Assembly: GCA_015055975.1 (NCBI GenBank)
Contig: SVHF01000010.1
Coordinates: 1-51,680 of the forward strand
Length of the DNA stretch: 51,680 bases
Source of the DNA: Clostridiales bacterium
GTDB lineage: Bacteria; Bacillota; Clostridia; Christensenellales; UBA3700
Direction: 5' to 3'
The notes under the pieces were generated by a model. That model did not search any database. It was not told the origin of the DNA and was given only the letters and a program-made list of their open reading frames with translations. Every line of letters begins with the position of its first letter. The stretch's first letter is position 1. Below are positions 1 to 51,680 of this stretch, piece by piece. The position numbers and the translations under genes were made by a program.

Positions 1-121
1 ATACCTCCGCTGTTACACGAAGGTAGTTTACACGACTATTGGGTTTTGTTAAAGAGTGTTATTTTTTGACGTACACATTTGTCCCAATGTGTTTATCGAG
101 TAAAATTACAAAATTAGAGCA
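1..121 (-). other. Non-coding edge; possible 5' leader of a gene outside the window
   Basis: No gene is visible here. Read on the minus strand, the stretch runs from the tRNA terminator to the window edge, where a good SD-like GGAGG lies at 4-8. This would fit a minus-strand gene starting just beyond position 1. A 7-bp hairpin (73-79 with 86-92) sits in the middle and has no T-tract. This is inference from position only. Confidence 0.25.
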
Positions 122-122
122 T

Positions 123-151
123 AAAAAAAGGTATAGCCATTTGACTATACC
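123..151 (-). terminator. Intrinsic terminator of the tRNA operon
   Basis: A 7-bp perfect stem (GGTATAG at 130-136 with CTATACC at 145-151) with an 8-nt loop is followed on the minus strand by a run of seven T (123-129). It lies a few bases after the CCA end of the last tRNA, as expected for the end of the tRNA transcript. Confidence 0.85.
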
Positions 152-155
152 TTTT

Positions 156-231
156 TGGTGCCCCACCCGGGAATCGAACCCGGGACAACATGATTAAAAG
201 TCATGTGCTCTACCAACTGAGCTAGTGGAAC
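156..231 (-). tRNA. tRNA-Lys (anticodon TTT)
   Basis: This is the last gene of the eight-tRNA array. The acceptor arm pairs 225-231 with 160-166 (with G-U pairs). The anticodon loop reads CTTTTAA, giving TTT, and a canonical T-arm with GTTCGATTC is present. The 3' CCA is encoded. It is 76 nt long and decodes AAA and AAG. Confidence 0.93.
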
Positions 232-234
232 ATT

Positions 235-309
235 TGGAGCGGGAGACGAGATTCGGACTCGCGACATTCGCCTTGGCAAGGCGACGCTCTACCACTGAGC
301 CACTCCCGC
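235..309 (-). tRNA. tRNA-Gly (anticodon GCC)
   Basis: The acceptor GCGGGAG/CTCCCGC is perfect. The anticodon loop TTGCCAA gives GCC. Encoded CCA; 75 nt. It is one of two glycine tRNAs in the array and decodes GGC and GGU. Confidence 0.94.
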
Positions 310-317
310 AAAAAAAA

Positions 318-401
318 TGGTGCGGATGAAGAGACTCGAACTCCCATGTCGAAGACACTAGATCCTAAGTCTAGCGCGTCTGCCAATTTCGCCACATCCG
401 C
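318..401 (-). tRNA. tRNA-Leu (anticodon TAG)
   Basis: It is 84 nt long with the long variable arm typical of class II tRNAs. Acceptor GCGGATG/CATCCGC, D-arm region with GGCAGACGCGC, anticodon loop CTTAGGA giving TAG, and encoded CCA. It reads the CUN box, mainly CUA. Confidence 0.94.
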
Positions 402-412
402 ACACTTTTTAG

Positions 413-488
413 TGGTGCACCATCAGGGACTCGAACCCTGGACACCCTGATTAAGAGTCAGGTGCTCTACCAACTGAGCTAATGGTGC
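413..488 (-). tRNA. tRNA-Lys (anticodon CTT)
   Basis: Acceptor GCACCAT/ATGGTGC, anticodon loop CTCTTAA giving CTT, encoded CCA, 76 nt. A second lysine tRNA specific for AAG complements the TTT isoacceptor in the same array. The neighbouring genes are lysine-rich and use both codons. Confidence 0.94.
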
Positions 489-521
489 ATACGATATATA
501 TCTTTTAAGGTTCAATCATTT

Positions 522-596
522 TGGCAGGGGTAGCTGGACTTGAACCAACGAATAACAGAGTCAAAGTCTGTTGCCTTACCACTTGGCGATACCCCT
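522..596 (-). tRNA. tRNA-Gln (anticodon TTG)
   Basis: Acceptor AGGGGTA/TACCCCT, anticodon loop CTTTGAC giving TTG, G as discriminator, encoded CCA, 75 nt. CAA is the dominant glutamine codon in the window's genes, which fits this isoacceptor. Confidence 0.93.
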
Positions 597-625
597 ATAT
601 TTTTTTGTTGTGGCTTACCTCTTAT

Positions 626-703
626 TGGGGTGGGTAAAGAGAGTCGAACTCTTGGCCTCTAGTGCCACAAACTAGCGCTCTAACCAACTGGGCTATACCC
701 ACC
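626..703 (-). tRNA. tRNA-His (anticodon GTG)
   Basis: Acceptor GTGGGTA/TACCCAC with the histidine-specific extra G at position -1 facing a C discriminator. The anticodon loop TTGTGGC gives GTG, and CCA is encoded. The G-1:C73 pair is the identity element of HisRS, whose gene is also in this window (38929). Confidence 0.93.
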
Positions 704-707
704 ACAA

Positions 708-784
708 TGGCGAGCCTGGAGGGATTCGAACCCCCGACAACCGCCTTAGAAGGGCGATGCTCTATCCAGCTGAGCTACAGACCC
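708..784 (-). tRNA. tRNA-Arg (anticodon TCT)
   Basis: Acceptor GGGTCTG/CAGGCTC (two G-U pairs), anticodon loop CTTCTAA giving TCT, T-arm GTTCGAATC, G discriminator, encoded CCA, 77 nt. It decodes AGA and AGG, the arginine codons most used in the window's genes. Confidence 0.93.
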
Positions 785-788
785 ATTT

Positions 789-862
789 TGGAGCGAGTGA
801 TGGGAATCGGACCCACGCAGCCAGCTTGGAAGGCTGGTATTCTACCATTGAACTACACTCGC
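789..862 (-). tRNA. tRNA-Gly (anticodon TCC)
   Basis: First gene of the tRNA array. Acceptor GCGAGTG/CACTCGC, anticodon loop CTTCCAA giving TCC, encoded CCA, 74 nt. It decodes GGA and GGG and starts about 13 nt downstream of the predicted transcription start of the array promoter. Confidence 0.94.
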
Positions 863-881
863 ATTTCCACGATGCCTAAAA

Positions 882-910
882 AGTATAACAAAGGAAATAG
901 AGTGTGTCAA
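882..910 (-). promoter_or_regulatory. Sigma-A promoter of the tRNA array
   Basis: On the minus strand a perfect -35 TTGACA (910-905) is followed by exactly 17 bp and a TATACT -10 (887-882). This near-consensus strength is typical of stable-RNA promoters. Predicted start is near 875, just ahead of tRNA-Gly(TCC). Confidence 0.88.
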
Positions 911-944
911 CAATTTGCGCAGTATTTTTTAGTATATTTTCTCT

Positions 945-2768
945 TTAAGAATTACGCATCGCACGTGCGATTTGTCTCATTCTTTCAGCTTTGTCTAAAA
1001 TTACTTTTCTAAGTCTAATACTCTTAGGAGTAACTTCAACTAATTCATCATCTTTTATAAACTCTAGACATTGTTCTAGAGACATTGTTGTAGGAGTGAT
1101 TAACTTCAAAGCTTCATCAGAGCCAGATGATCTACAGTTTGTTAAATGCTTTTCTTTGCAAACGTTAACTGGAAGATCTTCTTCTCTAGAGTTTTCGCCA
1201 ACTATCATACCTTCATAAACCTTAACGCCAGGTCCAATAAATAGGGTAGAACGTTCTTGAGCGTTGAACAATCCATATGTTGTTGTAACGCCATCTTCAA
1301 AAGCTACAACAGAACCTCTATTTCTTTCTGGGATATCTCCTTTGTATGGTTCATATCCGTTAAGAACGTGAGTCATAACACCGTAGCCTCTTGTATCTGT
1401 AAGCATTTCGCTTCTGTATCCAATTAAGCAACGAGAAGGGATTGAGAACTCTAATCTTGTGCCGCCACGGCCATCTGGGTCCATTTTCTTTAATTCGCCT
1501 TTTCTAGCGCCTACTTTGCTCATTACGGCGCCTACATAGTCGTCTGGTACGTCGATAACCAAATCTTCAATTGGTTCACATTTAACGCCGTCAATTTCTT
1601 TGAAAATAACCTTTGGACGAGATACTTGGAATTCATATCCTTCTCTACGCATTGTTTCAATTAAAATAGACAAGTGAAGTTCGCCTCTACCAAATACCTT
1701 AAAGCTATCTGGAGAATCTGTTTCTTCAACTCTCATGGAAACGTTTGTTTCAACTTCTTTAAATAATCTTGCACGTAAGTGACGAGATGTTACGAATTTT
1801 CCTTCTTTTCCTGCAAATGGAGAATTGTTAACCATGAACATCATAGAAAGTGTTGGTTCATCGATTGCAACGAATGGTAGTGGATCAATGTTGTCTACAT
1901 CACAAATTGTTTCACCGATATTTAACTTATCTATACCACTTATAGCAACGATATCTCCCATTGCTGCTTCTTCGCATTCAACTCTCTTTAATCCTTCAAA
2001 CACATAAAGCTTTGCAATCTTTACTTGAGTTGTTGTTCCATCTCTATGGCAAACAACTGCTTGTTGACCAGATTTAATCTTGCCTCTAGCAATTTTACCA
2101 ATACCGATTCTGCCTACGTATTCATCGTAGTCGATATTACACATAACAGTTTGAAGACCGTTATTCATATCGCCTTCTGGAGCAGGGATTTCAGAAAGGA
2201 TTGTATCTAGAAGTGGGTCCATATTTGTTCCTGGCTTTGTAGGATCAAGTGTAGCCCAACCTTGCTTACCTGAAGCAAATACTGTCTTGAAATCGATTTG
2301 TTCATCGTTGGCCCCTAATTCTAAGAATAAATCTAGAACTTGGTCTATAACTTGGTTAGGATCTCCACCTCTATCTATCTTATTTACACAAACGACAACA
2401 CTCTTGCTTAAGCCTAGTGCTTTTTTCAATACGTATCTTGTTTGAGGCATACATCCTTCAACCGCATCTACTAAAAGAACAACGCCATCAACCATAGATA
2501 AGATACGTTCAACTTCGCCACCAAAGTCAGCGTGTCCTGGTGTATCTATGATATTAATCTTTACGCCTTTGTAGTTAACTGATGTGTTTTTAGCAAGGAT
2601 TGTAATTCCTCTTTCTCTTTCAATATCTCCGCTGTCCATAACTCTATCTACGACAGTTTCGTTTGTTCTGAAAATACCATTTTGAACTAGTAATTGGTTT
2701 ACTAGGGTAGTCTTACCATGGTCTACGTGAGCAATAATTGCTATGTTTCTAATGTCTTGTCTTTGCAT
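945..2768 (-). CDS. typA: Ribosome-associated GTPase TypA/BipA
   Basis: 607 residues, full length for TypA/BipA, an EF-G-like translational GTPase that binds the ribosome and is tied to ribosome assembly and stress or cold adaptation. Visible motifs: P-loop [10 protein letters not shown] (about residues 13-22), switch I with [13 protein letters not shown], and NKID for guanine recognition. The C-terminal part carries the conserved [11 protein letters not shown] and [11 protein letters not shown] segments of EF-G domains III-V and the TypA-specific C-terminus. SD AAGGA precedes the ATG. It is the last protein gene of a minus-strand operon with yfcE (13-nt gap) and rdgB. No clear terminator separates it from the tRNA promoter, so some read-through into the tRNAs is possible. 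Confidence 0.96.
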
Positions 2769-2781
2769 AATAAATATTTCC

Positions 2782-3240
2782 TTATCGTTGTACTATCTTG
2801 TACACCGCTTTGTTTTTTACAACGCTTATGTATAAATACGAGTTGTTGTATCCAATTGAGCCAGGGTTTATTAGTGTAACATTTGGCCATTCATCAACTT
2901 GAGCTTTATGAGTGTGTCCATATAGTCCAAATTGAGCTTTTTGATACTCGCATTCAAATTTCAAATCGTCAAGGTCGCTTTTAACTCCAAACTTATGTCC
3001 ATGAGTCAATAAGAATCTTACTTCTTCAACATCAACAATTTTAAAAGGTTCGCTATTGAAAGAATCGCAATTGCCAAGCACAAATGTTAATTTATCTTTG
3101 TATACAGATTGCAATTTCTCAATATCTTTAATTCCGTCTCCTAAATGGAAGATTAGATCTGCTTCGTCTAATAATTGCCAAAACTCATCGTCCTTTGGCA
3201 ACATTCCATGAGAATCTGAAATTACTACTATATTTTTCAT
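2782..3240 (-). CDS. YfcE/MJ0936-type metallophosphodiesterase
   Basis: 152 residues, a compact calcineurin-like phosphoesterase. The two-metal site is visible in order: D-x-H (SDSHG, residues 8-12), GD (HLGDG), GNCD, a central HGH motif (THGHKFG) and the final GHTHKAQ. Family members hydrolyse phosphodiesters or phosphomonoesters with Mn2+; the physiological substrate here is unknown. Its ATG overlaps the rdgB stop as ATGA, indicating translational coupling. An rdgB-yfcE pair is common in Firmicutes. Confidence 0.9.
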   Translation of the reverse strand: MKNIVVISDSHGMLPKDDEFWQLLDEADLIFHLGDGIKDIEKLQSVYKDKLTFVLGNCDSFNSEPFKIVDVEEVRFLLTHGHKFGVKSDLDDLKFECEYQKAQFGLYGHTHKAQVDEWPNVTLINPGSIGYNNSYLYISVVKNKAVYKIVQR

Positions 3241-3824
3241 AGTTTTTTCAATACGTCATCAAGAGCACGAGCTCTATGAGATACAGTATTTTTTTCTTCT
3301 AGAGTTACTTGAGCAAAAGTTTTGTTTAACTCGTCACAGAAGAATAGTGGGTCATATCCAAAGCCACCATCTCCTTCATAGTGATCAAGTATGTGACCTT
3401 CTACTTTTCCTTCGCCGCTTATATAATGGTCGTCAGGGTAGTAGATTACTATAACTGAAGTGTAGTGAGCTGTTCTATCTTTATAAGATATAACACCTTT
3501 TTGCTCTAGTGTTGCAAGCAATTTTTCATTGTTTTTTAAATCATCGCAAGGTTCGCCAGCAAATCTTGCAGAATAAACGCCTGGAGCGCCGTTTAGTGCA
3601 TCAACACATAAACCTGAATCATCAGCGATAGCAACAGCATTTGTCATCTTAGATATTGTCTTTGCTTTGATTATTGAATTTTCTAAGAATGTTGTGCCAG
3701 TTTCTTCAATTTCAATATTGATTCCAACTTCTTTTAAAGACTTAATAGAATCAAAGTGGCCTTGAAGGTATGCTTTGATTTCCTTTAGCTTATTTTTGTT
3801 GTTTGTTGCAACTATTGCGTCCAT
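3237..3824 (-). CDS. rdgB: XTP/dITP diphosphatase (RdgB/HAM1 family)
   Basis: 195 residues, normal for the family that hydrolyses non-canonical purine triphosphates (dITP, XTP, ITP) to monophosphate and pyrophosphate, keeping them out of DNA and RNA. Seen: N-terminal VATNNKNKLKEI substrate-binding segment, DDSGLCVDALNGAPGVYSAR with the catalytic Asp, FGYDPLF, and C-terminal SHRARAL. A GAGG-type SD lies in the last codons of the preceding gene, whose stop is immediately adjacent. Confidence 0.95.
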   Translation of the reverse strand: MDAIVATNNKNKLKEIKAYLQGHFDSIKSLKEVGINIEIEETGTTFLENSIIKAKTISKMTNAVAIADDSGLCVDALNGAPGVYSARFAGEPCDDLKNNEKLLATLEQKGVISYKDRTAHYTSVIVIYYPDDHYISGEGKVEGHILDHYEGDGGFGYDPLFFCDELNKTFAQVTLEEKNTVSHRARALDDVLKKL

Positions 3825-4325
3825 CTATGCCTCGCTATCTGGCAATATTTCAAATGCCAAATCTTTTGCATTGTTTTTAACTGCTGAAATGAATTCATCC
3901 ATGCTTTCTTGTGCAATATATATTTGGACAAGATTTGCATTTAATCCAGTTTGTTCATCTCTAACTTGAGCTTTTTCTTCGTCTTGAGCTTTTACGTATA
4001 AAAGAAGAATTGTCTTTTTTGAATTAACTCTCATTAGATAAATATCTTCGTACTTTATGCTTTCTTTGAAAAAGCCTATATATCTTGTGATGCCATCTTT
4101 TGATACAACATATCTAGAAAAGACAACAAATATTGGCAAAATAACAGCAATTGCTGCCATCAAAATAACTGCCACTATATCTAGTGGAGGGAATGATGAT
4201 GCCATGTTTGCTATGTTGAAAAGAGCAAGTAGATTGATTATAATAGAAACGATTAGCGCAACAAAAAGTAACGCTGATACAATATATACCCATATTTTCT
4301 GCTTGATTATAAACTGCTTTTCCAT
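3825..4325 (-). CDS. Small membrane protein with a PH-like C-terminal domain (hypothetical)
   Basis: About 166 residues from the ATG at 4325. Two hydrophobic segments (about 11-38 and 50-73) are followed by a soluble region (FSRYVVSKDGITRYIGFFKESIKYEDIYLMRV) that resembles bacterial PH-like domains of two-TM membrane proteins. Specific function unknown. A longer reading frame opens at 4433, but a TATAAT -10 sits only 7 bp upstream of 4325 and the divergent gene starts at 4372, so the shorter start is preferred. That makes the mRNA nearly leaderless. It heads the operon with rdgB, yfcE and typA. Confidence 0.7.
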   Translation of the reverse strand: MEKQFIIKQKIWVYIVSALLFVALIVSIIINLLALFNIANMASSFPPLDIVAVILMAAIAVILPIFVVFSRYVVSKDGITRYIGFFKESIKYEDIYLMRVNSKKTILLLYVKAQDEEKAQVRDEQTGLNANLVQIYIAQESMDEFISAVKNNAKDLAFEILPDSEA

Positions 4326-4332
4326 CCGCGCT

Positions 4333-4362
4333 ATTATAACACACGCAAAAAATACGTGACAA
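4333..4362 (-). promoter_or_regulatory. Promoter of the bPH-rdgB-yfcE-typA operon, abutting the start codon
   Basis: Minus strand: -35 TTGTCA (4362-4357), 18-bp spacer, -10 TATAAT (about 4338-4333) within TGTGTTATAATAGC. The predicted transcription start coincides with the ATG at 4325 or lies one base before it, leaving no room for an SD. Confidence 0.6.
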
Positions 4363-4371
4363 GGAAATGAA

Positions 4372-5286
4372 ATGCTTTTTAATAAAATTAAAGATTCGGA
4401 TTTTGAAAACATAAAAAATATCCAAAAAAACACTGAATATAATGGTTCGGAATGGTCAAAAATTTACCTAAAAGCTTGGGGATTTTTCGATTGGGATACA
4501 ATGGAAATAGCATATAAAAACGATATGATTTTTATTCGCTTTATTCCACATTTAGATGCAGATTTTTTCAAGCAATTTAAACACATTTATTTACCTCCAA
4601 TTTGTGAGATAGAAAAAGTCAAAGAAGGGATTGATTTAGCGATGAATCAAGCAAAGCTTGACGGCGAAACTTTTGGCATGATTGGTGTACCTCAAGAATA
4701 TATCGATGCATATGGCGATCCAACATTTAGCTTTTTTGAAAGCGAAGATCAAAGAGAATATCTATATTTAACACAAGATTTGTGTGAATTTAGAGGTAAA
4801 AAATATCACTCAAAAAGAAATCACATATCTGTATTTGATAAGCTATATCCAAATTACGTATTTAGACCATATGATAATAAAGATAGATGTTGTGTAGAGA
4901 AGCTTTTATCAAAGTGGGAATCTACTCAAGATGACGAATATATGCAAGAAGATGAAAGCGATGAAAAATATGCAATTGAAAGATCGCTTGATATGGCATT
5001 TGACGATGGAGTGCATGCATATGTTTTAGAAATCGATGGAAAAGTCGTAGGATTTACCTTAGGCGAAATTACCCCATCAAATGTAGGTATTGTACATATC
5101 GAAAAGGCAGATATTGAATATAACGGAATCTATTCAAAATTAGTAAATTTATATGCTAAAGAAGTTTTAAAAGACACAAGATTAATAAATAGGCAAGAAG
5201 ATATGGGAGATGAGGGTTTGCGTCAAAGTAAGCTTTCTTATAAACCATGTGGATACGCGTTTAAGTATTTTTTAAAGAATATATAG
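4372..5286 (+). CDS. DUF2156 (phosphatidylglycerol lysyltransferase-like GNAT) protein
   Basis: 304 residues. The central segment (DLCEFRGKKYHSKRNHISVF, about residues 139-158) is the hallmark of DUF2156 proteins, which have a tandem GNAT fold related to the catalytic domain of MprF. The C-terminal GNAT half shows EIDGKVVGFTLGE and ends with a YKPCGYAFKYFL segment. No transmembrane part is present, so it is a soluble acyl- or aminoacyl-transferase candidate with unknown substrate, not an MprF flippase. SD AAGGA lies at 4361-4365, 6 nt before the ATG. It is transcribed divergently from the rdgB operon. Confidence 0.8.
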   Translation: MLFNKIKDSDFENIKNIQKNTEYNGSEWSKIYLKAWGFFDWDTMEIAYKNDMIFIRFIPHLDADFFKQFKHIYLPPICEIEKVKEGIDLAMNQAKLDGETFGMIGVPQEYIDAYGDPTFSFFESEDQREYLYLTQDLCEFRGKKYHSKRNHISVFDKLYPNYVFRPYDNKDRCCVEKLLSKWESTQDDEYMQEDESDEKYAIERSLDMAFDDGVHAYVLEIDGKVVGFTLGEITPSNVGIVHIEKADIEYNGIYSKLVNLYAKEVLKDTRLINRQEDMGDEGLRQSKLSYKPCGYAFKYFLKNI

Positions 5287-5311
5287 TATCATTCATTAAA
5301 AGAAGTCTTGT

Positions 5312-5340
5312 TTGACTTAGAAATAATAATATTATATATT
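5312..5340 (+). promoter_or_regulatory. Promoter directly abutting the lipoprotein start
   Basis: -35 TTGACT (5312-5317), 17-bp spacer, -10 TATATT (5335-5340). The ATG codons at 5345 and 5348 are 4 and 7 nt after the -10, and no SD is visible, so a leaderless transcript starting at or near 5348 is predicted. Confidence 0.5.
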
Positions 5341-5344
5341 TATT

Positions 5345-8300
5345 ATGATGAAAAAAAGATTGGCATCAGTTGTATTAATTCTTTTATTCATTGTCATTTT
5401 GACAATGGGTTTTTTCGCATGTTCAGGAATTACTCTAAGCTCTAAACATACAATTATTTTCAATGTAAAAGCAAACGGCGAGTGGCATCCGTATACATCA
5501 ATAAGAACTTTTGGAAATGAAATTGTCCAATTCCCAACAGATCCAACGCAATCAGATGGCGTATTTGCCGGTTGGTATAAAACAATGGTTGGTTTAGCTA
5601 ACGAGGAAGTTCATGAATATTCATTTAAGGATGTAACGCTTACTGAAGATGTGAATTTGTATGCTAAATTCGTCAATCCTCCAGCAGCACCATATTCTAT
5701 TTCTTTTGAGACAAATGGTGGAAGTGCCGTTGCAACTCAAGAAGTAGCTCACGGCGAAAAAGTTAAAAAAACTTTGATTGAAACAACTAAAAAAGGTTGT
5801 ACATTTGCTGGATGGTTTAAGGACGAAGAACTAACAAAAGCTTGGAATGTTGATTACGATAGAGTTTGGTCATCTTTAACACTATATGCAAAGTGGGACG
5901 TAACAGGCTATAAGATAACATATGAACTAGGCGGCGGAACAAATAATAAAGATAATCCAGCTGTATATAACTTCAGTGATGGCCTTACATTAAAAGATCC
6001 AACAAAGTTAGGATATGAATTCTTAGGTTGGTATTTAGATGATGAATTCTTAACCGCATTTAATTTTGAAACTTTATATGAAGACGATATAACCGTCTAT
6101 GCTAAATGGCAAATTATTACATATAACATCACATATGAATTAGAATCAGGGGAATCTTTAGATGGCGAAATGCCAACAACTTATACCGTTGAAGATGATT
6201 TATCTTTATTACCAAAAGCAACAAAGCTTGGCTATGATTTCAATGGCTGGTATATAGATGAAGCTCATGGTATCATGTTGGATACATCAATCAAAAATAC
6301 TGGTGATTTGCATTTAACTCCAGTTTTTTCTGAAACGAAATATATGATTACATATGAATTGAATGGCGGAACAAATGCGCCAGGAAATCCAACATATGCA
6401 ACATATTTCCATAAAACAGTTGATTTAACTAACCCAACAAGAAATGGTTATGATTTTGATAAATGGTATACAAACCCAGATAATATAGCTGGTTCAACAT
6501 TTACATCAGGCACAGAAATAAGTGAAGATGTTAAGCTTTATGCAAAGTGGAATATAAAGCATTATTTAATCACATATCATTTGAGCACAGGCGAATCATG
6601 TAGTGAAACACCTAATAACTATACAATTGAAGATAATCCTCTAAATCTACCAGAGGCTTCAAAAGATGGTTATTATTTCTCAGCTTGGTATTTGGATAGT
6701 GGGTTAACAGAAATCTTTAATAAAGATACCATTTATTATCAAAACTTAGATCTTTATCCTGCATTTGTCACATCAGAACTTGTTACAAAAAGTGTATTGG
6801 TAAGCTCAGCAAAAGCAATCTCAATTGCAGATGCAGATTTGACAGGAAAGAACTTAAATATTCCAATTGCAAATGAAAAGAATGTTATATCTGTCGAATA
6901 TGAAGGAAGTGCGCTTTTAGCTAGCCAATTCTATTATGCTAAATCAACTCATAATTTATATATTGCAAATGCGGTTGTAAATTCAATGAGTGAAGGCTAT
7001 AGATATTCAATTAAAGTAAATTATGATGATTCTACAACAGATAAGTATTCAATTGGCCTTGCAAGTTCAAGCAAATATAAGATTACTGCTGTAACACCAT
7101 ACTCTAAAGGATCATCAACAAATCTTTCAGTGTATTTTGGTACAGCAAATCCAATAACAAATAGCGCAATCGAAAGAATTGAAATTGATGGCGTCAATAT
7201 TAAGTCATATGCAGTTTCAGGCAATGTACTTACAATTAATGATAATCTTGATGGATTCAATATAGGAACGCACTTGCTTGAAGTTATGACAGATAAAGGA
7301 ATTCTTTCAAAAGATTTCATTATTGCAAATAATTCGGAATTCAAGCCATATAACGTAAAGGCAGATATTGAGCAATACCCATATACATATATTAAATGGG
7401 ATTGTGATTTAGATGGTGCAACTTTTGCTGTAAAGATTGATACAACAACTTATTCTGAATTGGATTATCCAGCTAAGTTTAATGGCAATTGCTTTGATGC
7501 ATCAGGTTTATTAAAGGTGCAAAATCAAACATTTAGTGTTATCGCAATAAAGGGTGATGATTCATATGAGTCAGAGCTTTGTACATTCAAATACAACTTA
7601 TATGCTAGTTTATCAGCAGAAACTATGAAGGAACTTGTTCCAACTTATCTAGAAAATTCATACACAGTTTATGGAGTTTCAGCTAATACATTCATTACAT
7701 CATTTGAAGAATTATATGATTTGATGTTCTATTCTGCTTTGTATTATGATTCAATAACAACAACTTTTGATACTTCTACGTATGCAGATTATAAGGCACT
7801 ATATGTATGCTTCGATTTTGATATTGAAGATGCATGGCAATTAAATCTATCTGGAAAGTATTATTACCACAAAGATAGCGCAGACAACAATACGACTCAT
7901 TTATCGTCTGATGAATATAGATTGGATAACAGTACGTTTATTTTGTGTATGATTCAAGATACATTAAGTATGTTATCTGAATCTACATCATATTCTTTGG
8001 TATTATCTCAAATGTCTTCAACTGGTATTATCCCAGGACAAACATATAAGATTGGTATTAAATTTGAAAGCGTAATGGCTCCAAATGTAAATAGGACAAG
8101 AGAAAATACAGATAATAATTATGTAAAGCAAGATTATTACGTATTGTTCTACCATGAATCAAATGGCATCACAAGAGCAGATTATAAATTCCCAATCGAA
8201 CTTCAAAACAAAGGAAATGCAGATGTTTATACATCAAGGGAATTATATCTAGCGCTTGAACATGGATATAATCCAATTCCTCATGGAACTAATTTAACAA

Positions 8301-9064
8301 ATCTTTATAACAAGATTAAGAATTTATTGAAGGGAATCTTAGATGAAGATATGTCGGATTATGAGATTGCTCTTGCTTTATATCAATGGCTAGGAATTAA
8401 CGTTTATTATGACCACGACGCAGCAACTGAAGCAGAATCAAGGCAAGGAACAGATGCATATGATGAAGTATATGGTTGGTCTTCATATTATATGGAAGGT
8501 GTATTCAATAACAAACTTGCCGTATGTAATGGTATAGCTGCTGCATATTCAACAATGCTTAATATGATGGGTATTCCTTGTCACAAGGTTAATGGTACAG
8601 GAAATGGAGGAGCACACACTTGGAATGAACTAGAAATTGGAGGATATTGGTATATATCTGATCCAACTTGGGCAAGTGTTACTGTTGGCAACGAAGAAGT
8701 TCTTTCATTTGAAAATTTCTTAACAACATATAAAGTAGCAAGATATACAAACAATCATATAGACAAAAATAGTGTTTATGGTGTAAATTATGCTGACGAT
8801 GTGGATTTAGTTCCTTCATATTTAATGAAGTTCGTATATAATGATGCAACTTATTGTCTAAATAATCCAAATTCAGCTACAATAAGTAAAGCAATAGACT
8901 ATATAATAAGTAAGTATGGCACTCCACAATCAGGAGAAGTTATAGCTATTCCGGTTTATACAACCACGACGACGCCTCCATCGATGACTTTATATGGATA
9001 TAAGGAGCCATCTATAGTTAATTCGGACAGTGAATATCAAACATGGTTGTACGAGAAAAAATAG
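5345..9064 (+). CDS. Surface lipoprotein with six InlB-type repeats and a transglutaminase-like domain
   Basis: 1239 residues. A basic N-terminus and hydrophobic stretch end in a lipobox (GFFAC, Cys about 26), so it is probably lipid-anchored outside the membrane. Residues about 35-475 hold six divergent copies of the InlB B-repeat (Listeria-Bacteroides repeat), each with a YxITYELxxG strand, GYxFxGWY and a closing LYAKW. A linker with beta-rich segments follows. Near the C-terminus a transglutaminase-like core is seen: Cys in VCNGIAAAYSTMLN (about 1060), His in GGAHTWNEL (about 1090), Asp in YISDPTW (about 1105). Such domains act as cysteine proteases, crosslinking enzymes or peptidoglycan-associated factors; the substrate is unknown. 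The second ATG (5348) is an equally good start. The hydratase gene follows after 27 nt. Confidence 0.85.
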   Translation: MMKKRLASVVLILLFIVILTMGFFACSGITLSSKHTIIFNVKANGEWHPYTSIRTFGNEIVQFPTDPTQSDGVFAGWYKTMVGLANEEVHEYSFKDVTLTEDVNLYAKFVNPPAAPYSISFETNGGSAVATQEVAHGEKVKKTLIETTKKGCTFAGWFKDEELTKAWNVDYDRVWSSLTLYAKWDVTGYKITYELGGGTNNKDNPAVYNFSDGLTLKDPTKLGYEFLGWYLDDEFLTAFNFETLYEDDITVYAKWQIITYNITYELESGESLDGEMPTTYTVEDDLSLLPKATKLGYDFNGWYIDEAHGIMLDTSIKNTGDLHLTPVFSETKYMITYELNGGTNAPGNPTYATYFHKTVDLTNPTRNGYDFDKWYTNPDNIAGSTFTSGTEISEDVKLYAKWNIKHYLITYHLSTGESCSETPNNYTIEDNPLNLPEASKDGYYFSAWYLDSGLTEIFNKDTIYYQNLDLYPAFVTSELVTKSVLVSSAKAISIADADLTGKNLNIPIANEKNVISVEYEGSALLASQFYYAKSTHNLYIANAVVNSMSEGYRYSIKVNYDDSTTDKYSIGLASSSKYKITAVTPYSKGSSTNLSVYFGTANPITNSAIERIEIDGVNIKSYAVSGNVLTINDNLDGFNIGTHLLEVMTDKGILSKDFIIANNSEFKPYNVKADIEQYPYTYIKWDCDLDGATFAVKIDTTTYSELDYPAKFNGNCFDASGLLKVQNQTFSVIAIKGDDSYESELCTFKYNLYASLSAETMKELVPTYLENSYTVYGVSANTFITSFEELYDLMFYSALYYDSITTTFDTSTYADYKALYVCFDFDIEDAWQLNLSGKYYYHKDSADNNTTHLSSDEYRLDNSTFILCMIQDTLSMLSESTSYSLVLSQMSSTGIIPGQTYKIGIKFESVMAPNVNRTRENTDNNYVKQDYYVLFYHESNGITRADYKFPIELQNKGNADVYTSRELYLALEHGYNPIPHGTNLTNLYNKIKNLLKGILDEDMSDYEIALALYQWLGINVYYDHDAATEAESRQGTDAYDEVYGWSSYYMEGVFNNKLAVCNGIAAAYSTMLNMMGIPCHKVNGTGNGGAHTWNELEIGGYWYISDPTWASVTVGNEEVLSFENFLTTYKVARYTNNHIDKNSVYGVNYADDVDLVPSYLMKFVYNDATYCLNNPNSATISKAIDYIISKYGTPQSGEVIAIPVYTTTTTPPSMTLYGYKEPSIVNSDSEYQTWLYEKK

Positions 9065-9091
9065 ACATAAAAACATAAGGATATACATAAA

Positions 9092-11344
9092 ATGATTAAT
9101 TTAATCTCAGAAGGGATGTACTATGTTGATGGTAAATTCCTAACAAAACAAGACTTAATTCAACAAGGATTACACGACAAAGAACTAGACGAAGCCTATA
9201 AAGGCACAATGGCTTATTCAATTTTAAAGAATCACAACACAGCCGCACAAACAGCAAAAGGAGAAGGACTTAAAATTAAGTTCGATGCTATGGCATCTCA
9301 TGATATTACATACGTTGGTATCATACAAACTGCTAAAGCTAGTGGACTTAAGAAATTCCCAATTCCATACGTTTTAACAAACTGCCACAACTCACTTTGT
9401 GCAGTTGGTGGAACAATCAACGAAGATGACCACGTATTTGGTTTATCTGCTGCTAAAAAGTATGGCGGTATTTATGTACCACCTCATCAAGCTGTTATCC
9501 ATACATATATGAGAGAATGTATGAGCGGATGTGGCAAGATGATTTTAGGTAGCGATTCTCATACTCGTTATGGTGCTTTAGGTACAATGGCTATGGGCGA
9601 AGGCGGTCCAGAACTTGTTAAACAACTTTTAAATAGAACATACGATGTTAAATACCCAGACGTTATTGCTATAAATCTTACAGGCGCTCCAAGAAAAGGC
9701 GTTGGTCCACAAGACGTAGCGCTAGCAATTATTGGCGCTGTATTTAAATCTGGCTTTGTTAAAAACAAAGTTATGGAATTCGTAGGAGATGGAATTAAGA
9801 ATCTTCCAATCGAATATAGAAACGGAATTGATGTAATGACAACAGAAACAACATGTTTATCTTCAATTTGGAGAACAGATGATGAAGAAGTTAGAAATTA
9901 CTATTTCATTCACGGAAGATTAGAAGACTATAAAGAGATTAAGCCAGCTCACATTGCATATTATGATGGAGTAGTTGAAGTAGATTTATCTACAATTGAG
10001 CCACAAATCGCTCTTCCATTCCACCCAAGCAATGTATATAACTTAAAAGATGTAATTGAAAACCCAGAAGATATCTTGGCTAAAGTTGAGGAAGAAGGCA
10101 ATGAACTTCTAAAGAACGTTCAATTCAAATTATTAAGCAAGATTCACGATGGCAAGGTTTATGTTGATCAAGGTGTTATCGCAGGATGTGCTGGTGGTAC
10201 ATATGATAACATTTACGAAGCTGCACAAATCTTGGACGGTAAGAACATCGGTTCTGGCAAGTTCACTTTGAATGTATATCCAGCATCAACACCAACATAT
10301 GAAGACCTTCTAGAAAAGGGAGCTTTAACAAAGCTTCTAAGAAGTGGAGCTATTATAAAGACATGTTTCTGTGGTCCATGCTTTGGTGCAGGCGACGTTC
10401 CAGCAAACAATGCATTGAGTATTAGACACTCTACAAGAAACTTTGAAAATAGAGAAGGAAGTAAGCCAGCAAATGGACAAATTGCTTCAGTTGCTTTGAT
10501 GGACTCTAGATCAATTGCAGCTACAGCTGCAAACGGTGGCGTTTTAACAAGCGCTCTAGATATTGATTACGACGCAACAATTCCACAAGCTCATTTCGAT
10601 ACAACAATCTATGCAAATAGAGTTTATAAGGGCTATGGAAAGGCAGATGAGAATGCTGAACTACAATACGGTCCAAACATTAGAGATTGGCCAGAACAAA
10701 TCGAATTAACAGATAACATCATTGTTAAACTTGCAGCTGAAATTAATGACCCTGTTACAACAACAGATGAATTAATTCCATCAGGTGAAACTTCTTCATA
10801 TAGATCAAACCCATTAAAGCTTGCTGAGTTTGCTCTATCTAGAAAGGATCCAAAATACGTTGAAAGAGCAAAGAAGATTCATTCTTCTGAAATCGAAAGA
10901 CGTGAAGGTAAACTAGCAAAAGAATATGAAGATGCAATCAAACTTGCTAAAGCAAAACTAAATGGAACAACATCAATTGGCTCTGGTATCTTTGCTATAA
11001 AGCCAGGTGATGGAAGTGCTAGAGAGCAAGCTGCATCTTGTCAAAGAGTTTTAGGTGGTATTTGTAACATCTCTAGAGAATATGCTACAAAGCGTTATAG
11101 AAGTAACTTAATCAACTGGGGTATGTTCCCATTCATAAGTGAAGATACATTCAAACTTGATGATATTATCATCATAGAAAATATCAAGGAAAAGCTTATG
11201 AATAACGATTTATCTTTCGATGCAAAGATTGTAAGAGATGGAAAAGTTATAGATGCTCATCTAAAGATTGACGCGCTAACTGCTGATGAAAGAGAAATCA
11301 TCAAACAAGGTTGCTTAATCAATTACTATAAGAGCCAAATGTAA
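9092..11344 (+). CDS. Aconitase-family hydratase (Fe-S dehydratase, long form)
   Basis: 750 residues. It is a member of the aconitase/isopropylmalate isomerase superfamily. Seen: SDSHTRYGALGTMAMGEGG, a first cluster Cys in IAGCAGGTYDN and two more in CFCGPCFGAGD (the CxxC pair), plus a swivel-domain SREYA motif (NISREYATKRYRSNLI) that binds the carboxylate. All ligands for a [4Fe-4S] cluster appear present. It may be a true citrate/isocitrate hydratase supplying 2-oxoglutarate or glutamate, but the family also includes homoaconitase-like and unassigned clostridial hydratases. No citrate synthase or isocitrate dehydrogenase is in the window. SD AAGGA lies about 10 nt upstream; the stop is one base before the next gene. 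Confidence 0.85.
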   Translation: MINLISEGMYYVDGKFLTKQDLIQQGLHDKELDEAYKGTMAYSILKNHNTAAQTAKGEGLKIKFDAMASHDITYVGIIQTAKASGLKKFPIPYVLTNCHNSLCAVGGTINEDDHVFGLSAAKKYGGIYVPPHQAVIHTYMRECMSGCGKMILGSDSHTRYGALGTMAMGEGGPELVKQLLNRTYDVKYPDVIAINLTGAPRKGVGPQDVALAIIGAVFKSGFVKNKVMEFVGDGIKNLPIEYRNGIDVMTTETTCLSSIWRTDDEEVRNYYFIHGRLEDYKEIKPAHIAYYDGVVEVDLSTIEPQIALPFHPSNVYNLKDVIENPEDILAKVEEEGNELLKNVQFKLLSKIHDGKVYVDQGVIAGCAGGTYDNIYEAAQILDGKNIGSGKFTLNVYPASTPTYEDLLEKGALTKLLRSGAIIKTCFCGPCFGAGDVPANNALSIRHSTRNFENREGSKPANGQIASVALMDSRSIAATAANGGVLTSALDIDYDATIPQAHFDTTIYANRVYKGYGKADENAELQYGPNIRDWPEQIELTDNIIVKLAAEINDPVTTTDELIPSGETSSYRSNPLKLAEFALSRKDPKYVERAKKIHSSEIERREGKLAKEYEDAIKLAKAKLNGTTSIGSGIFAIKPGDGSAREQAASCQRVLGGICNISREYATKRYRSNLINWGMFPFISEDTFKLDDIIIIENIKEKLMNNDLSFDAKIVRDGKVIDAHLKIDALTADEREIIKQGCLINYYKSQM

Positions 11345-11345
11345 T

Positions 11346-11885
11346 ATGGATAAATTACAATCAAGAAAACTAATTAGAGAAAAATTAGAGCTTTTATCCG
11401 ATAAAGATTTATTGAGCAAAGTTATTTGCAAAAAGATAAAAGCATTAAATCTTGATTGTAAAGCCATTATGTTATATTCAGCGCTAGCTAACGAAGTTAA
11501 CGTTGATGAACTAATTGAGTATTATATTGAAAAGTGTGACGTATATTTACCAAAGGTAATTGGGCTAGATATGGTGGCAATTAAGGTAGATAAAACAACA
11601 CAATATAAAATAGGTGCTTTTGGAATTAAAGAACCTGTAGGAAAAGAAATAAAGCCAAGTGAAATAAATATTGATGTTTGTATAACACCACTTTTAGGAT
11701 TTGACGAAAAGTTGAATAGACTTGGAAAAGGAAAAGGCTATTACGATAAGTTTTTTGCAAATTGCAATACAAAAAAGATAGGCGTTGCATTTGAAGTTCA
11801 AAAACTAGATGCAATCGAAATAGAGCCATATGATAAAACTTTAGATATGGTAATTACAGAGGATAGAACCTATGCGAATAATTAG
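11346..11885 (+). CDS. 5-formyltetrahydrofolate cyclo-ligase
   Basis: 179 residues, the usual size. It converts 5-formyl-THF plus ATP to 5,10-methenyl-THF and so recovers a storage or by-product folate generated by serine hydroxymethyltransferase (glyA is at 42728). The diagnostic RLGKGKGYYDKF motif is at about residues 118-129, and the VYLPKV and ITPLLGFD strands are conserved. It begins one base after the hydratase stop and overlaps the start of the next gene by 14 nt, so it is translationally coupled. Confidence 0.93.
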   Translation: MDKLQSRKLIREKLELLSDKDLLSKVICKKIKALNLDCKAIMLYSALANEVNVDELIEYYIEKCDVYLPKVIGLDMVAIKVDKTTQYKIGAFGIKEPVGKEIKPSEINIDVCITPLLGFDEKLNRLGKGKGYYDKFFANCNTKKIGVAFEVQKLDAIEIEPYDKTLDMVITEDRTYANN

Positions 11886-12891
11886 CGGGAAATATAGAGG
11901 AAGAGTTCTTGCTTCTTTTGAAGGAAAAGATGTAAGGCCAACAATTGATAGAGTTAAAGAATCTATATTTAACGTTATTCAATTTAATGTTGCTGGCTCT
12001 AGATTTGTAGATTTATTTGCAGGAACTGGATCAATAGGAATAGAAGCTATATCTCGTGGCGCCAAAGAAGTGTTCTTTTCAGATAATGCGGTTTCTAGCA
12101 TAAATATAATAAAGCAAAACTTAAAAGGCATTGAGGGCGAATATAAGGTCCAAAATAGGGATTATAGAGAAGCTCTAAACTCAATCCAAGGAAAGGTAGA
12201 TTTTATCTTTATAGACGCCCCATATAAGCTTGATTGTATAGACGAAGTTGTAAAGATAGTTTTAAATAAAGATTTACTAGAAAGTGATGGCTATATAATT
12301 TACGAACACGACAACGAAAAAAGATACTCTCTTCCTCAAGAGTTTTTTATTGAAAAGACAAAAGTCTTTGGGAAAGTTGAAGTTGATTATATAAGACATA
12401 CAAAAACTATATGTGCAATAACTGGGAGTTTTGATCCTATAACAAAAGGCCATATAGACATTATTGAAAAGGCGAAAAAAGACTTTGATAAATTGGTCCT
12501 TGTAATTGCCCAAAATGAACAAAAACCTGCGTTTTTCACATTTGAAGAAAGAGCAAAAATTGCAAAGGCTGCAGTTGAAGAATATAAGAATGTTTTAGTT
12601 GAAATTTGCGAAGGTTATGTATTTAGTTTTCTAAATGAGAAAAATATTGATATAATTGCAAGAGGATACAGAACAAAAAAAGATTATGATTATGAAATCG
12701 AAATGGCAAAATATAATAAAGAGCACGGTGCCATTGAGACAAAGCTATACGAAGCAGACAAGTGTGATGAAAGCATAAGTTCAACAAAAGTTCGTGAGGC
12801 TTTAATACATAATGAAGAAATTAAGGGACTTGTCCCAAAAAATGCTGTAAAATTAATTAAAAAAATATATGAGGTAAAGAAAAATGATTGA
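11872..12891 (+). CDS. Fused RsmD (16S rRNA m2G966 methyltransferase) - CoaD (phosphopantetheine adenylyltransferase)
   Basis: 339 residues in one continuous frame. Residues 1 to about 178 are RsmD-like: MRIISGKYRGR, RPTIDRVKESIFN, the SAM-binding DLFAGTGSIGIEAISRGA, and a motif IV reading DAPY instead of the common DPPY. Residues about 180-339 are CoaD-like: GSFDPITKGHIDII with the T/HxGH nucleotidyltransferase signature, NEQKPAFFTFEERA, RGYRTKKDYDYE, and the C-terminal ISSTKVREAL. CoaD makes dephospho-CoA from phosphopantetheine and ATP. The two genes are neighbours in many Firmicutes; here no stop or start separates them. Each half looks complete, so both activities are expected. Confidence 0.92.
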   Translation: MRIISGKYRGRVLASFEGKDVRPTIDRVKESIFNVIQFNVAGSRFVDLFAGTGSIGIEAISRGAKEVFFSDNAVSSINIIKQNLKGIEGEYKVQNRDYREALNSIQGKVDFIFIDAPYKLDCIDEVVKIVLNKDLLESDGYIIYEHDNEKRYSLPQEFFIEKTKVFGKVEVDYIRHTKTICAITGSFDPITKGHIDIIEKAKKDFDKLVLVIAQNEQKPAFFTFEERAKIAKAAVEEYKNVLVEICEGYVFSFLNEKNIDIIARGYRTKKDYDYEIEMAKYNKEHGAIETKLYEADKCDESISSTKVREALIHNEEIKGLVPKNAVKLIKKIYEVKKND

Positions 12892-13360
12892 ACAAAGCGT
12901 TGAAGAGTACTTAAACAAATTAGAATCTCAAATTACACTTGCTAAAAAATCTTTTATGAGCGATTTAAAGCTTGTAGATGAAGGCGCATGCTTAGAATGC
13001 ATTGCAGCTATTAGAAATTTGCTTCCAAGTGAATTATCTGAAGCAAGATTAATTAGAAAGGATGCTCAAAATATTATTGCTAACGCAAATAAGCAAGCTC
13101 AACAAATCGTAGATAATGCATCAGCACAAGCCCAACAAATGGTTGCAGAAAACAAGATCGTTGAAGATGCAAAAGCTGAAGCAGATAGAATTCTACAACA
13201 AGCATCTGAATACGCAAATAATATGGTAGGTCAAGCTTATAACGATTTAGCAAGATTGTATGATGAAGCAGAATCTCACTCAAGAGAAATTGTGGATGTA
13301 ATCATGCAAGCTAAAGCAAAAGTTTTCCCACAATATCCAAATCAACAACAACAAGATTAA
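12884..13360 (+). CDS. Coiled-coil protein downstream of CoaD (hypothetical)
   Basis: 158 residues, strongly helical, rich in Ala, Gln and Glu. The central part (about 50-110) is a long coiled coil (DAQNIIANANKQAQQIVDNA and on), similar in style to F-ATPase subunit b and DivIVA-like proteins, but no diagnostic domain of either is visible. There is no signal peptide or membrane segment, so it is cytoplasmic. The tail is Gln-rich (PNQQQQD). It overlaps rsmD-coaD by 8 nt and ends the operon at the terminator at 13383. A short coiled-coil gene after coaD is recurrent in Clostridia; function unknown. Confidence 0.75.
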   Translation: MIEQSVEEYLNKLESQITLAKKSFMSDLKLVDEGACLECIAAIRNLLPSELSEARLIRKDAQNIIANANKQAQQIVDNASAQAQQMVAENKIVEDAKAEADRILQQASEYANNMVGQAYNDLARLYDEAESHSREIVDVIMQAKAKVFPQYPNQQQQD

Positions 13361-13382
13361 TTACCTCAAAAGATGATATTAC

Positions 13383-13420
13383 GGACTGCCTTAACTTAAA
13401 CGTTAGAGCAGTCCTTTATT
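13383..13420 (+). terminator. Terminator of the 5345-13360 gene run
   Basis: Stem GGACTGC (13383-13389) with GCAGTCC (13407-13413), extended inside by TAAC/GTTA, followed by TTTATTT. Confidence 0.85.
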
Positions 13421-13449
13421 TATAAAATAACTAAAATAGGCCAAAATGG

Positions 13450-13478
13450 TTGACAATAATATTAAAGGATGTTAAAGT
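13450..13478 (+). promoter_or_regulatory. Promoter of the T-box transcript
   Basis: Perfect -35 TTGACA (13450-13455), 17-bp spacer, weaker -10 TAAAGT (13473-13478). Predicted transcription start near 13485. Confidence 0.65.
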
Positions 13479-13484
13479 CAAAGT

Positions 13485-13742
13485 AATTGTAAGACTTTGA
13501 CGGAAAGGTTGCAAAATTAAAGCGCAAAGAGAGTCGGCGGTTGGTGTGAGTCCGATGGCAAGATTTTGTATATGTAGTTCCCGAGTCGAGAGAAAGAAAG
13601 CAATAGCAAGTAGAATCTCTCCGTGATTGCTGCGTTAATGGCATAGGAATTGTCGGATTCCGAGAGTGGCGAGAAATCGCAATTTGAGTGGTACCGCGGG
13701 TAATAACTCGTCTCAAAGTTAGACTTTGGGGCGATTTTTTTT
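13485..13742 (+). promoter_or_regulatory. T-box riboswitch leader upstream of an acyl-CoA synthetase gene
   Basis: A T-box leader senses uncharged tRNA: the stem I specifier pairs with the anticodon and the T-box bulge pairs with the free NCCA end. Seen: the T-box sequence GAGTGGTACCGCGG (13686-13699); an antiterminator pairing TTTGAG with CTCAAA; a competing 11-bp terminator (13709-13733) with a T-run; and a stem I with distal helix GTCGG/CCGAT (13533-13537, 13552-13556) and helix GCAAAAT/ATTTTGT (13511-13517, 13563-13569). A lower helix GGAA/TTCC (13502-13505, 13578-13581) encloses a specifier strand ATATGTAG. By position just before the closing purine the specifier is probably GUA (Val, 13574-13576); UUC (Phe, 13578-13580) is an alternative. 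The riboswitch call is firm, the amino acid is not. Confidence 0.92.
13709..13742 (+). terminator. Regulated T-box terminator
   Basis: CGTCTCAAAGT (13709-13719), loop TAG, ACTTTGGGGCG (13723-13733), then ATTTTTTTT. It is mutually exclusive with the antiterminator, since the CTCAAA strand is shared. The SD AAGGAG (13750-13755) follows. Confidence 0.9.
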
Positions 13743-13761
13743 ATATCGCAAGGAGAAGAAA

Positions 13762-16050
13762 ATGGAAGAAAAAAGTTTATCAAAAAAGATAACCGAAATG
13801 GCGAAAAGAATTAAAGAACTTCGTGAAATCGAAGGACTTTCTCTTGAAAAAATGGCGCAAATGACGGATGTTTCTAAAGAAGAGTATATCGCTTTAGAAA
13901 ATGGCGAGAAAGATATGACCTTTGCGTTTATTTATCGTTGTGCGCAAGCACTTTCTGTAAATGCAACAGATATCATTGAGGGTTCAAGCCCAATGCTTTC
14001 TTCATATACCGTGACAAGAAGTGGAAAAGGCGAAAAGATCGCTAAAGCGCATGGTATGACATATTATAACCTTGCAAATGCTTTCCAAAATAGAATTGCT
14101 GAACCTCTTTACGTTAGATCTAAATTCGTTGAAGGGGCAGATAAGAAAGAAATAGAATGCACAACACATAAGGGACAAGAATGTGACATCGTTGTATCTG
14201 GTAAACTTATGGTTCAAGTTGGCGATCATAGAGAAGTTCTATCTGAAGGAGATAGTATTTATTACGATAGTGGAACTCCTCACGGAATGATAGCTGTTGG
14301 CGGAAAAGATTGCATATTCTATGCAATTGTTCTAAACCCATCTGGCGAACCAATTCCAGATCTTAGCCAAAGTGAGATTGTACAAGGCGACGGTGCTACT
14401 CGTAAGGAAGATTTAGAAGAGAGAGAATATAGGAATTTTATCGATGTTAAAGAAGATGAAAATGGAACTCCAATAGAGATCAAATTCAAAAATACAGATA
14501 AGTTCAATTTTGCTTTCGATATTGTAGATAAAATAGGCGAAAGAGATCCACATAAACTAGCAATGCTTCATCTTGACAAAAATAAGGTTGAAAGACGTTT
14601 TACATTTGCTGATATGAAAAAGGAATCTAATCGTTGTGCAAACTATTTTAAATCATTAGGAATTAAAAAGGGCGATAAGGTATTGCTTGTATTAAAGCGT
14701 CACTACCAATTCTGGTTTGCGATGCTTGGACTAAACAAGCTTGGAGCTATAGCAATACTTGCTACAAATCAACTTCAAGAACACGATTTTGCATATCGTT
14801 TTGAATCAGCAGGTGTTAAGGCAATACTTTGTACAGCTGATGGAGATACAGCGCATCAAGCAGAGCTTGCTATGCAAAAATGTCCATCTGTAAAAATTAA
14901 AATAATAGTTAATGGTAAGAAAGAGGGTTGGAAGACTTTTGATGAAGAATACAAGATGTATTCAACTCATTTTGAAAGAACAGAAGATTCACCATGTGGC
15001 GATGACCCACTTTTGATGTTCTTTACATCTGGTACATCTGGATATCCTAAGATGGCTCTTCATAACCATAAATACCCATTAGGACATTTCCATACAGCAA
15101 AATACTGGCATGCAGTAGATCCAGATGGTTTGCACTTAACAATATCTGATACTGGCTGGGCAAAGTCTATGTGGGGTAAATTGTATGGACAATGGATTTG
15201 CGAAGCTGCGACTTTCGTTTACGATTTCGATAGATTTGATGCAGCAGATATTCTTCCATTGTTTGCAAAATACAATATTACTACATTCTGTGCACCTCCT
15301 ACTATGCTAAGACTTATGATTAAGCAAGATATTTCAAAATACGACTTATCTTCAGTTAAGCATATGACTACAGCAGGTGAAGCGTTAAACCCAGAAGTTT
15401 ATCGTCAATTCGAAAAGCTTACAGGTTTACAAATCCATGAAGGATTTGGCCAATCTGAAACAACTATGATAATCGGTAACCTTATCGGGGCTCCTCATAA
15501 GATTGATTCTATGGGTAAACCTGCTCCAATTTACGATGTTTCACTTATCGATGAAAACGGAAAGAAAGTTAAAGATGGTGAAGTAGGTGAAATAGTTATA
15601 AATATAAAGAATGGTAGACCATGTGGTCTTGCTGTTGAATACTATAGAGACGAAGAAAGCACAAAAGCTACTTGGAGAGATGGATATTATCATACAGGCG
15701 ATACAGCTTGGCGTGATGAAGATGGATATTATCATTACGTTGGTAGAGTTGATGACGTTATTAAATCTTCAGGCTATCGTATAGGACCATTTGAAATAGA
15801 AAGCGTTATTATGGAATTGCCTTACGTTTTAGAGTGCGGTGTTTCTGCAGCTCCAGACGAAGTTAGAGGACAAGTAGTAAAAGCTAGTATCGTTTTAGTA
15901 AAGGGAACTGAAGGTACAGAAGAACTTAAGAAAGAAATCCAAGACTATGTTAAGAAAAACACTGCACCTTATAAATATCCAAGAGTCATTGTTTTCCGTG
16001 ACGAACTTCCAAAGACCGTTTCTGGAAAGATTCAAAGAAACAAACTATAA
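13762..16050 (+). CDS. XRE HTH - cupin - medium-chain-type acyl-CoA synthetase fusion
   Basis: 762 residues from the ATG at 13762, which has SD AAGGAG 6 nt upstream; an in-frame upstream start at 13726 lies inside the terminator and is rejected. Domains: XRE helix-turn-helix (about 10-65, RIKELREIEGLSLEKMAQMT), cupin (about 115-185, SGKLMVQVGDHREVLSEGDS), then an ANL adenylating enzyme (about 250-762) with FFTSGTSGYPK (phosphate loop), EGFGQSETT, YHTGDTAWRDEDGYYHYVGR, DDVIKSSGYRIGPFEIE and the catalytic Lys in PKTVSGKIQR. Segments such as ISDTGWAKSMWGKLYG resemble the medium-chain/branched acyl-CoA synthetase (ACSM/MACS) group. It should form acyl-CoA from a carboxylic acid, ATP and CoA. T-box control implies induction when an amino acid is scarce. 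Confidence 0.9.
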   Translation: MEEKSLSKKITEMAKRIKELREIEGLSLEKMAQMTDVSKEEYIALENGEKDMTFAFIYRCAQALSVNATDIIEGSSPMLSSYTVTRSGKGEKIAKAHGMTYYNLANAFQNRIAEPLYVRSKFVEGADKKEIECTTHKGQECDIVVSGKLMVQVGDHREVLSEGDSIYYDSGTPHGMIAVGGKDCIFYAIVLNPSGEPIPDLSQSEIVQGDGATRKEDLEEREYRNFIDVKEDENGTPIEIKFKNTDKFNFAFDIVDKIGERDPHKLAMLHLDKNKVERRFTFADMKKESNRCANYFKSLGIKKGDKVLLVLKRHYQFWFAMLGLNKLGAIAILATNQLQEHDFAYRFESAGVKAILCTADGDTAHQAELAMQKCPSVKIKIIVNGKKEGWKTFDEEYKMYSTHFERTEDSPCGDDPLLMFFTSGTSGYPKMALHNHKYPLGHFHTAKYWHAVDPDGLHLTISDTGWAKSMWGKLYGQWICEAATFVYDFDRFDAADILPLFAKYNITTFCAPPTMLRLMIKQDISKYDLSSVKHMTTAGEALNPEVYRQFEKLTGLQIHEGFGQSETTMIIGNLIGAPHKIDSMGKPAPIYDVSLIDENGKKVKDGEVGEIVINIKNGRPCGLAVEYYRDEESTKATWRDGYYHTGDTAWRDEDGYYHYVGRVDDVIKSSGYRIGPFEIESVIMELPYVLECGVSAAPDEVRGQVVKASIVLVKGTEGTEELKKEIQDYVKKNTAPYKYPRVIVFRDELPKTVSGKIQRNKL

Positions 16051-16074
16051 TTCAATCAATAACAAAAACAAAAA

Positions 16075-16101
16075 CAGAGGGCGACCTCTGCTATTTTGTT
16101 T
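16075..16101. terminator. Bidirectional terminator between acyl-CoA synthetase and tmcAL
   Basis: 6-bp GC-rich stem CAGAGG (16075-16080), loop GCGA, CCTCTG (16085-16090). It is followed by CTATTTTGTTT on the plus strand and preceded by an A-rich stretch that gives T-runs on the minus strand, so it can serve both convergent genes. Confidence 0.75.
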
Positions 16102-16106
16102 AACAA

Positions 16107-17261
16107 TTAGTCTTTTATTATCTGCATGTAATTTTCGTATTCGTAATTTAATGATTTAAATAAATTAGAAGCTTTCTTATCTAAAGTTGAATCGACATGT
16201 TTATCTTTTTCAAGTTTTGCAAGTTCAGATGGCTTTGTAACTAAATCTGTTTCTATGATTTTTAATAAATCTTTTTTGCTTTCACGAACTGCTAAAATAT
16301 TTAAATAATCAGGGAAGTGATTGAACATATCTTCAAACTTTAAAGTGTTATCTAATAGAGCATTTATAAGCGCTCTAGATAATGTGCTTTCAGAATATCT
16401 TTTTGTTTTAACTTGTTCCATAAACTCGTCAAACGAGTTTGCTTTTTCCAAAAAGTTTATGAACCTATTATTTAAGCCTTCTTGCATACCAAAGATTTTC
16501 TCAAGGTTATCTTTCTTTGAAAACTCATATTTTATAATTGAGAATAACTTGTCTTTGCAATCTTTAACGCCTAGCAATTCTTCGCTTACAAATGGAGGCA
16601 CTTTTGAATCAACGCTCTTGCCTTCAAATAGTGCTTTTCTAATTTGTGTTGCAGATGGGTTTTCATCATCTAAAGAATCGTTATATGCGCCTTCGCGTTT
16701 TATTGTATAAGGCTCAATTGCCATGTATTTTATAGCCTTTATGTATTCAAGACCTAAAATGTTATTTGAGCCATCTAAAACTTCAGCTATAGATTTATCT
16801 ATGCCATGAATATCTAGATATTTTTCAAGGGCAACCTTTAAAGATCTTGCATAGTTATTGCCATCTTGTATGGTTTCATGAAGGTAAGATTGGAATTCTT
16901 CGCTCTCCATAATTTCAGCAATTTTTTGTAACACATATTCGCTGCCACATTCGCTTCCAAATGAAATATATTTTTCGCAATCAAAGTAATCAATTACTTT
17001 GGCAGCGCCATCAGCAAATATTTGAGCAGAGCCTAAAACGAATTCTACAGGAAGCTCTACAACTAAGTCAGCGCCAGCCTCTATTGCCCATCTTGCACGA
17101 GTGTATTTGTCTGCGATTGCAACTTCTCCACGTTGCACAAAATCTCCGCTCATAACGCAAACTATAGCGTCACAAGACAAATCTTTTTTGGTTAGTCTTA
17201 TATGTTTTATATGCCCATTATGTAGAGGGTTATATTCAGCAACTATAAATCCAATTCGCAT
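16107..17261 (-). CDS. tmcAL: tRNA(Met) cytidine acetate ligase (TmcAL/YlbM family)
   Basis: 384 residues. The N-terminal nucleotidyltransferase fold has EYNPLHNGHIKHI (H-x-G-H, residues 9-21), MSGDFVQRGEVAIADKYTRA (about 38-57) and GADLVVELP, all typical of the family. The enzyme activates acetate with ATP and acetylates C34 of elongator tRNA-Met (ac4C34) to secure AUG reading. SD AAAGGA precedes the ATG. It is divergent from pta-ackA, which interconvert acetyl-CoA, acetyl phosphate and acetate; this pairing recurs in Firmicutes and is suggestive because acetate is the co-substrate. Confidence 0.92.
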   Translation of the reverse strand: MRIGFIVAEYNPLHNGHIKHIRLTKKDLSCDAIVCVMSGDFVQRGEVAIADKYTRARWAIEAGADLVVELPVEFVLGSAQIFADGAAKVIDYFDCEKYISFGSECGSEYVLQKIAEIMESEEFQSYLHETIQDGNNYARSLKVALEKYLDIHGIDKSIAEVLDGSNNILGLEYIKAIKYMAIEPYTIKREGAYNDSLDDENPSATQIRKALFEGKSVDSKVPPFVSEELLGVKDCKDKLFSIIKYEFSKKDNLEKIFGMQEGLNNRFINFLEKANSFDEFMEQVKTKRYSESTLSRALINALLDNTLKFEDMFNHFPDYLNILAVRESKKDLLKIIETDLVTKPSELAKLEKDKHVDSTLDKKASNLFKSLNYEYENYMQIIKD

Positions 17262-17282
17262 ACAATTTTTCCTTTAATTTTC

Positions 17283-17312
17283 TTTACATATAATTATTCG
17301 TGCGTTTATAAT
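17283..17312 (+). promoter_or_regulatory. Promoter of pta-ackA
   Basis: -35 TTTACA (17283-17288), 18-bp spacer, -10 TATAAT (17307-17312); start near 17320. This gives a leader of about 40 nt with SD GGAGG at 17353-17357. Confidence 0.7.
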
Positions 17313-17362
17313 AGCATTATAAAAGAAAATATTTAAAAAATAAAGTCATTTTGGAGGCTCAC

Positions 17363-18373
17363 ATGAGTAAGATAGTAGATAGCATTATCAATAAAGCTAA
17401 AACATTGAACAAAACAATCGTACTTTGCGAAGGTGAAGACAAAAGAGTAATCGAAGCTGCTGCTGAAATTACAAAGCAAGGAATTGCAAAAATCGTTCTA
17501 ATTGGTAACGAAGCAGAATGCAAGGCAGTTGCTCCTGATGTTGATTTAACAGGTGTTACAATTGTTGATCCAGAAACAAGTGAAAAGACAGCTTTATACG
17601 CAAACATTTTATATGAAGCAAGAAAAGCAAAGGGTATGACAGAAGAACAAGCTGCAATCCAAGCTAAAGATAGAACAATGTTTGGTGCATTAATGCTAAA
17701 GAACGGAGATGTAGATGGTTATGTATCTGGTGCATGCCACTCAACAGCAAACACTCTTCGTCCAGGTTTACAAGTAATCAAGACAGCTCCTGGTATTAAG
17801 ACAGTATCAAGCTGCTTCATTTTAATTGCTGATGAAAAGCTTCCTCATCCATATAATCCAGATGGCGCTGCAGTATTTGCAGATTGCGCTATCAACATTG
17901 AGCCAGATGCTCAACAAATCGCAGATATTGCTATTGCTTCAGCTGCAACAGCAAAATCAATCGTAAATCTTGATCCAAAGGTTGCTATGTTATCATTCTC
18001 TACAAAGGGTTCTGGTAACGATGATAAATACTTCAAGTCAGTTCCAAAGATGCAAGAAGCTTTAGAGATTGCTAAGACTGCTGCTCCAGATTTGAAGATT
18101 GATGGTGAATTCCAATTCGACGCTGCAGTTTCTGAAACAGTTGCAGCACTTAAGGCTCCAGGTTCAACAGTTGCTGGACATGCAAACGTATTTGTATTCC
18201 CAAATATCAACGCTGGTAACATTGGTTATAAGATCGCTCAACGTTTTGGTGGATATATGGCTATCGGCCCAGTTTGCCAAGGTTTCGCAAAGCCTCTAAA
18301 CGATTTATCTAGAGGATGTGTAGTAGAAGATATTGTTATCTTGGTTGCTGTAACAGCTTGCCAAGCAGAATAA
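17363..18373 (+). CDS. pta: Phosphate acetyltransferase
   Basis: 336 residues, the short clostridial form without N-terminal regulatory domains. It converts acetyl-CoA and phosphate to acetyl phosphate and CoA. Seen: LCEGEDKRVIEAA (about 22-34), DGYVSGACHSTANTLRPGLQVI (about 117-138), MLSFSTKGSGND, DGEFQFDAAV and the C-terminal PVCQGFAKPLNDLSRGC. The frame is open from a TTG at 17351, but GGAGG at 17353-17357 points to the ATG at 17363. ackA follows after 16 nt, forming the acetate and ATP-yielding end of fermentation. Confidence 0.96.
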   Translation: MSKIVDSIINKAKTLNKTIVLCEGEDKRVIEAAAEITKQGIAKIVLIGNEAECKAVAPDVDLTGVTIVDPETSEKTALYANILYEARKAKGMTEEQAAIQAKDRTMFGALMLKNGDVDGYVSGACHSTANTLRPGLQVIKTAPGIKTVSSCFILIADEKLPHPYNPDGAAVFADCAINIEPDAQQIADIAIASAATAKSIVNLDPKVAMLSFSTKGSGNDDKYFKSVPKMQEALEIAKTAAPDLKIDGEFQFDAAVSETVAALKAPGSTVAGHANVFVFPNINAGNIGYKIAQRFGGYMAIGPVCQGFAKPLNDLSRGCVVEDIVILVAVTACQAE

Positions 18374-18389
18374 GATAAAGGGGATTTAT

Positions 18390-19592
18390 ATGAAAATATT
18401 AGTTATTAACGCAGGTAGTTCATCACTTAAATATCAATTAATCGATATGACAACAGAAAGTGCTCTATGCACAGGTGGTATCGAAAGAATTGGTATCAAC
18501 GGAACAAAAGTTACACATAAAGCAAATGGAGAAAAGTTCGTTTTCGAAAAGCCACTTGCAAATCATACAGAAGCATTTAACGAAGTTATGGATGCATTAA
18601 CAGATGCAAAGATGGGTGTTATTAAATCTATCGATGAAATCGCAGCTATCGGTCATAGATACGTAAATGCAGGCGAAGCAATTATGACTCCAACACTAAT
18701 TACAGACGATGTAATTGCTATCTTAAAGGAAAACATTCCTTTCGCTCCATTACATGACCCAGCACACATTGCTTGTATTGAAGCTTGTAGAGCAATTTTA
18801 CCAAATGTTCCAAACGTTATGGTTCCAGATACAGCATTCCATGCAACAATGCCAAAGAAAGCTGGTTTATATGCTATTAAATATGAAGATTATGAAGCAT
18901 ATCACGTAAGAAGATATGGTGCACACGGAACAAGCCATAACTTTGTATCTCAAGAAGCTATCAAATATTTAACATCTAAAGGCTATCCAGCAAGAAAGAT
19001 TGTTACATGCCACCTTGGTAATGGTTCATCAATCTCAGCAGTATTAGATGGAAAGTGCATAGACACATCTATGGGTATGACACCACTTGCAGGTATCCCA
19101 ATGGGAACACGTAGCGGAGATATTGACGTTGCCGCAGCTGAAATGTTAGCAGATAGAAAGGGTATGACATTCAAAGAAACTGTTACATATCTAAACAAAG
19201 AATGCGGATATCTAGGAGTATCTGGAGTATCTTCAGATTCAAGAGATTTATATGAAGCAAAAGGAAAAGGAAATGAAAGAGCAGCTTTAGCTTTAGAGAT
19301 GTTCGTTTACGATACACAAAAATATATCGGTTCATATGCAGCAGCAATGAATGGTCTAGATTGCGTAGTATTTACAGGTGGTATTGGTGAAAACGCATTC
19401 GAATCTAGAGAATCAATCATGGAGAATATGGAATTCTTAGGAATCGAGCTTGATCACGATAAAAACTGGGGCTCTAGAGGTCAATTCGTAGATATCGCAA
19501 AAGATAGTTCAAAAGTTAGAATTTTGGTTATTCCAACTAACGAAGAACTTGTAATTGCAAGACAAACAAAAGAAATCGTAGAAAACAAATAA
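18390..19592 (+). CDS. ackA: Acetate kinase
   Basis: 400 residues, full length. It makes ATP and acetate from acetyl phosphate and ADP. Seen: INAGSSSLKYQ (residues 5-15), FHATMPKKAGLYAIK, RRYGAHGTSH (about 177-186), HLGNGSSI, DTSMGMTPLAGIPMGTRSGDID (about 228-249) and FTGGIGENA near the C-terminus. Catalytic Arg and His residues sit in these motifs. SD AAGGGGA is upstream. Together with pta it indicates substrate-level phosphorylation through acetate. Confidence 0.97.
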   Translation: MKILVINAGSSSLKYQLIDMTTESALCTGGIERIGINGTKVTHKANGEKFVFEKPLANHTEAFNEVMDALTDAKMGVIKSIDEIAAIGHRYVNAGEAIMTPTLITDDVIAILKENIPFAPLHDPAHIACIEACRAILPNVPNVMVPDTAFHATMPKKAGLYAIKYEDYEAYHVRRYGAHGTSHNFVSQEAIKYLTSKGYPARKIVTCHLGNGSSISAVLDGKCIDTSMGMTPLAGIPMGTRSGDIDVAAAEMLADRKGMTFKETVTYLNKECGYLGVSGVSSDSRDLYEAKGKGNERAALALEMFVYDTQKYIGSYAAAMNGLDCVVFTGGIGENAFESRESIMENMEFLGIELDHDKNWGSRGQFVDIAKDSSKVRILVIPTNEELVIARQTKEIVENK

Positions 19593-19609
19593 ATTCTTTA
19601 TTTTTTTGT

Positions 19610-19639
19610 TTGACATAAATTTAATAAATAATATATAAT
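19610..19639 (+). promoter_or_regulatory. Promoter of rpmF
   Basis: Perfect -35 TTGACA (19610-19615), 18-bp spacer, perfect -10 TATAAT (19634-19639); predicted start near 19646. Confidence 0.82.
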
Positions 19640-19682
19640 TCAATGGCGTTAAACCGAGAATTATCGATGGAGGTGACTTTAA

Positions 19683-19874
19683 ATGGCAGTACCTAAGAGA
19701 AAAGTATCAAAACAAAGAAAGCACACAAGAGCAGCTAACTGGAAGTTAACAAAGCCAGCTCTAGTTGAGTGTCCACATTGTCACGAACTAAAGAAGAATC
19801 ATGAAGTATGCCCAAATTGTGGTTACTATGATGGAGTTCAAGTAGTTGAACAAAAGCAAAAGAAAGCTAACTAA
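19683..19874 (+). CDS. rpmF: Ribosomal protein L32
   Basis: 63 residues, starting MAVPKRKVSKQRKHTRAA, as in bL32. The Zn-ribbon is intact: CPHC (about 31-34) and CPNC (about 44-47), so this is the zinc-binding form. Strong SD GGAGGTGA. It has its own promoter and terminator, so it is monocistronic. The DUF177/YceD gene that usually sits directly upstream in Firmicutes is absent: ackA ends 90 nt before. Confidence 0.97.
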   Translation: MAVPKRKVSKQRKHTRAANWKLTKPALVECPHCHELKKNHEVCPNCGYYDGVQVVEQKQKKAN

Positions 19875-19897
19875 TTAAGTTTAAGACAACAACCGGT

Positions 19898-19929
19898 ATG
19901 CTTCTCAATTTGAGAAGCATATTTTTTTT
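19898..19929 (+). terminator. Terminator of rpmF
   Basis: 10-bp perfect stem (19898-19907 with 19911-19920), 3-nt loop, then a run of eight T at 19922-19929. Confidence 0.92.
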
Positions 19930-19969
19930 GCGATTTTTCAAATCAATATATTATTTATAATATATTTTG

Positions 19970-19978
19970 TGATATAAT
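19970..19978 (+). promoter_or_regulatory. Extended -10 promoter of plsX
   Basis: TGATATAAT (19970-19978) is an extended -10 (TGnTATAAT). The -35 region is AT-rich without a good TTGACA match. The leader is about 22 nt with SD AAGAGGTG before the ATG at 20008. Confidence 0.5.
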
Positions 19979-20007
19979 ATTTTTATAGTGAATTAAGAGG
20001 TGCAAAA

Positions 20008-21003
20008 ATGAAAATCCTAGTAGATTGTTTTGGTGGAGATAATTGTCCAAAAGCAGCAGTTGAAGGTGCCGTACTAGCAATAAACGAAAAGAAAGATTTA
20101 TTTGTTTCTTTAGTTGGCGATAAAGCAACTATTGAAGGACTTTTAGCTCAATTATCTTACAATAAAGATCAATTAGAAATTATAGATGCAAAAGATGTAA
20201 TAACTAATGATGATAATCCAATTATGGCAATTCGTCGTAAAAAAGATTCATCAATGGTTGTTGCTTTAAATAAATTACATGAAGGAGACTATGATGGTCT
20301 TGTTTCAACAGGAAACACAGGAGCTTTATTAACTGGAGCTACATTAATTGTAAGACTTGTAGATGGAGTTCAAAGAGCTTCACTTGTTCCAATCATCCCA
20401 ACAGTAATTGAAGGTAAATATACAATTGTTTGTGATGTAGGTGCAAATGTAGATTGTAAGCCAAGTATGTTAAAAGAATTCGCAATTATGGGCGATGTAT
20501 ATATGAGAAGTGCATTTGGAGTAGAAAATCCAAAGATTGGACTTCTATCTAATGGTGCTGAAGAAGAAAAAGGAAATGCCTTAACTAAAGAAGCTCATGA
20601 GCTTTTAAAACAATCAGGTCTTAACTTTATTGGAAATATTGAAGCAACAGATATGGTATCTGGTATTGCTGATGTTATTGTTTGTGATGGTTTTGATGGA
20701 AATATCGCAATTAAGGCCGTTGAGGGCATGGCAAAGAACTTTATGACACTTATTAAGGCTGGTGTTAAAAAAGGTGGCCTAAAGGCCAAAATCGGCGCTT
20801 TGTTATTAAAAGACACTCTTCGTGGTGTTAAGAAAAAGATGAGTACAGATGAAGTTGGTGGAGCAGCTCTTCTTGGAATTCAAAAAGTAGTTGTTAAAAC
20901 TCACGGCTCTAGTACAGAAATTCCATTTAAAGTTGCAATTTTACAAGCAGCTAAATTAGCAAATGATGATGTGTGCGGAATTATCGCAAAGGGAATGAAA
21001 TAA
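20008..21003 (+). CDS. plsX: Phosphate acyltransferase PlsX
   Basis: 331 residues. It converts acyl-ACP and phosphate to acyl phosphate for PlsY, the first step of phospholipid synthesis in Firmicutes. Seen: VDCFGGDNCPKAAVEGA at the N-terminus, VSTGNTGALLTGA (about 92-104), CDVGANVDCKP, LLSNGAEEEKGN and VCDGFDGNIAIKAVEG. The start follows SD AAGAGGTG. rnc starts on the last base of the stop codon (TAATG). An acpP gene commonly found between plsX and rnc is missing here. Confidence 0.96.
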   Translation: MKILVDCFGGDNCPKAAVEGAVLAINEKKDLFVSLVGDKATIEGLLAQLSYNKDQLEIIDAKDVITNDDNPIMAIRRKKDSSMVVALNKLHEGDYDGLVSTGNTGALLTGATLIVRLVDGVQRASLVPIIPTVIEGKYTIVCDVGANVDCKPSMLKEFAIMGDVYMRSAFGVENPKIGLLSNGAEEEKGNALTKEAHELLKQSGLNFIGNIEATDMVSGIADVIVCDGFDGNIAIKAVEGMAKNFMTLIKAGVKKGGLKAKIGALLLKDTLRGVKKKMSTDEVGGAALLGIQKVVVKTHGSSTEIPFKVAILQAAKLANDDVCGIIAKGMK

Positions 21004-21737
21004 TGCAAGTTGTAGACAAAAGAGTTTTCGATGCAGCAAAGATAGTTAAAAGCGTATGCGATTATGAATTTAAAGATATATCTTTACTAGAAAAAGCACT
21101 TACTCACTCTTCATTCGCAAACGATGCAAAATTAAATACGACAAAGCAAGAAAGTTATGAAAGATTAGAATTCTTGGGAGATAGTATCTTAAACCTTGTT
21201 ATTGCTGAAAGATTGGTTCTTATATATAAAGATATGACTGAAGGCAATTTAACAATACTTAGACAAAAATTCACATCTAAAACTCCACTTGCAGAAAAGG
21301 TTAAAGAAACAGGATTAGATAAATGCTTTAGAAGTTTAGTTAAAAATCCTTCTGATGCAATTTTATCTGACTTAATTGAATCAATAGCGGCCGCAATATA
21401 TGCAGATGCTTCTGAAGAAAAAGATTTTGCAGCAGGTTATATTGCAGCAAGACACTTTATAATATCTTTGTTTGAGGCAGATGTTATTCATGAAGAAAAT
21501 AAACTTCAAAAGGATCCAAAATCTCAACTATATGAAAAATATGGTGAATCAAGAATTGCATTTGTTCCAATCAAGAAAGAAGGTAAAGATAATGAGCCTT
21601 TACATTATGTAGAATTGAGAATTGATGGTAAGGCAGTAGAGACGGCAAAAGCTAGTGATTTGAAGTCTGCTGAGCAACTTTGTGCAAAGCATTATTTAGA
21701 AAAACAACATGCACGCATTTATGTGCAAGAAAAATAA
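21003..21737 (+). CDS. rnc: Ribonuclease III
   Basis: 244 residues from the ATG at 21003 (SD AAAGGGA; an upstream in-frame GTG inside plsX is rejected). It is a dsRNA endonuclease for rRNA and mRNA processing. The RNase III signature ERLEFLGDSIL is at about residues 50-60; a second acidic cluster (DLIESIAAAIYAD) supplies the other metal ligands. The C-terminal dsRBD begins at DPKSQLYEKYG and ends with the AEQLCAKHYL helix. The first base of the start overlaps the plsX stop. Confidence 0.95.
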   Translation: MQVVDKRVFDAAKIVKSVCDYEFKDISLLEKALTHSSFANDAKLNTTKQESYERLEFLGDSILNLVIAERLVLIYKDMTEGNLTILRQKFTSKTPLAEKVKETGLDKCFRSLVKNPSDAILSDLIESIAAAIYADASEEKDFAAGYIAARHFIISLFEADVIHEENKLQKDPKSQLYEKYGESRIAFVPIKKEGKDNEPLHYVELRIDGKAVETAKASDLKSAEQLCAKHYLEKQHARIYVQEK

Positions 21738-21740
21738 TAT

Positions 21741-21775
21741 TTGAAAACATTATCTATACTATGATAGTATAGTAT
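21741..21775 (+). promoter_or_regulatory. Possible promoter with embedded palindrome upstream of the LRR gene
   Basis: TTGAAA (21741-21746) is followed after about 18 bp by TAGTAT. The region between contains the inverted repeat TATACTA-TGA-TAGTATA. It could be a promoter, an operator or a small hairpin. Low certainty. Confidence 0.35.
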
Positions 21776-21793
21776 AGGTTGAAAGGAGTTAAT

Positions 21794-22588
21794 GTGGGAT
21801 TATTCGATAAGTTTAAAAAAGAAGATAAGAATCAAACATTAAGAAATAAATATTTAAGACGTTTTTTCTTAATAACTGAGATGGCATCATCTGATGAGGA
21901 CTTGTTTACAGATATTGAAAACACTCGTTCTAGATTTGAACACGCTCCTGAATTAAATAGTAAATTAGCAAAAGAAATAGATGAGCAAATTTATGCGCTA
22001 ATTGATTCTCTTTACAAAACCATGGATACTGTAAAGAGTGAAGCAAGATCGCAAGCTGCTCATAAAACTCTATTTAAGATAGATAATCTATTACAAGAAA
22101 GAAAAGTATTATCTAAAGATTTTGAAGTATCTCCAAAGTCAGATTTTGTAATCGAAAATGGAGTATTAACTTCATATATTGGAAATGGTGGAGATGTAGT
22201 TGTTCCACCAGATGTTGAAGTTATTGGAGAAAAAGCTTTCTATAACAATACAGCCATTCGTTCAATTGTTCTTCAAGAGGGCGTAAAGGTTATTAAAGAT
22301 GAAGCTTTTTATTTATGCAAAGCTTTAACATATGTAAAACTTCCATCAACATTAGCAAGAATTGGACAAAGCGCATTTTATTCATGTAAGGCTTTATCAA
22401 CTGTAGATATGAAAAATGGTCTAACAACAATAGATTATTATGCATTTGGAAGATGTTCTGCATTAAAGCAAATTAATTTGCCAATTACTATAAAAGATAT
22501 AAAAGATAAGGCATTTACAGATACAGATGAATTGCCAAGATCTATAAAGAAGAAAATAAAGGATATTAATTCAAAGGCACTAGATTAA
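21794..22588 (+). CDS. Cytoplasmic BspA-like leucine-rich-repeat protein
   Basis: 264 residues from a GTG at 21794 (SD AAAGGAG, 5-nt spacing; a TTG at 21779 overlaps the SD and is rejected). The N-terminal helical region (about 1-115) is followed by four to five BspA/LRR_5-type repeats (about 125-255), each with a VxxIGEKAFYNN- or ALTYVKLPSTL-like unit. No signal peptide or lipobox, unlike most BspA-like surface proteins, so it is probably intracellular. It sits between rnc and smc, and its stop overlaps the smc ATG by one base. An imperfect palindrome with possible -35/-10 elements lies just upstream (21741-21775). Function unknown. Confidence 0.75.
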   Translation: MGLFDKFKKEDKNQTLRNKYLRRFFLITEMASSDEDLFTDIENTRSRFEHAPELNSKLAKEIDEQIYALIDSLYKTMDTVKSEARSQAAHKTLFKIDNLLQERKVLSKDFEVSPKSDFVIENGVLTSYIGNGGDVVVPPDVEVIGEKAFYNNTAIRSIVLQEGVKVIKDEAFYLCKALTYVKLPSTLARIGQSAFYSCKALSTVDMKNGLTTIDYYAFGRCSALKQINLPITIKDIKDKAFTDTDELPRSIKKKIKDINSKALD

Positions 22589-25500
22589 TGAAACTAAAGC
22601 GCATTGAAGCATACGGGTTTAAATCATTTGCAGACAAATCATCATTGAATTTCAATGATGGTATTACTGCTATTGTAGGACCAAACGGTTGCGGAAAGAG
22701 TAACGTTGTTGATGCTGTAAGATGGGTTTTAGGTGAAAGAAGTTTAAAGATCCTTCGTGGTAAGAAATCTCAAGACGTAATATTCAATGGTACTGAAAGA
22801 CGTAAGGCTATGTCTTATGCTGAAGTTAACCTATATTTCAATAACGAAGGCCCAGATAGAATATTCAAAACTTTAGAATTTGATGAAGTAGTTGTTTCTC
22901 GTAAGATGTATAGAAGCGGAAATAGCGAATATTATATAAATGGCACACAAGCAAAACTTTCAGATATTGCAGCAATTGTAAGAGAAACTGGTTTAGGCAG
23001 AGAAGGTTATTCAATTGTTGGACAAAACCAAATTGCAAAAATCGTAAATGCAAAGCCAGAAGATAGACGTGCCATCTTTGAAGATGCTGCAGGCGTTTTA
23101 GGAAGCAAAAATGCAAGAAAGGTTGCTATGAAGAATCTTGAAGATTATGAGATTAATAAGCAACAATTAGAGACATTACTTGCAGAAATCGAAAGAAATG
23201 TAAACACTTTAGAAAAGAAAGCAGAAGCTGCTAAAAAGTGGTTAGAAATTACTGAAGAACTAAAAAAATTAGAAGCGAATTCATATATATTCCAAAAAGA
23301 AAACCAAGCTGCTCAAGAATCAAGATTAAAAGGCTTAATTGATGGTCTCGAAGAAGAAATCAAAAAGCTTGATGAAGATTTCGAAGCAAAGAGCGTTGAG
23401 TTTGAAAAATTAATGCAAGAACAAACTGACGTAGATGATCAATTAAATGAGATTCAAAAAGAGCAAACAGAACTTGCCGTAAAGCAAGAAAATATCTTAG
23501 GTAGAGGAAATACTTATTCTGCAAGAAAAGAAGGCTTGTTAACAACAAAACAAGACTATTCAGATAGATTAACAAAATTAGAAGAGCATTTAGATGAATT
23601 AAATGCAAAATATCGTGAAACATTTGCTAAAAAGCAAATGGCAGAAGAAGACAAGGGCGATTTGCAAAAAGATTACAACGAAGCCGTTGAAAGACAAAAC
23701 GAATTAACTCAAGATATTTTAAATAGAGAAACAGCTCTTGAAAATAAAAACTCAGAAATTAATAAGTTCTTAGAATCTATTGGAGACATTAAAGCAAACA
23801 TCGGAAAGATTGAGGCTCAAAAACAAGCTGTTTTAGATAGAATTGGTGAATATAACGAATCTATTGCAGATTTGCAAAATCAAATAAATGATAACGAAGC
23901 AATAAGATCAGGATTTGAAGAAAGCGTTACAAAACTAAAGGCGCAAAAAGATAGATTAGACCAAACAGTAGAAAATTTAAACAATAGATATGCAGAATTA
24001 GAAGAGAGTATCGAAAAAGCAAGAGAAAGAGTTGCTGAATTAAATTCTCAACAAAATTCTTTAATTGCTCAAAGAGATATGTATGAGCAAATCGTAAAAT
24101 CTAGAGAAGGATTAGGCGTTCCTGTTCAAAAATTGATGAGAGCCGCTGATGAAAACCCATCAATAAAATCTAAGATTTTAGGTGTAGTTGCAGATTTAAT
24201 GAAAGTTCCAAAGAATATCCAATATGCAATAGAAGTTGCACTTGGTAATTCTATTCAAAATATTGTTGTAGATAACGAATATGATGCAAGAGATTTAATT
24301 AACTTCCAAAAGCAAAATGGTATTGGAAGAATTACATTCTTACCACTATCTAGTTATAGACCAAGAGAACTTGAACCACAATGTAGAAACATCGTAAATG
24401 AAAAAGGATGTTTAGGTGTTGCGTCAAAGCTTATCCAATATGATTCTAAATACAATAACATTTTCTCTGGACTTTTAGGAAATACCGTTATTTGCGATAA
24501 CGTAGATACGGGTATTGAAATTTCAAGAAAATATTATAACCAAGTAAGAATTGTTACATTAGATGGTGAATTGTTTAATACTACAGGTTCTATGAGTGGT
24601 GGTGCTCAAACAAAGGGCATGGGACTATTAACTCAAGAATCTAGACTTCAAGAAATAAAAGATAAGATTAAGGAAAACGAAAAAGAATTCAACGATATTA
24701 AATTGAAATATAAAGAAGATAAAGACGAATACGAAGATTTAGAAGATCAAATCAAAGAATACGAAAAAGAAGCAGATGAAGTTAATGAAAAATACATTGC
24801 AGAAAATTCAAGATTTGAAGCTATCGTAAACGTAATTATCGATTTAACACAAAGACTTAATACGGATAAAACAAAGAAAGAGCAAGCCGAAAAGCAATAT
24901 GAATTATTTGTTGACGCACTTGCTAAAGTAGATAAAGAAAATCAAGCTATTAAAGATAGCAAGAGCGACATAGATAAAGATGCAAAAGAAGGAAGAGAAG
25001 CCTTCAACAACAAGAAGAAAGAAAAAGAAACTATCGATAGAAAGGTTTCTGAATTAAGCATTAAGTTACAAACAGTATTAGACCAAATCGAAAAGTATTC
25101 TGAAGAACTTGTAAGACTTGATGGCGAAAAGGAAATAACAAAGAAGAATATCGCCGATTGTAAAGGCATCTTGTCAGATAATGAATCTCAATTATCTAGT
25201 GTTGATTCAAAGATTAAGACAACATTTATGTCAGAAGAAGAAAAGAAACGTCTTCGCGATATAGAAATCGTTATCGGCCAATATCAAGATAAGAAGAAAG
25301 TCTTAATCGAAAGAGCAAAGAAAGTTTCTGAAGAAAAGGCAGATATTTCTCAAAAGGTATTAGATGCTACCAATAAAAAGAGCCAAAACGAAAAGAGATT
25401 AGTATCTATTGGCGAAAGAATGATAGCCTTAGAAGCTAGAATTATGGAAGATTATCAACTTGATTATAATTCTGCTTTAGAGCTAAGAGATGAAGCATTT

Positions 25501-26208
25501 GAATATGAACCAGCACAAGATAGAATTAGATCTCTAAAGGCTTCAAAGGGCGCTTTAGGCTTTGTAGATGTAAATGCAATTGAAGGATACAAAGTTGAAA
25601 AAGAAAGATATGATGCTAAGAATGTTGAATATCAAGACCTTCTAAAAGCAGAAGAAGATTTAAGAAAGATTATTGATGATTTATCAAAAGAAATATTAGA
25701 AAAGTTCAATGCAGAATTTACTAAGATGCAAGAAAACTTCCAATCAATATTCAAAGAACTATTTGCTGGTGGTTCTGGAAGATTAGCAATAATGGAACCA
25801 GAAGAAGGACAAGATCCATTAGATGCAGGTATCGAGATTTATGCTCAACCTCCTGGAAAGACAGTTCATGAAATGACTCTACTTTCTGGTGGTGAACAAG
25901 CGTTGACATCAATGGCTGTTCTATTCTCAATTTTGAGATTAAGACCACTTCCATTTGTTATCCTAGACGAAGTTGAAGCAGCGTTAGATGAAGGTAACGT
26001 TGGTGTATACGCAAAATATTTAAAGAAGTTCTCTAACGAGACTCAATTTATCGTTATTACCCACAGAAAGCCAACAATGGAAAAATCAGATGTATTGTTC
26101 GGTGTAACAATGCAAGAACGTGGTGTATCTAAGATAGTTCAAGTAAGTTTAGAGGAAGCTGTAGTACATAGTAAGACTGGACCTCAAAAACTAGAGGAAG
26201 AAGAATAA
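22588..26208 (+). CDS. smc: Chromosome segregation ATPase SMC
   Basis: 1206 residues, full length. It forms the condensin-like SMC-ScpAB complex that organises and separates chromosomes. Walker A GPNGCGKSN at residues 31-39; a long coiled coil (about 170-500); hinge (about 510-660) with GVVADLMKVP and the glycine-rich GSMSGGAQTKG; a second coiled coil (about 680-1040); then the ABC signature LSGGEQAL (about 1098) and Walker B FVILDEVEAALDE (about 1122). The start overlaps the LRR stop and the end overlaps ftsY by one base each, implying translational coupling. Confidence 0.97.
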   Translation: MKLKRIEAYGFKSFADKSSLNFNDGITAIVGPNGCGKSNVVDAVRWVLGERSLKILRGKKSQDVIFNGTERRKAMSYAEVNLYFNNEGPDRIFKTLEFDEVVVSRKMYRSGNSEYYINGTQAKLSDIAAIVRETGLGREGYSIVGQNQIAKIVNAKPEDRRAIFEDAAGVLGSKNARKVAMKNLEDYEINKQQLETLLAEIERNVNTLEKKAEAAKKWLEITEELKKLEANSYIFQKENQAAQESRLKGLIDGLEEEIKKLDEDFEAKSVEFEKLMQEQTDVDDQLNEIQKEQTELAVKQENILGRGNTYSARKEGLLTTKQDYSDRLTKLEEHLDELNAKYRETFAKKQMAEEDKGDLQKDYNEAVERQNELTQDILNRETALENKNSEINKFLESIGDIKANIGKIEAQKQAVLDRIGEYNESIADLQNQINDNEAIRSGFEESVTKLKAQKDRLDQTVENLNNRYAELEESIEKARERVAELNSQQNSLIAQRDMYEQIVKSREGLGVPVQKLMRAADENPSIKSKILGVVADLMKVPKNIQYAIEVALGNSIQNIVVDNEYDARDLINFQKQNGIGRITFLPLSSYRPRELEPQCRNIVNEKGCLGVASKLIQYDSKYNNIFSGLLGNTVICDNVDTGIEISRKYYNQVRIVTLDGELFNTTGSMSGGAQTKGMGLLTQESRLQEIKDKIKENEKEFNDIKLKYKEDKDEYEDLEDQIKEYEKEADEVNEKYIAENSRFEAIVNVIIDLTQRLNTDKTKKEQAEKQYELFVDALAKVDKENQAIKDSKSDIDKDAKEGREAFNNKKKEKETIDRKVSELSIKLQTVLDQIEKYSEELVRLDGEKEITKKNIADCKGILSDNESQLSSVDSKIKTTFMSEEEKKRLRDIEIVIGQYQDKKKVLIERAKKVSEEKADISQKVLDATNKKSQNEKRLVSIGERMIALEARIMEDYQLDYNSALELRDEAFEYEPAQDRIRSLKASKGALGFVDVNAIEGYKVEKERYDAKNVEYQDLLKAEEDLRKIIDDLSKEILEKFNAEFTKMQENFQSIFKELFAGGSGRLAIMEPEEGQDPLDAGIEIYAQPPGKTVHEMTLLSGGEQALTSMAVLFSILRLRPLPFVILDEVEAALDEGNVGVYAKYLKKFSNETQFIVITHRKPTMEKSDVLFGVTMQERGVSKIVQVSLEEAVVHSKTGPQKLEEEE

Positions 26209-27080
26209 TGGGATTTTTTAGTAAGATTAAAGAAGCATTTTCAAAGACAATTTATACAGTATTTACTGCAAAGGAATTGGATGATGAATTCTATGAAGAT
26301 TTAGAATACGCTTTAATTTCAGCAGATTTAGGAGCAGAGGCTACTTCTCAAATTATTGAGAATTTTAAAGAAAAGTGTTTTGAAAAGAGAATTAAACATC
26401 CAGAAGATGCGAAAGAACTATTAAAGCAAATCATGGTTGAAAGTATTGACTATGAAATTGAACCATATTCTTATCCATTAATTATTTTAGTAGCAGGTGT
26501 TAATGGTGTAGGTAAAACTACAGCAATTGGTAAACTTGCAAGATATTTTAAAAACCAAGGAAAGAGCGTTGTAATGGCAGCTGCAGATACATTTAGAGCA
26601 GCAGCAGCTGAACAACTACAAGTTTGGGCAGATAGATCGGACATAAGATTAATTAAGCACGAAGAAGGCTCTGATGCGGCAGCAGTTGTATTTGATGCAC
26701 TTGCTTCAGCAAAAGCAAAAGGAACAGATGTCGTTTTAATAGATACTGCTGGAAGATTGCAAAATAAAAAGAATCTTATGAACGAACTTGCAAAGATAAA
26801 TAGAGTTGTTGAAAAAGAATGCCCAGAGGCAGATTATAGAACATATATAGTTTTAGATGCTACAACTGGGCAAAATGCAATCTCTCAAGTAGAGGCTTTT
26901 GACGAAATTATCGATATGGATGGCATTATTTTAAATAAATTAGATGGAACAGCAAGGGGCGGAGTTGTATTTGCGATCTCAGCTGAACGTGAACTTCCTG
27001 TTATTTTCTGTGGCGTTGGCGAAGGCGTTGACGACTTAATTAAATTTGATCCTAAGGATTTCGTAGACGGATTATTCTAA
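26208..27080 (+). CDS. ftsY: Signal recognition particle receptor FtsY
   Basis: 290 residues; short form lacking a long acidic A domain, as common in Gram-positives. NG domain: G1 GVNGVGKTTAIGKLA (about 98-112), DTFRAAAAEQL, DTAGR, and LNKLDGTARGG. It docks the SRP-ribosome complex at the membrane; its partner Ffh is encoded 416 nt downstream. The start is coupled to smc (TAATG). Confidence 0.96.
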   Translation: MGFFSKIKEAFSKTIYTVFTAKELDDEFYEDLEYALISADLGAEATSQIIENFKEKCFEKRIKHPEDAKELLKQIMVESIDYEIEPYSYPLIILVAGVNGVGKTTAIGKLARYFKNQGKSVVMAAADTFRAAAAEQLQVWADRSDIRLIKHEEGSDAAAVVFDALASAKAKGTDVVLIDTAGRLQNKKNLMNELAKINRVVEKECPEADYRTYIVLDATTGQNAISQVEAFDEIIDMDGIILNKLDGTARGGVVFAISAERELPVIFCGVGEGVDDLIKFDPKDFVDGLF

Positions 27081-27101
27081 TATTTATATATTATTAAACA
27101 T

Positions 27102-27130
27102 TTGACAAGACCCGATTTTTTATATAGTAT
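27102..27130 (+). promoter_or_regulatory. Promoter of ylxM-ffh
   Basis: Perfect -35 TTGACA (27102-27107), 17-bp spacer, -10 TAGTAT (27125-27130) (an overlapping TATAGT gives 15 bp). Start near 27137, beside the direct repeat at 27138. Confidence 0.7.
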
Positions 27131-27137
27131 TAAAGGG

Positions 27138-27168
27138 AAAATACTTTAACAAGCAAAAATACTTTAAC
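27138..27168 (+). repeat. 13-bp direct repeat in the ylxM leader
   Basis: AAAATACTTTAAC occurs at 27138-27150 and 27156-27168, offset by 18 bp, immediately before the ylxM start codon. No SD is visible between the repeat and the ATG at 27170. Confidence 0.8.
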
Positions 27169-27169
27169 C

Positions 27170-27493
27170 ATGGAAAAGAAAGATAAGCTTTATATGAGTA
27201 TATACAATGACTATTATTCAGGTCTTTTAACTGAATATCAATCTCAGTTGATTAGCATGTATTATGACGAGGACTTATCCCTTTTAGAAATGGCAGATAG
27301 ATTAAGTATTTCTCCTCAAGGAGTAAGAGATGCTTTAAAGAGAGCAGAAAAGACACTTGAAGAGTTAGAAGCAAAGCTTCACTTAGTAAAAAAGAGCGAA
27401 GCAATAAAAGAGCTATTAGAAAATCTTAAAGACAAGGTTTCAGATAGCGATAAAGAAGAAATAAATAAGGCAATTGAGCTTTTGGAGAATTAA
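27170..27493 (+). CDS. ylxM: YlxM-type helix-turn-helix protein (SRP-associated)
   Basis: 107 residues. A sigma-70 region 4-like HTH is visible (LSLLEMADRLSISPQGVRDALKRAEKTLEELE, about residues 36-67), the YlxM/p13 family. Members are encoded next to ffh and affect SRP function in streptococci. A C-terminal helical tail follows. ffh begins 3 nt after its stop. The start lacks an SD, which is unusual here. Confidence 0.9.
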   Translation: MEKKDKLYMSIYNDYYSGLLTEYQSQLISMYYDEDLSLLEMADRLSISPQGVRDALKRAEKTLEELEAKLHLVKKSEAIKELLENLKDKVSDSDKEEINKAIELLEN

Positions 27494-27495
27494 TA

Positions 27496-28827
27496 ATGGG
27501 AGCATTTAGTAGTTTATCTGAGAAATTATCACATGTCTTTTCAAAGATGAAAAACAAAGGCAAGTTAACAGATTTAGAAGTAAAGCAAGCAATGAGAGAA
27601 ATCAGAATTGCGCTTTTGGAAGCTGACGTTAACTTTGATGTTGTTAAAAAGTTCATCAACACTGTTTCTGAAAAGGCATCAGGCGAAGAAATCTTATCTG
27701 GATTAAATCCAACTCAACAAGTAATTAAGATTGTTAACGAAGAATTAACAGCTTTAATGGGTGGAACTAATTCAAAGATTGAAATTGCTCCAAAGCCACC
27801 AACAATTATTTTAATGTGTGGTCTTCAAGGTAGCGGTAAGACAACTATGTGTGGAAAGCTTGGCTTCATGTTAAAAAAGCAAGGTAAAAAACCACTTTTA
27901 GTTGCTTGTGATATCTATAGACCAGCGGCTATTAAGCAATTGCAAATAGTTGGTTCAAATGCTGGGGTTCCTGTATTTGAAATGGGACAAATAGATCCAC
28001 AAAAGATAGTTAAAGAAGCTTTAAAAGAAGCAGAGAAAAATCAAAACGATATAGTTATTGTAGATACAGCAGGAAGATTACAAATCGACGAAAAGTTGAT
28101 GGATGAAATCGCAGGCTTAAAGAAGACATTTAATCCAAATGAAATATTACTTGTTGTAGATTCAATGACAGGTCAAGACGCAGTAAATGTAGCTCAAAAG
28201 TTCAACGAAGTTATGGATGTAACTGGCGTTGTTCTAACAAAGCTAGATGGTGATACAAGAGGCGGTGCGGCGCTTTCTATAAGAGCAGTTACAGGAAAGC
28301 CTATTAAGTTCTGTGGTATTGGCGAAAAGATATCAGATTTAGAAATATTCTACCCAGATAGAATGGCATCAAGAATCTTAGGTATGGGCGATGTTTTAAC
28401 AATTATTGAAAAAGCACAAAACGCATATACTGAAAAAGAAGCTTTAGAGATGCAAAAGAAGTTCAAGGAAAACACATTCACTTTGGATGATTATCTAGTT
28501 CAATTTGAAAAGATGAAGTCTATGGGCAGTATGCAACAAATGATTCAAATGGTTCCAGGACTTGCTCAACGTGTTAAGGGAGATATTCAAATCGACGAAA
28601 AGCAATTAGATAGAACTAAGGCAATCATTCTTTCTATGACAAAATATGAAAGAGAACATCCAGATGAAATCAAGTCTTCAAATAAAAAGAGAATTGCAGC
28701 AGGAAGCGGTACACAAATCCAAGATGTAAATCAACTATTAAAGCAATTTGCTCAAATGAGAGACATGATGAACAAGATACAAAACATGGGAAAGCGCGGC
28801 TTTATGGGCGGCAGATTCCCATTCTAA
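27496..28827 (+). CDS. ffh: Signal recognition particle protein Ffh (SRP54)
   Basis: 443 residues. It binds signal sequences and 4.5S/SRP RNA and delivers ribosomes to FtsY. N domain, then G domain with GLQGSGKTTMCGKLG (about 108-122), DIYRPAAIKQL, DTAGRLQ, and TKLDGDTRGGAALS. The M domain follows (about 300-443) with GSMQQMIQMVPG and a C-terminal RFPF. SD GGAG lies in the end of ylxM. Confidence 0.97.
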   Translation: MGAFSSLSEKLSHVFSKMKNKGKLTDLEVKQAMREIRIALLEADVNFDVVKKFINTVSEKASGEEILSGLNPTQQVIKIVNEELTALMGGTNSKIEIAPKPPTIILMCGLQGSGKTTMCGKLGFMLKKQGKKPLLVACDIYRPAAIKQLQIVGSNAGVPVFEMGQIDPQKIVKEALKEAEKNQNDIVIVDTAGRLQIDEKLMDEIAGLKKTFNPNEILLVVDSMTGQDAVNVAQKFNEVMDVTGVVLTKLDGDTRGGAALSIRAVTGKPIKFCGIGEKISDLEIFYPDRMASRILGMGDVLTIIEKAQNAYTEKEALEMQKKFKENTFTLDDYLVQFEKMKSMGSMQQMIQMVPGLAQRVKGDIQIDEKQLDRTKAIILSMTKYEREHPDEIKSSNKKRIAAGSGTQIQDVNQLLKQFAQMRDMMNKIQNMGKRGFMGGRFPF

Positions 28828-28871
28828 GAATGAAATAATAAAAATTATATAAATAAAAGGAGAATTTAAAA

Positions 28872-29114
28872 ATGGTAAAGTTAAGATTAACAAGAAAAGG
28901 TAAGATTCATGCACCATTCTACAGAATTGTTGCAATCGACTCAAGAGCAGCTAGAGATGCTGAATACTTAGAATGCGTTGGTACATACAACCCAGTTGCT
29001 AACCCAGAAGAAATCAAGATCGATGCAGAAAAGGTTCAAAAGTGGTTAAACAACGGTGCTCAACCTACAGACACTGTTAAATCATTATTAAAGAAGCAAG
29101 GTATCATTAAATAA
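28872..29114 (+). CDS. rpsP: Ribosomal protein S16
   Basis: 80 residues, typical bS16: [28 protein letters not shown] and LECVGTYNP. Strong SD AAAGGAG. It leads the rpsP-khpA-rimM-trmD run; the last base of its stop is the A of the khpA ATG. Confidence 0.97.
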
Positions 29115-29347
29115 TGGAAGAGTTAGTAAGATTTATAGTTGAAAAGCTAGTAGACGATATAAGCGGCGTTACTATTGAATCTGAAGAACAAGATGGAGTT
29201 TTGGTTATCAATGTTATTGCTGAAAAAGAACAAATCGGCAAAATCATTGGTAAGCAAGGCAGAATAGCTAAGGCCATTCGTACTATAGTTAGAGCAGGAG
29301 CCAATAAGGAAAAGGCTAAGGTATCAGTAGAAATTATTGAAAAATAA
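29114..29347 (+). CDS. khpA: KH-domain RNA-binding protein KhpA (YlqC)
   Basis: 77 residues, a single KH domain with IIGKQGRIAKAIRTIV (GxxG loop GKQG). KhpA proteins bind RNA, often as a heterodimer with KhpB, and affect cell division and small-RNA metabolism. One-base overlaps with both rpsP and rimM. Confidence 0.94.
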   Translation: MEELVRFIVEKLVDDISGVTIESEEQDGVLVINVIAEKEQIGKIIGKQGRIAKAIRTIVRAGANKEKAKVSVEIIEK

Positions 29348-29850
29348 TGAATAGATACACAATCGGAATCATATTAAAGCCACATGGTGTTAGAGGCGCA
29401 ATTAAAGTTGGGCCAATGACTGATGATGTGGCTCGTTTTAAATCTTTAGAAAAAGTGTACATCGATAACAAGATGTATAAAGTTCTAAACGCTCAAATAT
29501 CTCCAAATGAGGTAATACTAACGCTCGATGGGTTAACAGATAGAAACCAAGCTGAATTATTTAGAAATAAAGAAGTTCAAGTTGAAAAGGCAGATGCTGT
29601 TAAATTACAAGAAGGCAGATACTTTATTGTAGATATTGTTGGTTGTGAAGTTTTTGTAGAAGATAAGTCAATAGGAATTATTGATGAAGTTCTACAAAAC
29701 GGAGCAGCAGATGTTTATGTAATAAAGTCTAAAGATAAAGAATGTATGGTTCCAGCACTAAAGAAACTTCTATTAAATGTAGATACTGAAAACAAAAAGA
29801 TGTATCTTGACAAAAAGGTTTTTGAAGAAGTCGTTGTTTATGAAGATTGA
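29347..29850 (+). CDS. rimM: Ribosome maturation factor RimM
   Basis: 167 residues. N-terminal RimM domain (IGIILKPHGVRGAIKV, about 6-21) and C-terminal PRC-barrel (YFIVDIVGCEVF onward, with VPALKKLLLNVD). It helps 30S head assembly around uS19. It overlaps trmD by 11 nt. Confidence 0.95.
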   Translation: MNRYTIGIILKPHGVRGAIKVGPMTDDVARFKSLEKVYIDNKMYKVLNAQISPNEVILTLDGLTDRNQAELFRNKEVQVEKADAVKLQEGRYFIVDIVGCEVFVEDKSIGIIDEVLQNGAADVYVIKSKDKECMVPALKKLLLNVDTENKKMYLDKKVFEEVVVYED

Positions 29851-30508
29851 AGTATTAACACTATTTCCGGAAATGTTTGAAGCATTAAATGTTGGAATCT
29901 TGAAAAAGGCCCAACAAAATAAGCTATTTGAGCTTAATGTTACAAACATTCGAGATTATTCTTTAGATAAGCATAAAAAGGTCGATGATACGCCATTTGG
30001 AGGCGGTGCGGGGATGGTTATGACACCACAACCACTTCACGATGCTATAAATGCTGTAGATAAAGATCATAAGTGCTTAAGAATATATCTTTCTCCAAAA
30101 GGAGAAACACTTTCTCAAAACCTTGTAAAAGAACTAGCTAAAGAAGAAAACATAATGTTTGTATGTGGAAACTATGAAGGAATAGACCAAAGAGTTATAG
30201 ATCTAGATATAGATAAAGAATTATCTATTGGCGATTATGTCTTAACAGGTGGCGAAATGGCTGCAATGGTCACAATAAACGCTGTATCTAGATATATCGA
30301 TGGAGTATTAGGGAATAGTGAATCTACAAACGAAGAAAGCTTTTCAGATGGACTTTTAGAGTATCCTCAATATACTCACCCTCAAGTGTTTGAAGGGTTG
30401 GAAGTTCCAGAAGTCCTACTTAGTGGAAATCATCAAAACATAGCAAAGTGGAGGCATGAAGAACAAATCAAGATAACTAAAGAAAGACGTCCAGATTTGT
30501 TAAAATAA
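29840..30508 (+). CDS. trmD: tRNA (guanine-N1)-methyltransferase TrmD
   Basis: 222 residues from the ATG at 29840 (MKIEVLTLFPEMF); an in-frame TTG at 29807 would add 11 non-conserved residues and is rejected. It makes m1G37 in tRNA to prevent frameshifts. SPOUT knot motifs seen: FGGGAGMVMTPQPL, CGNYEGIDQRV, and SIGDYVLTGGE. Slightly shorter than the usual 230-250 residues at the C-terminus. No strong SD; translation is probably coupled to rimM. Confidence 0.95.
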   Translation: MKIEVLTLFPEMFEALNVGILKKAQQNKLFELNVTNIRDYSLDKHKKVDDTPFGGGAGMVMTPQPLHDAINAVDKDHKCLRIYLSPKGETLSQNLVKELAKEENIMFVCGNYEGIDQRVIDLDIDKELSIGDYVLTGGEMAAMVTINAVSRYIDGVLGNSESTNEESFSDGLLEYPQYTHPQVFEGLEVPEVLLSGNHQNIAKWRHEEQIKITKERRPDLLK

Positions 30509-30512
30509 GATT

Positions 30513-30821
30513 ATGAAATACGACAATATTATTGATTCAATTTTAGATGACAATTGTTTAGATCCTATTTTCCTTGAAGATGAAAAGGGAAATAAATATG
30601 AATACGAACAAGAAGCCGTAATCCCATATGATGATAAATTATATGCAATCCTTGTTGATGTAGAAATGATTAAACAAGAAAGATATGATGAAGCAGGCGA
30701 AGTATTCCTAATTAACGAAAAGAAGGGAACAATTGAGCTTGTAGATGATGTAAATGTTATTAGCGAAGTATTTGAAGTATACGATAAGCTAATGGAAGAA
30801 AAGGAACAAGAAGATTCTTAA
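30513..30821 (+). CDS. DUF1292 protein (YrzB-like)
   Basis: 102 residues, very acidic. The pattern of EDEKGNKYEYEQEAVIPYDDKLYAIL followed by an acidic hinge and a helical end (VISEVFEVYDKLMEE) matches the DUF1292 family, widespread in Firmicutes and of unknown function. The SD is weak (AATAAG region). Its stop overlaps the next start by one base. Confidence 0.82.
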   Translation: MKYDNIIDSILDDNCLDPIFLEDEKGNKYEYEQEAVIPYDDKLYAILVDVEMIKQERYDEAGEVFLINEKKGTIELVDDVNVISEVFEVYDKLMEEKEQEDS

Positions 30822-31258
30822 TGGCAATAGAAATTAAAGATTTAGCTTTTGATGAAATTGATGCAGTATATTCATTGACTAAAAAAGTGTTCAATGAATC
30901 ATATGATTTGGCAAAAATTAAAGAGCTTTATAACAAAATTTCTAAAGATACAAAAACCTATAGGTTTTTAGTTGCTAAAGATGGCGATAAAGTCGTTGGT
31001 TATACATCGTGTTCAATGTCATATAATTTGTTTGATGGTGATCAACCATTTATGACAATTTGGTGGGTATGTACCGATGATGCTTATAGACGCCAAGGAA
31101 TAGCAACAAAGCTTTTACAAAAAGCAGAAGATATTGCAAAAGAGAATAACTGTGGCATGATTTGTCTTTTGTCTGAAGACTTTAGATCTGATGCACACGC
31201 GTTCTATATTAAAAATGGATATAAGATGAATTCAAAAGGATTCATGAAGTTTATATAA
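30821..31258 (+). CDS. GNAT-family N-acetyltransferase
   Basis: 145 residues, a single GNAT fold: beta-strand with VAKDGDKVVGYTSC, then IWWVCTDDAYRRQGIATKLLQKAE containing the acetyl-CoA loop (R/Q-x-x-G-x-A), and AHAFYIKNGYKM at the C-terminus. Substrate unknown. One-base overlap with the DUF1292 gene and a 1-nt gap to rbgA. Confidence 0.88.
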   Translation: MAIEIKDLAFDEIDAVYSLTKKVFNESYDLAKIKELYNKISKDTKTYRFLVAKDGDKVVGYTSCSMSYNLFDGDQPFMTIWWVCTDDAYRRQGIATKLLQKAEDIAKENNCGMICLLSEDFRSDAHAFYIKNGYKMNSKGFMKFI

Positions 31259-31259
31259 G

Positions 31260-32108
31260 ATGGTAAATATTCAATGGTTTCCAGGGCACATGACAAAAGC
31301 CCTAAGAATGATGGAGGATAGTATTAAACAAGTAGATTGCGTAATCTATGTATTGGATGCTCGCGCAATTGATTCTTGCATGAATCCAAAGTTTGATAAA
31401 CTTCTTCAAAACAAACCCGTTTTATATATCATAAATAAGCAAGATTTAGTTGAAAGACAAGATTTACAATCTTGGCAACAATATTTTGCAAAAAATAATA
31501 TGGATTATGTCATTGCAGATTCTATATCTGGAAGACAAAAAGACATTATTATTTCAAAGCTTAAAGAGCTTAACAAAAAGATCATTGAAAAATACGCAAA
31601 TAAAGGCGCAATAAAGTCTGTTAGAGCTATGGTTGTAGGCGTGCCAAATACTGGAAAATCAACGCTTATAAACTCGCTTTGTAAGCAAAAAAGAGCAATA
31701 ACAGGAAATAGACCAGGTGTTACTCGTGGAAAACAATGGGTATCTTTAGCCGAAGGCGTAGATTTATTAGATACACCAGGAACGTTAGCTCCAGCGTATG
31801 AAGATCAAGAAAGAGCAGTACATCTAGCTTTCATTGGTTCAATTAAAGATGACGTTGTATCACTTGATGATTTAACAATTGAACTTATCAAATATTACAG
31901 AGAAAATAATCCTCAAATCTTCATGGAAAGATATAAACTTCAAGACTTTTCAAACGACAATGTTGAGGTTCTAGATAATATCGCAAAATCAAGAGGTTTC
32001 TTATTAAATAAGAACAACTACGATTACGATAGGGTATATAAGGCCGTTTTAGACGATTTTAGAAAGCAAAAATTAGGGAAGGTAATGTTAGACTTCCCAA
32101 AGGATTAA
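31260..32108 (+). CDS. rbgA: Ribosome biogenesis GTPase RbgA (YlqF)
   Basis: 282 residues. It is a circularly permuted GTPase needed for late 50S assembly (uL16 incorporation). N-terminal WFPGHMTKA, then the permuted order: G4 NKQDLV (about 59), G1 GVPNTGKSTLIN (about 127-138), G2 with RPGVTRGKQW and G3 DTPGTL. A C-terminal RNA-binding domain follows. rnhB begins 2 nt after the stop. Confidence 0.96.
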   Translation: MVNIQWFPGHMTKALRMMEDSIKQVDCVIYVLDARAIDSCMNPKFDKLLQNKPVLYIINKQDLVERQDLQSWQQYFAKNNMDYVIADSISGRQKDIIISKLKELNKKIIEKYANKGAIKSVRAMVVGVPNTGKSTLINSLCKQKRAITGNRPGVTRGKQWVSLAEGVDLLDTPGTLAPAYEDQERAVHLAFIGSIKDDVVSLDDLTIELIKYYRENNPQIFMERYKLQDFSNDNVEVLDNIAKSRGFLLNKNNYDYDRVYKAVLDDFRKQKLGKVMLDFPKD

Positions 32109-32110
32109 AC

Positions 32111-32731
32111 ATGAAACACGACACAATGACGATGTTAGAATATGAACACAAATTGCTAGCTGAAGGTAAGCAATTAATAGGTGGTATTGATGAAGTTGGA
32201 AGAGGGCCACTTGCAGGTCCAGTTGTTGTTGCTTGTTGTGTTATGCCACTTAAAGATGAAGATATCATTCAAGGTGTAAATGATTCTAAAAAAGTTAGTG
32301 AAAAAAATAGAGAAATCCTATACGAAAAAATCAAAGAAAAAGCTATTGCTTATCAGATAGAAATGCTTGATGAAAAGGCAATTGATGAGATGAATATTTT
32401 GGCCGCTACAAAGTGGTGTATGGCAAAGGCAATTGAGGATATTTCTCAAAAAGTAAAACTAGATATAGTTTTAATTGATGCTGTAAACATAGAAACAAAT
32501 GTGCCAATTGAACCTATCATAAAAGGGGATGCAAAGTCATATTCAATTGCTTGTGCATCAATACTTGCTAAGGTTACAAGAGATAGAATGATGGTGGAGA
32601 TGGACAAAAAGTATCCAGGGTACGATTTTGCTTCAAACAAAGGCTATGGTTCTAAAAAGCATATTGATGCCATAAAAACCATTGGTCCATGCGAGATTCA
32701 CAGGCGCACTTTCATCAAAAATTTCATTTAG
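32111..32731 (+). CDS. rnhB: Ribonuclease HII
   Basis: 206 residues. It removes RNA from RNA-DNA hybrids and single ribonucleotides from DNA. Catalytic acids seen in IGGIDEVGRGPLAGPVV (Asp and Glu), VLIDAV, and the later Asp in SILAKVTRDRMM. The rbgA-rnhB order is conserved in Firmicutes. Confidence 0.96.
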   Translation: MKHDTMTMLEYEHKLLAEGKQLIGGIDEVGRGPLAGPVVVACCVMPLKDEDIIQGVNDSKKVSEKNREILYEKIKEKAIAYQIEMLDEKAIDEMNILAATKWCMAKAIEDISQKVKLDIVLIDAVNIETNVPIEPIIKGDAKSYSIACASILAKVTRDRMMVEMDKKYPGYDFASNKGYGSKKHIDAIKTIGPCEIHRRTFIKNFI

Positions 32732-32762
32732 TAAAAATCGCTAAAAAAGTGGCATATTTTAG

Positions 32763-32792
32763 TTGCATATATATAAATATTTTTGTTAGTAT
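32763..32792 (+). promoter_or_regulatory. Promoter of rplS
   Basis: -35 TTGCAT (32763-32768), 18-bp spacer, -10 TAGTAT (32787-32792); start near 32799. The 150-nt gap between rnhB and rplS therefore holds a promoter and a leader of about 80 nt that contains a small hairpin CGGA-GTAG-TCCG. Autoregulation by L19 is possible but not shown. Confidence 0.55.
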
Positions 32793-32880
32793 TATTAGGC
32801 AAATGGCTTCGGAGTAGTCCGCTTTCTATAAAAACGACAATAGATAAGAATGCTTCGTAAAAGAAATGGAGGTAAGTCAA

Positions 32881-33228
32881 ATGAGCAACATTATTGATGT
32901 AATCGAAAAGGAAGCTTTAAGAACAGATCTACCAGAAATGAATATTGGTGATACAGTTAAGGTATTCGTTAAGATTAAGGAAGGTAACAAGGAAAGACTA
33001 CAAGCTTTCGAAGGTATCGTAATCGCTTTCAAGCATGGTAGCATTCGTGAAACATTCACAGTAAGAAAATTATCTTATGGTGTTGGAGTAGAAAGAACAT
33101 TCCCACTACATTCACCAAAAATCGACCATATCAACATTATCAGACATGGTAGATCAAGAAGAGCTAAGTTATACTACTTAAGAGATAGAGTAGGTAAGGC
33201 AGCTAGATTATCAGAAATTACTGACTAA
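32881..33228 (+). CDS. rplS: Ribosomal protein L19
   Basis: 115 residues from the ATG at 32881, with SD GGAGGT at 32868-32873. An ATG at 32866 overlaps the SD and is rejected. Typical bL19: [48 protein letters not shown] and the basic [13 protein letters not shown]. It usually follows trmD directly; here five genes lie between. Confidence 0.97.
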
Positions 33229-33250
33229 TCATAAAAATAAAGATAATTAA

Positions 33251-33288
33251 GTGCTCTCAAGAGAAATCTTGAGAGCACACTTCTTTTT
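33251..33288 (+). terminator. Terminator of rplS
   Basis: 12-bp perfect stem (33251-33262 with 33267-33278), GAAA tetraloop, then TTCTTTTT. This is one of the strongest terminators in the window. Confidence 0.93.
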
Positions 33289-33323
33289 ATTTAAATATAA
33301 ATAATAAAATATAATTATAATAC

Positions 33324-33352
33324 TTGAAAATAAATACGCTTTTGTATATGAT
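33324..33352 (+). promoter_or_regulatory. Promoter of the polytopic lipoprotein gene and topA
   Basis: -35 TTGAAA (33324-33329), 17-bp spacer, -10 TATGAT (33347-33352); SD TAGGTGG precedes the ATG at 33384. Confidence 0.65.
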
Positions 33353-33383
33353 TATTATAAATTGATTATTTAGGTGGCCAACT

Positions 33384-35531
33384 ATGAATAAAAAAGTTTT
33401 AATATTGTTAACATTAATCGTTGTGGCAGTTTCTATGTTCGCATTTATGGGCTGTTCAAAAAACGATGATATAGGCGTTAACATTTTATCAAATCCAAAC
33501 TTCGAAGATTTAAGTTCATCAGGAAAAGAAACAAATTGGATAGTTTCAGATGCTTCAACTGTTTCTTTCGTTTATAACACACATGATGACTCATACGATC
33601 CAAAGCTTGGCAATTATTATGTTAAGTTCAACGTAGCAGGGGCGTATCAATACGTAACTCAAACTGTATCTTTAAAGAAGAATGCTCAATATATGGTTAC
33701 TGCATATATCAAAGTATCTTCAGTTACTCCAACAGGAGAAATCGGTTTTAGAATTGGTTTTGAAACAGAAGATGAAGAGTTTAAAGGATTCAACAGAATT
33801 ACAACAACAGATGATGAATGGACAACAATTACATATTATTTCACATCAAGCGAAAATGTAGATGCCAAATTCACAATCGGTGTAGGAAGCCCAAGCACAT
33901 CAGCATCAGCAGTAGCTTATGCAGATAATATTGTGCTTGCTCGTGTAGATGAAATTCCTCAAGCATATTTAGATGCAAATACAATTGAAGTTTTAAAATA
34001 TACAAAAAAATATAGTTTATCTAATGGCGGTTCAATTACTTTTGTAGTTTTAATGTCACTAGTTAGCTTATGTATAGCTGGCCTTGTATATTTCTTAATT
34101 GCTAAATCTCTAAAGCCAAAGACAAATGTTGTTGAGGCACCAAAAGAACATTCTAATTTATACAAGAAAATTAACGAAAAGATAGATCTTGAAAAAGTAA
34201 AGAGTGCATTGATGTCAGACTTTGCATTTTTTGTGTACATCTTATTTGGTTCATTAATTATTAGATTTATAGTTGCTGTATGCACATTTGGTATGACATC
34301 AAATATTGCAGCACTTGAGTCTTTAGGTGAATTAGGTAAATCTACAGGATTATTATCTTTCTATTCTATAAACGAATCAGCAACAACCCCAATTGGAGGA
34401 GTTGTAACATATACAGTTTTGGCAAACATCGCATCTTGGTTAAAGATAAAGAGTGCATCGCTTGGATACGCAATTTTAATGCGTCTTCCACAAATTCTTG
34501 CAGATATCATAGTTACATACATGATCTATACATTTGTAGCTACAAATAAGGATCAAAAGAATGCAGCTATCTATTCAGCATTCTATGCATTCATGCCAAT
34601 ATTCTTCTTCTTTACAAGTTTCTATGGCGCTATAGAGAGCATAGCTATTATGTTCTTAGTTGGCATGGCTCTTGCAATGTTAAAGAAAGATTACATCTTG
34701 CCACCACTTCTATATATGTGTGCATTATTATTTAGCAATTACGTGCTAATAATCTTCCCAGTAGTTTTAGCATATCAAGTAATTGGTGTAATTCAAGATA
34801 AGCAAACAATGTGGTACAATATCGCATCTGTTGCTATTTGTGTTGTAGTGTTCTACATGTTTGGATTCATAATGACATTCAACAGTGTAAAAGCAGGTCA
34901 AGGATTCGAATATTTTGCAAGAATCTATGATTCATTTGAAAACAACAAATTCTTATCTACAGACTCATTCAACATGTATGCAATATTTGGTGCAGCAAAT
35001 TCTAAGACAAGAACAACTCTAATTGAAGTTCTAAATTGGTTATTTGTGGCTGCTATGTCAGCTTGGCCAATCTTTGTATATTACAAGAATAGAAATAGAT
35101 TAGATTTGATTTTAAATATGGGATTAATGTTCATAGCATATGCGCTAATTGGTGCTGGATCAACAGTAGTTATCCTACCAATTGGTCTTGTGTTATTAAT
35201 GCTATATATCGCAATCGTTCCAGAAACAAGATTGTTTGCAAGCTTTGGAGCTTTAGCAACATTATCATTCTTGAACATTGCACAACTAGCATCACAAAGT
35301 GGATTTATCGCAAATATCACAGGTGCTACATATACACCATTTTTACATAACAGTGCATTCTTGATTGTGTTTAGTATTTTAACAGTACTTGCATTCTTCT
35401 ATTTGATTTATGTATCTATCGATGTAACATACTTCAATCAAGCAAACGAGATTGCGCCACTAGATGGTGGTTTTATAAAGCAAATAAAGAACATCTTTGT
35501 TAAATCAAAGGATGTTAAAAATCGTAAATAA
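33384..35531 (+). CDS. Polytopic membrane lipoprotein with N-terminal carbohydrate-binding-like domain, GT-C-like
   Basis: 715 residues. Signal peptide with lipobox FMGC (Cys about 25). Residues about 35-190 form a jelly-roll-like domain (NPNFEDLSSSGKETNWIVSD; QYVTQTVSLKKNAQYMVTAYIKV) typical of CBM4/9-type modules at the start of surface proteins. A first membrane helix at about 215-240 is followed by about ten more hydrophobic helices (275-690), with a loop pattern resembling GT-C glycosyltransferases or mannosyltransferase-like proteins (AIYSAFYAFMPIFFFFTSFYG). No clear catalytic D/E motif can be assigned by eye. A protein with both a lipid-anchored N-terminus and a polytopic C-terminus is odd. 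topA starts 8 nt later. Confidence 0.7.
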   Translation: MNKKVLILLTLIVVAVSMFAFMGCSKNDDIGVNILSNPNFEDLSSSGKETNWIVSDASTVSFVYNTHDDSYDPKLGNYYVKFNVAGAYQYVTQTVSLKKNAQYMVTAYIKVSSVTPTGEIGFRIGFETEDEEFKGFNRITTTDDEWTTITYYFTSSENVDAKFTIGVGSPSTSASAVAYADNIVLARVDEIPQAYLDANTIEVLKYTKKYSLSNGGSITFVVLMSLVSLCIAGLVYFLIAKSLKPKTNVVEAPKEHSNLYKKINEKIDLEKVKSALMSDFAFFVYILFGSLIIRFIVAVCTFGMTSNIAALESLGELGKSTGLLSFYSINESATTPIGGVVTYTVLANIASWLKIKSASLGYAILMRLPQILADIIVTYMIYTFVATNKDQKNAAIYSAFYAFMPIFFFFTSFYGAIESIAIMFLVGMALAMLKKDYILPPLLYMCALLFSNYVLIIFPVVLAYQVIGVIQDKQTMWYNIASVAICVVVFYMFGFIMTFNSVKAGQGFEYFARIYDSFENNKFLSTDSFNMYAIFGAANSKTRTTLIEVLNWLFVAAMSAWPIFVYYKNRNRLDLILNMGLMFIAYALIGAGSTVVILPIGLVLLMLYIAIVPETRLFASFGALATLSFLNIAQLASQSGFIANITGATYTPFLHNSAFLIVFSILTVLAFFYLIYVSIDVTYFNQANEIAPLDGGFIKQIKNIFVKSKDVKNRK

Positions 35532-35539
35532 GGACAGAC

Positions 35540-37630
35540 ATGGAATTAATTATTGTAGAATCTCCACATAAAGCAGTTACTATCTCTAAGTATTTAGGTA
35601 GAGGTTATAAGGTTATTGCGTCAAAAGGACACGTAAGAGATCTTCCAACCAATAGAACTGCTGTAGATATAGACAATAACTTCGCTCCAGAATATATCAT
35701 CAATCCAGATAAAGAAGCTGTAATTAAGATGATAAAAACAGAAGTTGCTAAAGCAGATAAAGTTTATCTTGCAGGCGACCCTGATAGAGAAGGAGAAGCT
35801 ATATCTTGGCACATCGCTGAAGTATGTGGAATTAAAGGAAAGAACATTCGTATCGAATTTAACGAAATTTCAAAACGTGCCGTTGAAAAAGCTATCGCTG
35901 AGCCAAGAGAAATCAATATGGACTTAGTAGATGCTCAACAAGCAAGACGTGTTTTGGATAGACTTGTAGGATACGAATTATCTCCTATTATCTCAAAGCT
36001 TATTCAACCAGGATTATCTGCTGGTCGTGTTCAATCAGTAGCTTTAAAGATGATAGTAGATAGAGAAAAAGAAATTAGAAATTTCAAGCCAGAAGAGTAT
36101 TGGCCAATTATTGCTCATTTATCTAAACAAGATAAAGCAAAGACACAAAAATGTGAATTGACAACAATTAATGGCAAGAAGGCAAAAGTTACCAACAAAG
36201 AAATGGCAGATAAAGTTATTGCCGAATCTAAGATGGGAACTTTTATGGTTGATGATGTAAAACGCGCTAAGTCTTATTCAAAAGCTCCAGCTCCATTTAC
36301 AACATCAACAATGCAACAAGAAGCTATTTCAAAATTGAATTTCTCAGCAGCTCAAGTTACAAAATGTGCTCAAGCTCTATATGAAGGTGTAGAAATCCAA
36401 GGAATGGGACAAATAGCGCTTGTTACATACATAAGAACAGACTCTGTTAGAGTTTCTTCTGAAGCTCAAAAAGAAGCGTTAGCATTCATTGGTGAAAAGT
36501 TTGGAAACGATTATGTTCCAGCAAAGCCAAACTTCTTTGCAACAAAGCAAGATGCTCAAGATGCGCACGAAGCAATTCGTCCAATTAACGTAGAACTTAC
36601 TCCAGAGTCTATCAAAGATAAAATGCCAAGAGATGATTGGAGATTATATAACTTAATCTACAATAGATTCTTAGCATCTCAAATGGCACCAGCAATCTAT
36701 GATACTTTAGATGTTTCAATCACATCAAAATATAACGATACAGCATATGGCTATAAGTTAAAGGGTAAAACTTGTGCATTCAAAGGCTTTACAGCAGCCT
36801 ATGCATCAGATGAAAAAGATAGTGCTAAAGAACTTCCAAATTATGAAGTAGGCGAGCAATTAGTTTGCCAAGATGTAACTGGCGAGCAAAAGTTCACAAA
36901 ACCATCTCCAAGATTTACTGATGGAACGGTTATTAAGGCAATGGAAGATAATGGCATTGGACGTCCATCTACATATGAAAAAACTGTATCTGTATTAGTT
37001 TTAAGAAAGTATGTAGAAAAGGTTAAAAACCCAGAAAACAAGAAGATGGAATTGGTTCCAACTGAACTTGGTGAAAAGGTTGTTGAAAAGCTAGTTGAAG
37101 GTTTCCCAACAATTATGGATACAAAGTTCACCGCAGCAATGGAAGATAAACTAGATGAAATCGCTGAAGGAAAGGAAAAGTGGTATAAAGTCTTGAAAGA
37201 CTTCTATCCAGATTTCCATAAGCAAGTTCTAAATGTTAGATTCTTTGGTAAGAAAGATCCAGCGCAAGAAAGCGATGTCATCTGTGACAAGTGTGGCGCT
37301 CGTATGATTATAAAGCAAGGAAAATTTGGAAAGTTCTTAGCTTGTCCAAACTTCCCAAGATGTCAAAATACAAAGCCATTTGAAGAACCTGTTGCAAAGT
37401 GTCCACAATGTGGAAGACCAGTTTATCAAAGAACTTCAAAGAAGGGTAAGCCATACTATACATGTTCAGGCTATCCAGAATGTAAGTTCATCGCTTGGGA
37501 TTTGCCAGCTCCAATATTGTGTCCAAAATGCAAAGGACCAATGAAGATTGTAGAAGATAAAGAAGGCAAGAAGAGTTATGTATGTACAAACAATGCATGC
37601 AAAACTGTAGTGGTGCCAGATGAAAATTAG
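35540..37630 (+). CDS. topA: DNA topoisomerase I
   Basis: 696 residues, type IA topoisomerase relaxing negative supercoils. TOPRIM domain: VESPHKAVTISKYLG (about 5-19) and the GDPDREGEAISWH acidic motif. Active-site Tyr in TYIRTDSVRVS (about 298-308), and PYxAxxP-equivalent residues around. Three C-terminal four-Cys zinc modules (CDKCGARM..., CPQCGRPV..., CPKCKGPM...). SD AAGGACAG. It overlaps trmFO by 11 nt, the common Firmicute pair. Confidence 0.97.
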   Translation: MELIIVESPHKAVTISKYLGRGYKVIASKGHVRDLPTNRTAVDIDNNFAPEYIINPDKEAVIKMIKTEVAKADKVYLAGDPDREGEAISWHIAEVCGIKGKNIRIEFNEISKRAVEKAIAEPREINMDLVDAQQARRVLDRLVGYELSPIISKLIQPGLSAGRVQSVALKMIVDREKEIRNFKPEEYWPIIAHLSKQDKAKTQKCELTTINGKKAKVTNKEMADKVIAESKMGTFMVDDVKRAKSYSKAPAPFTTSTMQQEAISKLNFSAAQVTKCAQALYEGVEIQGMGQIALVTYIRTDSVRVSSEAQKEALAFIGEKFGNDYVPAKPNFFATKQDAQDAHEAIRPINVELTPESIKDKMPRDDWRLYNLIYNRFLASQMAPAIYDTLDVSITSKYNDTAYGYKLKGKTCAFKGFTAAYASDEKDSAKELPNYEVGEQLVCQDVTGEQKFTKPSPRFTDGTVIKAMEDNGIGRPSTYEKTVSVLVLRKYVEKVKNPENKKMELVPTELGEKVVEKLVEGFPTIMDTKFTAAMEDKLDEIAEGKEKWYKVLKDFYPDFHKQVLNVRFFGKKDPAQESDVICDKCGARMIIKQGKFGKFLACPNFPRCQNTKPFEEPVAKCPQCGRPVYQRTSKKGKPYYTCSGYPECKFIAWDLPAPILCPKCKGPMKIVEDKEGKKSYVCTNNACKTVVVPDEN

Positions 37631-38918
37631 AGTAATTGGAGGTGGCCTTGCTGGATGTGAAGCTGCTTACCAACTTCTAAAATGTGGATATGAGGTTGAA
37701 CTATATGAGATGCGTGATGGCACAAAATCTACGCCAGCACACAAGACTCAAAATCTAGCAGAACTAGTTTGTTCAAACTCACTAAAAAGTATCGCAAATG
37801 ATACCGGTCATGGACTTTTAAAACTAGAGATGGGCAAGATAGGCTCGCTTTTATTGGATTGCGCCTATAAGTGCGCAGTGCCAGCAGGTGGCGCGCTTGC
37901 TGTAGATAGAGAGCTTTTCTCAAAGGAAGTAGAAACAAAACTTCAAGAATTTGAGAACTTGAAAATCATAAGAGAAGAAGTAACATCTATCGATGAATCA
38001 ATCCCAACGATTATTGCTTCAGGACCATTAACATCCGAAGCTTTATCTAAAGAGATAGATAAGATTCTTGGTCAAGAGAATTTAAACTTTTATGATGCAG
38101 TAGCTCCTATCGTTGATGAAAAATCAATTGATTTTTCAAAAGCATTTTTTGCAGCAAGATATGATAAAGGTGGCGATGACTATATTAATTGCCCAATGAA
38201 TAAGGAAGAATATCTAACATTCTATAGAGAGCTTGTAAACGCCGAAAAGGCAACGTTGCACGACTTTGATTTGAAGGTATTTGAACATTGTATGCCAATT
38301 GAAGTTATGGCAGCACGTGGCGAAGATACAATGCGTTTTGGACCACTTCGTCCAAAGGGCATAAGAAGACCAGGCTCTGATGAAAGATTCTACGCAGTTG
38401 TTCAATTGAGAAAAGAAAACAAAGAAGGAACAGCTTATAACATAGTAGGATTCCAAACAAACTTGAAGTTCCCAGAACAAAAGAGAGTTTTCTCCCTAAT
38501 TCCAGGACTTGAGAATGTCGAGATATTAAGATATGGGGTTATGCATAGAAATACATATATAAATGCGCCTAAAGTTCTAAATGAAGCTTTCCAATTAAAA
38601 GCACATAGGAACATTTTTATCGCAGGACAAATGAGTGGCGTTGAAGGTTATGTAGAATCTATGATGAGCGGGATGATTGCAGCTATAAATATGGATAGAT
38701 GGCTAAAAGGTGAGGATATACTAATCTTTCCAAAGGAGAGCATAATTGGGGCTCTTCAAAGACATTTAGTTGATGAATCGTGTGATTATCAACCAATGAA
38801 TGCAAATTTTGGTATCTTACCAGAATTGCAAAACCCACCTAAAGATAAAAAAGAAAGAAAGGCAGCTTATACAATTCGTTCTTTAGAACTTATAGATAAG
38901 ATGCTAAGTGAAAAATAA
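37620..38918 (+). CDS. trmFO: Methylenetetrahydrofolate-tRNA-(uracil-5)-methyltransferase TrmFO
   Basis: 432 residues. It is a folate- and FAD-dependent enzyme that makes m5U54 in the tRNA T-loop. FAD-binding GGGLAGCEAAYQLLKCG (about 7-23), CSNSLKS (the catalytic Cys region, about 51-57), and C-terminal FIAGQMSGVEGYVESMMSG. It uses methylene-THF, the product of SHMT (glyA at 42728). Its start lies inside topA. Confidence 0.96.
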   Translation: MKIRVIGGGLAGCEAAYQLLKCGYEVELYEMRDGTKSTPAHKTQNLAELVCSNSLKSIANDTGHGLLKLEMGKIGSLLLDCAYKCAVPAGGALAVDRELFSKEVETKLQEFENLKIIREEVTSIDESIPTIIASGPLTSEALSKEIDKILGQENLNFYDAVAPIVDEKSIDFSKAFFAARYDKGGDDYINCPMNKEEYLTFYRELVNAEKATLHDFDLKVFEHCMPIEVMAARGEDTMRFGPLRPKGIRRPGSDERFYAVVQLRKENKEGTAYNIVGFQTNLKFPEQKRVFSLIPGLENVEILRYGVMHRNTYINAPKVLNEAFQLKAHRNIFIAGQMSGVEGYVESMMSGMIAAINMDRWLKGEDILIFPKESIIGALQRHLVDESCDYQPMNANFGILPELQNPPKDKKERKAAYTIRSLELIDKMLSEK

Positions 38919-38928
38919 AGAGGCAGAT

Positions 38929-40185
38929 ATGATAAACATACCAAAGGGTACAAAAGACGTATTACCACAAGAATCATATAAGTGGCACTATGTTGAAAAC
39001 ACAGTAAGAAAGGTTGCTCTAGATTTCAATATTAAGGAAATCAGAACACCAACATTTGAGCACACAGAATTGTTCTTAAGAGGCGTTGGCGATACAACAG
39101 ATATCGTTAATAAGGAAATGTATACATTCAATGACAAGGGCGATAGATCAATGACTCTAAAGCCAGAAGGAACAGCAGGTGTTGCAAGAGCATTCATCGA
39201 GAATTCTTTATATGCAAACACTCAGCCAACAAAGATGTATTACATTACACCTGTATTTAGATATGAACGTCCTCAAGCTGGAAGATTACGTGAACACCAC
39301 CAATTTGGAATTGAATATTATGGTTCTGAATCATATATGGCAGACGTTGAAGTTATGTGCGTTGCTAAAACTATCTTTGATAGATTGGGCGTTAAAGACT
39401 TGGAACTAAACATTAACTCAATTGGATGTCCAGAATGTAGAAAGAAATATAACGAAGCTTTAAAGGCATATCTAAAAGATAATTTTGATAAGCTTTGCTC
39501 AACATGCAAAGAAAGATATGAGAAAAATCCATTACGTATTTTGGATTGTAAAGAAGAAGGCTGCAAAGCAATTACAGCTAAAGCTCCAATTATTTTAGAT
39601 TATCTTTGCGATGATTGTAAGCTTCACCACGAAAACGTTTTAAAAGAGCTAGATAAGTTGAATATCAAATATGTTGTAAATCCACATATCGTAAGAGGGT
39701 TGGATTATTACACAAGAACAGTATTTGAATTCGTTTCAACATCAATTGGCGCTCAAGGAACTGTATGCGGCGGTGGTAGATACAATAACCTTGTAGAACA
39801 AGTTGGAGGAAAGCCATGCCCAGCAGTTGGATTTGGTATGGGACTTGAAAGATTGATTTTAACACTTGAATCTCTTGGATTAAGTGTTGGTGAAGAAGAA
39901 GTTCCAACTTTATATATTGCATCACTATCTGAAAAGGCAAAGGATATGATAATGCCATTTGCTATGAATCTAAGACAAAACGGAATATCTGTTGAAATAG
40001 ATTTGATGGATAGAGCATTTAAAGGACAAATGAAATATGCAAACAAGATTGGCGCTAAATATTTGTTAGTTTTAGGCGATGATGAACTTCAAACAAACGA
40101 AGCAAAGATTAAAGATATGGCAAGCGGAGAAGAAACTCCAATTAAATTAAATGAGATATTAAAATTCTTTAGAATAGAGGCATAA
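38929..40185 (+). CDS. hisS: Histidyl-tRNA synthetase
   Basis: 418 residues from the ATG at 38929 (SD AGAGG; an in-frame GTG at 38908 lies in the end of trmFO and is rejected). Class II synthetase: motif 2 VFRYERPQAGRLREHHQFG, histidine motif LDYYTRTVFEF, motif 3 GFGMGLERL, and a C-terminal anticodon-binding domain. The LKPEGTAGVARAF segment is conserved. tRNA-His lies at 626-703. aspS follows after one base, a conserved pair. Confidence 0.97.
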   Translation: MINIPKGTKDVLPQESYKWHYVENTVRKVALDFNIKEIRTPTFEHTELFLRGVGDTTDIVNKEMYTFNDKGDRSMTLKPEGTAGVARAFIENSLYANTQPTKMYYITPVFRYERPQAGRLREHHQFGIEYYGSESYMADVEVMCVAKTIFDRLGVKDLELNINSIGCPECRKKYNEALKAYLKDNFDKLCSTCKERYEKNPLRILDCKEEGCKAITAKAPIILDYLCDDCKLHHENVLKELDKLNIKYVVNPHIVRGLDYYTRTVFEFVSTSIGAQGTVCGGGRYNNLVEQVGGKPCPAVGFGMGLERLILTLESLGLSVGEEEVPTLYIASLSEKAKDMIMPFAMNLRQNGISVEIDLMDRAFKGQMKYANKIGAKYLLVLGDDELQTNEAKIKDMASGEETPIKLNEILKFFRIEA

Positions 40186-40186
40186 A

Positions 40187-41977
40187 ATGGTAGATTTATT
40201 AGGATCAACAAAAAGAACACATAAGTGTGGCGAATTAAGAGGAACAGACATCGACAAAATAGTTACTGTCATGGGCTTTGTTTCAAAGTATAGAAACCTT
40301 GGTAATCTTTTATTTATTGACGTAAGAGATATATCTGGACTTGTTCAAGTATCTTTCGATGACCAAGTAGACAAGAAGGTTTTTGAAAAGGCAACAACAC
40401 TTCGTACAGAATATGTTGTAGCAATTACAGGTAAGGTTAGATCTAGAGGCGCAAACATCAATAAGAATTTGCCAACAGGAGAAATCGAAATTCTTGCAAC
40501 AGAATTAAAAATTCTTGCAGAAGCTGAGACAACTCCATTTGAAATTAAAGATGATGTAAAGGCTTCGGAAACTCTAAGATTGCAATACAGATACCTAGAT
40601 TTGAGAAGACCAGTTCTTCAACAAATCCTAGTTTTAAGAGATAAAATTACAAGAATTACAAGAAACTATTTAGCAGATCATGGATTTTTGGATATTGAAA
40701 CTCCATATCTTGGAAAATCAACTCCAGAAGGCGCTCGTGACTATTTAGTTCCATCAAGAGTTCATCCAGGTGAATTCTATGCGCTTCCTCAATCTCCACA
40801 ATTGTATAAGCAATTGTTGATGATTGCTGGTATGGATAGATATTACCAAATTGCTAAGTGCTTTAGAGACGAAGATTTACGTGCTAACCGTCAACCAGAA
40901 TTTACTCAAATCGATATGGAAATGAGTTATGTTGAATCTTGCGAAGACGTTATGGAAGTAGCTGAAGGATTAGTTAAAGCTATCTTTAGCGAATGCAAGG
41001 GTATTAAGTTTGACGGAAAGTTTAGAAGAATTACATGGAAAGAAGCTATGGAAAGATGGGGATCAGATAAGCCAGATACAAGATTTGGCCTTGAATTAAA
41101 TGATATATCTGATCTTGTAAAAAATAGCGCATTTTCAGTATTTGCAAATGCAGTTCAAGCAAACGGAGCCGTTAGAGCAATTAACGCAAAAGGCTTAGCT
41201 CCAAAGATGACAAGAAAGGATATGGATGCTTGTGGCGAATTCGTAAAATCTTATGGTGCTAAAGGACTTGCTTGGGCAATGGTTAAAGAAGAAGGTATTA
41301 CATCTTCATTCTTTAAATTCCTATCTGAGGAAGAAAAAGATGCCATCTTAAAGAAGCTAGACGCTCAAGTTGGCGACGTATTATTCTTTGTTGCTTCAGA
41401 TAAAAAGAAAGTTACATTTGATGCACTTGGTGCTTTAAGATGTGAACTTGCAAATAAATACGAATTATACGATAAATCACAATATGACTTCCTATGGGTT
41501 ACAGAATTCCCAATGTTCGAGTGGAGTGAAGAAGAACAACGTTTAGTTGCAATGCATCACCCATTCACGTCTCCAATGGTAGAAGATTTTGATTTATTAG
41601 ATAAAGACCCAATCAACGCTAGATCAAATGCATATGATATGGTAATTAATGGTCAAGAAGCTGGTGGTGGTTCTATAAGAATTCATAATCCAGAATTACA
41701 AAAGAAGATATTTAAACTAATTGGATTAACACAAGAACAAATTAAATCTAAGTTTGGATTCTTTGTTGATGCATTCAAATATGGTGCACCTCCTCATGGT
41801 GGTTTAGCATTTGGATTAGATAGAATGGTAATGCTTGTTTCTCAAAACGATAACATCAAAGATGTTATTGCATTCCCTAAGGTTCAAAATGCATCATGTC
41901 TTATGAGTGATGCTCCATCTGAAGTAGATCCACAACAACTAAAAGATCTAAAGATAGAATGTTCTCAAGAGAAATAG
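40187..41977 (+). CDS. aspS: Aspartyl-tRNA synthetase
   Basis: 596 residues, bacterial class IIb type. N-terminal OB-fold (VTVMGFVSKYRNLGNLLFIDVRD), motif 1 region ETPYLGKSTPEGARDYLVPSR, motif 2 AKCFRDEDLRANRQPEFTQID, a GAD insertion (about 290-410), and motif 3 GLAFGLDRMVML. Whether it is discriminating for Asp over Asn cannot be decided here. It overlaps the next gene by 19 nt. Confidence 0.96.
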   Translation: MVDLLGSTKRTHKCGELRGTDIDKIVTVMGFVSKYRNLGNLLFIDVRDISGLVQVSFDDQVDKKVFEKATTLRTEYVVAITGKVRSRGANINKNLPTGEIEILATELKILAEAETTPFEIKDDVKASETLRLQYRYLDLRRPVLQQILVLRDKITRITRNYLADHGFLDIETPYLGKSTPEGARDYLVPSRVHPGEFYALPQSPQLYKQLLMIAGMDRYYQIAKCFRDEDLRANRQPEFTQIDMEMSYVESCEDVMEVAEGLVKAIFSECKGIKFDGKFRRITWKEAMERWGSDKPDTRFGLELNDISDLVKNSAFSVFANAVQANGAVRAINAKGLAPKMTRKDMDACGEFVKSYGAKGLAWAMVKEEGITSSFFKFLSEEEKDAILKKLDAQVGDVLFFVASDKKKVTFDALGALRCELANKYELYDKSQYDFLWVTEFPMFEWSEEEQRLVAMHHPFTSPMVEDFDLLDKDPINARSNAYDMVINGQEAGGGSIRIHNPELQKKIFKLIGLTQEQIKSKFGFFVDAFKYGAPPHGGLAFGLDRMVMLVSQNDNIKDVIAFPKVQNASCLMSDAPSEVDPQQLKDLKIECSQEK

Positions 41978-42633
41978 GACTAATAGGCGAGGATAATTTT
42001 AAAAAATTACAAAGCAGCAAAGTAGCTGTTATCGGTGTTGGCGGAGTTGGAGGTTATGTTGTCGAAGCGTTAGTTAGAGCAGGCATTGGCAAACTAAAAA
42101 TTGTCGATGGAGATAAAGTTGAAGCCTCTAACATAAATAGACAAATAATCGCAACTCAAAAAACGCTTGGAATGTATAAAGTAGAGGCCTTCAAAGATAG
42201 GATTTTGGATATAAATCCAAATTGTATAATTGAAGCTTGTCCAGAATTTTATACAGCCGATAACAAAATAGACTTTGCTGATTTTGATTTTATAGTAGAT
42301 TGTATTGATTCAGTCAAAGACAAAATAGAACTAATTTTAGATGCTCAAAATGAAGCAATCCCAATTCTTAGCGCAATGGGCGCCGGATCAAGGATTGAAG
42401 GTTCGGATTTTGAGATTATTGACATCTATAAAACAGCAAATGATGGACTTGCAAAAAAGGTTCGTCATGAACTAAAGAAAAGAGGCATTAAAAAGCTTGA
42501 TGTATGTTGCGCTAAATTAGCGCCAATTAAGCAAGAGGGAACAGTTGGCTCGATGAGTTATGTTCCAGCGCTAGAAGGGGCTAAAATGGCCTCATATGTA
42601 ATAAATAAGCTTATAAGCAAAAAAGATTTTTAA
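41959..42633 (+). CDS. tcdA: E1-like enzyme, probable tRNA t6A dehydratase (TcdA/CsdL type)
   Basis: 224 residues, ThiF/MoeB/HesA superfamily. ATP-binding GVGGVGGYVVEALVRAGIG (about 25-43), VDGDKVEASNINRQI (about 48-62) and VDCIDSVKDK. TcdA-type proteins cyclise t6A37 to ct6A37 in ANN-reading tRNAs. It begins inside aspS, in line with the frequent aspS-tcdA adjacency. MoeB- or ThiF-like roles cannot be excluded, but no molybdopterin or thiamine genes are near. Confidence 0.85.
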   Translation: MFSREIGLIGEDNFKKLQSSKVAVIGVGGVGGYVVEALVRAGIGKLKIVDGDKVEASNINRQIIATQKTLGMYKVEAFKDRILDINPNCIIEACPEFYTADNKIDFADFDFIVDCIDSVKDKIELILDAQNEAIPILSAMGAGSRIEGSDFEIIDIYKTANDGLAKKVRHELKKRGIKKLDVCCAKLAPIKQEGTVGSMSYVPALEGAKMASYVINKLISKKDF

Positions 42634-42727
42634 TAATATTAAAATCTTATGTTATTTATTGGCGTTATTATTTACGCTTGTGTTATAGTATAAAACATAG
42701 AAAGAAAATAGTGGAAGGAGACTACCT

Positions 42728-43984
42728 ATGATAGATTTTAAAGTTATTAGCGAAACTGACCCAGAGTTAGTAGATGCTTTAGAAAAAGAGTTAAAAAGAC
42801 AACAAGACAACATTGAGCTTATTGCCAGTGAAAACATCGTTTCACCAGCTGTTATGGCAGCTATGGGCAGCCATCTTACAAACAAGTATGCTGAAGGATA
42901 TCCAGGCAAGAGATATTATGGCGGATGTCAATTCGTAGATATCGCAGAAGAACTTGCAAGACAAAGAGCATGCGAATTGTTTGGTGCAAAATTTGCTAAC
43001 GTTCAACCTCACTCAGGTGCAAATGCAAACTTAGCAGTATTCTTCGCTTTATTACAACCAGGCGACACAGTATTAAGTATGTCACTTGCCCATGGTGGAC
43101 ACTTATCTCATGGTAGCCCAGTTAATATTTCTGGTAAATATTTCAACATCGTTCCATACGGTGTAGATAAAGATACATGCACAATCAACTATGATGAAGT
43201 AGAAAGATTGGCTATAGAAAACAAGCCAAAGCTAATCTTAGCTGGTGCTTCTGCATACCCAAGAATAATTGACTTTGCAAGATTCAGAGCAATCGCAGAT
43301 AAAGTAGGCGCATATTTGATGGTAGATATGGCTCACATCGCAGGACTTGTTGCTGCAGGATGTCACCCAACACCAGTTGGAATTGCTGACGTTGTTACAA
43401 CAACAACTCACAAGACTCTACGTGGTCCAAGAGGCGGTTTAATCTTAACAAATGATGAAGAACTTTATCTAAAGATAAATAAGGCAATATTCCCAGGAAC
43501 ACAAGGTGGTCCTTTAATGCACATTATTGCTGCAAAAGCTGTAGCTTTAAAAGAAGCTTTATCTGAAGATTTCAAGGTATATCAACAACAAATTGTTAAG
43601 AACGCTAAAGTTCTTGCTGATGCATTAATGTCAAAGGGAATTGATCTTGTATCTGGCGGTACAGATAACCACTTAATGCTTATCGATTTAACAAAGAAGG
43701 GCAAGACAGGTAAAGAAATCGAAGCGCTTTTAGATAAGACTCATATCACAGCAAACAAGAATGCTATCCCATTTGATCCTCAAACACCATTCATTACAAG
43801 TGGTATAAGATTAGGAACTCCAGCCGTAACTTCAAGAGGGATGAAAGAAGAAGACATGCTAGTTATTGCTGATTGTATTGCAGATATTATCAATCGTGGT
43901 GAAGAGGCTGTTGCTGAATGTACAATTAAGGTTCAAAACCTTTGCAAGAAATATCCTCTATACGAAAACGATATTATAAGATAA
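42728..43984 (+). CDS. glyA: Serine hydroxymethyltransferase
   Basis: 418 residues, PLP enzyme interconverting serine plus THF with glycine plus methylene-THF. Seen: [16 protein letters not shown] (about 34-49), [30 protein letters not shown], the PLP-lysine motif [15 protein letters not shown] (about 219-233) and [26 protein letters not shown]. No glycine riboswitch is visible in the 94-nt upstream gap; a possible weak promoter (TATAGTATAA near 42690) lies there. Its product feeds TrmFO and the folate cycle with the 5-formyl-THF enzyme. Confidence 0.97.
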
Positions 43985-44013
43985 TAATAAATAATTAATC
44001 AATATTTAAAATT

Positions 44014-44046
44014 AACCTCCAAGGCGTAAAACTTTGGAGGTTTTTT
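44014..44046 (+). terminator. Terminator of glyA
   Basis: 9-bp perfect stem AACCTCCAA (44014-44022) with TTGGAGGTT (44034-44042), ending in a run of six T. Confidence 0.9.
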
Positions 44047-44203
44047 GTACTTGGCAACATTTAAATAATATTTGGCAAGGCACCGAAAATTTCTTTTAAA
44101 AGCGCCCTTTTTTGTTGCAGTTGTGTTGCGCGCATAATCGTAAGATTAAAGTAGTATAGTATAGTTTACTACGCGCAAACACAATTATATAGGAGAAAAA
44201 ATC
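44047..44203 (+). promoter_or_regulatory. Upstream region of the giant surface protein with inverted repeat
   Basis: There is no gene in these 157 bp. GTAGTA (about 44152) and TACTAC (about 44168) form an inverted repeat, with GCGCG and CGCGC further out, around a TATAGTATAG core that could include the -10. A direct repeat TTGGCA occurs twice near 44052-44080. SD AGGAG lies before the ATG at 44204. No confident -35 was found. Confidence 0.4.
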
Positions 44204-47200
44204 ATGACGAATTCAGAAACTAGAAACGTGTTATTGGGAATTATCTTAACTATTGCAATAATTGCATGTAGTTTTACGATAATTACTACAATAAGCAAAT
44301 CATCAAGCGATGAAGTAGTTTATGCGGATACAACTTGGAAAGGTTCGGGTACAGAAACGGATCCTTATTTAATTACTACCGCAAAAGAGCTAGGAGACTT
44401 TAGGGATATTGTTAATGCGGCAGGTGGTGCTGAAAAACATGCTGTATTAAATAATGATATAAATCTAACGGATCTAGCGGGCACTTGGACTCCAATTGGT
44501 GTAGATGATGAAAATCCATTTGCAGGAACGTTTGATGGAAATTGTCATACGATAAATGGTTTAAGTGTTAATGATTCAACAAAAAGCCATTTTGGATTGT
44601 TCGGATATGTTACGGGGAGTTCAAAAGGAACTGAAATAAAAAACGTAACAATAAAAGGATCTGGAATTACTGCTAATTATTATGTTGGCGGAATAGCAGC
44701 AAATGTTGATGGAGGGCCACCAACAACTCCAAATTATTTCGTTAAAATTATTAATTGTCACAATTATGTGCCAATCACTGCCACTTATTCTATAGGAGGC
44801 ATCGTAGGTACTGTAGCTGGCAAAGCTCAAATATTGTATTGTAGCAATCATGCTACAATTCAAGGCGGATCTTTAACTGGTGGAATCGTAGGATATGCTT
44901 CGGGATCACAAAAGGGAGAACAAAGCACACCATGTCCAGTACAGATAGAGAATTGCTACAACGATGGTAATATAGAAGCAAGCACGGCAGGTGGAATAAT
45001 TGGAGAAGTTTCATCTCGTGTGTATGTAAAAAAGTGCTTTAATTATAAAAGTGTAACACATACATCTTCGACACAGTTAGGAGCAATAGTTGGCAATCTA
45101 AGTGAACATGGTACAGATCGTTCTTTTAATGATTGTCATTATTTAACAATTTCAGGCTCTGCTACTGATACAAAAGCAGATGGTCACAATGCAGCCTGGT
45201 TTAAAGTGGCAAGCAATTTCACAAATTTTGATTTCGCAAACGATTGGGAAATAAAAGACAATGCAAATTATCCAACATATTTACCAGAATTAAGCTTGTA
45301 TATTGCTGGACATATTGTTGCAGTCGGAAGCACTTCTGTTACTAGAGCAAATCGCGGATATCAATATGATAGACAAACTAATACTTTAATATTAAACAAT
45401 TCTACTGGATATGATGACGTATTCTTTATAATAGAGGCTCCTTCTTGGGATGCAGGAATTCGTTCAGAATTAGCCGACTTAAATATTAGAATGTGTTGGA
45501 AAGCTTCTATAGATAATAAAAATTCAGGAGAAGAATTAACAAGATATGGCATTTATTCTACAGGTAATTTAACATTTACTACATTAACTGATAACGATCG
45601 TAACGGCGTAAAAATTGTATCAAGCGATGGTACAGCAAAGAATTCATATGGTATTTACTGCGAAGGCAATATTGTTCTTGAGAGAGGATATCTAAATATT
45701 ACGGCAGGAAATGCAAAGGATGAAGGAACAAGTACTGGTATACGTGCAAAATCTTTATTGATGAATGGCGGGAAAATAATGTCAAATTCAACTTATGATG
45801 ATGCTTATGATACTTGGACAAATTGTGAAAAAGTTGGCATTAATACCGTAGATGGAATAACAATAAAAGATGGTATAGAAGCATTTATTGCTTATGGGCA
45901 TAGTTATGCGGTCATAGGTAAGATTGTGACTGAATGTTCAGGATTTGGATATTCAGGAATTCCATATGATCTAGTACAAGATACAAGTTATTATGGTTCA
46001 AGAACAAGAGCACAAGTATTCGAGTATCCAACGTATTTAATGAATGATTACACAGGTGATCATGCAATCGCAAAAGGAACATATGAGCATATGGAAGATA
46101 TAATAGTCGATCCAGCACATGATGAAGAAGAATATAATACAATAGCGATTTGGGAAACTCCAATTCATATTATGGGTCGTTTGGAATACAAACTAGATGA
46201 AGGTTATGAAGTTAATAAAATATATTATAATGACCCTAATCCTGCACCAGAAGATTACAAACATAGCGTAATCTATTCTCATTATGATCTTACCGAAGGG
46301 GCTTTGTATGATTTGGTAGAAAGTAAAGTTACTCTTACTTCTAATTATTATCAAGGTAGCACTAATTATGGATCATATAGTTTTTATAATTCTCATCCAG
46401 ATGGAGATGATGCTTTCCCATATGGAGATTATGATTATAGAATAGTTACGCATAATAGTTTCGAATTATATAAAGGAATCCCAGATCATGTTGCACCTAT
46501 TCCAAAAGCAGGATTAATTTATTCAGGTGAAGCTCAAGATTTGATTGTACCTGGATATGTTCCAGCAGCTCCAAATGTTCAATCAACAATTGAATATAAA
46601 ATAGGTTATTATGGTACATATAGCGAAGCAACTCCACAAGGAACAGAAAAAGACACATATACAGTGTATTATAGAGTAACACCTACTGATACAAATAATT
46701 ATGAAATAATCGAAAAACATTTCGATGTAACAATCTCATCATGTGATAAAACACCACTTGTAAATGCGTTAAATAATGCGTATGCATATAGGGATTCTAT
46801 TCCATCAAAGTACACATCAAGCAAGGCATCTTTTGTAAGTTACATTAATAATATAGAAAGCAGTGTTTTAAATAATGCAGATGCAACAGCAGAACAAGTA
46901 GCTCAAGCAGTTACAGGTTTAAGCGAAAAGATAAATGCAACAAAGAAAGACATTGTTGCAGAAGCAATTGATTTAATTGGGACACCAACTTATCCAACAG
47001 GAAAGCAAGCAATCTTAGATGCAATTGATGAATATAACAATTTAGATGAAGAATTGAAGCCATCATTTGATCAAGATAAGCTAAATGAGTTAGCTCAAAA
47101 AGAAGAAGATTATTTTAAAGCAATAGTAAACTCATTAAAGCCAATTGAAGACATTAAGCATACTCCTGCAACCGAAAAGGCAATTAATGATGCTAAAGAT

Positions 47201-49672
47201 TGGTTTAATAATCATCTAACAGAAGAACAAAAAGGCCATTTAGCACAAGAGTTGGAAGAATTAAATGATGAAGAAGACAAGTATGCTGCTGAAGGAGTTT
47301 CAGATTTAATTAAAGCTATCGGAAATCCAGAAGATGTTCACTATACAGAAAGTGATAAAGAAAAGATTGATGCTGCAAAAGCTGCATTAGATCAATTAAC
47401 TCCAAAGCAAAAAGCTTTAATCCCACAAAGTGATCTTGATGACTTAAAAGATGCAGATGATCATTATAAGGCAGATGAACTTGTTAATTTAGTTAATGAC
47501 ATTAATGATGTTTCTTTAGACGAAGAATCAAGAGAAAAAATTAATAAGGCTATAGAAGCATATAATGATATGTCAGAAGAAGCAAAAGCTCTTGTTCCTG
47601 CAGCTACTTTAGATAAATATGATGACGCTGTTAATCAATATAACGATTTAGTAACAGAAGATGTTACAGAAAAGATTAACGATATTGGAGAAGTTCAATA
47701 CACAGAAGCATCTAAAGGAAAGATTGAAGAAGCAATGGCTGCGTACGATGCAATGACAGATGAGCAAAAAGCTTTGTTGCCTCAAGATCTAAAAGATAAA
47801 TTAGAAAAAGCATTCAGCGATTATGATCAAATGGATGTAGATGCTACAAGATCATATATGAAAGACGAAGACAATGGCGTTGCCATTGAAACAGAGGGTA
47901 GAGGCGTTCCAAGAAACGTTGAATTAAGAGTTGAAGTAAAGACTCAAGTTTCACCAAGGGAAGGCGGCGTAAGCCCAGAAGCAATTCAAGCAATGTTAAA
48001 GAAGTCTCAAAAGATTGCAAAGATTTATGACGTTAAGCTAATTCAAACAGAAGGCGGCATTGAAAAAGAAATTCAACCTTCAGATATTAAAGAAGGCATG
48101 AAGATTAAGATTCATATGGCTATTCCAGAAGGGGTTAAAACAGAGGGATTAAAAGTATTGCATATCCATGGCGATGGCTCTATTGATCTAATTGACGATG
48201 TAACAATTGATGGAGATAATGCAATTGTTGAGGTATCAAGTTTATCTGAATTTGCATTAGTTGAAAAGACTGGGCATGGATTCTGCATTGGTTGGATAGT
48301 ATTTATCTTCGATTTATTAGTTCTAATCTTTGGCGGATTAATTGTAGCTGCTAATATCTTAGTTGCTAAAGATAATGAAAAATGCAAAAAGTTCTTAGAT
48401 AAGACAAAGACAAACTTTATGGTTACAAGAAGAAAGCTAGTATCTATTATTGGCTTAGGAGTAACTGCAGCATTGTTTATCTTTGCGCTAGTTGCACTAT
48501 GTGTACATCAATGCGCAATAACAATTATTGCATTCATCCTAGCGCTTCTAATGTTCATAGCAGTATTATGTTACTTCTTACTTGAATTCAATATTATTAA
48601 GTATGAAGATGTAAAAAAAGCATTAGATGACATTAAAAACAAGTGCAGTGCTTTGATGAACAAGAAAGATAATCAAGCTAAGAAAGTTGAAGATCAACCA
48701 AAGGTTGAAAATGAAACAAAAGACGCCCCAATGGCTGAAATTGTTGATAAAGAGACAAAAGAAGACAAGGATGTTAAAAAGACAGAAGTAGAGGCTGAAA
48801 AGGAACTTACTTCAGGAAAAGAAGAAACAATAGAGGCAATTGAAGCAAAACAAAAGGCTCATGAAGCATTGACTTTAAAAGATAGTTTAGTTCTAGCAAA
48901 ATCAACGAACTCTTCTCATCAATTCTCAAAGAAGTTTATTGCAAATTATCTAAGAACAAAAGATATTGTTGAAGTAAACGAAAGAGAGAATTATACAAAG
49001 ACTGGATTACCACTAGCAGATACACACTACGTAGATGGTAAAGACGGTAAGAAGTGTTTTGCATATGTATATGAAACAGAAGGCTCAGTTATTCTTCTTG
49101 CAAAGATGAATGAAGACTATGCAGAGAAGTTGAAACAAAAACATTCTCAAATTAATAAGTCTGCATTCCCAAAACAAAAGAATACTTGGTATAGCTTGAT
49201 TCTTGACGATACATATACACAAGGAGATGTTGAAGAGATCCTGGACGAATTAATAGGCGAAGTAAAAGAAGATTCTGGAGTGTCACTAAAAGAAAGCATT
49301 GCGCTTGCTAAAGCAAACGCTTCAGAGCAAAAGTTTACAAAAGCTTATGTATGTGAATATCTAAAGGGAAGAAAAGATGTTGAATTAAATACTAGAGAAA
49401 ATTACACAAAAACAGGTCTTCCTCTAGCAGATACACACTATGTAGAAAAAGATGGTAAAAAGGTATGCTTTGCGTATGTATACGAAATCGATGGAACAAT
49501 GATTCTTCTTGCAAAGATGAACACAAAGTATGCAAATGAATTGAAAAAGAAGCATTCTCAAGTTAACCTATCTGCTTTCCCTAAGCAAAAAGATACATGG
49601 TACAGTTTAATTATTGATGATTCTTATACAAAAGAAGATTTTGAAAAGATCATTGACGATATAAGCAAATAA
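44204..49672 (+). CDS. Giant surface protein: GLUG-like beta-helix, helical repeats, transmembrane helices and two cytoplasmic YjbR-like domains
   Basis: 1822 residues. N-terminal membrane segment (about 9-30). Beta-helix-like region (about 45-360) with GLUG-type motifs (SHFGLFGYV, VGGIAANV, IGGIVGTV, TGGIVGYA), more beta-rich sequence to about 760, and an MBG-like Ig module (about 765-845, LIYSGEAQDLIVPGYVPAAP). Five helical repeats of about 60 residues (about 915-1215) with AIxxYxxLTxEQKALxP-like pattern. A beta domain (about 1220-1355, VELRVEVKTQVSP). Three membrane helices (about 1360-1388, 1412-1430, 1435-1460). A charged linker. Two C-terminal copies (about 1556-1690 and 1692-1822) sharing ENYTKTGLPLADTHYV, FAYVYE, LLAKMN, LKQKHSQ/LKKKHSQ and AFPKQKxTWYSLI; they resemble the YjbR/MmcQ fold. 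Topology predicts the repeats outside and the YjbR-like pair inside. Function unknown. Confidence 0.8.
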   Translation: MTNSETRNVLLGIILTIAIIACSFTIITTISKSSSDEVVYADTTWKGSGTETDPYLITTAKELGDFRDIVNAAGGAEKHAVLNNDINLTDLAGTWTPIGVDDENPFAGTFDGNCHTINGLSVNDSTKSHFGLFGYVTGSSKGTEIKNVTIKGSGITANYYVGGIAANVDGGPPTTPNYFVKIINCHNYVPITATYSIGGIVGTVAGKAQILYCSNHATIQGGSLTGGIVGYASGSQKGEQSTPCPVQIENCYNDGNIEASTAGGIIGEVSSRVYVKKCFNYKSVTHTSSTQLGAIVGNLSEHGTDRSFNDCHYLTISGSATDTKADGHNAAWFKVASNFTNFDFANDWEIKDNANYPTYLPELSLYIAGHIVAVGSTSVTRANRGYQYDRQTNTLILNNSTGYDDVFFIIEAPSWDAGIRSELADLNIRMCWKASIDNKNSGEELTRYGIYSTGNLTFTTLTDNDRNGVKIVSSDGTAKNSYGIYCEGNIVLERGYLNITAGNAKDEGTSTGIRAKSLLMNGGKIMSNSTYDDAYDTWTNCEKVGINTVDGITIKDGIEAFIAYGHSYAVIGKIVTECSGFGYSGIPYDLVQDTSYYGSRTRAQVFEYPTYLMNDYTGDHAIAKGTYEHMEDIIVDPAHDEEEYNTIAIWETPIHIMGRLEYKLDEGYEVNKIYYNDPNPAPEDYKHSVIYSHYDLTEGALYDLVESKVTLTSNYYQGSTNYGSYSFYNSHPDGDDAFPYGDYDYRIVTHNSFELYKGIPDHVAPIPKAGLIYSGEAQDLIVPGYVPAAPNVQSTIEYKIGYYGTYSEATPQGTEKDTYTVYYRVTPTDTNNYEIIEKHFDVTISSCDKTPLVNALNNAYAYRDSIPSKYTSSKASFVSYINNIESSVLNNADATAEQVAQAVTGLSEKINATKKDIVAEAIDLIGTPTYPTGKQAILDAIDEYNNLDEELKPSFDQDKLNELAQKEEDYFKAIVNSLKPIEDIKHTPATEKAINDAKDWFNNHLTEEQKGHLAQELEELNDEEDKYAAEGVSDLIKAIGNPEDVHYTESDKEKIDAAKAALDQLTPKQKALIPQSDLDDLKDADDHYKADELVNLVNDINDVSLDEESREKINKAIEAYNDMSEEAKALVPAATLDKYDDAVNQYNDLVTEDVTEKINDIGEVQYTEASKGKIEEAMAAYDAMTDEQKALLPQDLKDKLEKAFSDYDQMDVDATRSYMKDEDNGVAIETEGRGVPRNVELRVEVKTQVSPREGGVSPEAIQAMLKKSQKIAKIYDVKLIQTEGGIEKEIQPSDIKEGMKIKIHMAIPEGVKTEGLKVLHIHGDGSIDLIDDVTIDGDNAIVEVSSLSEFALVEKTGHGFCIGWIVFIFDLLVLIFGGLIVAANILVAKDNEKCKKFLDKTKTNFMVTRRKLVSIIGLGVTAALFIFALVALCVHQCAITIIAFILALLMFIAVLCYFLLEFNIIKYEDVKKALDDIKNKCSALMNKKDNQAKKVEDQPKVENETKDAPMAEIVDKETKEDKDVKKTEVEAEKELTSGKEETIEAIEAKQKAHEALTLKDSLVLAKSTNSSHQFSKKFIANYLRTKDIVEVNERENYTKTGLPLADTHYVDGKDGKKCFAYVYETEGSVILLAKMNEDYAEKLKQKHSQINKSAFPKQKNTWYSLILDDTYTQGDVEEILDELIGEVKEDSGVSLKESIALAKANASEQKFTKAYVCEYLKGRKDVELNTRENYTKTGLPLADTHYVEKDGKKVCFAYVYEIDGTMILLAKMNTKYANELKKKHSQVNLSAFPKQKDTWYSLIIDDSYTKEDFEKIIDDISK

Positions 49673-49697
49673 TACAAATCCTATATAATTTGTATGT

Positions 49698-49737
49698 GCA
49701 GTCCCTTGAGTTGTCGAGCTTGAGGGGCTGCTTTTTT
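49698..49737 (+). terminator. Terminator of the giant surface protein gene
   Basis: Stem GCAGTCCCTTGAG pairs with CTTGAGGGGCTGC (13 bp including G-U pairs) and is followed by TTTTTT at 49732-49737. Confidence 0.88.
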
Positions 49738-49746
49738 GCTTTAACA

Positions 49747-49768
49747 TAAAATGGACGCTTTGCGTCCA
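49747..49768 (-). terminator. Hairpin with minus-strand T-run (second convergent terminator)
   Basis: Perfect 7-bp stem TGGACGC/GCGTCCA (49752-49758, 49762-49768) followed on the minus strand by TTTTATG. It probably backs up minus-strand termination before the surface protein gene. Confidence 0.5.
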
Positions 49769-49778
49769 ACTATTCAAT

Positions 49779-49895
49779 GAAAAAGGGAAGTGTTTCCACT
49801 TCCCATAATTTCTTGTTTCTAAGGAGACTTCTTAGGCGCTGGTGCACTACTCCAGCACCTAAGGATTTCTAAAAGTTTTCTTTTTACACTTTTAT
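49779..49895 (-). ncRNA. Candidate small RNA with its own terminator
   Basis: The gap 49738-50037 has no gene but contains ordered structure that folds best on the minus strand. A 12-bp hairpin (49831-49842 with 49852-49863) is complete only on the minus strand, where the internal position is a U-G pair (on the plus strand it is a C/A mismatch). Then comes an unpaired pyrimidine-rich TCTCCTT segment resembling an anti-SD. It ends in GGGAAGTG-GAAA-CACTTCCC plus TTTTTC (49804 down to 49779), a textbook terminator. A TATACAAT box lies at 49901-49894, but no good -35 was found, so the 5' end is uncertain. Confidence 0.45.
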
Positions 49896-49984
49896 TGTAT
49901 AAAAGTTTTATTAAATGGATATTAAAAGTAAAGGGTAAGTGTGATTTTGAATTGCCAAATAATATACTTCATATGCCAAAGCAT

Positions 49985-50012
49985 AAAAATATGCACCATT
50001 TTGCAGGTGCAT
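49985..50012 (-). terminator. Terminator of the M28 peptidase gene
   Basis: 7-bp stem ATGCACC (49991-49997) with GGTGCAT (50006-50012), followed on the minus strand by ATTTTTATG. It lies 26 nt after the peptidase stop codon. Confidence 0.75.
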
Positions 50013-50037
50013 ATTAAATATTTCATTAAATTATTGA

Positions 50038-51270
50038 TTAAACGTTTGGTAAACCGTTCTTATCAAAGTCTTCAATCATGTCCATAGTGATATCTAAAAC
50101 TTTAGATAAACATTCTTCAGATAGATTGTCGTAATTATCTAATCTTGTATGGTAGTATTGTTGAACGTTTGGATCCATAGCAGCTAAGCATGTAGCTTTT
50201 AGACCAGATTGAGAGAATGCTGCAGCGTCTGTTGCTCCTGCAAATACTGAACCATATTTTAGATCTAAGCCATTCTTCTTTCCTGCAGCCTTAGCAAGTT
50301 CGCAAACCCCTAAATCGTTCTTTGTTATACCATTCATATCTCTAGAGTAGATAACTAAGTGCTCAAGTTCTCTTAGAGTTTCAAATGTTACGAAAATTGA
50401 TTCGATGCCTTCTTCTTTACCAAATTCTGGATTTGTCTTACAGAAGGCTTTAGCGCCACGTAGACCAGCTTCTTCAGAACCAGTAATTAAAGCTACAACT
50501 TCTGTGTTTTCAAGTTCAATGTTATTGTCTTTTAAAACTTTAATTGCAGCAATGGCCATTTCGCAAGCGGTTAAGTTATCGTTTGCACCTGGAACAACTG
50601 TTTTATAATCACAGAACCACATAAAGCAAATATATGCAGGAATGAAGATTAAGCCAGCAAATGATGCATATAATGTCCAACCTGATGGTGTTCCAATTGG
50701 TCCACTTACGATGCTTGTAATGATTGAAAGGATTAGAGAATAAGCAAATCCGATAACAACAACAATAATAGATGTTAAGAATAGTTTATATCCGCCAACA
50801 TAGTGCCAGTGCCATTCATAAACCGCATCGCTGTGTCCATTGAATACAATTCTTCTTTTAATTTCACCCTTTGGTTTTAGCATACCTATAACGTTGCCAG
50901 ATGTGCCATGCTCAAATAGTGGGTCAATAAATGGTTTATAGAAAACGAATTCTAAAAACATAGGAGCAATAGCAATTACATAACACAAAATAGAGAACAC
51001 TGGTGTCATATAGAAAATTGCATTTCCTAAAATAGTGAAGATTGTAACGAAGAAAGTCCAACCGAAAAATGCACGTGGTGCAACTTTAAATGGTTGCTTT
51101 ACAACATTGTTTTCGCCGCACATACCTTTAAGTTCATCAACCATGTGATCAAGAGCTTGATTTTCACCCTTAGAACCAGGAACTCTTGGTTCATATTCCT
51201 TGATTATATGTTCGATTTCGCTGGTGATATAATTAACGGCAGATTTTTTAGATTCTTTAGTAATATTCAT
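50038..51270 (-). CDS. Membrane-embedded M28-family metallopeptidase
   Basis: 410 residues from the ATG at 51270, preceded by SD GAGAGGTG; the frame is also open from a GTG at 51285 that overlaps the SD. Zinc-aminopeptidase ligands can be followed: His and Asp in FNGHSDAVYEWH, bridging Asp in PGANDNLTACEMA, Glu-Glu in TGSEEAGLRGAKAF, Asp in GATDAAAFSQ, and His in YYHTRLDN. Two hydrophobic helices lie before the first motif (about 70-115) and two or three between the HxD and bridging-Asp motifs (about 165-220), so the catalytic domain is split by membrane segments. Probably cleaves peptides or N-terminal residues at the membrane; substrate unknown. Monocistronic. Confidence 0.85.
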   Translation of the reverse strand: MNITKESKKSAVNYITSEIEHIIKEYEPRVPGSKGENQALDHMVDELKGMCGENNVVKQPFKVAPRAFFGWTFFVTIFTILGNAIFYMTPVFSILCYVIAIAPMFLEFVFYKPFIDPLFEHGTSGNVIGMLKPKGEIKRRIVFNGHSDAVYEWHWHYVGGYKLFLTSIIVVVIGFAYSLILSIITSIVSGPIGTPSGWTLYASFAGLIFIPAYICFMWFCDYKTVVPGANDNLTACEMAIAAIKVLKDNNIELENTEVVALITGSEEAGLRGAKAFCKTNPEFGKEEGIESIFVTFETLRELEHLVIYSRDMNGITKNDLGVCELAKAAGKKNGLDLKYGSVFAGATDAAAFSQSGLKATCLAAMDPNVQQYYHTRLDNYDNLSEECLSKVLDITMDMIEDFDKNGLPNV

Positions 51271-51323
51271 AGTTTCACCTCTCACAAAAATTATTATATA
51301 TAATTATTAATTATAATTCAATA

Positions 51324-51351
51324 TTGAAATCAACTATATGTGTGTTATAAT
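51324..51351 (+). promoter_or_regulatory. Promoter abutting the small membrane protein start
   Basis: -35 TTGAAA (51324-51329), 16-bp spacer, -10 TATAAT (51346-51351) within TGTGTTATAATAGC. The ATG at 51358 begins 7 nt after the -10, so the transcript should start at the initiation codon. Confidence 0.65.
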
Positions 51352-51357
51352 AGCAAT

Positions 51358-51624
51358 ATGAATATGATAATAACACTAGCAGCACAAGCATTCGATCCAA
51401 GTATTTTAGAAGATGTTAAATTCTATGTTATTTTAGCATTGCTAACTGCCGCATTAATTGCTATTATCGTAATCTTTGCAACTTGGGATAAATTCAAGGC
51501 AAAAAAGAGGGAAGAAGAATTAAGTAAACAGACATTTTCTCCTCCGGAAATCATAAAGGTTGAGCAAAAACCACAAAACAATAAAATCATAGTAGAAGAC
51601 ATTAAAGGGGCTGTTAAGAAATAA
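51358..51624 (+). CDS. Small single-pass membrane protein (hypothetical)
   Basis: 88 residues from the ATG at 51358 (MNMIITLAAQAF). The frame is open from 51340, but that start lies upstream of the -10 box. One strong membrane helix (about 23-45, YVILALLTAALIAIIVIFA) is followed by a basic, charged cytoplasmic tail (KFKAKKREEELSK) with PPEIIKVEQKPQNN. No recognisable domain. No SD is present, so translation is probably leaderless. The terminator stem begins within its last codons. Confidence 0.65.
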   Translation: MNMIITLAAQAFDPSILEDVKFYVILALLTAALIAIIVIFATWDKFKAKKREEELSKQTFSPPEIIKVEQKPQNNKIIVEDIKGAVKK

Positions 51625-51646
51625 AAAATCTTAGCAGCCTTCTTTT
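51609..51646 (+). terminator. Terminator overlapping the end of the small membrane protein gene
   Basis: Stem GGCTGTTAAGA (51609-51619) with TCTTAGCAGCC (51629-51639), one U-G pair, then TTCTTTT. The stop codon (51622-51624) lies in the loop. The last 30 bases of the window show no feature. Confidence 0.85.
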
Positions 51647-51680
51647 ATGCAAAAAATTGGGCAAAATCATATAGATAATG

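Follow-up and report, generated by a model that had tools for sequence, protein, structure and literature searches.

The stretch of DNA analyzed here (hereafter the window, 51,680 nucleotides) carries a gene whose product, judged from its sequence and a structure model, is probably an exported, membrane-anchored giant surface protein, the last 267 residues of which form two YjbR-family double-wing domains (Table 1). NCBIfam supplies no name for this protein, and its gene lies in housekeeping surroundings that include SHMT, ThiF-type, AspS, HisS, TrmFO and TopA genes. Elsewhere in the window, positions 33384-35531 encode a 715-aa protein with a CBM_4_9 carbohydrate-binding domain, possibly a second surface protein.

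Table 1. The giant surface-protein gene of the window and its parts (aa, residues of the encoded protein).
Feature	Position	Strand	Basis
Whole gene, giant surface protein with predicted cytoplasmic tail, 1822 aa	44204..49672	+	ORF and translation; AGGAGA-type ribosome site just 5'
N-terminal hydrophobic segment, aa 9-27 (export signal or signal anchor)	44228..44284	+	Hydropathy
Predicted extracellular part, about aa 43-1360	44330..48283	+	Weak GLUG match; 36% identity end to end with C37 paralogue
Juxtamembrane outer domain, aa 1239-1360	47918..48283	+	Common to giant proteins differing in ectodomain and tail
Three-helix membrane anchor	48296..48568	+	Helices aa 1365-1383, 1415-1433, 1437-1455; hydropathy
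Charged linker, predicted cytoplasmic, aa 1456-1556	48569..48871	+	Sequence; 49% identity with congener
YjbR-like domain 1, aa 1557-1681	48872..49246	+	Pfam, AlphaFold2 model, structure match
YjbR-like domain 2, aa 1694-1818	49283..49657	+	Pfam, AlphaFold2 model, structure match
Likely intrinsic terminator: GC-rich inverted repeat, then T run	49698..49737	+	Read by eye from sequence

The two 125-residue tail repeats are identical at 81 of 128 positions (63%, E = 9e-61), far beyond chance, and the shared blocks from which an earlier note on this DNA had read a domain duplication, ENYTKTGLPLADTHYV and AFPKQKxTWYSLI, are both present as described. That note had also likened the repeats to the YjbR/MmcQ fold and named the lack of a structural match as what would speak against it; a match was found both by sequence and by predicted structure. 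The tandem tail scores 38.9 bits against the Pfam YjbR family (PF04237), passing the curated cut-off of 30.1, the tails of relatives reach 46.5 and 56.9 bits, and a profile built from 28 tandem tails matches E. coli YjbR (PDB 2fki) at E = 4.6e-6. An AlphaFold2 model of the tandem, made from the 28-tail alignment, has a mean pLDDT of 90.5 and an identical order of secondary-structure elements in the two repeats, with a pTM of 0.58 that leaves their mutual orientation uncertain. YjbR-family entries head the VIA-align ranking of this model with Z-scores of 11.5 (2a1v), 10.0 (3h9x), 10.0 (2fki) and 8.3 (a fourth entry), well above the rest; the next rows hold the C-terminal domain of MotA (Z about 6) and secretion chaperones (Z 4-5.6), where values under 6 may reflect merely a common arrangement. 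Foldseek alone returned nothing under E 0.001 for the tandem model and placed YjbR-family entries at ranks 1, 8 and 12. We therefore assign the tail the YjbR fold, and the claim of a tandem YjbR/MmcQ fold is borne out by the Pfam score, the profile match to 2fki and Z-scores of 10-11.5. Repeat 2 by itself gives no match to PF04237 at E 0.1, and a PF04237 scan of the whole genome overlooked the tail domains, which may explain why they have gone unremarked so far. The tail also matched SPOR (22.2 vs. 21 bits); this match was set aside as a chance overlap, since it coincides with the YjbR match, the fold is that of YjbR, and it is absent from the single-domain scan.

The tail domains share with the YjbR/MmcQ family (PF04237, DUF419; 2fki, 3h9x, 2a1v) the fold, the core F/W positions and the W-x-x-x-x-D strand region, but differ from it in their tandem arrangement, an extra helical segment in front and the family-specific invariant residues K20, R38 and H52. 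Moreover, they sit on membrane proteins, whereas members of the YjbR/MmcQ family stand alone. In contrast to the tail family, the same genome also encodes a protein of 233 aa whose YjbR domain is of the ordinary, free-standing kind (L008:3437-4138, contig C37; 58 bits).

Hydropathy analysis of the window protein gives one N-terminal segment and three juxtamembrane helices within aa 1365-1455, and all topology calls here are computed from hydropathy and charge patterns. The loop between the first two helices of the window protein has nine K+R against three D+E, and the loop between the second and third has none. Across 13 three-helix proteins (L026 was left out of the charge count because the simple predictor mis-assigned it), the up to 30 residues ahead of the anchor contain 0-3 K/R, with D/E no fewer than K/R; in the first loop, 2-9 K+R outnumber the D+E; K/R are missing from the second loop; and a K/R-containing stretch comes after the last helix. 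Taking the N-terminal segment as an export signal, this charge pattern puts the ectodomain on the outer side of the membrane and the YjbR repeats on the inner side, and we infer that the tail lies in the cytoplasm. Similarly, in the listed cases of single-helix arrays (see below), translated from the ATG lying across the upstream stop codon, K/R are absent before the helix and several follow it, which places the array repeats inside as well. The cytoplasmic C-terminus proposed in the earlier note is therefore supported by the positive-inside rule in the 13 proteins and by other architectures; the note had named a C-terminus outside as what would refute it, and the charge patterns put the tail inside.

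In Gram-positive bacteria, surface proteins commonly stop at the wall, or in a single membrane helix followed by a few charged residues. The window protein resembles the LPXTG/sortase-anchored giant adhesins in its export signal, giant ectodomain and C-terminal membrane segment, but three helices replace the sorting signal, a large folded and presumably cytoplasmic tail follows, and no sortase match accompanies it: PF04203 gave no match in this 98% complete genome and was found in 3 of 14 control genomes. Membership in the sortase-anchored class was accordingly rejected, as the chain ends in YjbR domains without a sorting signal and the genome is without a PF04203 match. Tetraspanin (PF00335) was likewise rejected, at 24.1 vs. 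32.1 bits and with three adjacent helices and an outer loop of 3 residues rather than four helices with a large loop. On contig C18 of the same genome, two sister proteins have the same three-helix anchor and only a short tail; the anchor and the tail are therefore separable modules, and the tail is dispensable for anchoring.

Between the window protein and its congener in genome G001, the tail keeps 85% identity at a dN/dS of 0.088, against 45% identity in the anchor and 49% in the linker, and the G001 ectodomain is a stub of about 40 residues; by this comparison, the tail is under stronger constraint than the neighboring anchor and linker. Repeat 1 clusters with repeat 1 of G001 and repeat 2 with repeat 2, so the duplication is older than the split between the two. 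K20, R38, L46, D50, C62, F63, Y67, S97, P100 and W106 (numbered as in repeat 2) are invariant in 112 of 112 domains, and H52 is kept in 111 of them. The invariant aromatic and tryptophan positions fit the YjbR core, and the invariant residues may in part be structural; K20, R38 and H52 seem specific to the family, and this suggests one shared intracellular ligand site.

The 1.59 Mb genome (98% complete) contains three further loci with YjbR-like tails, namely a 1951-aa paralogue (C37), a 3284-aa protein (C40) and an interrupted one (C15). Relatives were found in three of the five genomes from the genus, in 3 of 46 from the family and in 28 of 297 sampled from the order, with one weak case among 391 genomes of the class outside the order. 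The tail module is a lineage-restricted family of an order with Christensenella-type gut MAGs, and the named contigs of relatives come from MAGs of Christensenella type and of other Clostridia or Bacilli, many of them from rumen. The tail has no tblastn match in phage and plasmid records and no confirmed relative in viral contigs; given this and the housekeeping neighborhood, a phage or plasmid origin was rejected.

The repeats sit behind varied ectodomains, mostly via a three-helix anchor, and four architectures occur: (i) a giant ectodomain, three helices or one, and 1-2 repeats (the window, L007, L010, L045, L049, L057, L058, L064 and others); (ii) a single N-terminal helix with as many as six repeats, the ectodomain being small or missing (L018-L025, L050, L052, L053); (iii) 2-4 N-terminal helices and repeats (L084, L095-L098, L105); and (iv) proteins without a helix (L016, L035, L036), some helix-less relatives being also without a signal. 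Two of the latter (L035 and L036) have no detected signal or helix, yet carry Listeria-Bacteroides (InlB B) repeats, which are normally extracellular, together with diverged YjbR-like domains.

In addition to these fusions, a split version recurs in a genus of another family of the same order (genus g45, family f16), where an array gene lies directly 3' of a giant surface-protein gene at all seven loci examined and encodes 3-6 YjbR-like copies on a separate membrane protein. At six of the seven loci, the ATG of the array lies across the surface-protein stop codon, with an overlap of exactly 8 nt; at the seventh (L047), the array begins 75 nt downstream. In those six, a helix and a charged tail close the upstream protein, and the array mostly stands behind an AGGAGG-type site. 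Where the contig continues, the array gene precedes a gene that weakly matches a phosphodiesterase type, and after it comes one that, from how its start reads, we take to be mnmA-like. Gene overlaps of this kind normally couple translation, and fusion in one lineage with coupling in another, a usual sign of joint action, suggests that the surface part and the YjbR array work together.

With modest confidence, we favor the reading that the tails are cytoplasmic adaptors which tether, position or read out surface proteins through one intracellular partner. Each YjbR-like domain would bind the same conserved partner, repetition would provide avidity, and the ectodomain would thereby be tethered to, positioned by, clustered by or reported to an intracellular component; the same link could be reached by two routes, fusion behind a membrane anchor or an overlapping gene pair with a 3-6-copy array. 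From the residues that are invariant across the domains, we infer that there is such a partner and that all the domains have it in common. The computed fold, repetition, constraint, fusion to many ectodomains and gene overlap, together with the missing sortase match, argue for the adaptor reading, and the sister proteins that have the same anchor without the tail and the family genomes without it (present in 3 of 46) argue against it. Of the earlier suggestion of a connector or receptor, the connector is upheld by the fusions to many ectodomains and the overlapping genes; the receptor, in the sense of passing a signal, is not.

The main rival, which we regard as unlikely, is membrane-tethered DNA binding by the double-wing domains, as a ToxR-like one-component regulator that responds to the ectodomain or a tether between nucleoid and envelope. 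The MotA DNA-binding domain has the same fold as YjbR proteins, a likeness from which DNA binding has been proposed for the latter (PMC7641849). The C-terminal double-wing DNA-binding domain of phage T4 MotA (1kaf, 5jlt) does resemble the tail domains in fold at a Z of about 6, and several tails end in uL15-like domains, of an RNA-binding ribosomal family, which adds a nucleic-acid theme; a sequence link to MotA was not found, however, and secretion chaperones of similar fold lie close to MotA at Z 4-5.6. Moreover, a basic bias is absent (mean net charge per domain -0.7, range -9 to +15, the window repeats -1 and +2), although a net charge near zero is compatible with binding as well as with its absence, and up to six copies per chain suit avidity better than a single promoter switch. 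ToxR-type one-component regulators are alike in layout only, with an outer sensor and a possible inner DNA-binding part in one chain; the window protein has no winged-helix domain, its ectodomain is giant, and its inner domain is repeated and C-terminal, the reverse of their order. A broader speculation, that a lineage-specific transmembrane system connects swappable giant ectodomains, through fusion or overlapping genes, with cytoplasmic arrays of nucleic-acid-type domains (YjbR double-wing and uL15-like) and so ties contacts at the surface physically to nucleoid or translation machinery, seems to us rather unlikely.

A purely mechanical stop, in which the folded tail keeps a giant protein in the membrane without sortase and without a specific partner, is conceivable given that this genome has no sortase match while three control genomes gave one, and the tail sequences are modular. 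It would leave the invariant residues unexplained, and we hold it to be improbable: the invariant polar residues and the dN/dS of 0.088 imply a role beyond that of bulk, arrays are found on proteins whose ectodomain is small or absent, and sister proteins of the same genome lack the tail. Still more improbable is a role in export chaperoning or quality control, with the domains holding the nascent giant protein or the secretion machinery in the manner of type III chaperones; although chaperone folds match at Z 4-5.6 and the gene overlap would place the array beside a newly made surface protein, scores under 6 may mean a common arrangement only, and in a fusion the tail is the final part to be synthesized, when it could no longer protect the ectodomain in export. 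That the tails lie outside the cell as part of an adhesin is scarcely credible: a surface protein bears them and tandem repeats are common in adhesins, but the charge pattern in the 13 three-helix proteins and the single-helix arrays, the relatives without helix or signal and the cytoplasmic nature of the YjbR family all speak against it.

The adaptor reading would give a known YjbR domain a new role, repeated and membrane-linked, with a recurrent split form. Joined to EVE, TerB or GNAT domains, MmcQ/YjbR is described in soluble proteins from defence or signalling contexts (PMC7641849); these likewise use YjbR as a module joined to other domains, but none is described as a surface-protein tail. 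The literature searched, mostly outside subscription journals, gave no description of YjbR repeats on surface-protein tails, in line with the earlier note, which knew of no described system with this layout. A conserved, folded inner module set against a freely varying outer part suggests coupling between outside and inside, whether for anchoring, clustering or sensing, and would concern a large group of uncultured gut bacteria. The tails and arrays also offer, through their putative common partner, a route to what YjbR domains bind, a point that the solved structures of these domains did not settle.

The domain order in the tails is D?-Y(1-6)-R?-L?, where Y is YjbR-like and L is uL15-like; D and R have no Pfam name. 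The uL15-like ends match Pfam Ribosomal_L27A with up to 56 bits (cut-off 21.5), and such a domain ends the predicted cytoplasmic tails of membrane or surface proteins at L010:7735-17589, L106, L109, L119, L153 and L156, a ribosomal-protein domain on surface-protein tails being unusual in itself. The window's own genome also encodes, on contig C30, a protein of 611 aa that combines two predicted helices, a long acidic linker and an unnamed domain with a C-terminus of uL15-like type (L152:1217-3052). Domain R (SFxAKLIQ...SWxxESFxxGR...GKTLCxYxPL) is conserved in L153, L156, L117 and L102 and has no Pfam match and no PDB sequence match; it was rejected as a further YjbR-like domain at an hhalign probability of 0.6%, its model (pLDDT 41) being too poor to use. 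DUF1508, a guess for segment D, had no Pfam match, and the segment was left unnamed.

Two giant proteins from different genomes (L009 near 9692 and L093 near 6290) have an in-frame TGA within or just past a membrane helix, with the tail frame staying open behind it. TGA is a rare stop in a sample of the window's genome (6 of 127), and the in-frame TGA may be a nonsense mutation, a sequence error or readthrough. At L154:987-1760, a tail of YjbR-like and uL15-like domains follows a 4877-aa giant protein in another frame and overlaps its 3' end, and may represent a frameshift or a separate gene.
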